A stretch of DNA of 35,910 bases, taken from IMG/VR virus record IMGVR_UViG_3300035670_000713, positions 1-35,910 of that record. One strand, written 5' to 3'. The position numbers and the translations under genes were made by a program. Of this stretch, positions 1 through 35,910 are shown one piece after another (positions within the stretch are counted from its first letter, which is position 1; each line of letters begins with the position of its first letter). Source of the stretch: a virus. The notes below the pieces were generated by a model. It ran no database searches and had not been told where the DNA came from. It saw only the letters and a program-made list of their open reading frames with translations.

Positions 1-154
1 GTAGGGAGTATGCGCGCCAAGATCAGACCCCCCTACCGGTGTGGCTGGTAGAGGGGCCTGTGGCGGCGTTTCAGGGGGTGGGTGGTGTGATTGCCTTATG
101 TGGTGGGGTTGTGGCCTGTGTCGGCCTGTGTGGGGCGTGTGGGGGGGTGGGGGG
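1..154. other. Left genome end, noncoding, C-rich on the transcribed strand
   Basis: No convincing gene lies here. Bases 1-6 (GTAGGG) and 31-36 (CCCTAC) are perfectly complementary and could form a hairpin with a long loop. From about 40 to 154 the minus strand, which is the strand carried by the early transcript, is very rich in C and poor in G, with runs of six to seven C. Such a C-over-G bias is what Rho loading sites look like, so this may be the end of the early transcript. The segment also adjoins the presumed packaging end, so packaging signals are possible. Both readings are inference. Confidence 0.45.
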
Positions 155-874
155 TTACTTGATGCGGCGGGGGTCGTCGATCTCCGCGGTGTCTACGCCT
201 CGCGTCTGGGGGCGGGTGCCTTGCCAGGTGTGGCCCTCGAGGTTGAGGTTGACCCAGGGGTTGAGGGAGTGGATGGCGACGCCGTAGTGGTGGCGGAGTT
301 TGGCTGCTACTGCGCGGAGGTGTTCGTCCCAGCGGGCGAGCCACGGTCCGGGGTTGGGTGTGTTGAGGTTGCCTGAGGTGTAGCCGGGTTCGTTGGTGTG
401 GCCGTCGATGGTCCCGCAGTCCGCGCCGATGAGGATGACGGTGCGGGCCCCGAGGTGACAGGCGAGGTGCATGGCTCCGTGGGTGCTGGTGGAGCCGACG
501 AGGAGTCCGCCGGGTGGTGGCCACGCTGCGTAGACGTTGAAGTCGTAGCTCGTGGGCCGGTGGGGGTAGTGGATGACGTTCGGCAGGTCGTGGCGTTCGG
601 GTGTCCCTGCGTGTCCCTGTTCGCCTTCGGGGGTGATGAACAGGTGGTCAGGGTGTTCTTCGGCTAGGGGGTAGGCGTCTTCCTCGTGGTAGTGGGTGTG
701 CGTGTACACAATCGCGTCAGTTCTGTACAGATCGTTTCGTTCTGCTGCGCGGTTGACGGCGACGACGATCTTGCCCCTGTAGAAGTCCCGATCGATGTGG
801 CCGGATGTCGGGCCTGAGGCGAGGACGTAGATGTCCGCGTCGCGGTGTCGGTCGTGTAGCTCGTCGAGGTTCAT
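155..874 (-). CDS. DUF115/MptE-like Rossmann-fold protein, possibly a sugar-nucleotide enzyme
   Basis: This 239-residue protein has a glycine-containing N-terminal loop (VLASGPTSGHI, about residues 13-23), then VVAVNRA and a segment rich in His and Tyr. In the second half come a hydrophobic strand ending in VILIGADCG and the motifs DGHTN and SLNPWVN. This layout resembles DUF115/MptE-like and related glycosyltransferase-type domains; I recognise the fold type, not a function. The ATG start at 872-874 overlaps the stop of the upstream transglycosylase gene (ATGA), so the two are likely translationally coupled. It is the last gene of the early operon. A role in modifying host surface glycans or virion proteins is possible but not shown. 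Confidence 0.6.
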   Translation of the reverse strand: MNLDELHDRHRDADIYVLASGPTSGHIDRDFYRGKIVVAVNRAAERNDLYRTDAIVYTHTHYHEEDAYPLAEEHPDHLFITPEGEQGHAGTPERHDLPNVIHYPHRPTSYDFNVYAAWPPPGGLLVGSTSTHGAMHLACHLGARTVILIGADCGTIDGHTNEPGYTSGNLNTPNPGPWLARWDEHLRAVAAKLRHHYGVAIHSLNPWVNLNLEGHTWQGTRPQTRGVDTAEIDDPRRIK

Positions 875-1326
875 GACTGTCCTGGGGGGCACGGCTTGGG
901 TGGGTAGTGCCAATGGTGCGCGCCTTGTCCGTGCCGGTACGCGGTCCAGAAGGCGCGGTCTTGGTAGTAGCGGTTCCACTTGTGGATCGGCTCGGCGCGT
1001 AGCTGCTTGATCTCGTCGCGCAGCGGTGAGCCTTTGGGTTCTTCGTCGAGCATCATCCACACGAGGCTGTCGCGCCATTGGGAGTCGAGGAACTGGTATG
1101 CGCCTCGGGCTGTGCTGGTCTTGTTGGCGGCTCGGTAGTTGCCGTGGGATTCGCGTTTGACGATGCAGCGGCGGGTGCCTTCGTGCTTCTGGTTGTACCA
1201 CTTGCCTCGGTACAGGCTGGCCTCGATGCCGTGCATGTCGGTGGCGAGGCGTTCGAGTCGGGTCATGCCGTCGGTGGGGACGGCGGTCAGTGTCAGGGTC
1301 AGGGCGAGGATGGTGCTCACGATCAT
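871..1326 (-). CDS. Secreted transglycosylase-like protein (Rpf/lysozyme-like fold)
   Basis: The 151-residue protein begins with a hydrophobic stretch (residues 2-16) that looks like a signal peptide or membrane anchor. It continues with a peptidoglycan-cleaving core: KRESHGNY, where E59 is the expected catalytic acid, followed by ARGAYQFLDSQW (about 73-84), the GxYQF element of SLT/Rpf transglycosylases. The C-terminal AFWTAYRHGQGAHHW block also fits this family in actinobacteria. It should cut glycan strands outside the membrane. The ATG at 1324-1326 has a GGAG Shine-Dalgarno motif. It lies at the end of the early operon, far from the holin/endolysin cluster at 10.8-12.1 kb, so it may act in entry, late lysis or lysogen cell-wall remodelling. 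Confidence 0.75.
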   Translation of the reverse strand: MIVSTILALTLTLTAVPTDGMTRLERLATDMHGIEASLYRGKWYNQKHEGTRRCIVKRESHGNYRAANKTSTARGAYQFLDSQWRDSLVWMMLDEEPKGSPLRDEIKQLRAEPIHKWNRYYQDRAFWTAYRHGQGAHHWHYPPKPCPPGQS

Positions 1327-1351
1327 GGGTCTCCAATGCCAGAGGGTCAGG

Positions 1352-1561
1352 TCAGGCGTTGGTCATAGGCGGCTCCGGTAGGCGTGTGAACTCGTGCGCG
1401 TTCTCGTTGTCGATAGGACAGGCGACGTCGCCGTTGGACCAATCGAGGGGCGACCAGACTGCAAAGTTGTGGTAGACCTGCGTGATCGTTCCGACAACGC
1501 CATTCCTTGTGACTCGATTCTCATAGACCAGATCACGGACGAGGTCGTCGTAGTGAGTCAT
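1352..1561 (-). CDS. Hypothetical small protein
   Basis: A 69-residue protein starting MTHYDDLVRD, with a beta-rich middle (NGVVGTITQVYHNFAVW) and an acidic tail. It has no recognisable catalytic motif. The pattern around GVVGTITQVYHN could be a small SH3- or Tudor-like barrel, but that is a guess. The ATG at 1559-1561 overlaps the stop of the upstream gene in the ATGA arrangement, which supports both the gene and its start. Confidence 0.6.
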   Translation of the reverse strand: MTHYDDLVRDLVYENRVTRNGVVGTITQVYHNFAVWSPLDWSNGDVACPIDNENAHEFTRLPEPPMTNA

Positions 1562-1809
1562 GGCTTGTCCTTCTTTGTGGTCTCGGCTTGGACGCGGGCG
1601 CGTTCGTCTTTGCGGACGAGGCGGATGATCGAGCACCAGTTGCAGCCGGTGGAGTCCTCGTGCTTGAGGCCCGGCATGCACAGGGGATCGTGTGGTTTAG
1701 GTGGGTCTGTGTCGGGGATGGTGAGGTCGCTCATGCCGCCCGGTATGCCGTGGGTGACTTCGAGGTACGCCTTCACGTACTCGTGCGGGAATGTGCCGTC
1801 GCTGGTCAT
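1558..1809 (-). CDS. Hypothetical small protein with a Cys/His cluster
   Basis: An 83-residue protein. Residues about 40-60 carry HDPLCMPGLKHEDSTGCNWC, a set of Cys and His residues that could bind a metal ion. The C-terminus is strongly charged (RKDERARVQAETTKKDKP). I do not recognise the family. It starts with ATG directly after the upstream HNH gene stop and overlaps the next gene by 4 bases. Small possible metal-binding proteins recur throughout this early operon. Confidence 0.6.
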   Translation of the reverse strand: MTSDGTFPHEYVKAYLEVTHGIPGGMSDLTIPDTDPPKPHDPLCMPGLKHEDSTGCNWCSIIRLVRKDERARVQAETTKKDKP

Positions 1810-2094
1810 CTAGTCCTCCCAGGAGTTCTTGACCCAGCCGTCCTCGCGGGCCTGCGCTGGATGCTCCGTAACCCAGGTGTGGCAGGGGCGGCACAGCACG
1901 GCGAGGTTGTCCCTGTCATGGATGGAGCCTCCTCGAGCTCGGGTCTTGATCTCGTGCACGTCGGAAGCTGCGCGTTGACCGCAGCGTTGGCACGGCGGGT
2001 TACCGGCCAGGAGCTCGGCGACGAGGGGCCGACGCGAGGTGCGGTATTCGCGTTCGCGGCGTTTGCTTCGTGGCCGTAGTGGGCTGCGCTTCAT
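1810..2094 (-). CDS. HNH endonuclease
   Basis: A 94-residue HNH nuclease. The N-terminal 20 residues are basic. Zinc-binding pairs are C35/C38 (CQRCG) and C68/C71 (CRPCH). The HNH core is DVHEI (H47), the DRDNL asparagine (N63) and H72. The family makes nicks or double-strand cuts in DNA; phage copies act in packaging, recombination or homing. I chose the ATG at 2092-2094 because small phage HNH proteins usually begin with a basic MKRxPL-like tail. A longer frame running upstream would overlap the possible zinc-finger gene at 2000-2185. No strong Shine-Dalgarno motif precedes it, so coupling to upstream translation is likely. Confidence 0.82.
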   Translation of the reverse strand: MKRSPLRPRSKRREREYRTSRRPLVAELLAGNPPCQRCGQRAASDVHEIKTRARGGSIHDRDNLAVLCRPCHTWVTEHPAQAREDGWVKNSWED

Positions 2095-2185
2095 AGTGCG
2101 CCAGCCGGTAGTGCATGTCCCAGTCTGCGGCGGGGCTGTCGGATTCGGCAGCCGCGCCACAGATTAGGCAGCGGTATGAGCCCAC
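2000..2185 (-). CDS. Possible small C2H2-type zinc-finger protein
   Basis: A 61-codon frame starts with GTG overlapping the SSB stop codon. Its first 30 residues contain a C-x2-C...H-x4-H pattern (YRCLICG followed by MHYRLAH), a good zinc-finger spacing. This part lies entirely upstream of the HNH start, in what would otherwise be a roughly 90-base gap. The second half overlaps the HNH gene and is low in complexity, rich in Pro, Thr and Arg. The finger pattern and stop-start overlap favour a real gene; the 95-base overlap with the HNH gene argues against. Confidence 0.4.
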   Translation of the reverse strand: MGSYRCLICGAAAESDSPAADWDMHYRLAHYEAQPTTATKQTPRTRIPHLASAPRRRAPGR

Positions 2186-2622
2186 TAGAACGGGGCCTCG
2201 TCGAGTCCGTCGTGTGCGCCTGCAGTCGACCAGGGGTCGTCGTTGCTGGCATACGTGGCCTCCTGTCGGTCGACGCGCCGCGAGGTGGCGGCGTGCCGCT
2301 TCAGGTCTAGGGCGATCGAGTCCGCGTCGACTTCGGTGATCGACTTCGTCTCGCCGTCCTTCTCGTACTTTCTGGTCCTCAAGCGTCCGGTGACGGTCAC
2401 GGTGTCGCCTTTGCGCAGCGACTCGGTGACGTTCTCGGCGACTTGCCGCCAGGCGGTGATGTTGAGGAACGTGGGTTCGCCTTCTTCCCATTGGCCGGCG
2501 TCGTTCTTGCGGGCGTCGTTGCAGGCGATGGACAGGTTCGCTCGGGCTACGCCTGACTGGGTGAAGCTGAGGTCGGGGTCGCGGGTGAGGTTGCCGGTTG
2601 CGGTGATGCGGGGGAGTGCCAT
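2185..2622 (-). CDS. ssb: Single-stranded DNA-binding protein
   Basis: A 145-residue protein with the OB-fold signature of bacterial and phage SSB: MALPRITATGNLTRDPDL at the start, then ANLSIACNDARKN, FLNITAWRQVAENV and GDTVTVTGRLRTRKYE. The C-terminal tail is acidic and ends DEAPF, close to the DDxPF tip that binds partner proteins. It coats single-stranded DNA during replication and recombination. The ATG at 2620-2622 has a clear AGGAAA Shine-Dalgarno motif. The neighbouring ERF-like annealing protein, PD-(D/E)XK-like nuclease and HNH protein form a recombination/replication group. Confidence 0.93.
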   Translation of the reverse strand: MALPRITATGNLTRDPDLSFTQSGVARANLSIACNDARKNDAGQWEEGEPTFLNITAWRQVAENVTESLRKGDTVTVTGRLRTRKYEKDGETKSITEVDADSIALDLKRHAATSRRVDRQEATYASNDDPWSTAGAHDGLDEAPF

Positions 2623-2702
2623 GTGTGTTTCCTTTCGTGTGGGGTGTTGCAGTTGTCGATCATCCATGCCCCGCATGTGGGGCAGCGGGTCGGGGTGGTC
2701 AT
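2547..2702 (-). CDS. Possible small zinc-ribbon protein
   Basis: A 51-codon frame starts MTTPTRCPTCGAW, with further Cys and His in DNCNTPHERKHTWH, giving a CxxC...C...H...H set that could form a zinc ribbon. Its ATG at 2700-2702 overlaps the whiB stop as ATGA, the coupling used throughout this operon. The recognisable part covers the gap between whiB and ssb. The remainder overlaps the ssb start by about 75 bases and is low complexity. The gene is plausible but not certain. Confidence 0.4.
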   Translation of the reverse strand: MTTPTRCPTCGAWMIDNCNTPHERKHTWHSPASPQPATSPATPTSASPSQA

Positions 2703-3055
2703 TCGGTCCTCGTCGTGATCGACAAGGCGCGAATGTCTGTGCGGGTGGCGTTGCGGTAGCGGCGTCGTCCGACGCGGCGTGCTTCGGTGGTCCAGCCTCC
2801 CCAGATGCCGTAGTGCTGGTCCCAGCCTTCTTCGAGGCAGTAGGGCCTGACGGGGCAGGTAGCGCACGCGGCGAGGGCGATCTGTGTGTTGCGCTGCGGG
2901 TCGTGTGGCTTTGGGAAGAACGCCTCGGGGTCGATCTCGCGGCACACTGCGTGCTCGCGCCAGTCCTCGGGTGGTTCGCAGGTGGGACAGGCGATCGTGC
3001 CGGGGATAGCTGGGTGGCCGCAGACGGGGGCGGGTAATGGTGCGAGTCGCATCAT
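2699..3055 (-). CDS. whiB: WhiB-family transcriptional regulator
   Basis: A 118-residue Wbl protein. The four cluster-binding cysteines are C38, C64, C67 and C73 (VCRE, then CATCPVRPYC), followed by the diagnostic GIWGG turn (residues 83-87) and a basic C-terminal tail (ARRVGRRRYRN) for DNA binding. It should hold a 4Fe-4S cluster and work with the host primary sigma factor. An extra N-terminal CxxC-type set (C12, C23, C26) is unusual and may bind zinc. Wbl proteins are confined to actinobacteria and their phages, which makes this the best host marker in the window. The ATG at 3053-3055 overlaps the upstream stop. Confidence 0.92.
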   Translation of the reverse strand: MMRLAPLPAPVCGHPAIPGTIACPTCEPPEDWREHAVCREIDPEAFFPKPHDPQRNTQIALAACATCPVRPYCLEEGWDQHYGIWGGWTTEARRVGRRRYRNATRTDIRALSITTRTE

Positions 3056-3387
3056 GCGTACCCCGCGTCTCGGAGTAGCTGCGCCGCTACCGCGAGCGGC
3101 ATCACGACGGGCCACTCGGCGACCCTAGCGGGCCCGTAACCGTCGGGGCGTATGACTGCGATCGGGACGATGCCGTCTGCGCAGCGCGTGGCCTGCTGCC
3201 GGATCGTGCCGGTGAGGTCGAGGTCGCGTCGGGCTTTCACTTCGACGTCGACCCCGATCAGTCCGGTGATGTCGGTGCCTTGCCTGCCGGCCCCGGTGGG
3301 TTCGGCGTAGGGCCAGCCGTTCGCGCGCAGGTACTCGGCGACGATGCGTTGCGACGCGTAGCCGCGGTGCTTCCTGTGTTGGCTCAC
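3052..3387 (-). CDS. PD-(D/E)XK-like nuclease (Holliday-junction resolvase type)
   Basis: A 111-residue protein. After a basic start and YASQRIVAEYLRANGWPYAE, it carries GTDITGL (the metal-binding Asp) and DVEVKAR (the ExK element), the core of small PD-(D/E)XK nucleases such as Hjc-type resolvases and RecB-like phage nucleases. It probably cuts branched or single-stranded DNA during recombination or before packaging. The GTG start at 3385-3387 overlaps the upstream stop (GTGA), and a downstream ATGA couples it to whiB. The exact substrate cannot be read from sequence. Confidence 0.7.
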   Translation of the reverse strand: MSQHRKHRGYASQRIVAEYLRANGWPYAEPTGAGRQGTDITGLIGVDVEVKARRDLDLTGTIRQQATRCADGIVPIAVIRPDGYGPARVAEWPVVMPLAVAAQLLRDAGYA

Positions 3388-3575
3388 GACGCCTCCGGGA
3401 AGTCCCAGGACGTTTCGGCGTCGAGTCGTTCGAGGATTTCGTCGTGGCGTTCGGCTTCCCACTTGTCCTTGGCAGCGGTGCGGTAGCCGGTCCAGAAGCC
3501 GAGCATCATGCCGAGCAGGAGCGCGTTCACTCCGCCGATGAGTAGCCCGAGGCCGAGGCCGATCCAGAAGGTCAT
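3384..3575 (-). CDS. Small membrane protein
   Basis: A 63-residue protein with one long hydrophobic segment (about residues 2-30, FWIGLGLGLLIGG to LLLGMMLGFW). It may be one long helix or a tight hairpin of two. A charged C-terminal region follows (KDKWEAERHDEILERLD), likely helical in the cytoplasm. The ATG at 3573-3575 overlaps the stop of the even smaller membrane gene upstream. The pair could form a membrane complex; no function is recognised. Confidence 0.6.
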   Translation of the reverse strand: MTFWIGLGLGLLIGGVNALLLGMMLGFWTGYRTAAKDKWEAERHDEILERLDAETSWDFPEAS

Positions 3576-3682
3576 GACAGGCCCTCGATCCATCCGGCGA
3601 TGCCGAGGACGATTAGGAAGGCGAGCAGGCTGCCCCAGCTGATGACGCGCCAGCCGCGTTCGGTGAGTCGCAGGGTGTTCAT
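3572..3682 (-). CDS. Very small membrane protein (36 residues)
   Basis: A 36-codon frame: a basic, polar N-terminus (MNTLRLTERGWRV), one hydrophobic helix (about residues 14-30, WGSLLAFLIVLGIAG) and a short tail. It exactly fills the gap between the ERF-like gene and the next membrane gene. Both boundaries are ATGA overlaps: its ATG at 3680-3682 sits on the upstream stop, and its stop sits on the next start. Positive charges before the helix predict an N-in orientation. This arrangement is strong evidence for a real gene despite the size. Confidence 0.65.
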   Translation of the reverse strand: MNTLRLTERGWRVISWGSLLAFLIVLGIAGWIEGLS

Positions 3683-4197
3683 GAGTTCACCGCCTCGAGC
3701 TCGTTCTTGCGTTGCAGGTAGACGGTGCGCAAGTGGTCACGCTGCGCTGCGCTCATGTCCTGCTTGCCGGCTCGTTCACCGACGGTCGTCAGGACCTGCA
3801 CGGTGGGGGCGGCGAGCATGGCCTGCTCGATCGCCTGCAGGGTCTCGGCAGGTAGGTCGCCGGCGGTGCGGTCGGCCTTGCCCATCTCCTCACGGCTCGG
3901 GCGTGCGCCCTTCGGCGACAGGCCCAGGTTCGCGAGTGCGCGTCCTACTGCTGACGTCTCCGCGTTCTCGAGTGCGCTGGTCTTGTTGACCGGGCTCGAG
4001 CCGACGCGTTCCTCGGCGTAGCCCGTCGCGGACGGTGCCTCGTTGTCGTAGTGGACGTACGCGTAGGCCTTGACGATGAACCGCGTCTCGTCGTGGAACA
4101 CGAGCTCGGTGTGGATGCGGCCTTCGGGATACTCGGTCCAGTAACGGTGCAGCCGGTCGTCGACGGTCTCGTAGTCGTTGGGGTTCCATGCGGGCAT
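3679..4197 (-). CDS. ERF-like single-strand annealing protein (putative)
   Basis: A 172-residue protein. Its centre, SPVNKTSALENAETSAVGRALANLG (residues about 68-92), matches the conserved segment of phage ERF/Sak-type proteins, where an ETxAvGRAL helix follows a beta-rich region (RIHTELVFHDETRFIVKAYAYV). These proteins anneal complementary single strands in phage recombination. The C-terminal part (residues 118-172) is helical and charged. Its neighbours SSB and a PD-(D/E)XK-like nuclease support a recombination role. The family call is by pattern only; another small-phage protein sharing this motif is possible. Confidence 0.65.
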   Translation of the reverse strand: MPAWNPNDYETVDDRLHRYWTEYPEGRIHTELVFHDETRFIVKAYAYVHYDNEAPSATGYAEERVGSSPVNKTSALENAETSAVGRALANLGLSPKGARPSREEMGKADRTAGDLPAETLQAIEQAMLAAPTVQVLTTVGERAGKQDMSAAQRDHLRTVYLQRKNELEAVNS

Positions 4198-4206
4198 GTG
4201 GTGCTC

Positions 4207-4563
4207 CTAGAAGGTTGGGTCGGGTGTGTACGGGTACTTGCCTGGATGCTTGCGCCGGTAGAACTCACCGATCCAGGCCTTCATGTGCTTCTCGCGGCGT
4301 TCCTCGATGGCGCGCATCGCTTCGTCGGTGGCGCGGGCGTCCCTGCGCGACTCCAAGACGGTGATGCCCCAGTGCGCAGCCCACTTCGACAGCTGCGTCT
4401 CGTCGACGTATCCGTCGCCGTACAACCCGGCTAGGTCTACGCCTTCGAAGGTGGCGAGCTCCTGCAGGGCGTGCATCTGGCGCATGGTCGCCTTGTCGCG
4501 GCGGGCGATCTCCCACTGCACGGTCGTCGGTTCCGGGACGTTGCCCGGTTCCATCGGCGTCAT
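4207..4563 (-). CDS. Hypothetical protein, possibly recombination-associated
   Basis: A 118-residue, mostly helical, charged protein. It contains KATMRQMHALQELATFEGVDLAGLYGDGYVDE and a basic C-terminus ending RRKHPGKYPYTPDPTF. The TxRQMxALQxLA pattern resembles short helical modules found next to phage annealing proteins, but I do not recognise a named family. The ATG at 4561-4563 overlaps the upstream stop (ATGA), and the ERF-like gene starts 9 bases downstream, so it belongs to the same translation unit. Confidence 0.6.
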   Translation of the reverse strand: MTPMEPGNVPEPTTVQWEIARRDKATMRQMHALQELATFEGVDLAGLYGDGYVDETQLSKWAAHWGITVLESRRDARATDEAMRAIEERREKHMKAWIGEFYRRKHPGKYPYTPDPTF

Positions 4564-4841
4564 GTCGTCACCACGCACTCGGCGGGCTTCGCGTGGAGCT
4601 TGTGGCACTTGGCGCACAGTCGGTACACGAGCGCGTCTTCCTCGTCGTCGTCGGGTCGTGGCGTGTCGATCGCGAGGAGGGCTCGCAGGTCGCGTAGTGC
4701 TCGCTGGACGGCGTACTCGTTGCCGTGCTCGTATGCCGTGGCAAGGGCCAGCAGTGCGACGGGCAGGGTGTCGGAGTCGACGTAGTCCTTGGCGATTCGG
4801 ATCAGCAGGCGGTCTACGTCTGCGTTGGGCATCAGTGTCAT
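4560..4841 (-). CDS. Hypothetical protein with a C-terminal Cys/His knuckle
   Basis: A 93-residue protein. Residues 1-60 are helical (DRLLIRIAKDYVDS, LPVALLALATAYEHG, ALRDLRALLAI), a linker PRPDDDEED follows, and the tail holds CAKCHKLHAKPAEC, a CxxC-H...C cluster that could bind zinc. Start: ATG at 4839-4841 with a GGAAA motif upstream; a second ATG lies a few codons inside. The family is not recognised. A strong hairpin at 4975-5017 separates it from the gene upstream. Confidence 0.6.
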   Translation of the reverse strand: MTLMPNADVDRLLIRIAKDYVDSDTLPVALLALATAYEHGNEYAVQRALRDLRALLAIDTPRPDDDEEDALVYRLCAKCHKLHAKPAECVVTT

Positions 4842-4974
4842 TGGGGGTTTCCTATCGGGTGAGTGTGACGTTGTGGGTGGGAGCGGGGCGCAGGTCTGCC
4901 TCGCCCGGAAGGGAGGGGGTCATGGGTCAGCCTTCGCTGGTTGGGGGTTGCGTTGACGCCCCGCTCCGCTTGGA

Positions 4975-5017
4975 CCGGCCCGGCGCGAGGATGGGGGTGT
5001 CACTCGCGCCGGCCCGG
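4975..5017 (-). terminator. Strong hairpin after the 5022-5321 gene
   Basis: A 10-bp perfect stem (CCGGCGCGAG at 4980-4989 with CTCGCGCCGG at 5003-5012) continues past one mismatch with four more pairs, around a 13-base loop. It starts five bases beyond the stop of the minus-strand gene at 5022. No T-run follows, as is common for actinobacterial terminators. It may terminate, attenuate, or stabilise the end of the upstream mRNA. The surrounding 4842-5021 gap holds no convincing gene. Confidence 0.55.
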
Positions 5018-5021
5018 AGTC

Positions 5022-5321
5022 TCAGTTGGGGACGCAGTGGGCAGTCAGGGCGTCGGCGTAGACCTGCGTCATGCTGCGCGGGTCTTCGTCGTTGTTGAGC
5101 CAGGCCTCGAGGACCGCGTCGAGCGACGGGTAGCGGTCGTCGAGCACCTGGTAGAGGCCTGCGCGCACGATCTTGTTCGCCTCGGCGGTGCCGCCACGGG
5201 TGGCGAGCTCCTGGTAGCTCAGGCCCGCAAGGACCTCGTCGATGCGGACAATCGCCTCCATGATCTCGCTGTCCGACAGTGGTGCAGCTGCTTGCGCGAT
5301 GCTGTTGACGGTGGTGTTCAT
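5022..5321 (-). CDS. Hypothetical acidic helical protein
   Basis: A 99-residue protein with strongly negative charge: an N-terminal ALSDSEIMEAIVRIDEVLAG-like helix, an EANKIVRAGLYQVLDD helix, and a tail with AWLNNDEDPRSMTQVYADAL. There are no metal-binding or catalytic motifs. It starts with ATG at 5319-5321, preceded by GGAAGGAACAAGC, a usable Shine-Dalgarno site. It sits 15 bases after the next upstream gene and is followed by a strong hairpin. Small acidic early phage proteins often bind host factors, but nothing specific can be said here. Confidence 0.62.
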   Translation of the reverse strand: MNTTVNSIAQAAAPLSDSEIMEAIVRIDEVLAGLSYQELATRGGTAEANKIVRAGLYQVLDDRYPSLDAVLEAWLNNDEDPRSMTQVYADALTAHCVPN

Positions 5322-5336
5322 TGCTTGTTCCTTCCG

Positions 5337-5642
5337 TTAGCGGGTGACTCGGACTTTGGATACGGGGATGCCGTGTTCGGCGGCGTAGGCGCGCTTGGCT
5401 TCGGTGAGGGCCTTGCGGCGGTCGTACTCGTCGGCCTTGCGAACGAGGTGGGCGATCACGTTGCCCATCGCTCGGGCGATCGGCTCGTCGGGGCTGTCCG
5501 CCTGGAAGGTCGAGAGCCATTCGATGGCCGTGTAGTAGTCGGCGGAGTCGGGTGCGGTGGGGGTTATCGCGCCGGCGTGCAGGTAGGCGTCGATGCTGTC
5601 CTCCATCGAGGTGGTGCGGGTGTGCCATTCGAAGCTGCTCAT
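5337..5642 (-). CDS. Hypothetical protein, first gene after an internal promoter/operator
   Basis: A 101-residue protein with a Trp/Asp-rich first half (EWHTRTTSMEDSIDAYL, SADYYTAIEWLSTFQ) and a basic helical second half (LVRKADEYDRRKALTEAKRAYAAEHG). The family is not recognised. The ATG at 5640-5642 follows GGGAAGGGACCACG. Its interest comes from position: the 96-base region upstream holds a promoter-like pair of hexamers and a perfect inverted repeat, so it is probably the first gene of a separately controlled transcript. Confidence 0.62.
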   Translation of the reverse strand: MSSFEWHTRTTSMEDSIDAYLHAGAITPTAPDSADYYTAIEWLSTFQADSPDEPIARAMGNVIAHLVRKADEYDRRKALTEAKRAYAAEHGIPVSKVRVTR

Positions 5643-5661
5643 CGTGGTCCCTTCCCGGTCG

Positions 5662-5707
5662 GTGTTGCTTACATGGGCAACACTAGCGGCTTCGGGGTGC
5701 GTGTCTA
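5662..5707 (-). promoter_or_regulatory. Candidate promoter with overlapping palindromic operator
   Basis: On the minus strand TAGACA (5702-5707) and TAGTGT (5680-5685) are spaced by 16 bases and fit actinobacterial -35 and -10 elements. A perfect 7-bp inverted repeat, GTGTTGC at 5662-5668 and GCAACAC at 5677-5683 with an 8-base spacer, overlaps the -10 element. A dimeric repressor bound there would block the promoter. It drives the gene at 5337-5642 and possibly the whole downstream early operon. The regulator is not identified. Confidence 0.5.
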
Positions 5708-5738
5708 GGTATTTCCATGCGCTGTTACCAAATCGTTA

Positions 5739-6173
5739 TCAACTCCGCCGCAGGGTCTTTTGCCGGTGGCACCAGGTACACAGGGCCCGCAGGTTGTCCC
5801 GCCGGTTGAGGACCTGTAGCTCGGCCTCCGACCTGGCCGTGGATAGGGGCACGATGTGGTCGACCTCGAGCTTGGCCTGCCTGCCGCACCGCTCACAGCG
5901 GCCCGCCGCGCGCTTCACCACCGCGGCCCGCTCCCGGTAGTAGGCGGGGTCCCGGTAGCCCTTGCGCCACGGCTGCCGTTCCAGGCGCGTCGCCTCGTCC
6001 TTCGGGCCCAGGATCGGGTCGTGCTCTGGGCAGTACGACTTCGCGGATGGCCGGCCGCAGGTCCGGCAGGCGACGGGGTTCGCGTAGTGCTGCCCCATGT
6101 GGTCGGCGCACCTGGGCTCGCCGGTGGTGACCCTCTTGCCGCAGACGGTGCACGCGCGTGGCAGGCCTGGCAT
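5739..6173 (-). CDS. HNH endonuclease with N-terminal zinc knuckles
   Basis: A 144-residue protein. The C-terminal half is an HNH domain: C93/C96 (CERCG), VDHIVPL (D105, H106), a RRDNLRALC segment (N127), and C132/C135/H136 (CTWCH). The N-terminal 50 residues carry a separate set of cysteines (C8, C11, C22, C36, C39, C48) arranged as two knuckles, probably for DNA or protein binding. It should cut or nick DNA. It is the second HNH gene of the genome and is longer than the first. The ATG at 6171-6173 directly abuts the stop of the gene upstream. Confidence 0.85.
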   Translation of the reverse strand: MPGLPRACTVCGKRVTTGEPRCADHMGQHYANPVACRTCGRPSAKSYCPEHDPILGPKDEATRLERQPWRKGYRDPAYYRERAAVVKRAAGRCERCGRQAKLEVDHIVPLSTARSEAELQVLNRRDNLRALCTWCHRQKTLRRS

Positions 6174-6695
6174 CTACTGCCGCTTGAGGTCGACGACGTT
6201 GGCTGCGCGCCGGGCCCTGGATGCTTCCTGCCTGGCGGCGTCGAGGTCGCGGCGTGCAGCTGCACGGTCGGCTTCCAGGCGGTGGGCGCGGGCTAGCTCC
6301 CGCCAGTGGCAGACCTCGCACAACCCGGTCGTTGATCGCTCCTGTGGGCGTTCACTGCACGCCGGGCACAGGGGCTTCGGTCGGCCGTGGATGCGTTCGC
6401 GGACCTTTGCTTCGAGGGTGGCCATGTCGACCTGCCCGTCGAGGACCTGTTGACGTAGCTGCTCGAGGCGTTCGATCGGCACGCCGGCGCGTACCTGCTC
6501 GGCCCACCTGACGCGGCCGGGCTGCCCGAGGATGATGCCGCGCCTCTCGCCTGGCTTGCGGAGGCTGATGCGGTGACGTTGCGCTTGCCGCTTCACCGAG
6601 GGCAGGGACCGGTTCAGTACCTGGGCGATGTATTCCGCGCCGTGGTGCGCGTTCTGCCGCAGGATCGCGAGCTCCTGGGAGGTCCACTCCTTCAC
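6174..6695 (-). CDS. Myb/SANT-like HTH protein with zinc knuckle and coiled coil
   Basis: A 173-residue protein. Residues 1-45 (EWTSQELAILRQNAHHGAEY followed by IAQVLNRSLPSVKRQAQRH) form a homeodomain- or SANT-like helix-turn-helix. A middle linker (residues 50-105) includes ERLEQLRQQVLDGQVD. A CPAC...CEVCHW knuckle (about residues 117-137) follows, then a long charged Arg/Ala-rich helix to the end, probably a coiled coil. It probably binds DNA and may regulate early genes or act in replication. The GTG start at 6693-6695 overlaps the upstream stop (GTGA). No exact family is recognised. Confidence 0.68.
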   Translation of the reverse strand: MKEWTSQELAILRQNAHHGAEYIAQVLNRSLPSVKRQAQRHRISLRKPGERRGIILGQPGRVRWAEQVRAGVPIERLEQLRQQVLDGQVDMATLEAKVRERIHGRPKPLCPACSERPQERSTTGLCEVCHWRELARAHRLEADRAAARRDLDAARQEASRARRAANVVDLKRQ

Positions 6696-7045
6696 GACTG
6701 CACCTCCGTCCGCCGCGTGAACTCGAGAATCTTCGCGCGCACCTCCGGCGGCATCGGCACGCCTTTCGCGGCTTCCATCTCCCGCGCCTCGAGCGCCAGC
6801 TTGTCGGCTTGTTCGCGGCTGTACGCCCTCCACCGCTCGTTCAGGTGTGCCGGCATGATCGAGTCGGTCGACTCCTGGTAGTGGGCGACGACTGACCTGA
6901 TCGCGTAGTCGACGGTCATCTCGGGGCGCAGGGCTTGCGCCCACGCCATCGACCGGGCGTCAGCGTCCGCGTCGCTGGGTGGCCTGTGACGTTGATCGAA
7001 GGTCGCGGCGACGGCGAGGACTTTCGAGGCGTCGTCAGGGTTCAT
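6692..7045 (-). CDS. Replication-associated small helical protein
   Basis: A 117-residue protein with the pattern AATFDQR...AWAQALRPEMTVDYAIRSVVAHYQES...IMPAHLNERW. Small proteins with a VxxHYxxTxxxIMPAxI-like core are typical partners encoded next to the HTH replication protein in actinobacteriophages. A loader or adaptor role in replication initiation is an inference from position. It overlaps the initiator gene upstream by 4 bases (ATGA) and the SANT-like gene downstream by 4 bases, so all three are probably made together. Confidence 0.62.
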   Translation of the reverse strand: MNPDDASKVLAVAATFDQRHRPPSDADADARSMAWAQALRPEMTVDYAIRSVVAHYQESTDSIMPAHLNERWRAYSREQADKLALEAREMEAAKGVPMPPEVRAKILEFTRRTEVQS

Positions 7046-7845
7046 GAGTGTTCTCCTAGTGCGGCGATGGCGAGGTTGCTGGTCCTGCTGTCGAGGCGTT
7101 GGGAGGCCTCGAGGTACATCTGTGTCCCTGACTTGCGGCGGGTTCGGTAGTTGACGCCTTCGAGCTCGATGCGCAGCGCGTCGGTGGTGACCGGTCGGTT
7201 GTCTTCGGCCATGCGCGTGAGCGCGTCGATGATCTGCTCGTCGCTGTATCTGCCGGTGCGGACTGCTTTGCGGACGATGCCGGCGATCGCGGGGAAGTTC
7301 GACAGGGGCACCTGGTCGGTGTAGGTGCGGGTGAGGGCGTTGACTCGCTGCCCTTCCGTTGCCTGCGCGTCCGCTACTGCGGGCGCGGCAAAGGACGGTT
7401 CTGTCATGGATGGTTCTAAGGGATGGTTAGGGGTTAGGCGGGTGACCCCCGTGGCGTCGAAAAGTGACCCCCGTTCGGTCTGTTTCTGACCCCCGTCATC
7501 GCGGGGGTCACTCCACTGACCCCCGTCGATTTGTCGGTGTTTCGTCGACCCGTCGCAGTCCTGCGGGCAGGACACCAGGACCGTGTACCGGTTCGGTCGT
7601 CGATCGGCGCGCGTGTCGGAGTTGCCGCCGGCCTGAATGTCGACGCGTAGCTCGCCCATCGCGACGAGTTCCTGGATTGCCTGCTTGACCTTGCTCCTGG
7701 AGCACGCCCCGTATCGGCCGAGCGTCTCGATCGTGGGCCAGGCCCCACCGTCGCCGTCGTGGTTCGCGATCCCTAGCAGGATCAGTTTGTTGGTGCCTCG
7801 TGCTCTGCTGTGATGCAGGACGGCGGCCATCGCTTCGATGCTCAT
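7042..7845 (-). CDS. HTH replication initiator protein (DnaD/O-like)
   Basis: A 267-residue protein. Residues 1-70 (EAMAAVLHHSRARGTNKLIL to WPTIETLGRYGACSRSKVKQ and AIQELVAMGEL) form the winged-helix domain of phage replication proteins. A variable, Gly/Asp/Gln-rich linker (about 100-150) follows, then a C-terminal helical domain (residues 165-267, with YTDQVPLSNFPAIAGIVRKAV, DEQIIDALTRM). It probably binds the origin and recruits host helicase. The linker is encoded by DNA carrying four regularly placed 10-bp repeats, so the origin is likely inside this gene, as in lambda O. The ATG at 7843-7845 has no clear Shine-Dalgarno site. Confidence 0.78.
   Translation of the reverse strand: MSIEAMAAVLHHSRARGTNKLILLGIANHDGDGGAWPTIETLGRYGACSRSKVKQAIQELVAMGELRVDIQAGGNSDTRADRRPNRYTVLVSCPQDCDGSTKHRQIDGGQWSDPRDDGGQKQTERGSLFDATGVTRLTPNHPLEPSMTEPSFAAPAVADAQATEGQRVNALTRTYTDQVPLSNFPAIAGIVRKAVRTGRYSDEQIIDALTRMAEDNRPVTTDALRIELEGVNYRTRRKSGTQMYLEASQRLDSRTSNLAIAALGEHS
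7443..7526. repeat. Iteron-like repeats, candidate replication origin
   Basis: The 10-mer TGACCCCCGT occurs at 7443-7452, 7465-7474, 7487-7496 and 7517-7526. The first three are spaced exactly 22 bases apart, two helical turns, and the fourth 30 bases further. A reverse-orientation copy with one change (GCGGGGGTCA) lies at 7501-7510 between the third and fourth. The stretch just left (7405-7440) is relatively A+T- and G-rich and free of C runs, a possible unwinding region. Repeats of this kind inside an initiator gene are characteristic of phage origins; the role here is inferred. Confidence 0.68.
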
Positions 7846-7965
7846 GTTGCTGTCGGACGAGCCCCGTAAACTCGGAGCTGCCCTACCTCCGTTTCAGGTA
7901 GTGCCATGCCCCAGGGCCCTTGCCGGTCGCTGGGGCTTTCCAATGAACCGAACGTAATGCACCAG
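7846..7965. other. Short intergenic region with a hairpin
   Basis: This 120-base gap separates the winged-helix gene from the initiator gene. GCCCCAG (7908-7914) and CTGGGGC (7930-7936) can form a 7-bp stem. A 21-codon frame (7842-7907, minus) that ends in an ATGA overlap with the initiator start could be a leader peptide coupling its translation, but nothing else supports it. A GGAGGT motif inside that frame is too far from the initiator ATG to act directly. Confidence 0.3.
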
Positions 7966-8328
7966 TCACAGCGACCGATCGGCGAGGTCCCACACGGTGC
8001 AGGACCGGCCCGACTTCGTGCGGCCCTTCTCACCCGTGTCCACGATCCGACCCAGGTCCACGAGCTCGGCGCGCCTGCTTCGCAGACCGGACGGGGACAC
8101 CTGGGGCCAGTCGAAGAGCTGCGCCAGGTTGAAGTAGTACGCGGCGATCTCCTCGTCGGTGGCGGGCCCGTACCGGTCGAGGACCTCGACGATGCGGTCG
8201 TGGGTCACGGTCTGGTTGCGCACCGACTTGGCTGCGGCGTGGGATGTGCCGCGGTCGGTTAGGCGTGCGCGCGGCTCCGGGATGATGGCGCGGCCTTGCT
8301 CGTCGACGTCGAATAGGGTCGGGCTCAT
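7966..8328 (-). CDS. Winged-helix DNA-binding protein
   Basis: A 120-residue protein. After a polar start it has SHAAAKSVRNQTVTHDRIVEVL, then YGPATDEEIAAYY, and SPSGLRSRRAELVDLGRIVD with a beta-wing TGEKGRTKSGRSCTVWDLAD. This is the layout of a winged-helix protein family common in early regions of phages. It probably binds DNA as a regulator or replication accessory. The ATG at 8326-8328 overlaps the upstream stop (ATGA). Confidence 0.68.
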   Translation of the reverse strand: MSPTLFDVDEQGRAIIPEPRARLTDRGTSHAAAKSVRNQTVTHDRIVEVLDRYGPATDEEIAAYYFNLAQLFDWPQVSPSGLRSRRAELVDLGRIVDTGEKGRTKSGRSCTVWDLADRSL

Positions 8329-8636
8329 ACGCTGACCATTTCGTGCTCGCCGTTGAGCCAGATCGACAGGGCCTCGGTCGCGACCTGCCGGTTGTGCTCG
8401 TCGAGGAAGGTGAGCTCGCCGACGTAGCATCCGCCGGAGCCTTGTGCGATGGCGCGGGCCAGGTCGATCAGGACTCGCTCGCCGCTGGACCATGCCCAGT
8501 CGTCGCCGAGTAGCTCGGTGTTGAGGCAGTTGCGGTCCCGGTCGAGGGCGGGGCCTGCTTTCGGGTGGTCGTGGAGTTCGCTGAACGTCCACAGGTAGCG
8601 GAGTGCGGCTCCGCTTCGGTTGCCGAGTTGGATCAT
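8325..8636 (-). CDS. Hypothetical early protein
   Basis: A 103-residue protein of mixed character. It contains GAALRYLWTFSELHDHPKAG, a DDWAWSSGERVLIDLARAIA helix, then GGCYVGELTFLDEHNRQVATEAL and IWLNGEH. The C-terminal half has a beta-alpha pattern. There is no recognisable family or catalytic motif. It is placed between the excisionase-like gene and a winged-helix gene, with 4-base ATGA overlaps on both sides, so the reading frame and start are well supported. Confidence 0.62.
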   Translation of the reverse strand: MIQLGNRSGAALRYLWTFSELHDHPKAGPALDRDRNCLNTELLGDDWAWSSGERVLIDLARAIAQGSGGCYVGELTFLDEHNRQVATEALSIWLNGEHEMVSV

Positions 8637-8818
8637 GGTCGGACTCCTCCGGTGTTGTTCTCGAGCCAGGCGGTCAGGCTCGCGATGGGGATGCGGATGC
8701 GGCTGCCGATCCGTACGTGTGGGAAGTCGTCGTCGCGGATCAGGTCGTAGAGGGTGTTCTTGCTGAGCCCGAGGGCTTTGGCGGCCTCCGGGACGGTGAG
8801 GACGAGGCGGTCGCTCAT
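8633..8818 (-). CDS. xis: Excisionase / MerR-type HTH protein
   Basis: A 61-residue protein: LTVPEAAKALGLSKNTLYDLIRDDDFPHVRIGSRIRIPIASLTAWL is the compact winged HTH seen in phage excisionases (HTH_17 type). It is expected to bend DNA near attP and turn the integrase towards excision. It lies close to the integrase but on the opposite strand, just behind the Cro-like gene, so it would be made when the lytic promoter is on. Start and stop both overlap neighbours by 4 bases. Confidence 0.8.
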   Translation of the reverse strand: MSDRLVLTVPEAAKALGLSKNTLYDLIRDDDFPHVRIGSRIRIPIASLTAWLENNTGGVRP

Positions 8819-9027
8819 GCAGCCCCCTGGATGCGGGTGATCGCGTCGGGCTTGAGCCCGAGGGCTGCGGCGATCTTGCGGACGCTCGAGGGTCGGGCTG
8901 GGCTGCCGGCCTCGAGGCGGGCGATCGTCTCCCGTCGGACCCCTGCTGCCCGAGCGAGCTCGGACTGCGTCATGCACGCTTCTAGGCGGGCGCGCTTGAG
9001 GGCTTCGGGGACGACTGCGAGTTCCAT
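8815..9027 (-). CDS. Cro-like XRE-family repressor
   Basis: A 70-residue protein that is nearly all HTH: LKRARLEACMTQSELARAAG, VRRETIARLEAG, RPSSVRKIAAALGLKPD. This is the five-helix XRE fold of Cro/CI proteins without an extra dimer domain. As first gene of the minus-strand early operon, facing the plus-strand repressor gene across a shared operator region, it fits the Cro role of holding the lytic state. The ATG at 9025-9027 follows AAGGAGCACCACCTC, with a good AAGGAG motif. Confidence 0.82.
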   Translation of the reverse strand: MELAVVPEALKRARLEACMTQSELARAAGVRRETIARLEAGSPARPSSVRKIAAALGLKPDAITRIQGAA

Positions 9028-9052
9028 GAGGTGGTGCTCCTTGCTGCTCGGG

Positions 9053-9147
9053 GGTACGTGGCGCGTACCTGGGGTACGTTTGAGGTGACCGTACTACGGG
9101 TCTTGAGTGAGGGCTACGCGACACGCCGTAGGGCTACGTGCTACGTT
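9053..9147. promoter_or_regulatory. Divergent promoter region with TACG operator cluster
   Basis: The 193-base gap between the Cro-like gene and the plus-strand repressor is packed with (G/C)TACG half-sites in both orientations: 9054, 9064, 9074, 9090, 9094, 9114, 9127, 9134 and 9141. They form inverted repeats: GGTACG/CGTACC (9053-9058, 9064-9069), GTACG/CGTAC (9074-9078, 9090-9094), CTACG/CGTAG (9114-9118, 9127-9131) and CGTAG/CTACG (9127-9131, 9134-9138). A weak plus-strand promoter, GCGACA (9118-9123) and TACGTT (9142-9147), overlaps the last sites. These are probable binding sites of the two repressors. Confidence 0.6.
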
Positions 9148-9220
9148 CATGCGCGATGACCAGCACAGAGTCACGACGGAGCAGCACAGAAGTCGCCGCA
9201 GGATGCAGAGGATTTCTTCT

Positions 9221-9562
9221 ATGACCGACGGTCCTCTGATCGACCTGGCCGTGTTCGGCCGACACCTACGAGCCGCGCGCATCCTCGCCGGCTACGACAA
9301 CGTCGCCCCAGCCGCCGCCCACATCACCGAATGCACCGGGGTCCACGTAACCGAGCGCATACTCGGGGCGATCGAACGCGGCGACCAGATGCCCACCCTC
9401 GAGCAGTTCCTCGCCATCGGATACTGCCTCCGGCCCCCCGGTGGCGGAGCGTTCTGGGCCCCTGCCCTGCGCCCCGACATCGCGGCAGGCTGGGTCGAGG
9501 AGCTCGACGAACAGGAGGTCCGCAGACATGGCAAGCCTGCAGCACCGCCCGGACCGCTCTAA
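9221..9562 (+). CDS. Putative immunity repressor (XRE-like)
   Basis: A 113-residue protein. LAVFGRHLRAARILAGYDNV and VTERILGAIERGDQMPTLEQ surround a diverged HTH, with a longer than usual second loop (APAAAHITECTGVHVTER). LAIGYCLRPPGGGAFWAPAL follows. It probably represses the lytic promoter across the TACG cluster. I chose the ATG at 9221 because AGAGGA lies just upstream and the HTH begins soon after; a longer frame back to 9107 would run through the operators. The gene overlaps the integrase start by 35 bases, so both are made from one transcript. Confidence 0.68.
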   Translation: MTDGPLIDLAVFGRHLRAARILAGYDNVAPAAAHITECTGVHVTERILGAIERGDQMPTLEQFLAIGYCLRPPGGGAFWAPALRPDIAAGWVEELDEQEVRRHGKPAAPPGPL

Positions 9563-10652
9563 GCCGTGGCGGGTCCGGTGGCGTGACGCCCAGGGGCACG
9601 GCCAGTCGAAGGCGTTCGCCCGGAAGCGGGACGCCCTGACGTACCTGCACGACCTGGAGGTGCGCCTCGATCGCGGGCAGGCTGTGCGCCGAGACGCGGG
9701 CCGGGCAGGGTTCGGGGAACTCGCCGAGCAGTGGCTGGCGAACAAGGCCACCGCCGGACGCAAGCCGTCCACCGTCGCCGGGTACCGGTCGATCCTTGAC
9801 CACCTGGTGCTGCCGGAGTTCGGGCGGGAACCGGTCGGGGCGATCACGTACGCGCGGCTCACCGCGTGGGCGTCGACGCTCGAGCACCTGTCCGGGTCTC
9901 GACGTAGGCACGCGATCGGTGTCGTCGCCGGCGTCCTGGACCTGGCGATCAGGGTCGGGGAGATCGACAGCAACCCGGCGCGCCTCCTGGACATGCCGCG
10001 GGCCACACCTCGACGCCGGCACCGGTACCTCGACCACCGGAAGCTGCACACCCTGGCCGACGCGTGCGGCGACCACCGCGCCCTCGTCCTGCTGCTCGGG
10101 TACTGCGGGCTGCGCTGGGGTGAGGCGGTCGCACTGCGCGGAACGGACGTCGACCGGAGGCGGGGGCTGATTCACGTCGACCGGGCGCAGTCGGAGGTCC
10201 GGGGACGGCTGACCTACGTCGCGCCGAAGACCCACCAGCGGCGGGACGTGCCCGTGCCGGACCTGGTCCTCGACCTACTGCCGGACACCGGCGAGGGCCT
10301 TACCTTCACCGCGGCCCGTGGAGGCCCACTGAGGCACCGAAACTTCGTCAGGGATACATGGGACCCCGCGACCACTTCTAGCGGCTTGACGGGCCTCAGA
10401 TTGCACGAGCTGCGGCACACCGCCGCGAGCCTCGCCAGGGCAGCCGGTGCGGACGCGTTCGTCGTAGCTCGCATGCTCGGCCACGGGGACGCCTCGATCA
10501 CTGCCCGCACCTACGCAGACCTGTTCGACGTGGAGCTCGAGGTCATGCGCCGGCGGATGGATGCTGCAGCGGCCGCCGCGTTGGGTCACACTGGGGCCAC
10601 ACCAGAACGTGAAACTGGGGGACATTGGGGGACGCGGAGGGACGTAGGGTAG
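9528..10652 (+). CDS. int: Tyrosine recombinase integrase
   Basis: A 374-residue phage integrase. The N-terminal part includes an AP2-like arm-binding region (RWRDAQGHGQSKAFARKRDA), then a SAM-like core-binding domain (about 60-155). The catalytic domain shows R196 (GLRWGEA), H293 and R296 (HELRHTAAS), H319 (MLGH) and the nucleophile Y329 (TARTYADLF). It joins attP to a host attB. The ATG at 9528-9530 has a perfect AGGAGGT eight bases upstream. The 3' end of the gene encodes repeated TGGG motifs at DNA level that may be arm sites, and a tRNA gene follows within 40 bases, the expected attP location. Confidence 0.95.
   Translation: MASLQHRPDRSKPWRVRWRDAQGHGQSKAFARKRDALTYLHDLEVRLDRGQAVRRDAGRAGFGELAEQWLANKATAGRKPSTVAGYRSILDHLVLPEFGREPVGAITYARLTAWASTLEHLSGSRRRHAIGVVAGVLDLAIRVGEIDSNPARLLDMPRATPRRRHRYLDHRKLHTLADACGDHRALVLLLGYCGLRWGEAVALRGTDVDRRRGLIHVDRAQSEVRGRLTYVAPKTHQRRDVPVPDLVLDLLPDTGEGLTFTAARGGPLRHRNFVRDTWDPATTSSGLTGLRLHELRHTAASLARAAGADAFVVARMLGHGDASITARTYADLFDVELEVMRRRMDAAAAAALGHTGATPERETGGHWGTRRDVG
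10582..10635. repeat. Tandem TGGG-type repeats, candidate integrase arm sites (left)
   Basis: Within the 3' end of int there are two tandem pairs: TGGGTCACAC (10582-10591) with TGGGGCCACAC (10592-10602), and TGGGGGACAT (10616-10625) with TGGGGGACGC (10626-10635). The first pair matches the exact tandem repeat on the far side of the tRNA at 10825-10846 in sequence, orientation and spacing. Paired direct repeats flanking a core are how lambda-type integrases mark attP arms. Confidence 0.5.
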
Positions 10653-10689
10653 ATGCGAAGCCGCAGGTAAATGTGACTTTGCGCAGTTC

Positions 10690-10766
10690 GGGGCGGTAGC
10701 TCAGTCGGTCAGAGCAGCGGACTCATAATCTGTTGGTTCCAGGTTCGAGCCCTGGCCGCCCCACCA
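10690..10766 (+). tRNA. tRNA with anticodon CAT (elongator Met or Ile2), CCA encoded
   Basis: A full cloverleaf can be drawn. The acceptor GGGGCGG pairs with CCGCCCC, the D stem is GCTC/GAGC, the anticodon loop CTCATAA has CAT at 10724-10726, and the T arm is CCAGG-TTCGAGC-CCTGG. A discriminator A (10763) and an encoded CCA (10764-10766) follow. The anticodon stem GCGGA/TCTGT has two G-T wobbles. The first pair is G-C, so it is not an initiator tRNA; Met and Ile2 (lysidine-modified C34) cannot be separated by eye. It lies 37 bases after int, so it probably is, or overlaps, attP. Confidence 0.9.
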
Positions 10767-10790
10767 TAGAACCCGCAGGTCAAGGGGCTA

Positions 10791-10811
10791 GTCCCGTCTC
10801 ATACACGGGAC
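10791..10811. terminator. Hairpin between tRNA and endolysin gene
   Basis: GTCCCGT (10791-10797) and ACGGGAC (10805-10811) form a perfect 7-bp stem around a 7-base loop. It sits between the end of the plus-strand repressor-integrase-tRNA transcript and the end of the minus-strand late genes, where a bidirectional terminator is expected. No T-run follows. It could instead be part of attP. Confidence 0.45.
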
Positions 10812-10824
10812 CCGCCCCGGTCAT

Positions 10825-10846
10825 TGGGTCACGCCTGGGTCACGCC
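10825..10846. repeat. Exact tandem 11-bp repeat, candidate integrase arm sites (right)
   Basis: TGGGTCACGCC occurs twice without a gap (10825-10835 and 10836-10846), ending four bases before the endolysin stop codon. It shares TGGGTCAC with the repeat at 10582-10591 on the other side of the tRNA and runs in the same direction. Together the two blocks bracket the presumed crossover at similar distances of about 110 to 140 bases. Confidence 0.5.
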
Positions 10847-10850
10847 AGGA

Positions 10851-11543
10851 TCAGAACAGGCCCGTCCGTGCGCCGAGCGCGTCGAGCCGTTGGATGCCGT
10901 TCTGCTTCGGGGCCTGCGCCATCCACAACTGCCACGCCTTCGACAGGGCGGGCGTCCACTTGCCGTTGTAGACCGGACGCCTACGAAACAGACCGACGCG
11001 GGCGAGGGCCTTCTTCAGGAGCTTGATGCGGTACGGGTCGCCGCCGAGCTTCAGGTCCTCCGTCTTGATGACGCGGCCGTCCGAGTGCAGATGCATCGCG
11101 GCGATCGCCTTCTTCACCGAGGCAGGGCTCGTGCCCTTCACGAGCTCGAAGTGCATCTCGTCCGTGTAGGGCATACGGAACCAGCCGCCCCACCGGAACT
11201 GCCCCCGGCAGGCTTTGAGGATCGCCTCGGTCGCCTTGCGCTGCGCCGGCGTCATGTTCGCCCGGCCCATCGGGTACTTGGTGGCGTTCAGGTCGACGGC
11301 GGTCGCGGAGGCGTGGCAGGACAGGGAGTCGGCTGCGCGGGCCTTGCGGTAGTTGAACGACCAGTCGTCGAGGATGCCCTTGTCGATCTGGTCGACCTCG
11401 GCGTCGAAGCGGCGGATGAGGTACGCGAACAGGGGCTGCGCGACGCGGACGATGATGAAGCCTCGGCCGGCGACCTCGAACCTGGAAGCGTTGAGTTTGC
11501 GATAGTCCGGGTCGGCTTCCCAGCCGTTGTAGCTGCGAGTCAT
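10851..11543 (-). CDS. Endolysin, M15-family D,D/L,D-peptidase (VanY-like)
   Basis: A 230-residue protein. The zinc site of M15 peptidases is visible as SCHASATAVDLN (H77, D84) and MHFE (H131), with YRKARAADSLS before it and a helical segment between. It should cut peptide bonds in peptidoglycan. Residues about 165-215 (DPYRIKLLKKALARVGLFRR to ALSKAWQLWM) look like a diverged peptidoglycan-binding repeat. There is no signal peptide, so release depends on the two adjacent membrane proteins. The ATG at 11541-11543 has AGGAGGT upstream. Confidence 0.88.
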   Translation of the reverse strand: MTRSYNGWEADPDYRKLNASRFEVAGRGFIIVRVAQPLFAYLIRRFDAEVDQIDKGILDDWSFNYRKARAADSLSCHASATAVDLNATKYPMGRANMTPAQRKATEAILKACRGQFRWGGWFRMPYTDEMHFELVKGTSPASVKKAIAAMHLHSDGRVIKTEDLKLGGDPYRIKLLKKALARVGLFRRRPVYNGKWTPALSKAWQLWMAQAPKQNGIQRLDALGARTGLF

Positions 11544-11595
11544 GTCGGGGGACCTCCTGCAGGGATCGCTTGTCCCTGCCAGGGTCACCCCCCGG

Positions 11596-11898
11596 TCACG
11601 CGTGATCGGTCTCGATCAGCTTCGTCAGCAGGTCCCGCACGACGCGGACCTCAGCCTGTGTCTCGCCCTGGCACTTCTCGACGCGCGCCAGCTTGTCGGC
11701 CAGGCTCGAGCCTCCGTTCGGCCACAGCTGGTGCTCGACGCGCGACAGGCGATCGGAGACCGTGCGGCCTTCCTTGTCCACACCCAAGGCAGCATCGATC
11801 CGGTGCGCGACCTTGTAGACCTTGATGCCTGCGCCGATGATGACGCCGACCGCGACGATGATCGCCGCGACCGCTAGTACCTGCTCAGTCCATGTCAC
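11596..11898 (-). CDS. Membrane protein of the lysis cassette (one TM plus coiled coil)
   Basis: A 100-residue protein with a single N-terminal transmembrane helix (about residues 6-30, VLAVAAIIVAVGVIIGAGIKV). A soluble, helical, charged domain follows (SDRLSRVEHQLWPNGG, LADKLARVEKCQGE, VRVVRDLLTKLIE), probably a coiled coil. This build matches DUF2746-like proteins found beside holins in actinobacteriophages. It may act as a second holin, antiholin or spanin-like helper. Its start overlaps the end of the two-helix holin gene by 14 bases. Confidence 0.7.
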   Translation of the reverse strand: MTWTEQVLAVAAIIVAVGVIIGAGIKVYKVAHRIDAALGVDKEGRTVSDRLSRVEHQLWPNGGSSLADKLARVEKCQGETQAEVRVVRDLLTKLIETDHA

Positions 11899-12121
11899 CG
11901 TCGATCAGCCCATCGCTATTCCGCCCGAACCTCGTATCGCTGGGGTCGAGGGCGGTGATGATGATGGGGAGGATCGCTGCGAGTCCGGCCGCGAGCCAGG
12001 TGCGGAGGTCTTGCATGTCGACGGCGAACACGTCCGCACCGTCAGCCAGGAACAAGCCGAGCACGACTGCGGCGAACACCTTCGCGTAGGACTTGAGGAC
12101 GGACTGCCACCTGTCACTCAC
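11885..12121 (-). CDS. Holin, two transmembrane helices (r1t-type)
   Basis: A 78-residue protein. Two hydrophobic helices (about 14-34, FAAVVLGLFLADGADVFAV, and 41-58, TWLAAGLAAILPIIITAL) are joined by a short loop; the N-terminus is polar and basic and the tail acidic. Size, topology and the YAKVFAAVVLG and LPIIITALDPSDTRFGR segments match the r1t-type holin family of actinobacteriophages. It should form membrane lesions that let the M15 endolysin out or collapse the membrane potential. Confidence 0.78.
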   Translation of the reverse strand: MSDRWQSVLKSYAKVFAAVVLGLFLADGADVFAVDMQDLRTWLAAGLAAILPIIITALDPSDTRFGRNSDGLIDGDMD

Positions 12122-12365
12122 TGGTGTCGCCTCCCTCGGTCAGGTTCGGGTACATGACCGCGATCATCGCATCGGTGAAGCCGAGGCTCTTGGCGTGTGC
12201 GATGGCGGCGACGCGTGCTGCCTTTGACGCCGCATCTAGTTCTGCTTGCGCTAGCGCGGCGGCTACAGCTGCGGCTTGATCCGCTCCTGCTTGTGCGGCT
12301 TCTTCAGTAGTGGGTTCGCGGGTGATTACTTCGCCTGTGTCGGCCCAGATTTCCATGATTTTCAT
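12114..12365 (-). CDS. Small tail-fibre partner protein (hypothetical)
   Basis: An 83-residue protein: a short beta start (MKIMEIWADTGEVITREPT), a long Ala/Gln/Glu helix (residues 20-55) likely to form a coiled coil, and SLGFTDAMIAVMYPNL. Small proteins of this build often follow the tail-fibre gene and may act as chaperone or fibre tip component. It lies 3 bases after the fibre gene and overlaps the holin gene by 8. A second in-frame ATG (MEIW) could be the true start. Confidence 0.6.
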   Translation of the reverse strand: MKIMEIWADTGEVITREPTTEEAAQAGADQAAAVAAALAQAELDAASKAARVAAIAHAKSLGFTDAMIAVMYPNLTEGGDTSE

Positions 12366-12368
12366 TTG

Positions 12369-13121
12369 TCAGTCCTCGTATCCGTAGACGCGCACAGTGC
12401 CCGTGAATGTTCCTGCTGCTAGTAGGGTGAAACCGTCATACGAAGTCGTGTCATCTAAGACACCAAAAACGTTAGCGACACGATCACCTCCACTGCCCAC
12501 AGAGACAGTTTGACCAACAAACCTCGTTTTTTCGCCGTTATGTGGACTGAAAATGTCAATGGTGGTAGCGCCGCTGCCATCAAAGGCTGCACCGAAGTAT
12601 CCAGAGCTCTGAGATCCGGCAATGTCTTTTTGCAGGGCTATACTTGCTCCAGCAACGATGATGCCGCGATAGTATCCGCTGCTAGTATCAGTTCCACTAG
12701 CGCGCAAACGAATAACGTCAAAAGCACCTGTTGATCCGCTAAGACTTCCTACCGCATCAACTGTAATTTTGTAGTGATCGTAAGTGCTGGTAAAACAGTT
12801 ATTCACACTAACACCTGAAACCGCACTAAATGACTGCGACGTGATCAACACCAGCCCTCCGCCGTCCGGCGTTGCCCACTTCACGCCAGCGGCCTCGGCG
12901 GAGTCGGCAGTTAGCACCTGCCCGTTCGTTCCTACACCGAGACGATCGATCGTGTCCGCGGCGGATGCGACAAGCAGGTCACCCTTCGCGTCCGCTAGCG
13001 TCTCGGCTATGTAGTCGTCGAGCTCAGTGTCCACGGCTTCGGCGAGTGCCTGCATATCCCCAGGCACATCCACGGGATCACTGTTTGAGGGGTAGGGGAG
13101 CCCCTTGGTGGTGTTCGGCAT
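12369..13121 (-). CDS. Tail fibre / receptor-binding protein, mosaic
   Basis: A 250-residue protein. Residues 1-40 (TTKGLPYPSNSDPVDVPGDM, QALAEAVDTELDD) form the attachment region common to tail fibres. Residues 42-87 carry AKGDLLVASAADTIDRLGVG and GQVLTADSAEAAGVKWAT, a well-known fibre repeat module. The rest is a beta-rich domain (SAVSGVSVNNCFTSTYDHYK and so on), probably the receptor-binding tip. The DNA for the tip is markedly poorer in G+C than its surroundings (27 of 60 G+C at 12421-12480 against 37 of 60 at 12901-12960), which suggests it was acquired by a domain swap. Confidence 0.75.
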   Translation of the reverse strand: MPNTTKGLPYPSNSDPVDVPGDMQALAEAVDTELDDYIAETLADAKGDLLVASAADTIDRLGVGTNGQVLTADSAEAAGVKWATPDGGGLVLITSQSFSAVSGVSVNNCFTSTYDHYKITVDAVGSLSGSTGAFDVIRLRASGTDTSSGYYRGIIVAGASIALQKDIAGSQSSGYFGAAFDGSGATTIDIFSPHNGEKTRFVGQTVSVGSGGDRVANVFGVLDDTTSYDGFTLLAAGTFTGTVRVYGYED

Positions 13122-13151
13122 GGCGTAATACTCCCTTCTGGGTCACAGGCT

Positions 13152-13817
13152 TCACGGCCCGATGTAGATCAAACTGAGCGTCGGAGTCTTGTCCGTTTCA
13201 CGGTTGAGGTCGATCGCGTTGCCGGCGTTGTGCCGGACCACGAGCTCGATGTATTCGCCCTTCGCGAGGGTGAACGCTGGCGTCGCGACGGTCATGTCGG
13301 TCGGGGAGCCTGACGCGGCGGACAGGACCTTCACGTAGCCGAGGATGTCGGTGCCGTTCTTGCGCACCCACGCCTGCCGGAACCCGTCCGTGTCGCCGGC
13401 GAACTGCACGTACGCGGTCGCCTGGTAGCGGCCCGTGATCGGCGCGGACACATAGGTCGGGGAGCCGGACGCCCAGCAGCCCCACGCGTCCGAGTTGACG
13501 CCCTCCCACGTGACAGCGGTCTCGGTCGTGTTCGCGATCGACAGGGCCGAGGTGCGGTGCACTCGTGGTGCCAGCGTCAGGTCCTCCGCGGCCATGTGAT
13601 CGACCGCGAACAAGTCACGGCCGTCGGTGAGCAGGAACGCGACCTTGCCGGGGCATGGAGTCATCGACGCGGCGTACTGGACACCGGACACGGACCCGCC
13701 GCCGACGTTGACCGTCAGCGTCCGATCTGTTTCCACCGACTCGACAGTGCCGAACCGTACCCGCACCTGATGCGGCTCGGTGCGCAGCGTGTCAGCGACA
13801 CGGAATAAGTCCGCCAT
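13152..13817 (-). CDS. Minor tail protein with baseplate OB-like and jelly-roll domains
   Basis: A 221-residue protein. Residues 1-85 (QVRVRFGTVESVETDRTLTV, NVGGGSVSGVQYAASMTPCP, GKVAFLLTDGRDLFAVDHMA) read as a small OB-fold domain of the spike/baseplate type. Residues 90-221 are beta-strand rich (TAVTWEGVNSDAWGCWASGS, ITGRYQATAYVQFAG, AFTLAKGEYIELVVRHN), resembling a C1q-like jelly roll found at fibre tips. The ATG at 13815-13817 is well placed after AGGAGG; a GTG three bases earlier is the alternative. It overlaps the upstream gene's stop. Confidence 0.7.
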   Translation of the reverse strand: MADLFRVADTLRTEPHQVRVRFGTVESVETDRTLTVNVGGGSVSGVQYAASMTPCPGKVAFLLTDGRDLFAVDHMAAEDLTLAPRVHRTSALSIANTTETAVTWEGVNSDAWGCWASGSPTYVSAPITGRYQATAYVQFAGDTDGFRQAWVRKNGTDILGYVKVLSAASGSPTDMTVATPAFTLAKGEYIELVVRHNAGNAIDLNRETDKTPTLSLIYIGP

Positions 13818-15199
13818 CACGCCACCTCCTCAGCGAACCCAGTGCCGCCCAGGGAGCGGACGGTACGGGCGACCGCGGACATCGTCGCGGTCGGGGCGAG
13901 CGGGATCGTCAACCGGTCGAGGACCATGAGCCGGTCGACCTTCGTGTCGGCGTTTACGACCTGCACCACGTCCCCCACGTCGAGGGACGGGTCGACGATC
14001 TGGGTCCAGTCGACGGCTTCCTCCGCTCCGAGAGCCTTCGCGAGGATCGACTCGGCGGCGGCCTGTGCCATGTCGTCGGACGTGAGCAGGGGGCTCGAGT
14101 AGAACCTGGGCACCTCGCCGAACGGTCCGTACCGATACGTCGGGGAGTCAGGGTCCTCGTCCCACGCCTCGCCGCGGAACGTCGCCGACGCGCCGGACCC
14201 TTCACCGTTGGCGATGACGCCGTTGTATGTCTTGTCGACGCTGAGCTGCCTGGACAAGGTCAGCACCATCGCTTCTTCGTTCTCCAGGTACACGGCGTCC
14301 GGGGTGGCGTTCTCGTAGTTCCGCACAGGGATCAGTCGGGCGACGCCTTCTCCGTCGAAGAACAGCTCCATGCCGGCGGCGGTCGCCAGGTCGGTCGCGT
14401 CCTTCCACGGGTTGTTGTCTGTCTCCAGGCCGAACACGGCCCGGTTGATGGTCTTGTCGGTGGCGGTGAAGTCCACGGTGACGTCCTGCCAGCGGTCCTC
14501 GAGGACGTCCTGGATCGCGTCGCCGGCGTTGCCTGCCGCGGCCGTGTACGGCTCCGTCCATCGTGCGCGGGAGAACCGTAGCGAACGGTCCGAGCCCTGC
14601 ACGGCGACCTTCGCACCGGCACCGTCGACGGTGACGTCGACCTTCGTGATGACGAACACGCCGAGCGGCACGAGCTCCTCGACCTGCTCGATCGTGAACC
14701 CGCCACCCATCGCCGCGTACGAGTCGTACTCCGCAGCGAGGTCCGTGTACGTGCCGACTGCGGCGAGGTCGGAGTAGTCGTCCTCGACGCGCCGGCTCAA
14801 TTCGACACCGCGCCACAGGCGCAGCTCGTTACCGAACGGGGCCAGCACCGACAGTGCCGTGTCCGGGACGATGCCGGAGTCCACCAGCACGGACCCGTCA
14901 TTCAGGGGGGCGGCCAGCGTGCCGTACGTGCCGACGGCTGCGAGGTCCGTGTAGGTGGCGTACGCGATGTTCAGTTCCGCGTACGTGCCGGCCTGCCGGT
15001 CCAGCACCAGCACCGGGTCAGGAGCGGCGACAGTCAGCGAGCAAGTGCGCCGAACACCCCTGCGCGCGTCAACCTCCACCGAACCGTCCAGCGGCTCGAG
15101 CTCGAGCAGGCGCGTGTCACCACGCCACACCTCGGCACGCACGACCGACCGGTGGGACTGCCGGATCGCTTCCTTGAACGCTGTGGACACGGGGTACAC
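13817..15199 (-). CDS. Minor tail protein (DUF5047-type, baseplate hub)
   Basis: A 460-residue protein beginning VYPVSTAFKEAIRQSHRSVV and continuing with GSVEVDARRGVRRTCSLTVA, the start of DUF5047-type tail proteins. Later parts (DRSLRFSRARWTEPY, AAGMELFFDGEGVARLIPVR, DKTYNGVIANGEGSG, DWTQIVDPSLDVGDVVQVVN) resemble a gp27-like hub. Aromatic repeats YTDLAAVGTY and YSDLAAVGTYTDLAAEY interrupt it at 14908-14963 and 14709-14780. I chose the GTG at 15197-15199, two bases beyond the upstream stop, because the family starts with (M/V)YPVS. The protein probably sits at the tail tip. Confidence 0.75.
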   Translation of the reverse strand: MYPVSTAFKEAIRQSHRSVVRAEVWRGDTRLLELEPLDGSVEVDARRGVRRTCSLTVAAPDPVLVLDRQAGTYAELNIAYATYTDLAAVGTYGTLAAPLNDGSVLVDSGIVPDTALSVLAPFGNELRLWRGVELSRRVEDDYSDLAAVGTYTDLAAEYDSYAAMGGGFTIEQVEELVPLGVFVITKVDVTVDGAGAKVAVQGSDRSLRFSRARWTEPYTAAAGNAGDAIQDVLEDRWQDVTVDFTATDKTINRAVFGLETDNNPWKDATDLATAAGMELFFDGEGVARLIPVRNYENATPDAVYLENEEAMVLTLSRQLSVDKTYNGVIANGEGSGASATFRGEAWDEDPDSPTYRYGPFGEVPRFYSSPLLTSDDMAQAAAESILAKALGAEEAVDWTQIVDPSLDVGDVVQVVNADTKVDRLMVLDRLTIPLAPTATMSAVARTVRSLGGTGFAEEVA

Positions 15200-15200
15200 G

Positions 15201-16706
15201 TCAGGACCCCGACACCTCGACGTAGCCTGCCTGCGCGAGTCGGCGCAGCGCAGTCGCGCCTCCCGTCGTCTCGAAGGAGCGGGAGGTGATGCGCACGTAC
15301 TTGTCGCCACCGAACGGGTCCTGCACGAGGATGACGCCCTGGTGCCGAAGCAGCGCGTACACGCCGTCCCACTCGCTGTCCCCGGTGGTGGCGACCTTGT
15401 AGCTGCCGTCCCTGCCGTAGATGGACCCGGCGACGACGAGCGCGGTCGAGCGGCCCTTCGGACGGAACACACCAAGGTCCTCCTCGACCTGCTCGGTCAA
15501 CGAGTCCAGGACGCGCACGTTGCCGCGGTTCAGTGACGGGGCTGCGACGGCCTTCCACCACCACGTGCCGTCGTTGGTGACTGTCACGGACGCGCTCGAG
15601 GACCAGTCCGAGGCGACCTCGTTGGTGCCTTGGGTGCCGATCGCTCGGGCCCGGTAGTAGACGGTGCCGCCGCGGGGGGCTTCGTAGTCGTAGATCGCGG
15701 CGAGGTACGTCGAGTTCGGGGGCAGGTCGGACGCGTCACGCACCGCCACCCACGTGAGCTCGTCGGTGGACCGCTCTATGGCGAACACCTGCGAGTCGAA
15801 CACTCCAGGGGACGCGCCGACCGCGTCGAGCGCGACACGGTTGAACGTCGCGTCGAACGTCGCAGACACGCTCGGCGTGGTAGGTGGCGTGAGTGCGATC
15901 GTAAAAGACTCAAAGTCCCACGCGGACCAGAACGGGGAACCGTTCACGTCCTTCGCGACACGCACGTAGGCGCGGTGCGCCCCGTTGATGAGATACGCGC
16001 CGACCGTCACCGACGTGTCGCTGCCGTTGACCTCACCGGAGTTCCACGCCGGTGTCGTCTCGTCGGGGTTGAACCCGGAGGCCGTGTATTGGGCCTCGGT
16101 GAACACCTTCACCTGGTAGTAGGACTGGGCGTCGCCGTCCGTGTCGGAAAACTCCCACGCCACCTCAGGCACCGACGTGTCGGTCACGGACCCCGACGGG
16201 CTCGTCACCGACGCGGAAGGCTGCGACGCCAGGTCGACGTCGACGTACAGCTCGTACACGAACCCGCGAGCACCGTCTCCCTTGTAGTCGGTGACCTGCA
16301 CGCGCACCGAGTCGACGCGGTCCTGATCCCATGCCGCACCATCGGGTGCCGCCGCATAGTAGGGACCGACGTACTCGCCGAGCGTGTTGACGCCCCGCAT
16401 GTTGTAGGACGGGCCGTAGTAGGTCGTGGAGCCGACCTTCACGCCGAGCTGGAACGCCAGCCTCGACGTCGACTCTGGGGTGCGGGCCCTGGTGCGCAAG
16501 CGGACACGCCGCACCCGCTCGCTCGAAGCGACGGAGAACGTGCCGAAGTTCAGCGCGATCGACGCGGTCGGGTCGTTGGTCTTGCGGATGTACGTCGTGT
16601 CGCTGTTGTCAGCAGTCGCGGACGCTGCGTTCGGCGCGCCACCGTTGACGGTGTACGCCCCCGCACCGGAGGGCACACCATCAGGGCGCACAGTCGTGAC
16701 GGTCAT
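15201..16706 (-). CDS. Minor tail protein with fibronectin-III-like domains
   Basis: A 501-residue protein. It opens with a beta-sandwich region (residues 1-165) recalling carbohydrate-binding discoidin-like folds (ASIALNFGTFSVASSERVRR, YELYVDVDLASQPSASVTSP). Two fibronectin-III-like units follow (PEVAWEFSDTDGDAQSYYQV, then VALDAVGASPGVFDSQVFAI ... YYRARAIGTQG). The C-terminal 120 residues (NRGNVRVLDSLTEQVEEDLG, SIYGRDGSYKVATTGDSEWD) resemble a distal-tail structural domain. It lies between tape measure and baseplate hub and is likely the distal-tail or surface-binding component. Confidence 0.75.
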   Translation of the reverse strand: MTVTTVRPDGVPSGAGAYTVNGGAPNAASATADNSDTTYIRKTNDPTASIALNFGTFSVASSERVRRVRLRTRARTPESTSRLAFQLGVKVGSTTYYGPSYNMRGVNTLGEYVGPYYAAAPDGAAWDQDRVDSVRVQVTDYKGDGARGFVYELYVDVDLASQPSASVTSPSGSVTDTSVPEVAWEFSDTDGDAQSYYQVKVFTEAQYTASGFNPDETTPAWNSGEVNGSDTSVTVGAYLINGAHRAYVRVAKDVNGSPFWSAWDFESFTIALTPPTTPSVSATFDATFNRVALDAVGASPGVFDSQVFAIERSTDELTWVAVRDASDLPPNSTYLAAIYDYEAPRGGTVYYRARAIGTQGTNEVASDWSSSASVTVTNDGTWWWKAVAAPSLNRGNVRVLDSLTEQVEEDLGVFRPKGRSTALVVAGSIYGRDGSYKVATTGDSEWDGVYALLRHQGVILVQDPFGGDKYVRITSRSFETTGGATALRRLAQAGYVEVSGS

Positions 16707-19624
16707 AGTGCCTGCAACTCCCTCACCAGTCGATCGAACGCGGCGTCGACAGCCGACTGCACGTCCTCACCCTGCCCGCCGTTGACGACCACCTGAACCG
16801 CGCCAGGAGCGACGGTGACACCACCGCGGCCGAGTTGATTGTTCGGAACGATGGTGCCGGACACGCGCGGCACGAACAGCTCGGGCCCGATCTCGCCGAC
16901 GATGTACGGCTTGCCCGCAGTGACGGGGCCACCTGCTGCCTTGCCTGGAATCTTGGTCACGATCTCCGTGATGTTCTTGGTCACCGACACGTCGATCTGC
17001 ACGGCGCGCTTCGCGTCAGCGGCGAGACTGTCCATGACGCCCATGAGCTCTTTGCGGCCTGGGCCACCCTTGCCGAACTGCTCCTTGAAGCCAGCGAGGG
17101 TGTCCTGCGCCGTCTTGCGACCAGCCCCGAAGAAGTTCGTCGCGGCCAGCAGTCCGACCTCGTCTGCGGCGTCCTGCGTCGTCTGGACGAGTTCGTTGGT
17201 CTCCTTGATCGTCGTCGCACCGCCAGCGATCAGGTCGTTCGCGATCGCGGTACCAGCGGTCGCACCGGCGGCGAGTACCTGCTGGATCGCTTCCTTGGAC
17301 AGGCCCATCATCACGAGGGTCTTGATGCGGTCAGCGAACGTGGTCGCCTGCTCCGCTTGCGAAGTCAACGCCTCGAGGAACGTGATACCGGACGCCTTGG
17401 CTGCCTCGTACGCTTCACCGAACGAGAACGCCTGCGTGATGCTGGAGACGACGCTGTCCTTGAACGACGTGAACTCTTGCTTCGCGGTTTCGAGCTTCTG
17501 CTTCAGCAGGTCGATCTGCTGCGACACGGTCTTGTTCAGTGCGTCGGCGAACGAGTCGCGCGCGGCCTGCTCGACCTCGGGCTTGCCGGACGACACGCCA
17601 TTCACGAAGCCCTGGATGACGTTCTTGCCGAACCCGAAGAAGACCTTCGACGGGGACGAGATGCCCAGCGCGGCCTTGAACGGTCCCTCGATCCAATCGG
17701 GCACCAGGTCGAGGAAGAACTGTCCCATGTTGCGCAACAGGGAACCCGCGCCGTCGATGAGGCCTCGGATGATGTTCTTGCCTGTGTCGACCAGCCAGGT
17801 GCCGGCGTTACTGAACAGGCCTATGACCTTCTTCGGCAGCTGCGCGAAGAAGTCGATCGCGTCACCGATAGCCCTGCCGACGCCCTTCGCAAACTCGACG
17901 ACCTGCTTGCCGCCCTCGATCAGCGCACCGCCGAAGTCGACGACCGCGCCGATGATGTCAATGACGACACCGATCGCGTTGCCGATGCCAGTGATGAGGA
18001 CCTTCAGTGCGGTGCCCAATACGACGGACAGGATCGGGGCGAGGGTGTCGCCGACGAACTTCGCGACGGCGGAGAACGCCTTCTGTAGCGTCTCGATCTT
18101 GTCGCGGTTCTGGTCGAGCTTCTGCCTGATCGTGTCCACGGCTGCCTGGATGGCTGCCTTGATCGTGTTCCACACGGAGATGACCGCGTTGCGGAACGCC
18201 TCGGAGTTGTTCCACACGGCGATGACCGCAGCGACCAGCGCACCGATGACTGCGACGACCGCGAGGATGGGTCCGGCGATAGCGGCGGCGGCTGATCCGA
18301 TCGCGGCCAAGCCACCCGCTGCGGTGATGCCACCGATCACGGTCATCATCGAACCGAGCGCGGTGACGAGCAGACCGACGACCACGAGCACGGGTCCGAG
18401 GGCTGCGGCAGCGATGCCGGCGATCGTGATGAACTGCTTCACGCCAGGGGACAGGGTCTGGAACTTGTCGACGAGTCCCTGGATGAACCCGGCGACCTTC
18501 TGAATCATTGGGGCGAGGACTTGCCCGATGCTGATCGCGGCAGTCTCGAGGCTGCCCTTGAGCTGCTCGAGCGCGCCGGCAGTTCCCGACATGCGCGCAT
18601 CGGCGAGCTCCTGGGCGACGCCTTGCTTGTTGACCGCGCCGGCGAGGTTCTCGTAGCCGTCCGCGCCCTGCTGCAGCAGCACGTTCGCGGCGCGCATACC
18701 TTCCACACCGAACAGGTCCTTCATGACCTGGGTGCGTTCCTTGTCGGTCAGCCCACCGAGGTTCTTGTCGAGCTCCGCGATGATGTCCGTCATCGGACGC
18801 ATCTGGCCCTGGGCGTCGAAGAACCGCAGCCCGTATTCCTTCATCGTCGCGGCACCCTTCTTCGTGGTGCCAGCCAGACCAAGGAAGAACCGGTTCAGCG
18901 ATGTGCCTGCGGTCGTCGCGTCGATGCCCGCGTTGTTCATCGCCGCGAGTGCGGTGACCGTGTCGTTCAGTCCGATGCCGAACTGGTTCGCGGTGACGCC
19001 GACGTACTTCAAGCCGCCCGCGAGGTCCTCGACGCCTGCAGTCGATGCGACAGCCCCGGCCGCCAGTAGGTCCGCGATCTGCGCGGTCTGCGACGCCTCC
19101 AGGCCGAACGTGTTCATGCCCTGCGACACGATCTCCGCGGCACGCGCGAGGTCCATGCCCTCCGTCGCGGCCAGAGCCATCGTCGACGCCAGTGCACCGC
19201 CTTGGATGTCCGCAGCGGCCAGGCCACCCTTGGACAGTTCCAGCATCGCGTCGGCGGCCTCGCCAGCTGAGAACACGGTGTCCGCGCCCATCTGCAACGC
19301 CAGAGCCGACAACGACTCCATCTGCTTCGCGGACGCGCCGGAGTTGACCTGCAGCGAGTTCATCGACGTTTCGAACTTCGCCTGCGATGCGACAGCGGCC
19401 ACGCCGATGCCGACGAGCGGCAGCGTCACGCCAAGCGTGAGGTCCTTGCCGGTGCTCGTGATGTTCCGGCCGACGGCCTTCATCGTCTCGCCGGTTACCT
19501 TCGCGAAGCCGGAGAAGCCACCGCCGGCCTTCTCGACCGCTGCCTTGAAGTCGTCGAGGTCGCGGATCGCGGTCCGTACACCTCGAGGGTTGTACTTAGT
19601 TTCTATCGGGATAATTACAGCCAA
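16703..19624 (-). CDS. Tape measure protein
   Basis: A protein of about 973 residues of the TP901 tape-measure type: a helical N-terminus (GVRTAIRDLDDFKAAVEKAG), QAKFETSMNSLQVNSGASAK, the long region GADTVFSAGEAADAMLELSK, then hydrophobic segments in the middle (IAAAALGPVLVVVGLLVTAL, AIAGPILAVVAVIGALVAAV) and long helices to the end. It fixes tail length (roughly 140-150 nm if the usual 0.15 nm per residue holds) and helps DNA entry. I favour the TTG at 19622-19624 (reading MAVIIPIETKYNPRG), which has GGAGGGG upstream. A GTG at 19643-19645 would add seven residues and overlap the previous gene. Confidence 0.93.
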   Translation of the reverse strand: MAVIIPIETKYNPRGVRTAIRDLDDFKAAVEKAGGGFSGFAKVTGETMKAVGRNITSTGKDLTLGVTLPLVGIGVAAVASQAKFETSMNSLQVNSGASAKQMESLSALALQMGADTVFSAGEAADAMLELSKGGLAAADIQGGALASTMALAATEGMDLARAAEIVSQGMNTFGLEASQTAQIADLLAAGAVASTAGVEDLAGGLKYVGVTANQFGIGLNDTVTALAAMNNAGIDATTAGTSLNRFFLGLAGTTKKGAATMKEYGLRFFDAQGQMRPMTDIIAELDKNLGGLTDKERTQVMKDLFGVEGMRAANVLLQQGADGYENLAGAVNKQGVAQELADARMSGTAGALEQLKGSLETAAISIGQVLAPMIQKVAGFIQGLVDKFQTLSPGVKQFITIAGIAAAALGPVLVVVGLLVTALGSMMTVIGGITAAGGLAAIGSAAAAIAGPILAVVAVIGALVAAVIAVWNNSEAFRNAVISVWNTIKAAIQAAVDTIRQKLDQNRDKIETLQKAFSAVAKFVGDTLAPILSVVLGTALKVLITGIGNAIGVVIDIIGAVVDFGGALIEGGKQVVEFAKGVGRAIGDAIDFFAQLPKKVIGLFSNAGTWLVDTGKNIIRGLIDGAGSLLRNMGQFFLDLVPDWIEGPFKAALGISSPSKVFFGFGKNVIQGFVNGVSSGKPEVEQAARDSFADALNKTVSQQIDLLKQKLETAKQEFTSFKDSVVSSITQAFSFGEAYEAAKASGITFLEALTSQAEQATTFADRIKTLVMMGLSKEAIQQVLAAGATAGTAIANDLIAGGATTIKETNELVQTTQDAADEVGLLAATNFFGAGRKTAQDTLAGFKEQFGKGGPGRKELMGVMDSLAADAKRAVQIDVSVTKNITEIVTKIPGKAAGGPVTAGKPYIVGEIGPELFVPRVSGTIVPNNQLGRGGVTVAPGAVQVVVNGGQGEDVQSAVDAAFDRLVRELQAL

Positions 19625-19625
19625 C

Positions 19626-20153
19626 TCAGCGCACCACCCCTCCACTCAAGCCGGACGCGAGCCGCTGCGTGAACTCCTCCTCGGTCTTGCGCACCTCAGC
19701 GCGAACCTGCGCCAGCACGTCAGACTCGTGACGGTCCATCGCGTCCCACAGGAAGCGGCCAGGCCCGCCGAAGCGGTTCAGGCGACGCACGAGCTCCTCG
19801 CCCTGCGGGGTCCGTGCACTCGAGGCGAACTCCGCCATCGCGACCGCGCCGTTGTTCGAGATGAGTCGCACCACGGAGTCGTTGCCTGCGCGAGAGCTGC
19901 GGCCGCCGACCTTCACGGTGATGCCCTGCTTGCCGTTGCGGTACTTGCGGGCCAAGCCTGACGGCCTGCCGTACTTGTCCGTGATCGTGCCGAGAACGCT
20001 GGAGCGTGACTCTGCCTCGTTGCGAACCGGTTCCACCGCGCGCTTGACGCGAGAGTTCAACTTGCCGAGCAGTTCACGATCGAAGCCGTACAGCTGCTGC
20101 CGCAGATACCGGAACTCCTGAGGGTCGACGGACACGTCGACGGACGTCGCCAC
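19626..20153 (-). CDS. HK97 gp10-like tail-associated protein
   Basis: A 175-residue protein. EFRYLRQQLYGFDRELLGKL and NSRVKRAVEPVRNEAESRSS give the helical start of gp10-like phage proteins, followed by a basic Gly/Arg-rich loop and a helical C-terminus (HESDVLAQVRAEVRKTEEEF). Such proteins normally sit upstream of the tail tube gene and help join head and tail. Here it lies between the tail chaperones and the tape measure, which is unusual. It starts with GTG at 20151-20153 after a good AGGAGG. Confidence 0.62.
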   Translation of the reverse strand: MATSVDVSVDPQEFRYLRQQLYGFDRELLGKLNSRVKRAVEPVRNEAESRSSVLGTITDKYGRPSGLARKYRNGKQGITVKVGGRSSRAGNDSVVRLISNNGAVAMAEFASSARTPQGEELVRRLNRFGGPGRFLWDAMDRHESDVLAQVRAEVRKTEEEFTQRLASGLSGGVVR

Positions 20154-20163
20154 CTCGAGCCTC

Positions 20164-20612
20164 CTAACGCCCGGCCTGCTTGTTCAGCCGTTGCCTAAGC
20201 CTCGCCTGTCGGTCATGCTTCTCCTGCTCCTCCTTGCGTTCACGGAGTCGCAGCACCAACGCCTCGACGACGTCGAGAGGGGCGGCGAGGATGTCACCGA
20301 TCGGCTGACCACTGGCGAGCGCAATGTCCGCCACCGCCAACGCGGTCGGTGTTACTCGTCGTTTCCCTGGCCGTCCAGGACGGGGGAGAGGTCTTCGATC
20401 TTCTTCGTGAACTCGTCGAAGGAGTCAGTCGTCTTCTGGTCGCGCTTCATCGCCGACCAAGCGAGGAACGCGAGCCACTTGGCGCGCTGCCGGGTCATCA
20501 GCTCGGACGCGTCGATGTCGAACTTGTCCTCGAGGGCGAGGATGTCCGCGTACACGGTGGACACGCGCTCGCGCGTCCCGTCGGTCAGACCGACTTCGAA
20601 TGTGATCTTCAC
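20164..20612 (-). CDS. Tail assembly chaperone, -1 frameshift fusion (GT-type)
   Basis: The downstream minus-strand frame from about 20361 to the TAG at 20164-20166 has no good start of its own and encodes TPTALAVADIALASGQPIGD, LAAPLDVVEALVLRLRERKE and EQEKHDRQARLRQRLNKQ. A canonical slippery heptamer just before the end of the short product joins the two frames: 84 residues in frame 0, then 65 residues in the -1 frame, for a 149-residue protein. This is the known GT arrangement of long-tailed phages, where the fusion helps load the tape measure. The location just upstream of the tape measure fits. Confidence 0.8.
20352..20612 (-). CDS. Tail assembly chaperone, short form (G-type)
   Basis: An 86-residue protein: a beta start (MKITFEVGLTDGTRERV), then helical TVYADILALEDKFDIDASEL, LMTRQRAKWLAFLAWSAMKR, and an acidic tail (DEFTKKIEDLSPVLDGQGNDE). 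It is the normal-translation product of the chaperone gene; ribosomes that slip near its end make the longer fusion. The ratio of short to long form is usually critical for tail assembly. The ATG at 20610-20612 follows AAGGCGGTGCGCTGTG. Confidence 0.85.
   Translation of the reverse strand: MKITFEVGLTDGTRERVSTVYADILALEDKFDIDASELMTRQRAKWLAFLAWSAMKRDQKTTDSFDEFTKKIEDLSPVLDGQGNDE
20361..20367 (-). promoter_or_regulatory. -1 frameshift slippery site GGGAAAC
   Basis: On the minus strand the chaperone reads CAG GGA AAC GAC GAG TAA, so the heptamer is G GGA AAC in the zero frame, an exact X-XXY-YYZ signal. Slipping back one base continues into the open -1 frame and avoids the stop at 20352-20354. The site sits two codons before that stop, typical for phage GT genes. 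Confidence 0.85.
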
Positions 20613-20645
20613 AGCGCACCGCCTTTGGGAGAGGTGGGGGATGAA

Positions 20646-20682
20646 GCGGGACGGTGACCCTCCCCCTTAGTCACCGTCCCGC
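20646..20682 (-). terminator. Perfect 13-bp hairpin behind the major tail gene
   Basis: GCGGGACGGTGAC (20646-20658) and GTCACCGTCCCGC (20670-20682) pair perfectly around an 11-base loop. The hairpin begins directly after the major tail protein stop and precedes the chaperone gene. It probably terminates part of the transcript and protects the end of the abundant tail-tube mRNA. It lacks a T-run, as in many actinobacterial terminators. Confidence 0.72.
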
Positions 20683-20688
20683 CGTCTG

Positions 20689-21657
20689 CTAGTAGGACGC
20701 GACGTCGTTGATCAGCGTGGCCTTGAGGCCGACGCTGTTGGCGTCCTGCACCACCAGGCCAGCCAGTGACAAGGTCACGGGCCCGCCGGAGGGGTTGGCT
20801 TCGGGGAACTCAGTGGTGAACGCGCACTTGCCGGCTTCGAGCTTGAGGCTGTCGGTGCCGTTGGTGAACACGATCTCGAACGACCCGTACACGGGCTCGT
20901 CCTCGGTCGTGGTGCCGTTCGAGGTTCCGGTGAGGATCGTGCGCCAGTCGTCGAGGTTCGCCACGACGATCTCGAACGTCGCCTCGGCCTCTTGGCGGCC
21001 GGGGAACACGTCGTCGGGGCTGATCGAGCCGGACAGCATGATCGTCTCGACAGCGTTGGACACGGTGATCTCGCCGGACGTGATGGATGCCGTCACCGGG
21101 GTGGCGGAGTCCACGTCGAGCTTGAACGTGCCCGAGGCTGCGGTGAAGTAGGTCGCCTTGGTGTCGTCGGTGACGGGTGAGAACGCGCCGGGGTAGCCCA
21201 CGACGGTGCCCATGCCGGCGGCCGAGATTTCGACGGGGTTGGCTGCCTCGAATGAGAAGCCGAGCGAGTCGACCTTCACGTCGCGCACCGAGTAGACGTT
21301 GCTGCCGAGCTTGCCGAACGCCGACAGGTAGGGCAGGTCGTCACCCGTGGTGAACACGTGGGTGTAAGTGCTGGAGCCTGAAGTAGACACGGACCCGAGC
21401 GCGCCATACAGCCACAAGCCGATCGACTTGGGATGCGCGCGGCCGGTCATGTCGATGCCGGGCATGACGCCGGTGCGGTTGACGCCTGGGGCCATGCGGA
21501 CGCCTGAGGTGTGCTCCTCGAGCTCCTGGGCGACCTCGACGGTCATGACTGCGCCGCCGGTCACGCCTTGGGCGTACGTCGGGGATGCGGCGACGCTGCC
21601 CTTGCCGGACTGCTTCGCGACGCCGATCTGTGCGATTGCGGACTGGATAGGGGCCAC
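20689..21657 (-). CDS. Major tail tube protein
   Basis: A 322-residue beta-rich protein. GVAKQSGKGSVAASPTYAQG at the start, followed by repeated strands (VDSLGFSFEAANPVEISAAG, GTFKLDVDSATPVTASITSG, AEATFEIVVANLDDWRTILT), and a C-terminal GPVTLSLAGLVVQDANSVGL match tail-tube proteins of long-tailed phages. It polymerises into the tail tube. It starts with GTG at 21655-21657 after AGGAG. A strong hairpin lies just downstream, as expected for a highly expressed structural gene. Confidence 0.85.
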   Translation of the reverse strand: MAPIQSAIAQIGVAKQSGKGSVAASPTYAQGVTGGAVMTVEVAQELEEHTSGVRMAPGVNRTGVMPGIDMTGRAHPKSIGLWLYGALGSVSTSGSSTYTHVFTTGDDLPYLSAFGKLGSNVYSVRDVKVDSLGFSFEAANPVEISAAGMGTVVGYPGAFSPVTDDTKATYFTAASGTFKLDVDSATPVTASITSGEITVSNAVETIMLSGSISPDDVFPGRQEAEATFEIVVANLDDWRTILTGTSNGTTTEDEPVYGSFEIVFTNGTDSLKLEAGKCAFTTEFPEANPSGGPVTLSLAGLVVQDANSVGLKATLINDVASY

Positions 21658-21661
21658 GGTT

Positions 21662-21907
21662 CTACTCCTCGGGTTCCTCGACCGCAGCCACCGGCTCGGC
21701 CTTCTTGTTCTTGGTGGTGGTCTTGGGGGCTGCGACCGTCACGAGCCCGATCGCGGTCAGCCGCTGCACGACCGCGTCCAGCTCGGGGGTCGCTGGAACG
21801 AACTGGCCGGCCTCGATGGTGAAAGACACCTGGCCGAAGCCGGCGAGGTGCATCTCCCCACTGAGGTCGCAGGGCACGTCGTACGTCGTCACGCTGCTAA
21901 TGGTCAT
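21662..21907 (-). CDS. Hypothetical protein between tail terminator and tube genes
   Basis: An 81-residue protein. The first half is beta-rich (VTTYDVPCDLSGEMHLAGFG, QVSFTIEAGQFVPATPEL) and contains PELDAVVQRLTAIGLV. The tail is low complexity (KTTTKNKKAEPVAAVEEPEE). Small proteins of this layout, a short domain plus a Lys/Glu/Pro-rich end, are common in head-tail regions of actinobacteriophages, but I know no function. It stops four bases before the tail tube start. Confidence 0.65.
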   Translation of the reverse strand: MTISSVTTYDVPCDLSGEMHLAGFGQVSFTIEAGQFVPATPELDAVVQRLTAIGLVTVAAPKTTTKNKKAEPVAAVEEPEE

Positions 21908-21914
21908 GCCACGG

Positions 21915-22352
21915 TCACGCGTTCAGCCAGGCGCGGCAGGACACGTCGATCTGCAGCGCGACGGTGCGATGCCGCTCGTCGGTGAGGGTCTCTGCGAGCC
22001 GAGACGCGCTGATCTGCGCCAGTTCCACGGTGCCCGACAGGGTGGGGTTGTCTGCGATGACGTCCTCGACGGCTTGCCCGAGTTCCTTCACGTCGTCGCG
22101 GGCCTTCACGTACTCGGTGCCCAGTCGGGTGACCTGCACGTTGACGCGCATCGTGAACGTCTCGTCCTTTGCGCCGAGGCCGGAGATGGCGTACTCGGCG
22201 TTCCACACCTCGGTCTCGCCGGACACCCACACCTGTGACGGCTCGTCGCGGGTCGGGCGGCCCAGGGATAGCTGCGCGCCGTTCAGGGTGCCAGCGGCCC
22301 CCAGAAGGGCGTACAGGGCGTCCTGGGCGTTCCATAGGGCGGAGCGCACCAT
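21915..22352 (-). CDS. Tail terminator / tail completion protein
   Basis: A 145-residue protein with LWNAQDALYALLGAAGTLNG at the start, then PSQVWVSGETEVWNAEYAIS, ETFTMRVNVQVTRLGTEYVK, and ERHRTVALQIDVSCRAWLNA at the end. This alternation of an N-terminal helix and long strands, including a strand pairing DETFTMRV with ALQIDVSCRA, is typical of tail terminator proteins of the gpU type. It caps the tail tube and meets the head connector. The start overlaps the connector stop (ATGA). Confidence 0.68.
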   Translation of the reverse strand: MVRSALWNAQDALYALLGAAGTLNGAQLSLGRPTRDEPSQVWVSGETEVWNAEYAISGLGAKDETFTMRVNVQVTRLGTEYVKARDDVKELGQAVEDVIADNPTLSGTVELAQISASRLAETLTDERHRTVALQIDVSCRAWLNA

Positions 22353-23287
22353 CAGGCGATCCTCGGGCGTCGGGCCCCGTACGTGTGGATGACAGCGTCG
22401 ACCTCGGGGATGCCGGTGTCGCGGCCAGCGTCCACGTTGGCGAGGCTGATGCGGAAGTCACCCAGGTCGGTTGCCTGTGCGGTCGCTCGTGCCGGCAGTG
22501 CCGACTTCACGAGGTACTCGATCGCGAGCATCATCGCGGCGTTCTTCACCGGTCCGGGGACTTGCTCGTATCCGTGCTCGTAGTCGACGACGATGTTGTT
22601 GTGGCCACGCGGCCACACGGTTCCGACGAGGACGTGGTTCGTGTCGCCTTGCCAGTAGCCGGAGGCGCGGACCAGTACGCCGGCGTCGGCGTCGATCTCC
22701 GCGTCGGCGAGCTGCCCGGCGTCGAACTCGTCATCGACGAGGTCTACTCCTGTGTCTTCGCCGTACACGGTGACGCTGTTCACGCGCGTGATGCGGGTGT
22801 GCTCCATCATGAGGCGGGTCGTGTCGTCACCGGAGCGTGTCTCCACGGTGCGTCGGGTCGCGAACGCCACCTGTGCGGCGCGCTCGAGGCGATCGGTCGC
22901 CCAGTCGCGGGCTTCCCTGATCTTGTCCGCGTCGTAGTCATTGGCTGTGACTGCGGCGTCGAAGGCTCGCAGGTCGGCTACGTCGAACAGGTACTCGCCG
23001 ACAGTCTCGAGTCCGTAGGTGACGCTCGAGGTCTCGCCGCTGATCGTCCACGTCGCGGTCGCGTCGTACTTGCCGAGCGTGCCGGTGACGGCGGACGGGA
23101 GGGTGTAGTCGTACCAGCCGTCCACGTGGTGGCCGTGGATCGACGGCGCAGCTGTACCGGTGGCCACGACTTCGCCATCGACGTCAGTCACGGACACGGT
23201 CACCGTCGTCGACGCGGTGACGAGCTCCCCGTCGTAGTCCCGGACCGTGATGTGTAGGTGCGCGGGACGGTTCAGCGCGACGAGCAT
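22352..23287 (-). CDS. Head-tail connector (gp6-like) with N-terminal Ig-like domain
   Basis: A 311-residue protein. Residues 1-95 are beta-rich (HLHITVRDYDGELVTASTTV, TVSVTDVDGEVVATGTAAPS, TATWTISGETSSVTYGLE) and look like an immunoglobulin-type domain. The rest resembles gp6-like adaptors: DVADLRAFDAAVTANDYDAD, KIREARDWATDRLERAAQVA, RVNSVTVYGE, VKNAAMMLAIEYLVKSALPA. It should sit below the portal ring. The fusion of an Ig-like domain in front of the adaptor is larger than the usual roughly 110-residue adaptor and may be exposed on the virion. Confidence 0.72.
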   Translation of the reverse strand: MLVALNRPAHLHITVRDYDGELVTASTTVTVSVTDVDGEVVATGTAAPSIHGHHVDGWYDYTLPSAVTGTLGKYDATATWTISGETSSVTYGLETVGEYLFDVADLRAFDAAVTANDYDADKIREARDWATDRLERAAQVAFATRRTVETRSGDDTTRLMMEHTRITRVNSVTVYGEDTGVDLVDDEFDAGQLADAEIDADAGVLVRASGYWQGDTNHVLVGTVWPRGHNNIVVDYEHGYEQVPGPVKNAAMMLAIEYLVKSALPARATAQATDLGDFRISLANVDAGRDTGIPEVDAVIHTYGARRPRIA

Positions 23288-23289
23288 GG

Positions 23290-23487
23290 CTAGACCTTCT
23301 TCGTGCTAGGTGGGGTTCGCTTCTTATTCTCGGAAGGGGTGCGCTTCTTCAACTCGACGTACTCGCCGCCGAGCCTGTCCGCGACATCCTTCAGGACCTG
23401 CTGTCCGGCCGCGGCGATGAACACGCGAGGACGCTGCGGGTCGCGGGCGTCGTACAGGGGGGCCGTCAAGGTGACGTACTCAGCCAT
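23290..23487 (-). CDS. Small hypothetical virion-region protein with basic tail
   Basis: A 65-residue protein: a short domain (YVTLTAPLYDARDPQRPRVF, AAGQQVLKDVADRLGGEYVE) followed by a Lys/Thr/Pro-rich tail (KKRTPSENKKRTPPSTKK). Small proteins of this type between capsid and connector genes often carry such tails. I recognise no specific family. The start ATG at 23485-23487 has GGAGGAATGA upstream, and the stop is two bases before the connector start. Confidence 0.65.
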   Translation of the reverse strand: MAEYVTLTAPLYDARDPQRPRVFIAAAGQQVLKDVADRLGGEYVELKKRTPSENKKRTPPSTKKV

Positions 23488-23505
23488 TCATTCCTCCATA
23501 AAGTT

Positions 23506-23544
23506 GAGGGGGCCAGGGCCGGTGGTACCAGCCCCGACCCCCTC
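23506..23544 (-). terminator. 18-bp hairpin behind the major capsid gene
   Basis: Two 18-base arms (23506-23523 and 23527-23544) fold around a 3-base loop. On the minus-strand RNA all 18 positions pair, three of them as G-U wobbles; on the plus strand those three would be mismatches. This one-sided pairing suggests a functional RNA hairpin of the late transcript, followed by a short T-run (CAACTTT). A second short palindrome, GACCCTTTAGGGTC (23553-23566), lies at the capsid stop codon. Confidence 0.72.
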
Positions 23545-23564
23545 TCGGGTTCGACCCTTTAGGG

Positions 23565-24845
23565 TCAGGCAACGCTCTTCGCGAAGGCTCCCGGTGTGAT
23601 CACGCCGAAGGCGGCGCGCATCGTGGCCAGGAACGCGACCTGACGCTTGATGAAGTAGTCGCTGTGCGAGTCAGATGCAGACACCTCCACGCCGGAACGG
23701 ACCCAAAGGACCGCTTCGGAGCCGCGGCCCACGAGCGGGGTTCCGCTGGTGAACGCGGTGTGCACGATGGTCGGCACGCCCCAGAGGGTCGCCGGACCGC
23801 CGGACACGGGGCTGCCGTACAGGTACGCGCCGCCGCCATCAGTGGCGGAACCGGCACCTGCGCGGGACAGCACGATCGCTTCGTAGTCTTCAGGGTGGAT
23901 ACCGATGAAGTCGGGCTCCATGAAGGCGTTGGTGCGGATCGTGGTGATGCACTTGTGCAGCGAGTCGAGCATGGTCACCGAAGCGGTCGAGCGGTCCACT
24001 GAACCGATCGAGCTGTTGGTGTAGATGCCCTCGAGGTCCTGGCTGGTGCCAGCACCTGAAAGCACCTGGGTCTGCAAGCGACGACGCACGCCGTCGATGA
24101 GGCGGTTGTTCAACCAGCCCTCGACGAATGCCTGGTCCTGCAGAGCGCGACGGGTCGCGGGGATGAAGTGCGTGATCTCGCGCACGTTCTTCGTCCGCTT
24201 GGTGAAGGCCACCGCCGACTCGGGTGCGTCCGAAGCCTCAGCTGTCGGGGACGCGTTGTTCGTGTAGGTGGTCTCCTCCAGGTACTCGACAACGTCGCTG
24301 TCGGTGGTCTGGGTTGAGATGACGCTCAGGAAGTCCAAGGTCGCGAGCGACTTGGGAACGATGAGCGACAAGCGATCAGCTTGCGGAGCGAGGTCAGCGT
24401 TGTTCCCGATGGAGACGAGAGTCTTCATCATGGCGCGGTCGATGACCTTCACACCTTCGGTCGTGCCGACCGGGATGTTCTCCGACATGCCAGCGCGCTC
24501 CTTGAGTGCGCGGTACACGTCGCTCTTGACGAACGCCTCACCGAACGAACGGGCCACTGCCTCGTCGCCACCCTTGGCGGCTACGTCAAGTGCACCTTCG
24601 GACACCAACTCGAGAAGCCGTGAACGCTTGGCTTCCATGCTGGCGACCTCGTCGCGGATCGCGTCGTACTGCTTGCCGGCTGCGTCGAGCTTCTCGAACG
24701 CCTCGGTGTCTTGTGCGAAGTTCACGCCTTCGGACTTTGCGCTCTGGCGCAGTCCGTCGAACTCTGCCCATGCCTTGCCCGCCTCGGCCTTGCGCGCCTC
24801 GATCTGCGCTCCAAGGTCGCGGACCTGGGCCTTCAGGTCTGCCAT
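23565..24845 (-). CDS. Major capsid protein, HK97 type
   Basis: A 426-residue protein. Residues 1-115 are a charged coiled-coil (KAQVRDLGAQIEARKAEAGK, EAFEKLDAAGKQYDAIRDEV, ASMEAKRSRLLELVSEG), the delta-like scaffold domain that is normally removed by the protease. The shell domain follows with RLSLIVPKSLATLDFLSVIS, VEYLEETTYTNNASPTAEAS, DAPESAVAFTKRTKNVREIT, RRALQDQAFVEGWLNNRLID and a C-terminal FIKRQVAFLATMRAAFGVIT. No separate scaffold gene is needed. Start: ATG at 24843-24845 with AGGAG upstream. Confidence 0.93.
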   Translation of the reverse strand: MADLKAQVRDLGAQIEARKAEAGKAWAEFDGLRQSAKSEGVNFAQDTEAFEKLDAAGKQYDAIRDEVASMEAKRSRLLELVSEGALDVAAKGGDEAVARSFGEAFVKSDVYRALKERAGMSENIPVGTTEGVKVIDRAMMKTLVSIGNNADLAPQADRLSLIVPKSLATLDFLSVISTQTTDSDVVEYLEETTYTNNASPTAEASDAPESAVAFTKRTKNVREITHFIPATRRALQDQAFVEGWLNNRLIDGVRRRLQTQVLSGAGTSQDLEGIYTNSSIGSVDRSTASVTMLDSLHKCITTIRTNAFMEPDFIGIHPEDYEAIVLSRAGAGSATDGGGAYLYGSPVSGGPATLWGVPTIVHTAFTSGTPLVGRGSEAVLWVRSGVEVSASDSHSDYFIKRQVAFLATMRAAFGVITPGAFAKSVA

Positions 24846-24849
24846 CTTC

Positions 24850-26112
24850 TTACTCCTCTACGTGCCGTGGACGGGCGAGCAACATGGCGAGCTGCTCGGT
24901 GTCAATCGTGGGGGTGTCGTCACGCGAGACGTCTTCGTCTGTCTCGGTGAAGTCTTTGGTGGCCGACGCAGTGTCGGCGGACTGCGCTTCGGCCCATGCC
25001 ATCGCGCGCTCGGATTCGCGTCGTGATCCGCCGCCCCACAGTGCGTGAGCGACGACTCCGGGTGACGGGTAGTCCTCGTGGTCGGGATCGGCTGCTGGTG
25101 CGTCTAGGTCGACCATGTGACGGGCGAACCATGCGGCCATGCGTGCGGCCTTGTCCTCGGACACGTTGCCGCCGGCCATCGCGCGGGCCTCGTTGACGGT
25201 GTCCTCGGTGACGCCTTCGCCGGCGAGTCCTTCGGCGTACCAGTCGAGTCCCTGGCGCGCGTTCGACTGCATCCAGTCGGGTGCCGCGACCTTCGTCTCG
25301 GGTGTCTCTGACTTCAAGCCGTCGGTGGAGGGGGCGGGCAGCGGGTCGATGACGGTGACGGTTTCGGCGCGGTGTCCGACGAGCGTCTCCGTTTCGCGCC
25401 AGCCGTCCTCGTAACTTTCGAAGATGCGGATCAGCAGGGCGGGGTTGTCAGCGGTGGCGTCGAGGGTGAACTGTGAGCCGGGGACGCCGAGCGTCCCTTC
25501 GGTCATGACGTGTTCGATCCGGCCGCGAGCTGTGCCGCCTGAGGAGTTCCAGGAGACGAACACGCCCTCGGACACTTCGTCGGCGGTCGCCTTCGCGGAG
25601 CGGTGGAACCGTGACGCCGCCTCGAGGAGCACGGTGTCGGGGTTCATGCCGAGCAGGGTCGGGCCGACCTCGAACAGGTCAATCTCGGTCAGTTCGCGAA
25701 CGCGACCGTAGTCGGCGTCGTCGACGTCGCGGTAGCCGGTGGCGAAGTAGCCGAACGAGAACTCGCGGACGCGCCGTTCCTTCAGCAGCCGGGCGATGTA
25801 GGAAGCCTTAGTGTTGTTCTCCACGTCGAGGCGTGCCTTGACGTACAAGCCCTCGGGTCGCTCCTCAGCGGTCTCGACGTAGCCGATGTGCGACATCGGG
25901 TCGTCCCAGTCATGCGACCAGATCACGGGGATGCGGTCACCGGAGGACTGCCACTCAGCGAGGGACTTCGCGAACGCGCCAGGCATGACCCGGTCACCGC
26001 CGAGGTCGACGTTCCCGAACACGGACACGATCGCTTCGAACGTTCCCTGTGGGGCGTCCTGCACGGCCTTGAACTGGGCGCGGACGTTCTTGATCTCGTG
26101 GCGCACGGTCAT
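24850..26112 (-). CDS. Prohead protease (S78 family) with C-terminal DUF2945-like extension
   Basis: A 420-residue protein. Residues 1-160 are the protease: FEAIVSVFGNVDLGGDRVMP, VIWSHDWDDP with the catalytic H67, and VREFSFGYF with the catalytic S119. Residues about 180-255 (EGVFVSWNSSGGTARGRIEH, GVPGSQFTLDATADNPALLI, EDGWRETETLVGH) match DUF2945-like small barrels. Residues 275-370 (MQSNARQGLDWYAEGLAG, EDKAARMAAWFARHMVDLDA, SPGVVAHALWGGGSRRESER) form another extra domain. It cuts the capsid delta domain. The extensions about double the usual protease length. Confidence 0.88.
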   Translation of the reverse strand: MTVRHEIKNVRAQFKAVQDAPQGTFEAIVSVFGNVDLGGDRVMPGAFAKSLAEWQSSGDRIPVIWSHDWDDPMSHIGYVETAEERPEGLYVKARLDVENNTKASYIARLLKERRVREFSFGYFATGYRDVDDADYGRVRELTEIDLFEVGPTLLGMNPDTVLLEAASRFHRSAKATADEVSEGVFVSWNSSGGTARGRIEHVMTEGTLGVPGSQFTLDATADNPALLIRIFESYEDGWRETETLVGHRAETVTVIDPLPAPSTDGLKSETPETKVAAPDWMQSNARQGLDWYAEGLAGEGVTEDTVNEARAMAGGNVSEDKAARMAAWFARHMVDLDAPAADPDHEDYPSPGVVAHALWGGGSRRESERAMAWAEAQSADTASATKDFTETDEDVSRDDTPTIDTEQLAMLLARPRHVEE

Positions 26113-26136
26113 AGGGTCACCTCTCCGTCACATGCA

Positions 26137-26523
26137 CTACTTGAACCGGGTGGTCTTGAACTGGCGGCCGTCGATCACGACGGGCTTGCTGCCGTCGTGC
26201 CATACGCGCAAGCCCACGGTCATGTCCGGGCGGTTCAGGACGAAGTGCTGCCAGTGGTGATGTCGCGTGTATCCCGGTATCGGGTCGAAGTCGGTGTGAC
26301 CGGTCTCGTCTTCGCGGTCCGTTCCTGGCCAGCGCACGAGACGGCAGCGCAGCGTCTTCGGGCAGCCGAGCGTCGGGTATTCGACGCGCAGGATCGACTC
26401 CATGATCGACCAGCCCTTGGCAGGTAGTGGCATTGTTTGGGTGTCGCGGAAGCGCACGAACGTCCACTGCTTCGGCGGGATGGTCTGCTTGTCCGCGCCG
26501 CTGTCGGTTTTCCAGAGTGGCAT
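26137..26523 (-). CDS. Hypothetical protein near the prohead protease
   Basis: A 128-residue protein starting MPLWKTDSGADKQTIPPKQW. It has TFVRFRDTQTMPLPAKGWSI, ESILRVEYPTLGCPKTLRCR, DFDPIPGYTRHHHWQHFVLN and a basic C-terminus (DGRQFKTTRFK). It is rich in Trp, Arg and His and probably beta-structured. I do not recognise the family. Position among head genes suggests a virion or virion-assembly role. The ATG at 26521-26523 follows a clear AAAGGAAC. Confidence 0.65.
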   Translation of the reverse strand: MPLWKTDSGADKQTIPPKQWTFVRFRDTQTMPLPAKGWSIMESILRVEYPTLGCPKTLRCRLVRWPGTDREDETGHTDFDPIPGYTRHHHWQHFVLNRPDMTVGLRVWHDGSKPVVIDGRQFKTTRFK

Positions 26524-26533
26524 GGTGTTCCTT

Positions 26534-27370
26534 TCAGAGCTCGAGCAGTTCGAGTAGCTCGTCTTCGTGCCAGCCGCGCAGCCACACCTGGCCCTTGACC
26601 TGTCCGCGTGTCGATGCGCCTCGCCGGGTGGTGCGTCCGGTGAGTCCTGCGCGTCCTTGTGCGCGTCCGTCGACGGTGCACGACCCGGTGGTATCCCCGC
26701 GGTATACGCAGCGGCCGACGAGCGTGCCGCGGACGGTCGTGACGGGTGAGGTGACGCGGCCTGTGACGATGCGCGGACCGATGACGGGCGTCGGCCTGTA
26801 GCCTCCTGCGCCGCCTTGCGGAATGGGGTCCGGTTCCGGTGCAGGATGGGGTGCGTCTTGGGTGCCTGTCGCAGTACCAGTAACGGTCGAGGAGCCGGAC
26901 ACGCTGCCGGCGAGTGCAGGAATGCCGGACGTCGTGCCCGTGGACGTACTGGAGCCCGCAACGGTTCCACCGATGCCGGGCGTACCCGTCGCGGTGCCCG
27001 TCGTGGTGATAAGACCTGCTATCGCGCCGACGTTCTGCTCGATGCCCGTGACCGTGCCTGTGAGGGTCGTGGAGCCGTTGACGCTGCCCAGGTAGCCGAC
27101 GGTGCCCGTCGCGGTTCCCGTAGCCGTGGTGTTGCCCGTGGCGGCACCTGTGCGGGTCGCTGTACCGGTGGCGGTGCCGGTGACGGTGGTGCTGCCGGTC
27201 GCAGTTCCTGCGCGGGCCGCTGTGCCGGTCGCCGTGCCGGTGACGATGGTCGTGCCCGAGGCGGTGCCAGTGAGGGCAGGCTCGAGCTCAAGGTCGGCAT
27301 AGGTCAGCGACCCTGGGATCAACCCGTAGGTCGCGTACTGAGCGGCGAGCTCGGAATACAGGCGGGCCAT
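26534..27370 (-). CDS. Protein of tandem 20-residue Thr/Gly repeats
   Basis: A 278-residue protein. Residues 1-27 contain aromatic motifs (LYSELAAQYATYG, TYADLE). Residues 46-165 are six consecutive 20-residue repeats with the pattern TATGTxxxxG then (S/T)(A/V)xGSTTVTG; parts of a further copy lie on each side. A Pro-rich hinge (about 172-186) follows, then a basic beta-type region (RIVTGRVTSPVTTVRGTLVG) ending HEDELLELLEL. Regular Gly/Thr repeats suggest a beta-solenoid or extended fibre on the head, but no family is recognised. It ends 10 bases before the next gene's ATG. Confidence 0.72.
   Translation of the reverse strand: MARLYSELAAQYATYGLIPGSLTYADLELEPALTGTASGTTIVTGTATGTAARAGTATGSTTVTGTATGTATRTGAATGNTTATGTATGTVGYLGSVNGSTTLTGTVTGIEQNVGAIAGLITTTGTATGTPGIGGTVAGSSTSTGTTSGIPALAGSVSGSSTVTGTATGTQDAPHPAPEPDPIPQGGAGGYRPTPVIGPRIVTGRVTSPVTTVRGTLVGRCVYRGDTTGSCTVDGRAQGRAGLTGRTTRRGASTRGQVKGQVWLRGWHEDELLELLEL
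26861..27295 (-). repeat. 60-bp coding repeats
   Basis: The DNA here repeats with a period of 60 bases, matching the 20-residue protein repeats (six complete and partial ones at both ends). The copies are diverged in DNA, with mixed GTN/ACN codons, so they are an old duplication. Such arrays can change copy number by recombination. Confidence 0.7.
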
Positions 27371-27382
27371 GCCCGTGCCCTA

Positions 27383-27745
27383 CTAGGCGACGGACTCGGA
27401 CAGGTTGCCCGACGTGATCGTGTAGGTGCCCTGCGTGGCAAACGTCTGGTTCGTGTCCAGTGCGCGCGAGCCGAGGAACGTGCCGGCGGTGTCCGCGGAC
27501 CAGTAGCCGATGTGCGTGATCGTCGTCGACCCTGGCACGTCGAACGCTAGGTTCCCGCTCGAGGACACGCTTCCGTTCGACGGCGATCCCCAGGTGATGG
27601 CCTTGCGCGCGTAGGCGGGTGAGCCGCCCGTCACTTCGCTCGATCCGTCCGAGCCGGGGTCGGCGGTGTGCAGCGACGCGTAAGTCGCGGACGCGGTGAA
27701 CCCGCTAAGTAGTGCGCCCTTGCCAGACGCGGTCAAGCCTGCCAT
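27383..27745 (-). CDS. Small virion surface-type protein
   Basis: A 120-residue protein: SGFTASATYASLHTADPGSD, SSEVTGGSPAYARKAITWGS, GNLAFDVPGSTTITHIGYWS, GTFLGSRALDTNQTFATQGT, TYTITSGNLSESVA. The ASLHTADPG...EVTGGSPAYAR...FDVP...ITHIGYWS pattern is a widespread small beta-sandwich protein in tail or virion regions of phages, usually annotated as tail or structural protein. Its place here, directly after the portal, is among head genes. The stop lies 12 bases before the repeat-protein start. Confidence 0.72.
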   Translation of the reverse strand: MAGLTASGKGALLSGFTASATYASLHTADPGSDGSSEVTGGSPAYARKAITWGSPSNGSVSSSGNLAFDVPGSTTITHIGYWSADTAGTFLGSRALDTNQTFATQGTYTITSGNLSESVA

Positions 27746-27748
27746 GTG

Positions 27749-29149
27749 CTACTCCTCGTGAATGGCGACGATGTTCCCCTGCTCGTCGCGCTCGACGCGC
27801 TTAGTGCGGGACGCCACCTCGGGGACGGTGACGTTCACAACGGGGGCCGGCATGTTCACCAGTGCCTCCGTGATGGCGTTCGTGAGGAACGCTGCATCGG
27901 TCTGCCCCTGCTCAGGTGTGCCTGACTCCGCCGGTGCGGGCGGAGCCTGACCGACGGCGAGCATATTGACGGGCATGAACACGATGTCCGCGGCGGGCTC
28001 GTCGATGGGGGGCAGGTTCTCGAAGCGTCGACGCTCGTTCACGGTCGTCGTGCCGGACTGCTGCGTGAGCATGTGCATCCGTGCACGCGCCTCGGGATCG
28101 GGGCGAAGCAGCTCGTTCGTGTCAAACTCGGTAAACAGTCCGTCCCACGCCGGCTCAGGATCGACGAGCTGCGCGTTCGTGGTCTCCTCGATGAGGACGA
28201 GCTTCGTGCTGATCGCGTCGTAGAGGGCCTTGCGGTAGTCGACGACGGACGCGTACGTGCCGCGCTCGAGGCCGAGCAGCGTCGGGGCGACGTCGTAGGC
28301 GGCGCACACTTCCTCGCGGGACAGTTTCCGCTGGTTGATGAGGTCCATGTCGACGGGGGACACGCCGAGCTTCTCGGGCTTGAGTCCCTGGTCGAGGATG
28401 AACGCGTGGCCGGCGTTCTCGACACCGGCGTACAGCTTCGACAGTTCCTCGCGCAGGCGCGGGATGACGTTATCGCCGAGACGCTGGTCCGTGGTGAACG
28501 CTGCGCGCGGGGTGATGCCGTTGCGGATGTTCTCCGCCTGGTAGGTCTGTGATGCGTCCTCGAGCGCGAGCGTCTGCTTCAGCGACTCGATCGGGGAGCC
28601 GCCTGGCAGCTCGTAGTGCACGACTTCCTCACGTCCGACGCTGATCGGGTCCGCGCCGACGACGACGTTGTAGCCGAGGATGTTGCGGTGGTCATCGCGG
28701 ATGACCTGGACGTTGCGCCACGGGACGGGCCACAGTTCGATCGGGGTGGAGCCTGCGCCGCGCTCGCGGACCTTCACCGCGAGGGCGTGGCCGTGAACGT
28801 GCAAGTCGAGGGCGATCGACGCCTTGAGCTGGAACTCGGACCCGAACGGGTAGGGGCGGCGGATCAGTCGCGCCAGGCTCGAGGTGCGGTCGCGTTCACG
28901 GGTGTCGAGCTCGGACCCGGAGTAGACCTTGAGCGGGTTGCGGGCGATGCCGTAGACGAGCTTCATGACGACGGCGTGCAGCATCGGCTGCGACCGGAAC
29001 ACGCCCTCGTAGGAGTGGTACAGGCCGTCGCCGCGCAGCAGCTCGACGACCTTCGACGCGGTGCCAGTCGTGTTCGTGGTGAGCGACCGAAACGGGTACG
29101 CCTTCGCGCCGACGTTACGGGGCCTGCCCCCGCTGACGATGATCGTCAT
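27749..29149 (-). CDS. Portal protein, HK97 type
   Basis: A 466-residue protein: YHSYEGVFRSQPMLHAVVMK and LVYGIARNPLKVYS at the start, RPYPFGSEFQLKASIALDLH, the crown/wing region IELWPVPWRNVQVIRDDHRN, VVHYELPGGSPIESLKQTLA, and LSREEVCAAYDVAPTLLGLE, the most conserved block of these portals. An acidic/Pro-rich tail ends with TKRVERDEQGNIVAIHEE. It forms the dodecameric ring for DNA packaging and exit. The ATG at 29147-29149 overlaps the Sm-like gene's stop. Confidence 0.93.
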   Translation of the reverse strand: MTIIVSGGRPRNVGAKAYPFRSLTTNTTGTASKVVELLRGDGLYHSYEGVFRSQPMLHAVVMKLVYGIARNPLKVYSGSELDTRERDRTSSLARLIRRPYPFGSEFQLKASIALDLHVHGHALAVKVRERGAGSTPIELWPVPWRNVQVIRDDHRNILGYNVVVGADPISVGREEVVHYELPGGSPIESLKQTLALEDASQTYQAENIRNGITPRAAFTTDQRLGDNVIPRLREELSKLYAGVENAGHAFILDQGLKPEKLGVSPVDMDLINQRKLSREEVCAAYDVAPTLLGLERGTYASVVDYRKALYDAISTKLVLIEETTNAQLVDPEPAWDGLFTEFDTNELLRPDPEARARMHMLTQQSGTTTVNERRRFENLPPIDEPAADIVFMPVNMLAVGQAPPAPAESGTPEQGQTDAAFLTNAITEALVNMPAPVVNVTVPEVASRTKRVERDEQGNIVAIHEE

Positions 29150-29379
29150 GTGTCACTCCCCGGTAGCCGCTGCATCCACGCAACCATCTGGCGCGGGATG
29201 ATGGCTTCACCGTCGACGTCCTCCGTCGTGTCGGAGGTGAGGTACTTCGCGTGCTGGAGCACGACGCAGTCCCGGTAGACGCCGACGAGGACGCCTCGGA
29301 TGCTGGCTCCGCCCGTGGTGTGGACGACGATCGTCTCCCGCACCAGACGCGAAAGCCAGTTCACCCTCCACATGGTCAC
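29146..29379 (-). CDS. Small Sm-fold-like protein
   Basis: A 77-residue protein. RETIVVHTTGGASIRGVLVG and VYRDCVVLQHAKYL resemble the Sm1 strand pattern (VxVxxxxGxxxxGxLxxxDxxxxL), and GEAIIPRQMVAWMQRL the shorter Sm2 block. Sm-fold proteins form rings and bind RNA, but small barrels of this type also occur in phage structural proteins. The GTG start at 29377-29379 overlaps the glycosyltransferase stop; an ATG at 29371-29373 is the alternative. The fold call is tentative. Confidence 0.6.
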   Translation of the reverse strand: MTMWRVNWLSRLVRETIVVHTTGGASIRGVLVGVYRDCVVLQHAKYLTSDTTEDVDGEAIIPRQMVAWMQRLPGSDT

Positions 29380-30455
29380 GGTGTAGTCACGACCTCACTG
29401 AGGATCGCGTGCCACTCTTGGCCGCGCTGCGTGATCGAGAACTCCTGCGACACGAGTGCGCGCTGCCGTGCTGCTTCGCGCTTGCGCACGGCGGGGTCGA
29501 GGAGGTCGGTGAGGTGCTTGACCCATTCCTCGGCTGTGGAGGCGACGCGGCCGATGCCGAGCTCGGCGAGCCGCACGTACTCCGGTGTCGCAGCGGCGAC
29601 GAACGGGATGCCAGCGGCGGCGTACTCGAGGCCTTTGATCGTCGACTTCGCGTGGTTAAACGGGATGTCGGTCAGCGGCACGAGGCCGACCTCGAACCCG
29701 GAGAACAGGTTCGGGTAGTCCAGAATCGGGCGCATCGGATACGTCGACACGAGGTGCTCGGGCACGCCCGTCTTCGACCAGAACCGCTCCGGGCGTTTGT
29801 CGAGGTGCCCGGAGTGGTGCACGCGTAGGTCGTGCTCGGCGATGAAGCCTGGCAGCCACTCGGCGAGCGTCTCGAGGTCGCCTGACCGCCACGGGATGCC
29901 ACCGACCCAGCCGAGCGTCGGCTTCCACCCTGCGCGGTCTTTCACACGCGTGTACCTGGCGAAGTCCACGCCGTTACGGACGAGCTGGACGTTTGGGTGC
30001 CGCTGCATGTACCAGTCGCGCAGGAACGGCGTCGACGTGACCACGACGTCCGCGGCCTCGATGACGCGCTCGTAGTGGTCGCGGTTCCGGTCAGGGTTGA
30101 AGTCCGGGTCGGTGACGCGGTGCGCCTGGTTGTCCGGGGTGAGCCCGGCGTAGAAGTCGTCGACGTCGACGATCACCTTCTGCACCTTGCGGGCCTGCAG
30201 CACCTGGTGCGGGGTATCGCGCTGCATGAGTAGCTTGAGCACGACGACGTCCCAGCCGGAGATGACCGTCTGCTGGTCGTAGCGAATACCGAAGCCGCGG
30301 GCGACGTCCCACGCCGGGATGCCCATGCCGACCTCCCAGCCGCGAGCCTTCAGCTCGTGCATCGGCAGGTAGCACCGGTACCAGGCGCAGCCTCCCGGTT
30401 GCAGTGGTCGCGTGCCCGGTGAGAAGTCAGTCGTACAAAAGCCGACGCTAGGCAT
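29376..30455 (-). CDS. Glycosyltransferase, GT-B fold (GT4-like)
   Basis: A 359-residue protein: N-terminal GGCAWYRCYLPMHELKARGW, then a Rossmann-type domain (WDVVVLKLLMQRDTPHQVLQ, VQKVIVDVDDFYAGL, ADVVVTSTPFLRDWYMQRHP, VQLVRNGVDFARY). The C-terminal donor-binding domain has PTLGWVGGIPWRSGDLETLA and STIKGLEYAAAGIPFVAAAT, with E at the usual nucleotide-sugar position. It should transfer a sugar from an activated donor, perhaps to a virion protein or host surface molecule. Phage GT4-like genes in structural modules occur in other actinobacteriophages. It overlaps the DUF6378-like gene by 8 bases. Confidence 0.85.
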   Translation of the reverse strand: MPSVGFCTTDFSPGTRPLQPGGCAWYRCYLPMHELKARGWEVGMGIPAWDVARGFGIRYDQQTVISGWDVVVLKLLMQRDTPHQVLQARKVQKVIVDVDDFYAGLTPDNQAHRVTDPDFNPDRNRDHYERVIEAADVVVTSTPFLRDWYMQRHPNVQLVRNGVDFARYTRVKDRAGWKPTLGWVGGIPWRSGDLETLAEWLPGFIAEHDLRVHHSGHLDKRPERFWSKTGVPEHLVSTYPMRPILDYPNLFSGFEVGLVPLTDIPFNHAKSTIKGLEYAAAGIPFVAAATPEYVRLAELGIGRVASTAEEWVKHLTDLLDPAVRKREAARQRALVSQEFSITQRGQEWHAILSEVVTTP

Positions 30456-30750
30456 CGTCGGTGACCTTCACCGACCGGTCACGACGTGCGCGCTCCTCGC
30501 CGATCATGCCGTAGGTCAACAGGTAGCCCACGGCGTCCGCGATGTTGTCGGGCGTCTCCCTGTGGACCTGTCGCGCGATCTTCAAGCCGACCATGCACAG
30601 CGAGACCTGCTCGGCGGTGACCGGGGTGTTGAGGATGACCGACCAGATGCTTGCGGCGCGCGTCAGGTTGTCCAGGGGGTGGCCGTACAGGGCTGCGCGG
30701 TCCTCGTTGACGAGCCGCGCGGCGTAGGCGGCGAGGTCCTCAGGGCTCAC
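30448..30750 (-). CDS. DUF6378-like protein
   Basis: A 100-residue helical protein: LAAYAARLVNEDRAALYGHP, LDNLTRAASIWSVILNTPVT, AEQVSLCMVGLKIARQVHRE, TPDNIADAVGYLLTYGMIGE. The YGHP...IWS...MxxLKIAR...DNxxDxxGY set is typical of DUF6378, a phage family of unknown function. The DN..D motif recalls metal sites of all-helical NTP pyrophosphatases, which is only a suggestion. The GTG start at 30748-30750 overlaps the phosphoesterase stop (GTGA). Confidence 0.75.
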   Translation of the reverse strand: MSPEDLAAYAARLVNEDRAALYGHPLDNLTRAASIWSVILNTPVTAEQVSLCMVGLKIARQVHRETPDNIADAVGYLLTYGMIGEERARRDRSVKVTDDA

Positions 30751-31955
30751 AGCACCTCCAGCCCGTGCCAGCCTCCACCGGCGACGAGCAGCGTAACCAT
30801 GCCGGGGGGCGCGTCGAGGCCCGTCTTGTGCCGCCACCACGCCGACCCGCCGTCCATGCTCGGGACCTGGATGTGGGTGACGGGTCCGATCTGTTCGATG
30901 CGCAGGTGGTGGTAGTGCCCGGACACGATCAGGTCGGTGGAGTGCCCGACGGCTTGCCGGCCGAGCGACTGCCCGGCGAGCCACGTCTGCATCTTTCCGC
31001 GCGTCTGGTGGCCGTGAAGCACGCCGACGACCGTGCCGTCGATGTCGAGGGTGACGGTGAGCTCGTCGCGGCCTGGGAACACGAACGCCACCTGGTCGCC
31101 GTAGCCGGACACGTCGAGGGCGTCTGCGACCGCTGCCGCGCCTTCGATCGCCCACGAGTCGGAGTAGACGGTGGCCATCTGGTCACCGACACGCTTCGCT
31201 TCGTCGTGGTTGCCGGGGACAACTGCGACACGGACGCGCGCGCCGGCGTCGAGGTAGTCCTTGACCTGCATCAGCATGAGGCGGCGGTAGATGCGGACCT
31301 GCTCGGTGACCGTGAGCTCGAGGCGGGCGAGCAGTTTCGAGCCTTGTGACTCGGTGCCTTCGATGCAGTCGCCGACCCACAGCAGGGCGACGTCGTCACC
31401 GGCGAGGCCACGCTTGCGCAGGTGCTTGTATCGGTCGAGTGAGTTCTCGTGGTAACGCACGAAGCGTTCGACGGTGCCGAGGGTGCCGTCGCCGTCGGGC
31501 TTGCCGATCTGCAGGTCGCCGGCTGCGACGGTGTACGTCGCTCCGGGCTGCCCTGTCGGTTGCTTGCGGTTCTTGCGCTTACCGACCCACGCGAGGAGCT
31601 CGTCGGTGTTGATCGAGCGCGGGGCGGGTTCGACGGCAAACTTGTACCGCCACACGGGGGCGGTGTAGGCGTCCTCGCCTTGTGCGTCGCGGTGCCACGC
31701 TGCGGGGTCGTAGCGGGCCTCGACGAGGCGTATGCGCCAGCCTTCGGGGACGGTGACGCCAAGCGACTCGACTGCTGCGCGCCACGAGTCCTCGTCGGCG
31801 AGCGTCGGGGTCGGTGGGACCGTGACGGTCATCGCGCCGGTCGGGTCGTACTTGACGCCGGGCTCCCAACCTGTGGGCGCGCTGGACTTGGTGACGGGGT
31901 AGTCGGGGGTGGGTCCTGGTGCTGCGAGTGAGTTCAGTTCCTCGGACAGGCTCAC
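30747..31955 (-). CDS. Metallophosphoesterase (calcineurin-like)
   Basis: A 402-residue protein. The N-terminal 130 residues are a phage-specific extension. The catalytic domain has AAGDLQIGK (D147), LLWVGDCIEG (D196), VVPGNHDE (GNHD 248-251), VLHGHQ (H314, H316) and VSGHYHH (346-350), a full metallophosphoesterase motif set. It may act on nucleic-acid ends or small phosphate esters. Similar genes occur close to terminase in actinobacteriophages. The start overlaps the HTH-like gene's stop, and its own stop overlaps the next start. Confidence 0.88.
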   Translation of the reverse strand: MSLSEELNSLAAPGPTPDYPVTKSSAPTGWEPGVKYDPTGAMTVTVPPTPTLADEDSWRAAVESLGVTVPEGWRIRLVEARYDPAAWHRDAQGEDAYTAPVWRYKFAVEPAPRSINTDELLAWVGKRKNRKQPTGQPGATYTVAAGDLQIGKPDGDGTLGTVERFVRYHENSLDRYKHLRKRGLAGDDVALLWVGDCIEGTESQGSKLLARLELTVTEQVRIYRRLMLMQVKDYLDAGARVRVAVVPGNHDEAKRVGDQMATVYSDSWAIEGAAAVADALDVSGYGDQVAFVFPGRDELTVTLDIDGTVVGVLHGHQTRGKMQTWLAGQSLGRQAVGHSTDLIVSGHYHHLRIEQIGPVTHIQVPSMDGGSAWWRHKTGLDAPPGMVTLLVAGGGWHGLEVL

Positions 31956-32215
31956 ATCGCCGCCTCATGGCAGGCGCATCCACCGTTCAGCCGCCCGCGG
32001 CGGTGTCTCGTGATCGTGGCGGCGGAGATGTCGTGCCCGTTCTGCATCAGGACGTAGGCGATCGCTTCGGCGGGGATGCGGCGGTCGCGCAGCTTCTCGT
32101 CGAGAATTGCTGACTCGTCGAGGCTCATGTTTTGGATCGCCAGTGCGAGTCGGCACTTAGGTCCTCGGCGGAGTCGTCCTTGCTCGAGGGCGGACAGGTC
32201 GTCGGTCAGGGGCAT
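31952..32215 (-). CDS. Small HTH-like protein with a basic/Cys tail
   Basis: An 87-residue helical protein: ALEQGRLRRGPKCRLALAIQ, SLDESAILDEKLRDRRIPAE, AIAYVLMQNGHDISAATITR, HRRGRLNGGCACHEAAM. The last helices and RHRRGRxNGGCxCH tail look like an HTH with a DNA-binding end, a type common near phage terminase genes. It might assist packaging or regulate the late operon. The ATG at 32213-32215 follows AGGAAGG. The 55-base gap upstream is less G+C-rich and could hold a promoter. Confidence 0.68.
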   Translation of the reverse strand: MPLTDDLSALEQGRLRRGPKCRLALAIQNMSLDESAILDEKLRDRRIPAEAIAYVLMQNGHDISAATITRHRRGRLNGGCACHEAAM

Positions 32216-32270
32216 CGGCGGCCTTCCTGCTCGGAAACTTGACGAGATACATGCTTCCGAACTTGTCACG

Positions 32271-33707
32271 CTAGACGACGAGTACGCGCGGCCCCGCGGA
32301 CAGTCCGTGCTCCCACTCCGCGAGCTGCACACCCATCGCCAACGCGACCGCCGAGTCGATCGGACCCGCCGACTTCAACTTGTGCAGCCGCCACCCGCGC
32401 ACAGTCTCCACGACCCCTGCAGCGAGTAGTTGTTCCGCACAAATCGGGCAGTCGTCCATGACGAGGCGTTCCTCGACGATCAGGTCGTACAGAAGCTGCG
32501 ACGCCGGCACCATGCGCGAGTCGTTCTGAGGGAATGTCTCAACGGGCACACCTTCGGAGGCGAGCATCTGAGCAGAGCGGACCATTTGGAACGGATCAAA
32601 GGCGACGCGGTTCACTTGGAACGTCGACGCGAGCTCACGGATGAGCGCTTCGATCGCTCCGTAGTCGAGGTAGCCCATCGCCTCGTCGGAGTTGAAGTGC
32701 CAGCAGCGGCGGTGGAACTTGCCGTCGGGGTGTCGCTGCACCGCCATCACCGCGGTCGTGTCCCGCCTCGACGCAGCGTCCACCGCGATCACCACGGGCT
32801 CGCCGTCGTCGAGTACCGGCTCGCCCTGGCACGCCGCGATCTGGTCGCGCGTGACCCACGACTCGTCCATGCCCTCGAACCAGGCGTTCAGGTGCAGGCG
32901 CGCGAACACTGGCAGCGGCAGCGAGCGGTGCTGGTCGGCGAGGAAGTCCATCGTCACCCAGGACGCCGGGTTCGCCTTGCGCCAGACCTTCCTGTCCTCG
33001 AGGTCGTCGGCGTCATCCGCGCCCCGCCAGTACGTGAACATCTTCGGGTCGTCGCCGGACATGCCGCGCGAGTAGAGGTCCCACAGGGCCCCGCGCTTTG
33101 CTGCGCCGGCGGTCGAGATGGTGACCGTCAGCGGGTTCTCGCGCGCCGCCATACCGGTGCGCATTGCCTCGTACTGCTCGGAGTTCCTGTGAACGTGGTA
33201 CTCGTCGATGATCGCGCACGACGGGTTCAGGCCGTGCTGCAAGTCCGCGTCGGCGGACAGCGCGCGGTAGATGCCGTTGTTCTCCCGGACCTCGATGACC
33301 TTGCCGCCACGGAACACCCTGCACGCCGAGCGCAGGATCGGCGACGCGTTCACCATGTCCGCGGCCGTGTTGAACACGAGCGACGCCTGCTTGCGGTCGC
33401 CGGCGACGGAGTAGACCTCGGGCGCGTACTCGCCGTCGGCGAGCAGCATGTAGAGCGCGATGCCGGCAGCAAGCTCGGACTTGCCGTTCTTGCGGGACAG
33501 GCCGATCAGGGCCTCCCGGTACCAACGCTGCCCGTGCTGATCGACGGTTCCAAACAGGGCGTGGAGGATTTCCTTCTGGAATGGCTCGAGCAGGAATGGC
33601 TGACCGCCCCAGCGTCCCTTCGTGTGTCGGAGCGTCTTCTCGAAGAAGCGCACCACGCGCTCGCCCTGCGGGTCGTGCAGTACGGGTTTCGGTTTTCGGG
33701 GAGCCAC
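32271..33707 (-). CDS. terL: Terminase large subunit
   Basis: A 478-residue protein. The N-terminal ATPase has the Walker A-type SRKNGKS (71-77) and Walker B CAIIDE (164-169), plus EVYSVAGDRKQASLVFN. The C-terminal nuclease has VVIAVDAASRRDTTAVMA (D309), FDPFQM (D370) and GPIDSAVAL (D450) as metal-binding acids. It cuts and pumps the DNA into the prohead through the portal. Features fit the Terminase_1 group used by cos- or pac-type phages. It starts with GTG at 33705-33707, four bases after the small subunit. Confidence 0.94.
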   Translation of the reverse strand: MAPRKPKPVLHDPQGERVVRFFEKTLRHTKGRWGGQPFLLEPFQKEILHALFGTVDQHGQRWYREALIGLSRKNGKSELAAGIALYMLLADGEYAPEVYSVAGDRKQASLVFNTAADMVNASPILRSACRVFRGGKVIEVRENNGIYRALSADADLQHGLNPSCAIIDEYHVHRNSEQYEAMRTGMAARENPLTVTISTAGAAKRGALWDLYSRGMSGDDPKMFTYWRGADDADDLEDRKVWRKANPASWVTMDFLADQHRSLPLPVFARLHLNAWFEGMDESWVTRDQIAACQGEPVLDDGEPVVIAVDAASRRDTTAVMAVQRHPDGKFHRRCWHFNSDEAMGYLDYGAIEALIRELASTFQVNRVAFDPFQMVRSAQMLASEGVPVETFPQNDSRMVPASQLLYDLIVEERLVMDDCPICAEQLLAAGVVETVRGWRLHKLKSAGPIDSAVALAMGVQLAEWEHGLSAGPRVLVV

Positions 33708-33711
33708 GGTG

Positions 33712-34176
33712 CTACCCGTCGATCTCGCGGTTCAGGCTCGACAGGATCGACTCGCCGGCGAGCTGCATCAGGCCCAGGCGAAGTCTCGAGGCGAGCGTCA
33801 GGCCGAACTCGTTCGCCAGTCGCAGGTATGTCGCGGCTTCGTCGCGCGCCACCTTGACGAGCGGGTTCACCATCGGGCCACGCGGTCCTTTGACAAGGAC
33901 GCCCGTCTCCATGATCTTCTCCCGAGCCTCGCGGTGGATGTGCGCCGAGTAGCACATCATCGCGATCGACTCGAGGTCCGCGTCACGCAAGCCACGAGGC
34001 GCGAGCTCGACGATGACGCGCTGCCACATCTCCTGGGCGGCCGGAGGGAGGTCGGCCGGAGGCTCGGGCAGCGTCGTCTTGGGCAGGGCCACGATCTCGG
34101 TCGTCTTCGCTTGCCCTGCCTGCGGACGGTTGCCTGTGCCGCGACGAGCTCGTGTCGGGTCCGCCGGCCTACCCAT
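33712..34176 (-). CDS. terS: Terminase small subunit, P27 type
   Basis: A 154-residue protein. A basic N-terminal tail (GRPADPTRARRGTGNRPQAG), PEPPADLPPAAQEMWQRVIV, the helical core GLRDADLESIAMMCYSAHIH, GVLVKGPRGPMVNPLVKVAR and ATYLRLANEFGLTLASRLRL match the P27-type small terminase family. It recognises the packaging site and loads TerL. It overlaps the methyltransferase gene by 8 bases. The packaging site is expected upstream, near the right window end. Confidence 0.9.
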   Translation of the reverse strand: MGRPADPTRARRGTGNRPQAGQAKTTEIVALPKTTLPEPPADLPPAAQEMWQRVIVELAPRGLRDADLESIAMMCYSAHIHREAREKIMETGVLVKGPRGPMVNPLVKVARDEAATYLRLANEFGLTLASRLRLGLMQLAGESILSSLNREIDG

Positions 34177-35437
34177 CGGTCACCTGCTCGGCTTTGCAGT
34201 TGGTCAGCTTCTCCCAGCGTTCGAGGATGACGTCGGCGTAGCGCGGGTCCTTCTCGATCGTGTAGCACCGGCGGTCCATCTGTGCCGCAGCGATGAGTGT
34301 GCTGCAGCGGCCGCCAAACGGATCGAGGACGATGTCTCCCCTTTTCGTGCTGTTGGCCAGCATGCGGGCAACGAGAGGGACCGGCTTCATGGTCGGGTGC
34401 TCGCCGTTGCGCCTCGGCTTGTCCTCACGGAGCACCGTCGAGTTGTCGCGGATCTCCTCCAGGATCGCCACGAGGTCCGCCTTCTTGAGGGCGGACAAGT
34501 CTGTCTCCTCATCGAGGACGGTTGCTTTGACGCGGCGGCCGTACCACGAGTGCGCTGCGCCAGGCTTCCATCCGTACAGGATTGGCTCGTGTTGCCAGTG
34601 GTAGTCCTGCCGGCTGAGCACGAATGTGTCCTTGACCCATATCAGGCACTGCTTGAGGTAGAAGCCTGAGTCGACGAGTGCTTTGCGGAAGATGCCGCCG
34701 CCCGTGTCTGAGTGGCAGACGTAGATGCCTGCACCAGGTGCGGCGGACTCGAACATTCGGTCGTAGGCGGCTCGGATGAACGCGGCGAAGTCGTCCTCGC
34801 TCATCTCGTCGTTCTGGATCGTAAGAGCTTCTTTGGTGCCGCCGACGTACGCCACGTTGTAGGGCGGATCAGTGAAGATGCAGTCGGCGAGTTCGCCACC
34901 CATTAAGCGCGCGACGTCGTCGGGGTCGGTGCTGTCGCCGACCAGCAGCCTGTGGCCGCCGAGGTCCCAGAGTTGTCCTGTCTTGGTGCGCGCGGTCTCC
35001 GGCAGCTCTGGCACCTCGTCTTGCACGACCTGCGCGTCCTCGTCCTCGGTGATGTCGAAGCCGAGGTCTTGGATCGACCAGCCCGCCGCATCGAGCTCGA
35101 GGAGGTGCTCAGCGAGAACATTGCTGTCCCACTCAGCGAGCTCGGCGGTCCGGTTGTCGGCGAGCGCGTAGGCGCGTGCTTCCTCGTAGGTCCACCCAGG
35201 AGGGGTGCGCGTGATCGCGACCTCGGTCCAGCCGAGCGACTTGGCTGCTTCGAGTGTGCCGTTGCCCGCGATCACGACATTGTCGTGCGTGACGACCAGC
35301 GGCCGCCGCTGACCGAACCGCTGCAGCGAGTAGGCGATCGCATCCAGGTTGCGCTTGTTGTGCTTGCGCGCGTTGCTCGGGTCCGGGGTCAGGCTCTCGA
35401 CCTTGACGGTCTGAACCTTGAGGTCGGTGCTACTCAT
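34169..35437 (-). CDS. ParB-like nuclease domain fused to DNA N6-adenine/N4-cytosine methyltransferase
   Basis: A 422-residue protein. Residues 1-100 are ParB-like (SLTPDPSNARKHNKRNLDAI, GQRRPLVVTHDNVVIAGNGT, YALADNRTAELAEWD). The methyltransferase has TDPPYNVAY (DPPY 190-193, catalytic) and a C-terminal SAM-binding loop VLDPFGGRCSTLI (372-379). The usual form of this loop is DPFxGSGST, so G-R-C-S is an unusual variant. Phage copies usually protect the phage DNA against restriction. The start at 35435-35437 overlaps the upstream stop by 8 bases; no restriction partner is present. Confidence 0.9.
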   Translation of the reverse strand: MSSTDLKVQTVKVESLTPDPSNARKHNKRNLDAIAYSLQRFGQRRPLVVTHDNVVIAGNGTLEAAKSLGWTEVAITRTPPGWTYEEARAYALADNRTAELAEWDSNVLAEHLLELDAAGWSIQDLGFDITEDEDAQVVQDEVPELPETARTKTGQLWDLGGHRLLVGDSTDPDDVARLMGGELADCIFTDPPYNVAYVGGTKEALTIQNDEMSEDDFAAFIRAAYDRMFESAAPGAGIYVCHSDTGGGIFRKALVDSGFYLKQCLIWVKDTFVLSRQDYHWQHEPILYGWKPGAAHSWYGRRVKATVLDEETDLSALKKADLVAILEEIRDNSTVLREDKPRRNGEHPTMKPVPLVARMLANSTKRGDIVLDPFGGRCSTLIAAAQMDRRCYTIEKDPRYADVILERWEKLTNCKAEQVTDG

Positions 35438-35828
35438 CGGGGGCTCCAAACAGCCGGTCGACCGAGCGGTCGAGCACGGCGGACATGTCGGATGCACGCC
35501 AGGCCAATCCCGGCGGCAGTTCAGGGGCGAGTCGGCTATAGCCCTTCGCCAAGACCCGCGTCTCGACGATCGCTCGGGCCAGCCGGTCAGCAGGGTCGGC
35601 GGCCTCGACGTCAGCGATGATCGCGTCGGCCACCTCGAGCAGGACCTCGCGGGTCTGCGCCTGCACGACCGCAGGGGGAGGTTGCGGCGTGTCTTCGGCT
35701 TCGACCGCGAGGGCTTGCCGATCGCGGTAGGCCTCGGTCCTGCAGCGGGCAGAGCAGTACCGCTTCTTCATGCCGGGGCGCGATCGAGGGGCTACCTCCG
35801 CGCCGCACTGGGGGCAGAGGGCGGGCAT
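35430..35828 (-). CDS. Zinc-ribbon protein upstream of terminase
   Basis: A 132-residue protein. An N-terminal CPQCG...RYCSARCR zinc ribbon (residues 5-30) is followed by an acidic Pro-rich linker (EAEDTPQPPP) and helices (REVLLEVADAIIADVEAADP, ADRLARAIVETRVLAKGYSR). The ribbon is probably for DNA or protein binding. Its place as first gene after the presumed packaging end, ahead of the methyltransferase and terminase, suggests a packaging- or entry-related role. The ATG at 35826-35828 has GGGAGGG upstream; a TTG at 35844 is the alternative. Confidence 0.72.
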   Translation of the reverse strand: MPALCPQCGAEVAPRSRPGMKKRYCSARCRTEAYRDRQALAVEAEDTPQPPPAVVQAQTREVLLEVADAIIADVEAADPADRLARAIVETRVLAKGYSRLAPELPPGLAWRASDMSAVLDRSVDRLFGAPDE

Positions 35829-35910
35829 GGGGCCACCCTCCCCCAAGCGTCACGCATTTCAGTTCCAACCGTTTCCCGAATCTGGCGTTTCGGGGTCGCA
35901 CACACGGCCT
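35829..35910. other. Right genome end, noncoding; candidate packaging or cos-adjacent region
   Basis: No gene is seen. CCCGAA (35875-35880) and TTCGGG (35889-35894) form a 6-bp inverted repeat with an 8-base spacer. The segment precedes the zinc-ribbon, methyltransferase and terminase genes, where phage packaging sites usually lie. No terminal repeat shared with the left window end could be found, so cohesive ends or arbitrary opening of a circular map cannot be told apart. Confidence 0.4.

Follow-up and report, generated by a model that had tools for sequence, protein, structure and literature searches.

Why does a short DNA word recur at fixed spacing inside a protein-coding gene, and could it mark a starting point of viral DNA replication? 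The question is raised by a stretch of 35,910 nucleotides (here called the window; IMG/VR record IMGVR_UViG_3300035670_000713, positions 1 to 35,910), in which the repeats lie in the middle of a replication initiator gene. A preliminary description of this DNA had proposed an iteron-type origin inside the initiator gene, and the computational analysis supports that proposal; that the site would fire replication is read from its anatomy and from precedent. We consider it very probable that the repeats act as iterons and that the initiator gene contains, in the part coding for its disordered linker, a replication origin at which an AT tract would open, AACC words would be held and a helicase would be brought in.

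Phased repeats in an initiator gene

The gene, its repeats and its downstream neighbour are arranged as follows.

7042 to 7845, minus strand: O-like replication initiator gene, 267 amino acids, with winged helix, disordered linker and C-terminal helical domain (open reading frame, HTH_36, phrog_8540, AlphaFold2 model)
7561 to 7845, minus strand: winged-helix DNA-binding domain, codons 1-95, the putative iteron reader (model and HTH_36 match)
7657 to 7698, minus strand: recognition helix, codons 50-63, whose residues 52, 54 and 55 covary with the iteron sequence (permutation tests and model)
7517 to 7526, minus strand: iteron 1 in gene order, ACGGGGGTCA on the gene strand, read DGGQ (word search)
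7501 to 7510, plus strand: inverted iteron with one mismatch, TGACCCCCGC on the gene strand, read SDPR (word search); degraded to TGACCGCCG in the relative L003
7487 to 7496, minus strand: iteron 2, ACGGGGGTCA on the gene strand, read DGGQ (word search)
7465 to 7474, minus strand: iteron 3, ACGGGGGTCA on the gene strand, read RGS (word search)
7443 to 7452, minus strand: iteron 4, ACGGGGGTCA on the gene strand, read TGV (word search)
7054 to 7356, minus strand: C-terminal helical domain, codons 164-264 (model)
6692 to 7045, minus strand: small open reading frame overlapping the initiator stop (ATGA), a conserved neighbour (phrog_8924/6055, PHROGs without assigned function)

The initiator matches HTH_36 (PF13730) over residues 18-64 (E 2e-7, 31.1 bits against a gathering cut-off of 25) and phrog_8540, named 'replication initiation O-like', at E 2e-29. 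In an AlphaFold2 model with 49 family members as input (mean pLDDT 80), the N-terminal part shows helices at residues 17-28, 39-46 and 50-63 and wing strands at 66-69 and 86-89. Since residues 108-157 lie mostly below pLDDT 50 and the iterons occupy codons 107-135, about 320-400 nt into the gene, the iterons are encoded within a disordered linker, where the preliminary description had placed them. The architecture of initiator domain, linker and C-terminal domain found in the lambda O type of arrangement is present, as judged by HTH_36, the O-like PHROG and the model, and by analogy the C-terminal domain may recruit a helicase or its loader.

No RepA_N domain (PF06970) was found in this protein; apart from HTH_36, a Pfam scan down to E 10 yielded just one match, to DnaD_N, which was below threshold (E 0.022). 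NCBIfam had no usable match for the initiator or for open reading frame 6692-7045, a sequence search of solved structures with the initiator gave nothing significant (best E 0.069), and Foldseek on its model returned no match with E < 0.001. A fold search (VIA) returned 4pql at Z 7.2, which we take to be a RepA_N structure, and 4pt7 at Z 7.5, both level with many unrelated winged helices. The entry 4pt7 is described as a RepA_N structure in the text available to us (PMC7145576).

On the plus strand the repeat TGACCCCCGT occurs exactly four times, at 7443-7452, 7465-7474, 7487-7496 and 7517-7526, the first three copies being exactly 22 apart and the fourth 30 beyond the third, so that the coordinates and spacing first reported hold to the base. 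The reverse copy reported between the third and fourth is indeed present at 7501-7510 and is inexact, its last base being different. All three codon frames are used: the translation of ACGGGGGTCA is DGGQ twice, RGS once and TGV once, and that of the inverted copy is SDPR. No further exact TGACCCCCGT exists on either strand in the whole 35,910 bases, and when any 10-mer occurring at least three times per 100-base segment was sought (step 10, strands pooled), the sole run of segment starts was 7401-7461. At up to two mismatches TGACCCCCGT is found 50 times across the window against 55.6 expected, which is chance frequency, so the non-random part is the clustering; window-wide abundance was accordingly rejected as evidence. 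The linker repeat score is 45, the maximum in 40 dinucleotide shuffles being 27.

Relatives of the downstream frame 6692-7045 lie downstream of the initiator in the seven loci inspected (L003, L004, L096, L097, L006, L009 and L099) and share invariant L, D, R, W, H, Y and MP residues. It is a possible helicase loader or other replication partner. As a counterpart of the helicase-loader gene of the lambda P type it is a candidate. Pfam gave nothing relevant on eight members, and the PHROGs matched have no assigned function; a G39P-like loader, which we had suspected from sequence patterns, was not adopted as its identity, there being no relevant Pfam match among the eight.

Elsewhere in the window, a Cro/CI-type helix-turn-helix gene (8815-9027, minus strand) and a tyrosine integrase gene (9441-10652, plus strand) form an immunity and integration block (8815-10652), by which the window is apparently from a temperate phage or a prophage. 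A single-strand binding protein is encoded at 2185-2676 (minus strand). The open reading frame 26534-27370 (minus strand) contains a long run of TGTATGTTTVTGTATG-like threonine/glycine repeats and is possibly a fibrous tail protein.

Conservation of the arrays as DNA

Homologues were collected from viral contig scans, one bacterial-genome scan and named phages, giving at least 151 distinct genes, or 116 clusters at 85% N-terminal identity. The bacterial-genome scan contributed 17 loci, all actinobacterial and mostly from Microbacteriaceae. Repeats were scored in nt 256-510 of each gene, a choice fixed after the first 79 genes had been inspected. The linker array exceeded all 50 dinucleotide shuffles in 93 of the 116 clusters, 23 being without such an array, and all 50 synonymous recodings of the gene's own protein in 75. 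As a control, the N-terminal part of the same genes was compared with 15 synonymous shuffles and outscored every one of them in 10 of 116 clusters, roughly what chance gives. The 74 genes passing both shuffle tests carry a median of 5 copies (range 4-10); same-strand neighbours are 22-24 nt apart in 132 of 257 cases and 19 nt apart in 38, with inverted partners at 11 and 13 nt. Across the family the iterons themselves are GC-rich.

The closest relative, L003, has a protein 74% identical to that of the window, and 48 of 50 iteron columns are identical, including 16 of 17 third codon positions. Third positions outside the iterons agree at 52 of 100 in the N-terminal part, 67 of 122 in the C-terminal part and 15 of 26 in the rest of the linker. 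Of the five copies the reverse one is conserved least, and it accounts for both iteron mismatches. Relatives thus keep the DNA repeats while the linker peptide varies, a comparison that the preliminary description had suggested, and its view that the DNA was more likely selected than the protein is supported by the kept third positions, by the arrays that no synonymous shuffle reaches and by the reading of one word in more than one frame, which occurs in 101 of 117 same-strand repeat sets. The same three observations largely refute, and leave with a negligible chance, the idea that the repeats reflect selection on a repetitive Gly/Pro-rich peptide, even though many relatives have a linker that is repetitive at the protein level and the median score is slightly higher in synonymous (21.7) than in dinucleotide (18.5) shuffles. 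Phased repeats in linker-coding DNA, selected as DNA, are a feature of the lambda O type of arrangement and are found here.

The recognition helix and the repeat sequence

The iteron word varies among the phages around a common core, which takes the forms GTCACCC, GACACCC, TTCACCC and GCCACCC; in GACCCCC (the window) and GTCCCCC the A is replaced by C. Repeat similarity was compared with each column of the N-terminal alignment for pairs less than 50% identical. Residues 52, 55 and 54 took ranks 1 to 3 of 89 testable columns, their scores being reached by 0, 6 and 10 of 3000 permutation maxima, and they form the start of the recognition helix in the AlphaFold2 model. With pairs below 40% identity only, residues 52 and 55 were still on top (0 and 2 of 3000), while residue 54 dropped to fourth (207 of 3000) after residue 81 (46 of 3000). 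Residues 76, 81 and 87, outside the helix, have moderate scores, so some shared ancestry remains in the signal. The mean iteron similarity was 4.08 for pairs below 35% identity with matching residues at positions 54 and 55 (n=76), and 3.54 for pairs at least 65% identical that differ at these positions (n=399).

Individual residues go with individual bases, in tables whose core extraction is biased to CACC-type cores. Of the 93 arrays, 16 could not be assigned a core and another, with a CGGGG core, was left out; the table for residue 55 has 47 rows: lysine occurs with GA in 18 and with GT in none, arginine with GA in 3 and with GT in 26 (Fisher p 3e-10). At residue 54, glutamine goes with A in 54 of 57 cases and arginine with C in 6 of 7, lysine being mixed (5 A and 3 C). 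The best tree was computed with the helix left out; on it, residue and base switch in step in 9 independent K/R pairs, in opposite senses in none and not in step in 1. The tree is poorly resolved, and the 4 pairs on well-supported branches (on average 3.6 agreeing, none opposing) are too few for significance. Read by eye on newly found distant genes, the rule fits L280 and L258 and fails L334, L296 and L304.

The iteron word thus varies with recognition-helix residues 52, 54 and 55, and most likely the N-terminal domain binds the repeats carried by the gene that encodes it. We regard the case for this probable binding, drawn from sequence comparison, as strong, and the exact residue-base code as provisional.

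The adjoining tract and the origin reading

The iterons are followed, in the sense of the gene, by a second set of features.

7383 to 7442, minus strand: AT-enriched tract right after the last iteron, a candidate unwinding element (41.7% AT against 35.4% for the gene)
7421 to 7428, minus strand: AACCATCC, copy 1, read NHP (word search)
7408 to 7415, minus strand: AACCATCC, copy 2, read EPS (word search)
7393 to 7400, minus strand: AACCGTCC, copy 3, read EPS (word search)

The AT enrichment of this tract is modest in the window. In the family mean an AT-rich region beside the iterons, as in the lambda O type of arrangement, is clear, the AT excess after the array being +0.10, +0.18 and +0.07 in successive 20-nt bins (91-92 genes) with its peak at +20 to +40. 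This tract and the family-wide AACC(A/G)TCC repeat within it, beside the iterons, go beyond the preliminary description. The copies in the window lie 13 and 15 nt apart; in the family the distance is mostly 11-13 nt, and 11, 12 and 13 nt are the commonest spacings when one mismatch is allowed. Between nt 331 and 560 of the 116 genes, AACC(A/G)TCC occurs 119 times, against 15.9 +/- 3.6 copies (maximum 27) in 200 synonymous shuffles, with at least one copy in 74 genes and at least two in 33. Outside nt 331-560 of these genes no AACCATCC was found, and none on the reverse strand within the segment; within one mismatch it is absent from 16 of the 116.

As the segment (nt 330-560) was picked after the word had been seen, the independent test is a blind scan of viral contigs for two AACC(A/G)TCC words, together with a permuted-word control. 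Among the matches listed, 29 of 120 contigs had a site in an initiator open reading frame and 38 of 139 sites lay in winged-helix frames, all in the sense direction; among the matches listed for the control (120 contigs, 127 sites) none lay in an initiator frame. The profile used for initiator frames was built from this winged-helix family, so that initiators of other types would escape it. An array just upstream that exceeds 40 shuffles is present in 22 of 25 genes found by AACC(A/G)TCC alone among the first 80 loci listed. The word pair occurs 8 times in 17 actinobacterial genomes, 6 times within the initiator gene, once at a contig end and once elsewhere. In the Leucobacter genome that holds L095, a second AACCGTCC-AACCATCC pair sits at the very end of another contig (G017, contig C9:24-42), perhaps because this prophage gene is present twice or because the assembly breaks there. 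By these computational tests both repeat sets, the iterons and AACC(A/G)TCC, are under DNA-level selection.

Could the words instead encode a conserved peptide (EPS/KPS) that the protein needs? They are read mostly as EPS/KPS in 76 of the 119 copies, and Aeromonas AsXd-1 and Vibrio D77, which have AACCAGTC-like words in place of the AACC word, retain EPV-like codons under this other DNA word. The remaining 43 copies, however, fall in the other two frames (23 as NHP/NRP and 20 as xTI/xTV), the 11-nt spacing moves the frame with each copy (DRTV-LEPS-LNRP in L320, for example), and the peptide does not account for the excess over the synonymous shuffles; we therefore hold this explanation to be rather unlikely. 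It is a real possibility, put forward tentatively, that AACC(A/G)TCC is a previously undescribed, phylum-crossing origin-opening element, hidden in coding sequence as EPS, NHP or TI and read single-stranded by the initiator or a loader, a role that we liken to the reading of DnaA-trios as single strand by DnaA. The literature search, whose results were dominated by unrelated oligonucleotides, gave no description of such an element among the titles listed, and its novelty is likely rather than established.

The word also turns up at other places. AACCATC occurs three times in Vibrio phage 1.236.O and once in Vibrio p42, and AACC(A/G)TC was not found on the sense strand of lambda O, TP901-1 or Tuc2009. 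Tandem AACCATCC in the sense direction lies in a different type of open reading frame (MENxKxGHFxLFRSLL...) at L321:3929-3948 and L325:1472-1491; these frames presumably resemble enterobacterial O proteins, and the element may be wider than the winged-helix family. Four perfect AACCATCCATCA-type units at L283:428-471, in an unrelated frame (KPSIKPSIKPS), are probably a simple tandem duplication and not an origin.

Taken as an origin, the locus would work as follows. Several copies of the initiator would bind the 22-base-spaced iterons through the N-terminal winged helix, with residues 52, 54 and 55 of the recognition helix reading the core GAC-CCCC. The bound initiators would load strain on the AT-enriched tract just downstream in the gene sense, the tract would open, and the initiator or a partner would keep the strand-specific AACC(A/G)TCC array single-stranded, while the C-terminal domain would bring in the host helicase. 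We infer binding, melting, single-strand recognition, helicase loading and the start of replication at this site. Lambda O, the Rep proteins of pSK41 and pPR9, and RK2 TrfA are the models for all of these steps except iteron binding, for which the covariation speaks. The order and spacing of iterons, then AT tract with one-strand words, are conserved in the family. GC skew was dropped as origin evidence, the cumulative skew over the window having no clean turn at 7.4 kb.

The covariation indicates only probable binding and not its effect, and it would also suit an operator array for autoregulation, with which the initiator would throttle transcription of its own gene while replication starts elsewhere. 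An array that deep in the gene, followed across the family by an AT-enriched tract with one-strand repeats mostly 11-13 nt apart, nevertheless fits an origin better, and in lambda O, Tuc2009 and pSK41 the comparable site is an origin, which makes the operator improbable. Direct repeats with a period of 22 bases also occur at parS-like sites, as would suit a site for partition (a centromere) or for packaging, placed within the gene by chance; here the repeat sequence tracks the recognition helix of the initiator, and the neighbouring open reading frames scanned with Pfam and PHROG include no partition gene, so that such a site is very improbable.

An origin inside the initiator gene, the preferred reading of this locus, is an already known arrangement, and the literature searched gave no description of an origin in this phage group. 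In lambda, the initiator O has an N-terminal DNA-binding domain and the iterons lie in the middle of gene O, followed by an AT-rich tract, as stated in the available parts of two reports (PMC7466680, PMC6022878). The window shares these features, and the repeat detector used here recovers the lambda O iterons; the parallel drawn in the preliminary description is supported. The lambda iterons (ITN1-4) differ in being 18-base inverted repeats that bind O dimers (available text of PMC6022878), and lambda O has no AACC(A/G)TC on the sense strand; in sequence the link is the 'O-like' name of the PHROG. In pSK41, the Rep boxes are central in the rep gene and bound by the N-terminal winged helix, and the linker domain is dispensable as protein; pPR9 Rep has an HTH_36 (pfam13730) N-terminus, and its N-terminal domain and ori differ from those of pSK41 as one block in a replicon that works (both from the available text of PMC5703833). 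The central repeats and the HTH_36 N-terminus of pPR9 are shared with the window, whereas the RepA_N boxes hold an A+T tract and the iterons here are G+C-rich, these replicons are plasmids and not phages, and the window protein has no RepA_N match. The Rep gene of Tuc2009 is annotated as containing the origin and TP901-1 Rep as an experimental replication protein; both differ in a DnaD-like annotation and in the absence of the AACC(A/G)TC word. RK2 TrfA is a winged-helix initiator that binds iterons and, in the unwinding element of oriV, also a single strand of the repeated 13-mers (available text of PMC4081077), a precedent for the proposed role of AACC(A/G)TCC that differs in initiator family and repeat, single-strand binding being only proposed here. 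Mycobacterial RepA prophages were set aside as a comparison, since the available text of the report states that its authors found no repeats (PMC7157519). The whole would be a lambda-O/RepA_N-type origin with an apparently unreported strand-specific unwinding element.

For small actinobacterial phages, which form a large group, such a locus offers a definite origin that can be put to the test. It also offers natural material in which the specificity of the initiator and the sequence of the origin would have changed jointly many times. Phased iterons followed by AACC(A/G)TCC words provide a sequence signature for computational phage-origin finding; if true, the AACC element and the rule linking iteron and recognition helix would let origins and specificities be read from very many uncharacterised phage genomes.

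Among named phages, gene 22/25 of Arthrobacter cluster AN (Toulouse and Laila) and gene 22 of Curtobacterium phage Root encode a homologous winged helix (45-57% identity), annotated merely as a helix-turn-helix protein in most records, with AACCATC words after the repeat region. The array of Root is clear, while those of cluster AN are weak, not significant in Kels (L077) and borderline in Toulouse (L074) and Laila (L075), the linkers of all three holding mixed repeats of CGACACC words and the CCCCGGGG type. Kels has AACCA words after its linker repeats. Phages of cluster AN, described as being without replication genes, do carry an initiator homologue.

What the first reader, a model, noticed from the sequence alone, without database searches (positions are those of the whole stretch)
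10582..10846. Presumed attP contains a whole tRNA-CAT gene flanked by matching tandem arm repeats
Phage attP sites normally carry only the 3' part of a tRNA gene. Here a complete cloverleaf with encoded CCA lies 37 bases after int. It is bracketed by tandem repeats of the same type and orientation: TGGGTCACAC/TGGGGCCACAC on one side and TGGGTCACGCC twice on the other. Two G-T pairs in the anticodon stem suggest a tRNA of mixed origin. Integration might replace or duplicate a whole host tRNA, or the phage may carry its own tRNA and use it as attachment site.
Basis: partly seen in the sequence, partly recalled or inferred. Interest (0 to 1): 0.7.

Follow-up and report, generated by a model that had tools for sequence, protein, structure and literature searches.

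The report
Phage attachment site holding whole tRNA
A virus of actinobacteria carries, as the landing site it uses to insert into its host's chromosome, a complete copy of a CAT-anticodon (methionine-type) tRNA gene instead of the usual half, so insertion should leave an intact tRNA gene at both ends of the inserted virus.

Summary
A complete tRNA-CAT gene (10690-10766, Rfam 69 bits, encoded CCA) starts 37 bases after a tyrosine integrase gene and sits between two same-orientation 25-base repeat pairs. A phage whose integrase is 70% identical (L002) has the same repeats at the same distances, but holds only the 3' half of tRNA-Asn. That half starts exactly at the anticodon loop and matches actinobacterial tRNA-Asn perfectly over 41 bases. 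This makes the repeats likely arm-type integrase sites and puts the crossover in the anticodon loop. The window therefore really has an attP with a whole tRNA at its core. A third relative, an element in genome G075, carries only a 5' half (42 bases). The window combines both states. Its 5' half fits one actinobacterial family (0-2 differences); its 3' half fits no sampled host (at least 4 differences), so mixed ancestry is likely. Integration should leave a complete tRNA at both junctions; all 16 hybrids tested in silico are recognised as tRNAs. Half-tRNA attPs (3', rarely 5') and phages carrying a separate complementing tRNA (tRNA-dependent lysogeny) are known; a whole tRNA as attP core I did not find described. 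The exact host attB was not found, and nothing has been tested experimentally.

The parts
9528..10652 (+). tyrosine integrase gene, 374 aa
   Evidence: PHROG phrog_1 integrase, E 2e-60; 70% identical to the L002 integrase over 374 columns; the R...HxxRH...GH...Y residues are present in the alignment
10581..10605 (+). arm-type site pair on the integrase side (two 11-base units), inside the 3' end of int
   Evidence: same place in L002 at 10390-10414
10657..10671 (+). inner repeat GAAGCCGCAGGTAAA, 65 bases before the anticodon loop
   Evidence: L002 counterpart at -64
10690..10766 (+). complete tRNA gene, CAT anticodon, encoded CCA
10690..10721 (+). tRNA 5' half lying upstream of the inferred crossover; L002 has unrelated sequence of equal length here
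   Evidence: tRNA positions 1-41 identical to a host tRNA of G225
10722..10728 (+). anticodon loop CTCATAA, inferred strand-exchange region (crossover)
   Evidence: in L002 the identity with host tRNA-Asn starts exactly at this loop; in the G075 element the 5' common core ends 3 bases after it
10729..10766 (+). tRNA 3' half with CCA
10769..10783 (+). inner repeat GAACCCGCAGGTCAA, 47 bases after the loop start
   Evidence: L002 counterpart also at +47
10784..10818 (.). GC-rich hairpin between the tRNA and the distal arm, between convergent int and endolysin genes; possible terminator, no T-run
   Evidence: z -3.4; L002 counterpart z -2.1
10824..10848 (+). distal arm-type site pair (two 11-base units)
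   Evidence: same distance from the loop (102) in L002
10851..11588 (-). endolysin gene, last gene of the leftward late operon that meets int here
   Evidence: phrog_1512, E 7e-20

Best explanation
The stretch is the attP of a temperate, siphovirus-like actinobacteriophage. Two pairs of 11-base arm-type integrase sites bracket a core. The core is not the usual half tRNA but a complete tRNA-CAT gene (elongator Met by ARAGORN; Ile2 not excluded). Strand exchange takes place in the anticodon loop with the matching host tRNA-CAT gene. One junction then holds [phage 5' half + host 3' half] next to int, and the other holds [host 5' half + phage 3' half] next to the endolysin end, so both junctions carry an intact tRNA. 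SHOWN by sequence: complete tRNA, repeat pairs, conserved geometry, relatives with only a 3' or only a 5' half, hybrids still recognised as tRNA. INFERRED: integrase binding to the arms, crossover position in this phage, host attB, expression of the tRNA, and mixed origin of the halves, perhaps by homologous recombination between the two intact tRNA copies of a lysogen or by one aberrant excision.
For: Arms, inner repeats and hairpin are conserved in L002. Arm-to-loop distances are 141 against 139 and loop-to-arm distances 102 against 102 bases (positions). L002's core matches host tRNA-Asn 41/41 starting at the first base of the anticodon loop, with no match before it. The two phages are collinear: terminase 86% identical, at 32.3 kb in the window and 32.6 kb in L002, so the site is inside a phage contig and not at a host junction. 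A related integrase (42%) in G075 has an 11-base arm pair, then a complete same-orientation tRNA, and 77.9 kb away a perfect 42-base 5' fragment followed by the matching arm pair: a 5'-half attP in the same int-to-tRNA orientation. Another relative (41%) in G058 lies next to a tRNA-CAT 87% identical to the window's. The phage 5' half (1-39) differs from family hosts by 0.7 bases on average, against 1.2 between hosts; the 3' half (40-73) by 6.9 against 2.5. All 16 hybrids with eight hosts are called tRNA-CAT.
Against: No host genome with the exact tRNA was found among 396 actinobacterial genomes (best 93%), and no lysogen of this phage was seen. Only one phage with a whole-tRNA attP is known; its close relative lacks it. 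No promoter matched the simple sigma-70 consensus, so expression of the phage tRNA is unproven. The hosts were picked for similarity to the phage tRNA, so the mixed-origin pattern could reflect an unsampled host. Assembly error cannot be excluded without reads.
Confidence: 0.6

Rival explanations
1. A 5'-half attP like that of M. abscessus MabA1 prophages or the G075 element: only the 5' half is the working common core, expressed from a phage promoter after integration, and the 3' half is a leftover from an earlier 3'-half attP.
For: Positions 1-41 are identical to host tRNA, while the 3' half differs from every sampled host. The G075 element (42% integrase, same orientation) works this way. 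MabA1 uses the 5' half of a very similar tRNA-Met.
Against: The 3' half keeps a full T arm, acceptor strand and CCA, with the changed T-stem pair 50-66 compensated, so it does not look decayed. The nearest relative, L002, works with the 3' half. This differs from the best explanation only in which junction matters.
Confidence: 0.2
2. tRNA-dependent lysogeny in the sense of Guerrero-Bustamante and Hatfull: integration uses a short core and destroys a host tRNA, and the complete phage tRNA complements the loss.
For: The phage carries a complete tRNA, as these phages do. Gaia and Nebkiss, which use this mode, are among the phage integrases matched (31% identity), and Gaia has its tRNA-Leu(CAA) downstream of int on the same strand.
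Against: In Gaia the annotated tRNA lies 287 bases past int, beyond tandem GTATGC repeats, and in Mollymur it is also a separate gene. Here the tRNA itself occupies the core position defined by L002. A crossover in it leaves recognisable tRNAs at both junctions, so no loss needs complementing.
Confidence: 0.1
3. The tRNA is ordinary phage cargo that happens to sit beside int; the true core lies elsewhere.
For: Many phages carry tRNA genes (one search lists hundreds with similar tRNAs).
Against: It is the only tRNA in the window, and it lies between conserved repeat pairs with the loop exactly where L002's core starts.
Confidence: 0.05
4. Assembly artefact: reads of the host attB were merged into the phage attP, making a chimeric whole tRNA.
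For: The contig is metagenomic, tRNA genes are short shared sequences, and the two halves differ in affinity.
Against: Sequence homologous to L002 runs up to within about 5-15 bases of the tRNA start on one side and resumes right after CCA on the other. A chimera would need a double switch that also keeps the spacing.
Confidence: 0.05

Closest known systems
Canonical tyrosine-integrase attP with the tRNA 3' half (anticodon-loop class; e.g. mycobacteriophages and most Islander islands)
   Same: Tyrosine integrase, paired repeats flanking the core, anticodon-loop crossover, tRNA target; read directly in the close relative L002
   Different: The canonical attP holds only the 3' part; here the whole gene is present
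5'-half attP: M. abscessus MabA1 prophages at attB-5 (tRNA-Met), and the G075 element found here
   Same: A tRNA 5' half is carried in attP (a very similar tRNA in MabA1); tandem arm-like repeats; in G075 the same int-to-tRNA orientation
   Different: Those carry no 3' half; the MabA1 integrase is only 21% identical and faces the core from its 5' side
tRNA-dependent lysogeny (Fionnbharth, Gaia, Mollymur; PMC10865867)
   Same: A temperate actinobacteriophage with a tyrosine integrase and its own complete tRNA
   Different: There the core is 8-17 bases, the host tRNA is destroyed, and the complementing tRNA is a separate gene; here the tRNA gene occupies the core
Tycheposons (tRNA-bordered islands with a tyrosine recombinase)
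   Same: A tRNA, sometimes tRNA-Met, marks one end near a tyrosine recombinase (PMC10872708)
   Different: Transposon-like islands, not a phage attP; no arm-and-core relation tested

Membership tests
Tyrosine-integrase attP with anticodon-loop crossover | Tyrosine recombinase gene next to the site | tested here: met
   (phrog_1, 2e-60)
Tyrosine-integrase attP with anticodon-loop crossover | Paired arm-type sites on both sides of the core | tested here: met
   by sequence only, binding not tested
Tyrosine-integrase attP with anticodon-loop crossover | Core shared with a host tRNA, crossover in the anticodon loop | tested here: inconclusive
   Read in L002; for the window only by position and by the 5' identity, exact host absent
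Canonical 3'-half tRNA attP | attP holds a 3' fragment, not the whole tRNA | tested here: not met
5'-half attP (MabA1 type) | attP holds the 5' half only | tested here: not met
   Both halves present
[quoted passage not shown]
   Phage tRNA-CAT is present; attB not identified
tRNA-dependent lysogeny | Short core, no functional tRNA rebuilt at either junction | tested here: inconclusive
   In-silico junctions with eight hosts all give complete tRNAs, which speaks against it, but this assumes a crossover in the loop of a matching tRNA
tRNA-dependent lysogeny | tRNA required for viable lysogens | not testable with these tools
   needs phage genetics

The most novel reading that the evidence does not exclude
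A phage attP built on a complete, working tRNA gene: integration conserves a full tRNA at both junctions, and the halves can be swapped with the host's, so the same integrase lineage moves between 3'-half, 5'-half and whole-tRNA attachment. Such elements would be invisible to island finders that look for a tRNA fragment at the far end.
Probability: 0.5. Interest if true: 0.6.

Novelty: new variant of a known kind. Interest (0 to 1): 0.5.

Why it matters
It is a possible link between three known states: 3'-half attP, 5'-half attP, and phages that carry a complementing tRNA. It suggests how an integrase lineage can change which half it carries, and which tRNA it targets (Asn in L002, CAT here), without breaking the host gene. 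It also exposes a blind spot: Islander-type searches reject fragments that lie inside a full-length tRNA (PMC4383910), so integrations flanked by two complete tRNAs would go uncounted and could pass for tRNA gene duplications.

Tried and rejected
Looked for the exact attB in 396 actinobacterial genomes and in the family, order and class of the best match: best whole-tRNA match 93%; the 36-base anticodon-to-T-arm pattern was matched at best with 2 mismatches, in G011. Looked for other phages with the same tRNA core or the same arms in IMG/VR: only L002. Scans with terminase and endolysin gave no further relative that includes the att region. Tested whether L002's 5' flank is a decayed tRNA 5' half: not significant (p 0.18-0.89), so polarity (gain in the window or loss in L002) stays open. 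Elongator Met against Ile2 was not settled: in E. coli the nearest CAT-type tRNA is annotated tRNA-Ile, Mollymur's (Ile2 in the paper, tRNA-Met in GenBank) has a different anticodon stem, and M. abscessus calls the similar gene tRNA-Met. The other same-orientation cases (L070, L178, L196) gave no displaced fragment in the stretches fetched. The suspicion that the contig ends in host DNA was dropped because it is collinear with L002.

Full report
WHAT IS THERE. The window is a phage contig (IMG/VR record of 35,910 bases). Leftward late genes (terminase, portal, protease, capsid, tape measure, tail, endolysin) meet a rightward integrase gene at about 10.7 kb, with replication and regulatory genes to the left. 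The integrase gene (9528-10652) is a tyrosine recombinase. After 37 bases comes a complete tRNA gene with a CAT anticodon and an encoded CCA, 10690-10766. It lies between two 25-base repeats in the same orientation, each made of two 11-base units. The match between flanks (20/25) exceeds all 200 shuffles. The first pair lies inside the 3' end of int.

WHY IT IS THE attP. The only close relative of the integrase found in IMG/VR (L002, 70% identical) has the same repeats after its integrase. The distances agree: first arm to core start 141 and 139 bases, core start to second arm 102 and 102. The inner repeats GAANCCGCAGG lie at -65/-64 and +47/+47, and a hairpin before the second arm is kept in weaker form. 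In L002 the middle holds only the 3' half of a tRNA-Asn gene. Those 41 bases are found without mismatch in 11 of 396 actinobacterial genomes; in ten they are part of a whole tRNA-Asn gene and the identity with L002 begins at the first base of the anticodon loop, while in the eleventh (L043) they are themselves a displaced 3' half. L002 is therefore an ordinary 3'-half attP with an anticodon-loop crossover, and by position the anticodon loop of the window's tRNA (10722-10728) is its crossover. The two phages are collinear elsewhere (terminase 86% identical at the same place), so the site lies inside phage DNA and is not a prophage junction.

WHAT IS UNUSUAL. The window has the tRNA 5' half as well, in the space where L002 has unrelated sequence of the same length. 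L002's sequence there is not detectably a decayed tRNA. Among 101 related integrase genes in 396 actinobacterial genomes, 44 have a complete tRNA within 250 bases pointing toward int, as expected for ordinary integrated elements that rebuild the tRNA there; only 4 have one in the window's orientation, and 53 have none. In one of these four, G075, both ends of the element can be read. The integrase (42% identical) is followed by an 11-base arm pair ACTGCGGTAT x2 and a complete tRNA. A perfect 42-base copy of the tRNA's 5' part lies 77.9 kb upstream and is followed by the second ACTGCGGTAT pair. That element carried the 5' half in its attP. So this integrase clade contains 3'-half, 5'-half and (in the window) whole-tRNA attPs.

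THE TWO HALVES DIFFER IN KINSHIP. Against ten CAT tRNAs from the genomes nearest to the phage tRNA, positions 1-39 of the phage tRNA differ by 0.7 bases on average (host to host 1.2), while positions 40-73 differ by 6.9 (host to host 2.5, at most 5). The changes in the 3' half keep the structure: T-stem pair 50-66 is C-G instead of G-C. This fits separate ancestry of the halves, but the true host was not found and an unsampled host could carry exactly this tRNA.

MECHANISM. Most likely the integrase exchanges strands in the anticodon loop with a host tRNA-CAT gene. Because both halves are present, both junctions keep a complete tRNA. Hybrids between the phage and eight host tRNAs, joined in the loop, are all recognised as tRNA-CAT. 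A related integrase (41%) in G058 lies beside a tRNA-CAT 87% identical to the window's, which supports this tRNA as a target. How the 5' half came in is inference: one aberrant excision joining the phage next to the arm with host DNA just upstream of the tRNA would do it, as would homologous recombination between the two complete tRNAs of a lysogen.

KNOWN SYSTEMS. Half-tRNA attPs are the rule: Islander lists 3760 islands with 3' fragments and 159 with 5' fragments, about half of all islands anticodon-centred (PMC4383910). A 5'-half attP on a very similar tRNA-Met is reported for M. abscessus MabA1 prophages (PMC8092301) and was read here in prophiGD11-1, where tandem GGCTACAGT repeats lie near both ends. 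tRNA-dependent lysogeny (PMC10865867) also involves a phage-borne complete tRNA, but apart from the core. Literature searches for an attP with a complete, entire or whole tRNA gave nothing relevant, but only open-access text was searched. Islander rejects fragments inside full-length tRNAs, so this arrangement would escape it. PMC8092301 mentions cores up to 76 bp for tRNA sites; whether any of those spans a whole tRNA was not checked, and if so that would be the nearest precedent.

LIMITS. One phage, one close relative, no lysogen, no exact attB, no expression evidence, and no identification of the host beyond a group of unnamed actinobacterial genomes (GC of the loci 67-71%, phage 66%).

Noticed in passing
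10657-10671 and 10769-10783: A second repeat pair GAANCCGCAGGTNAA flanks the core inside the arms and is conserved in place in L002; perhaps another protein-binding site (Xis or host factor) or further integrase sites.
   Followed up: partly
10784-10818: A strong GC hairpin without T-run between the convergent int and late operons, kept in weaker form in L002; possible shared terminator.
   Followed up: partly
L215:16500-17000 (G075): The displaced tRNA 5' fragment is preceded by what looks like the 3' end of another related integrase, so several elements seem to be stacked at this tRNA site.
   Followed up: partly
L091 (G026 contig 157), 4471-4779: Two different complete tRNA-Arg(CCT) genes 160 bases apart lie between two integrase genes; possibly stacked elements with one tRNA brought in by an element.
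   Followed up: partly
L043:454-494 (G085): A perfect 3' half of tRNA-Asn without its 5' half: probably the far end of an integrated element using the same attB type as L002.
   Followed up: no
contigs of G023, G062 and G011: The tRNA-Asn and tRNA-CAT genes targeted by L002 and (presumably) the window lie only about 3-11 kb apart in several host genomes.
   Followed up: no
34169-35497: A gene that matches both ParB-like nuclease and DNA methyltransferase families, apparently a fusion.
   Followed up: no
29376-30455 and 155-1336: A glycosyltransferase and a weak sialyltransferase-like match, perhaps morons or decoration genes.
   Followed up: no
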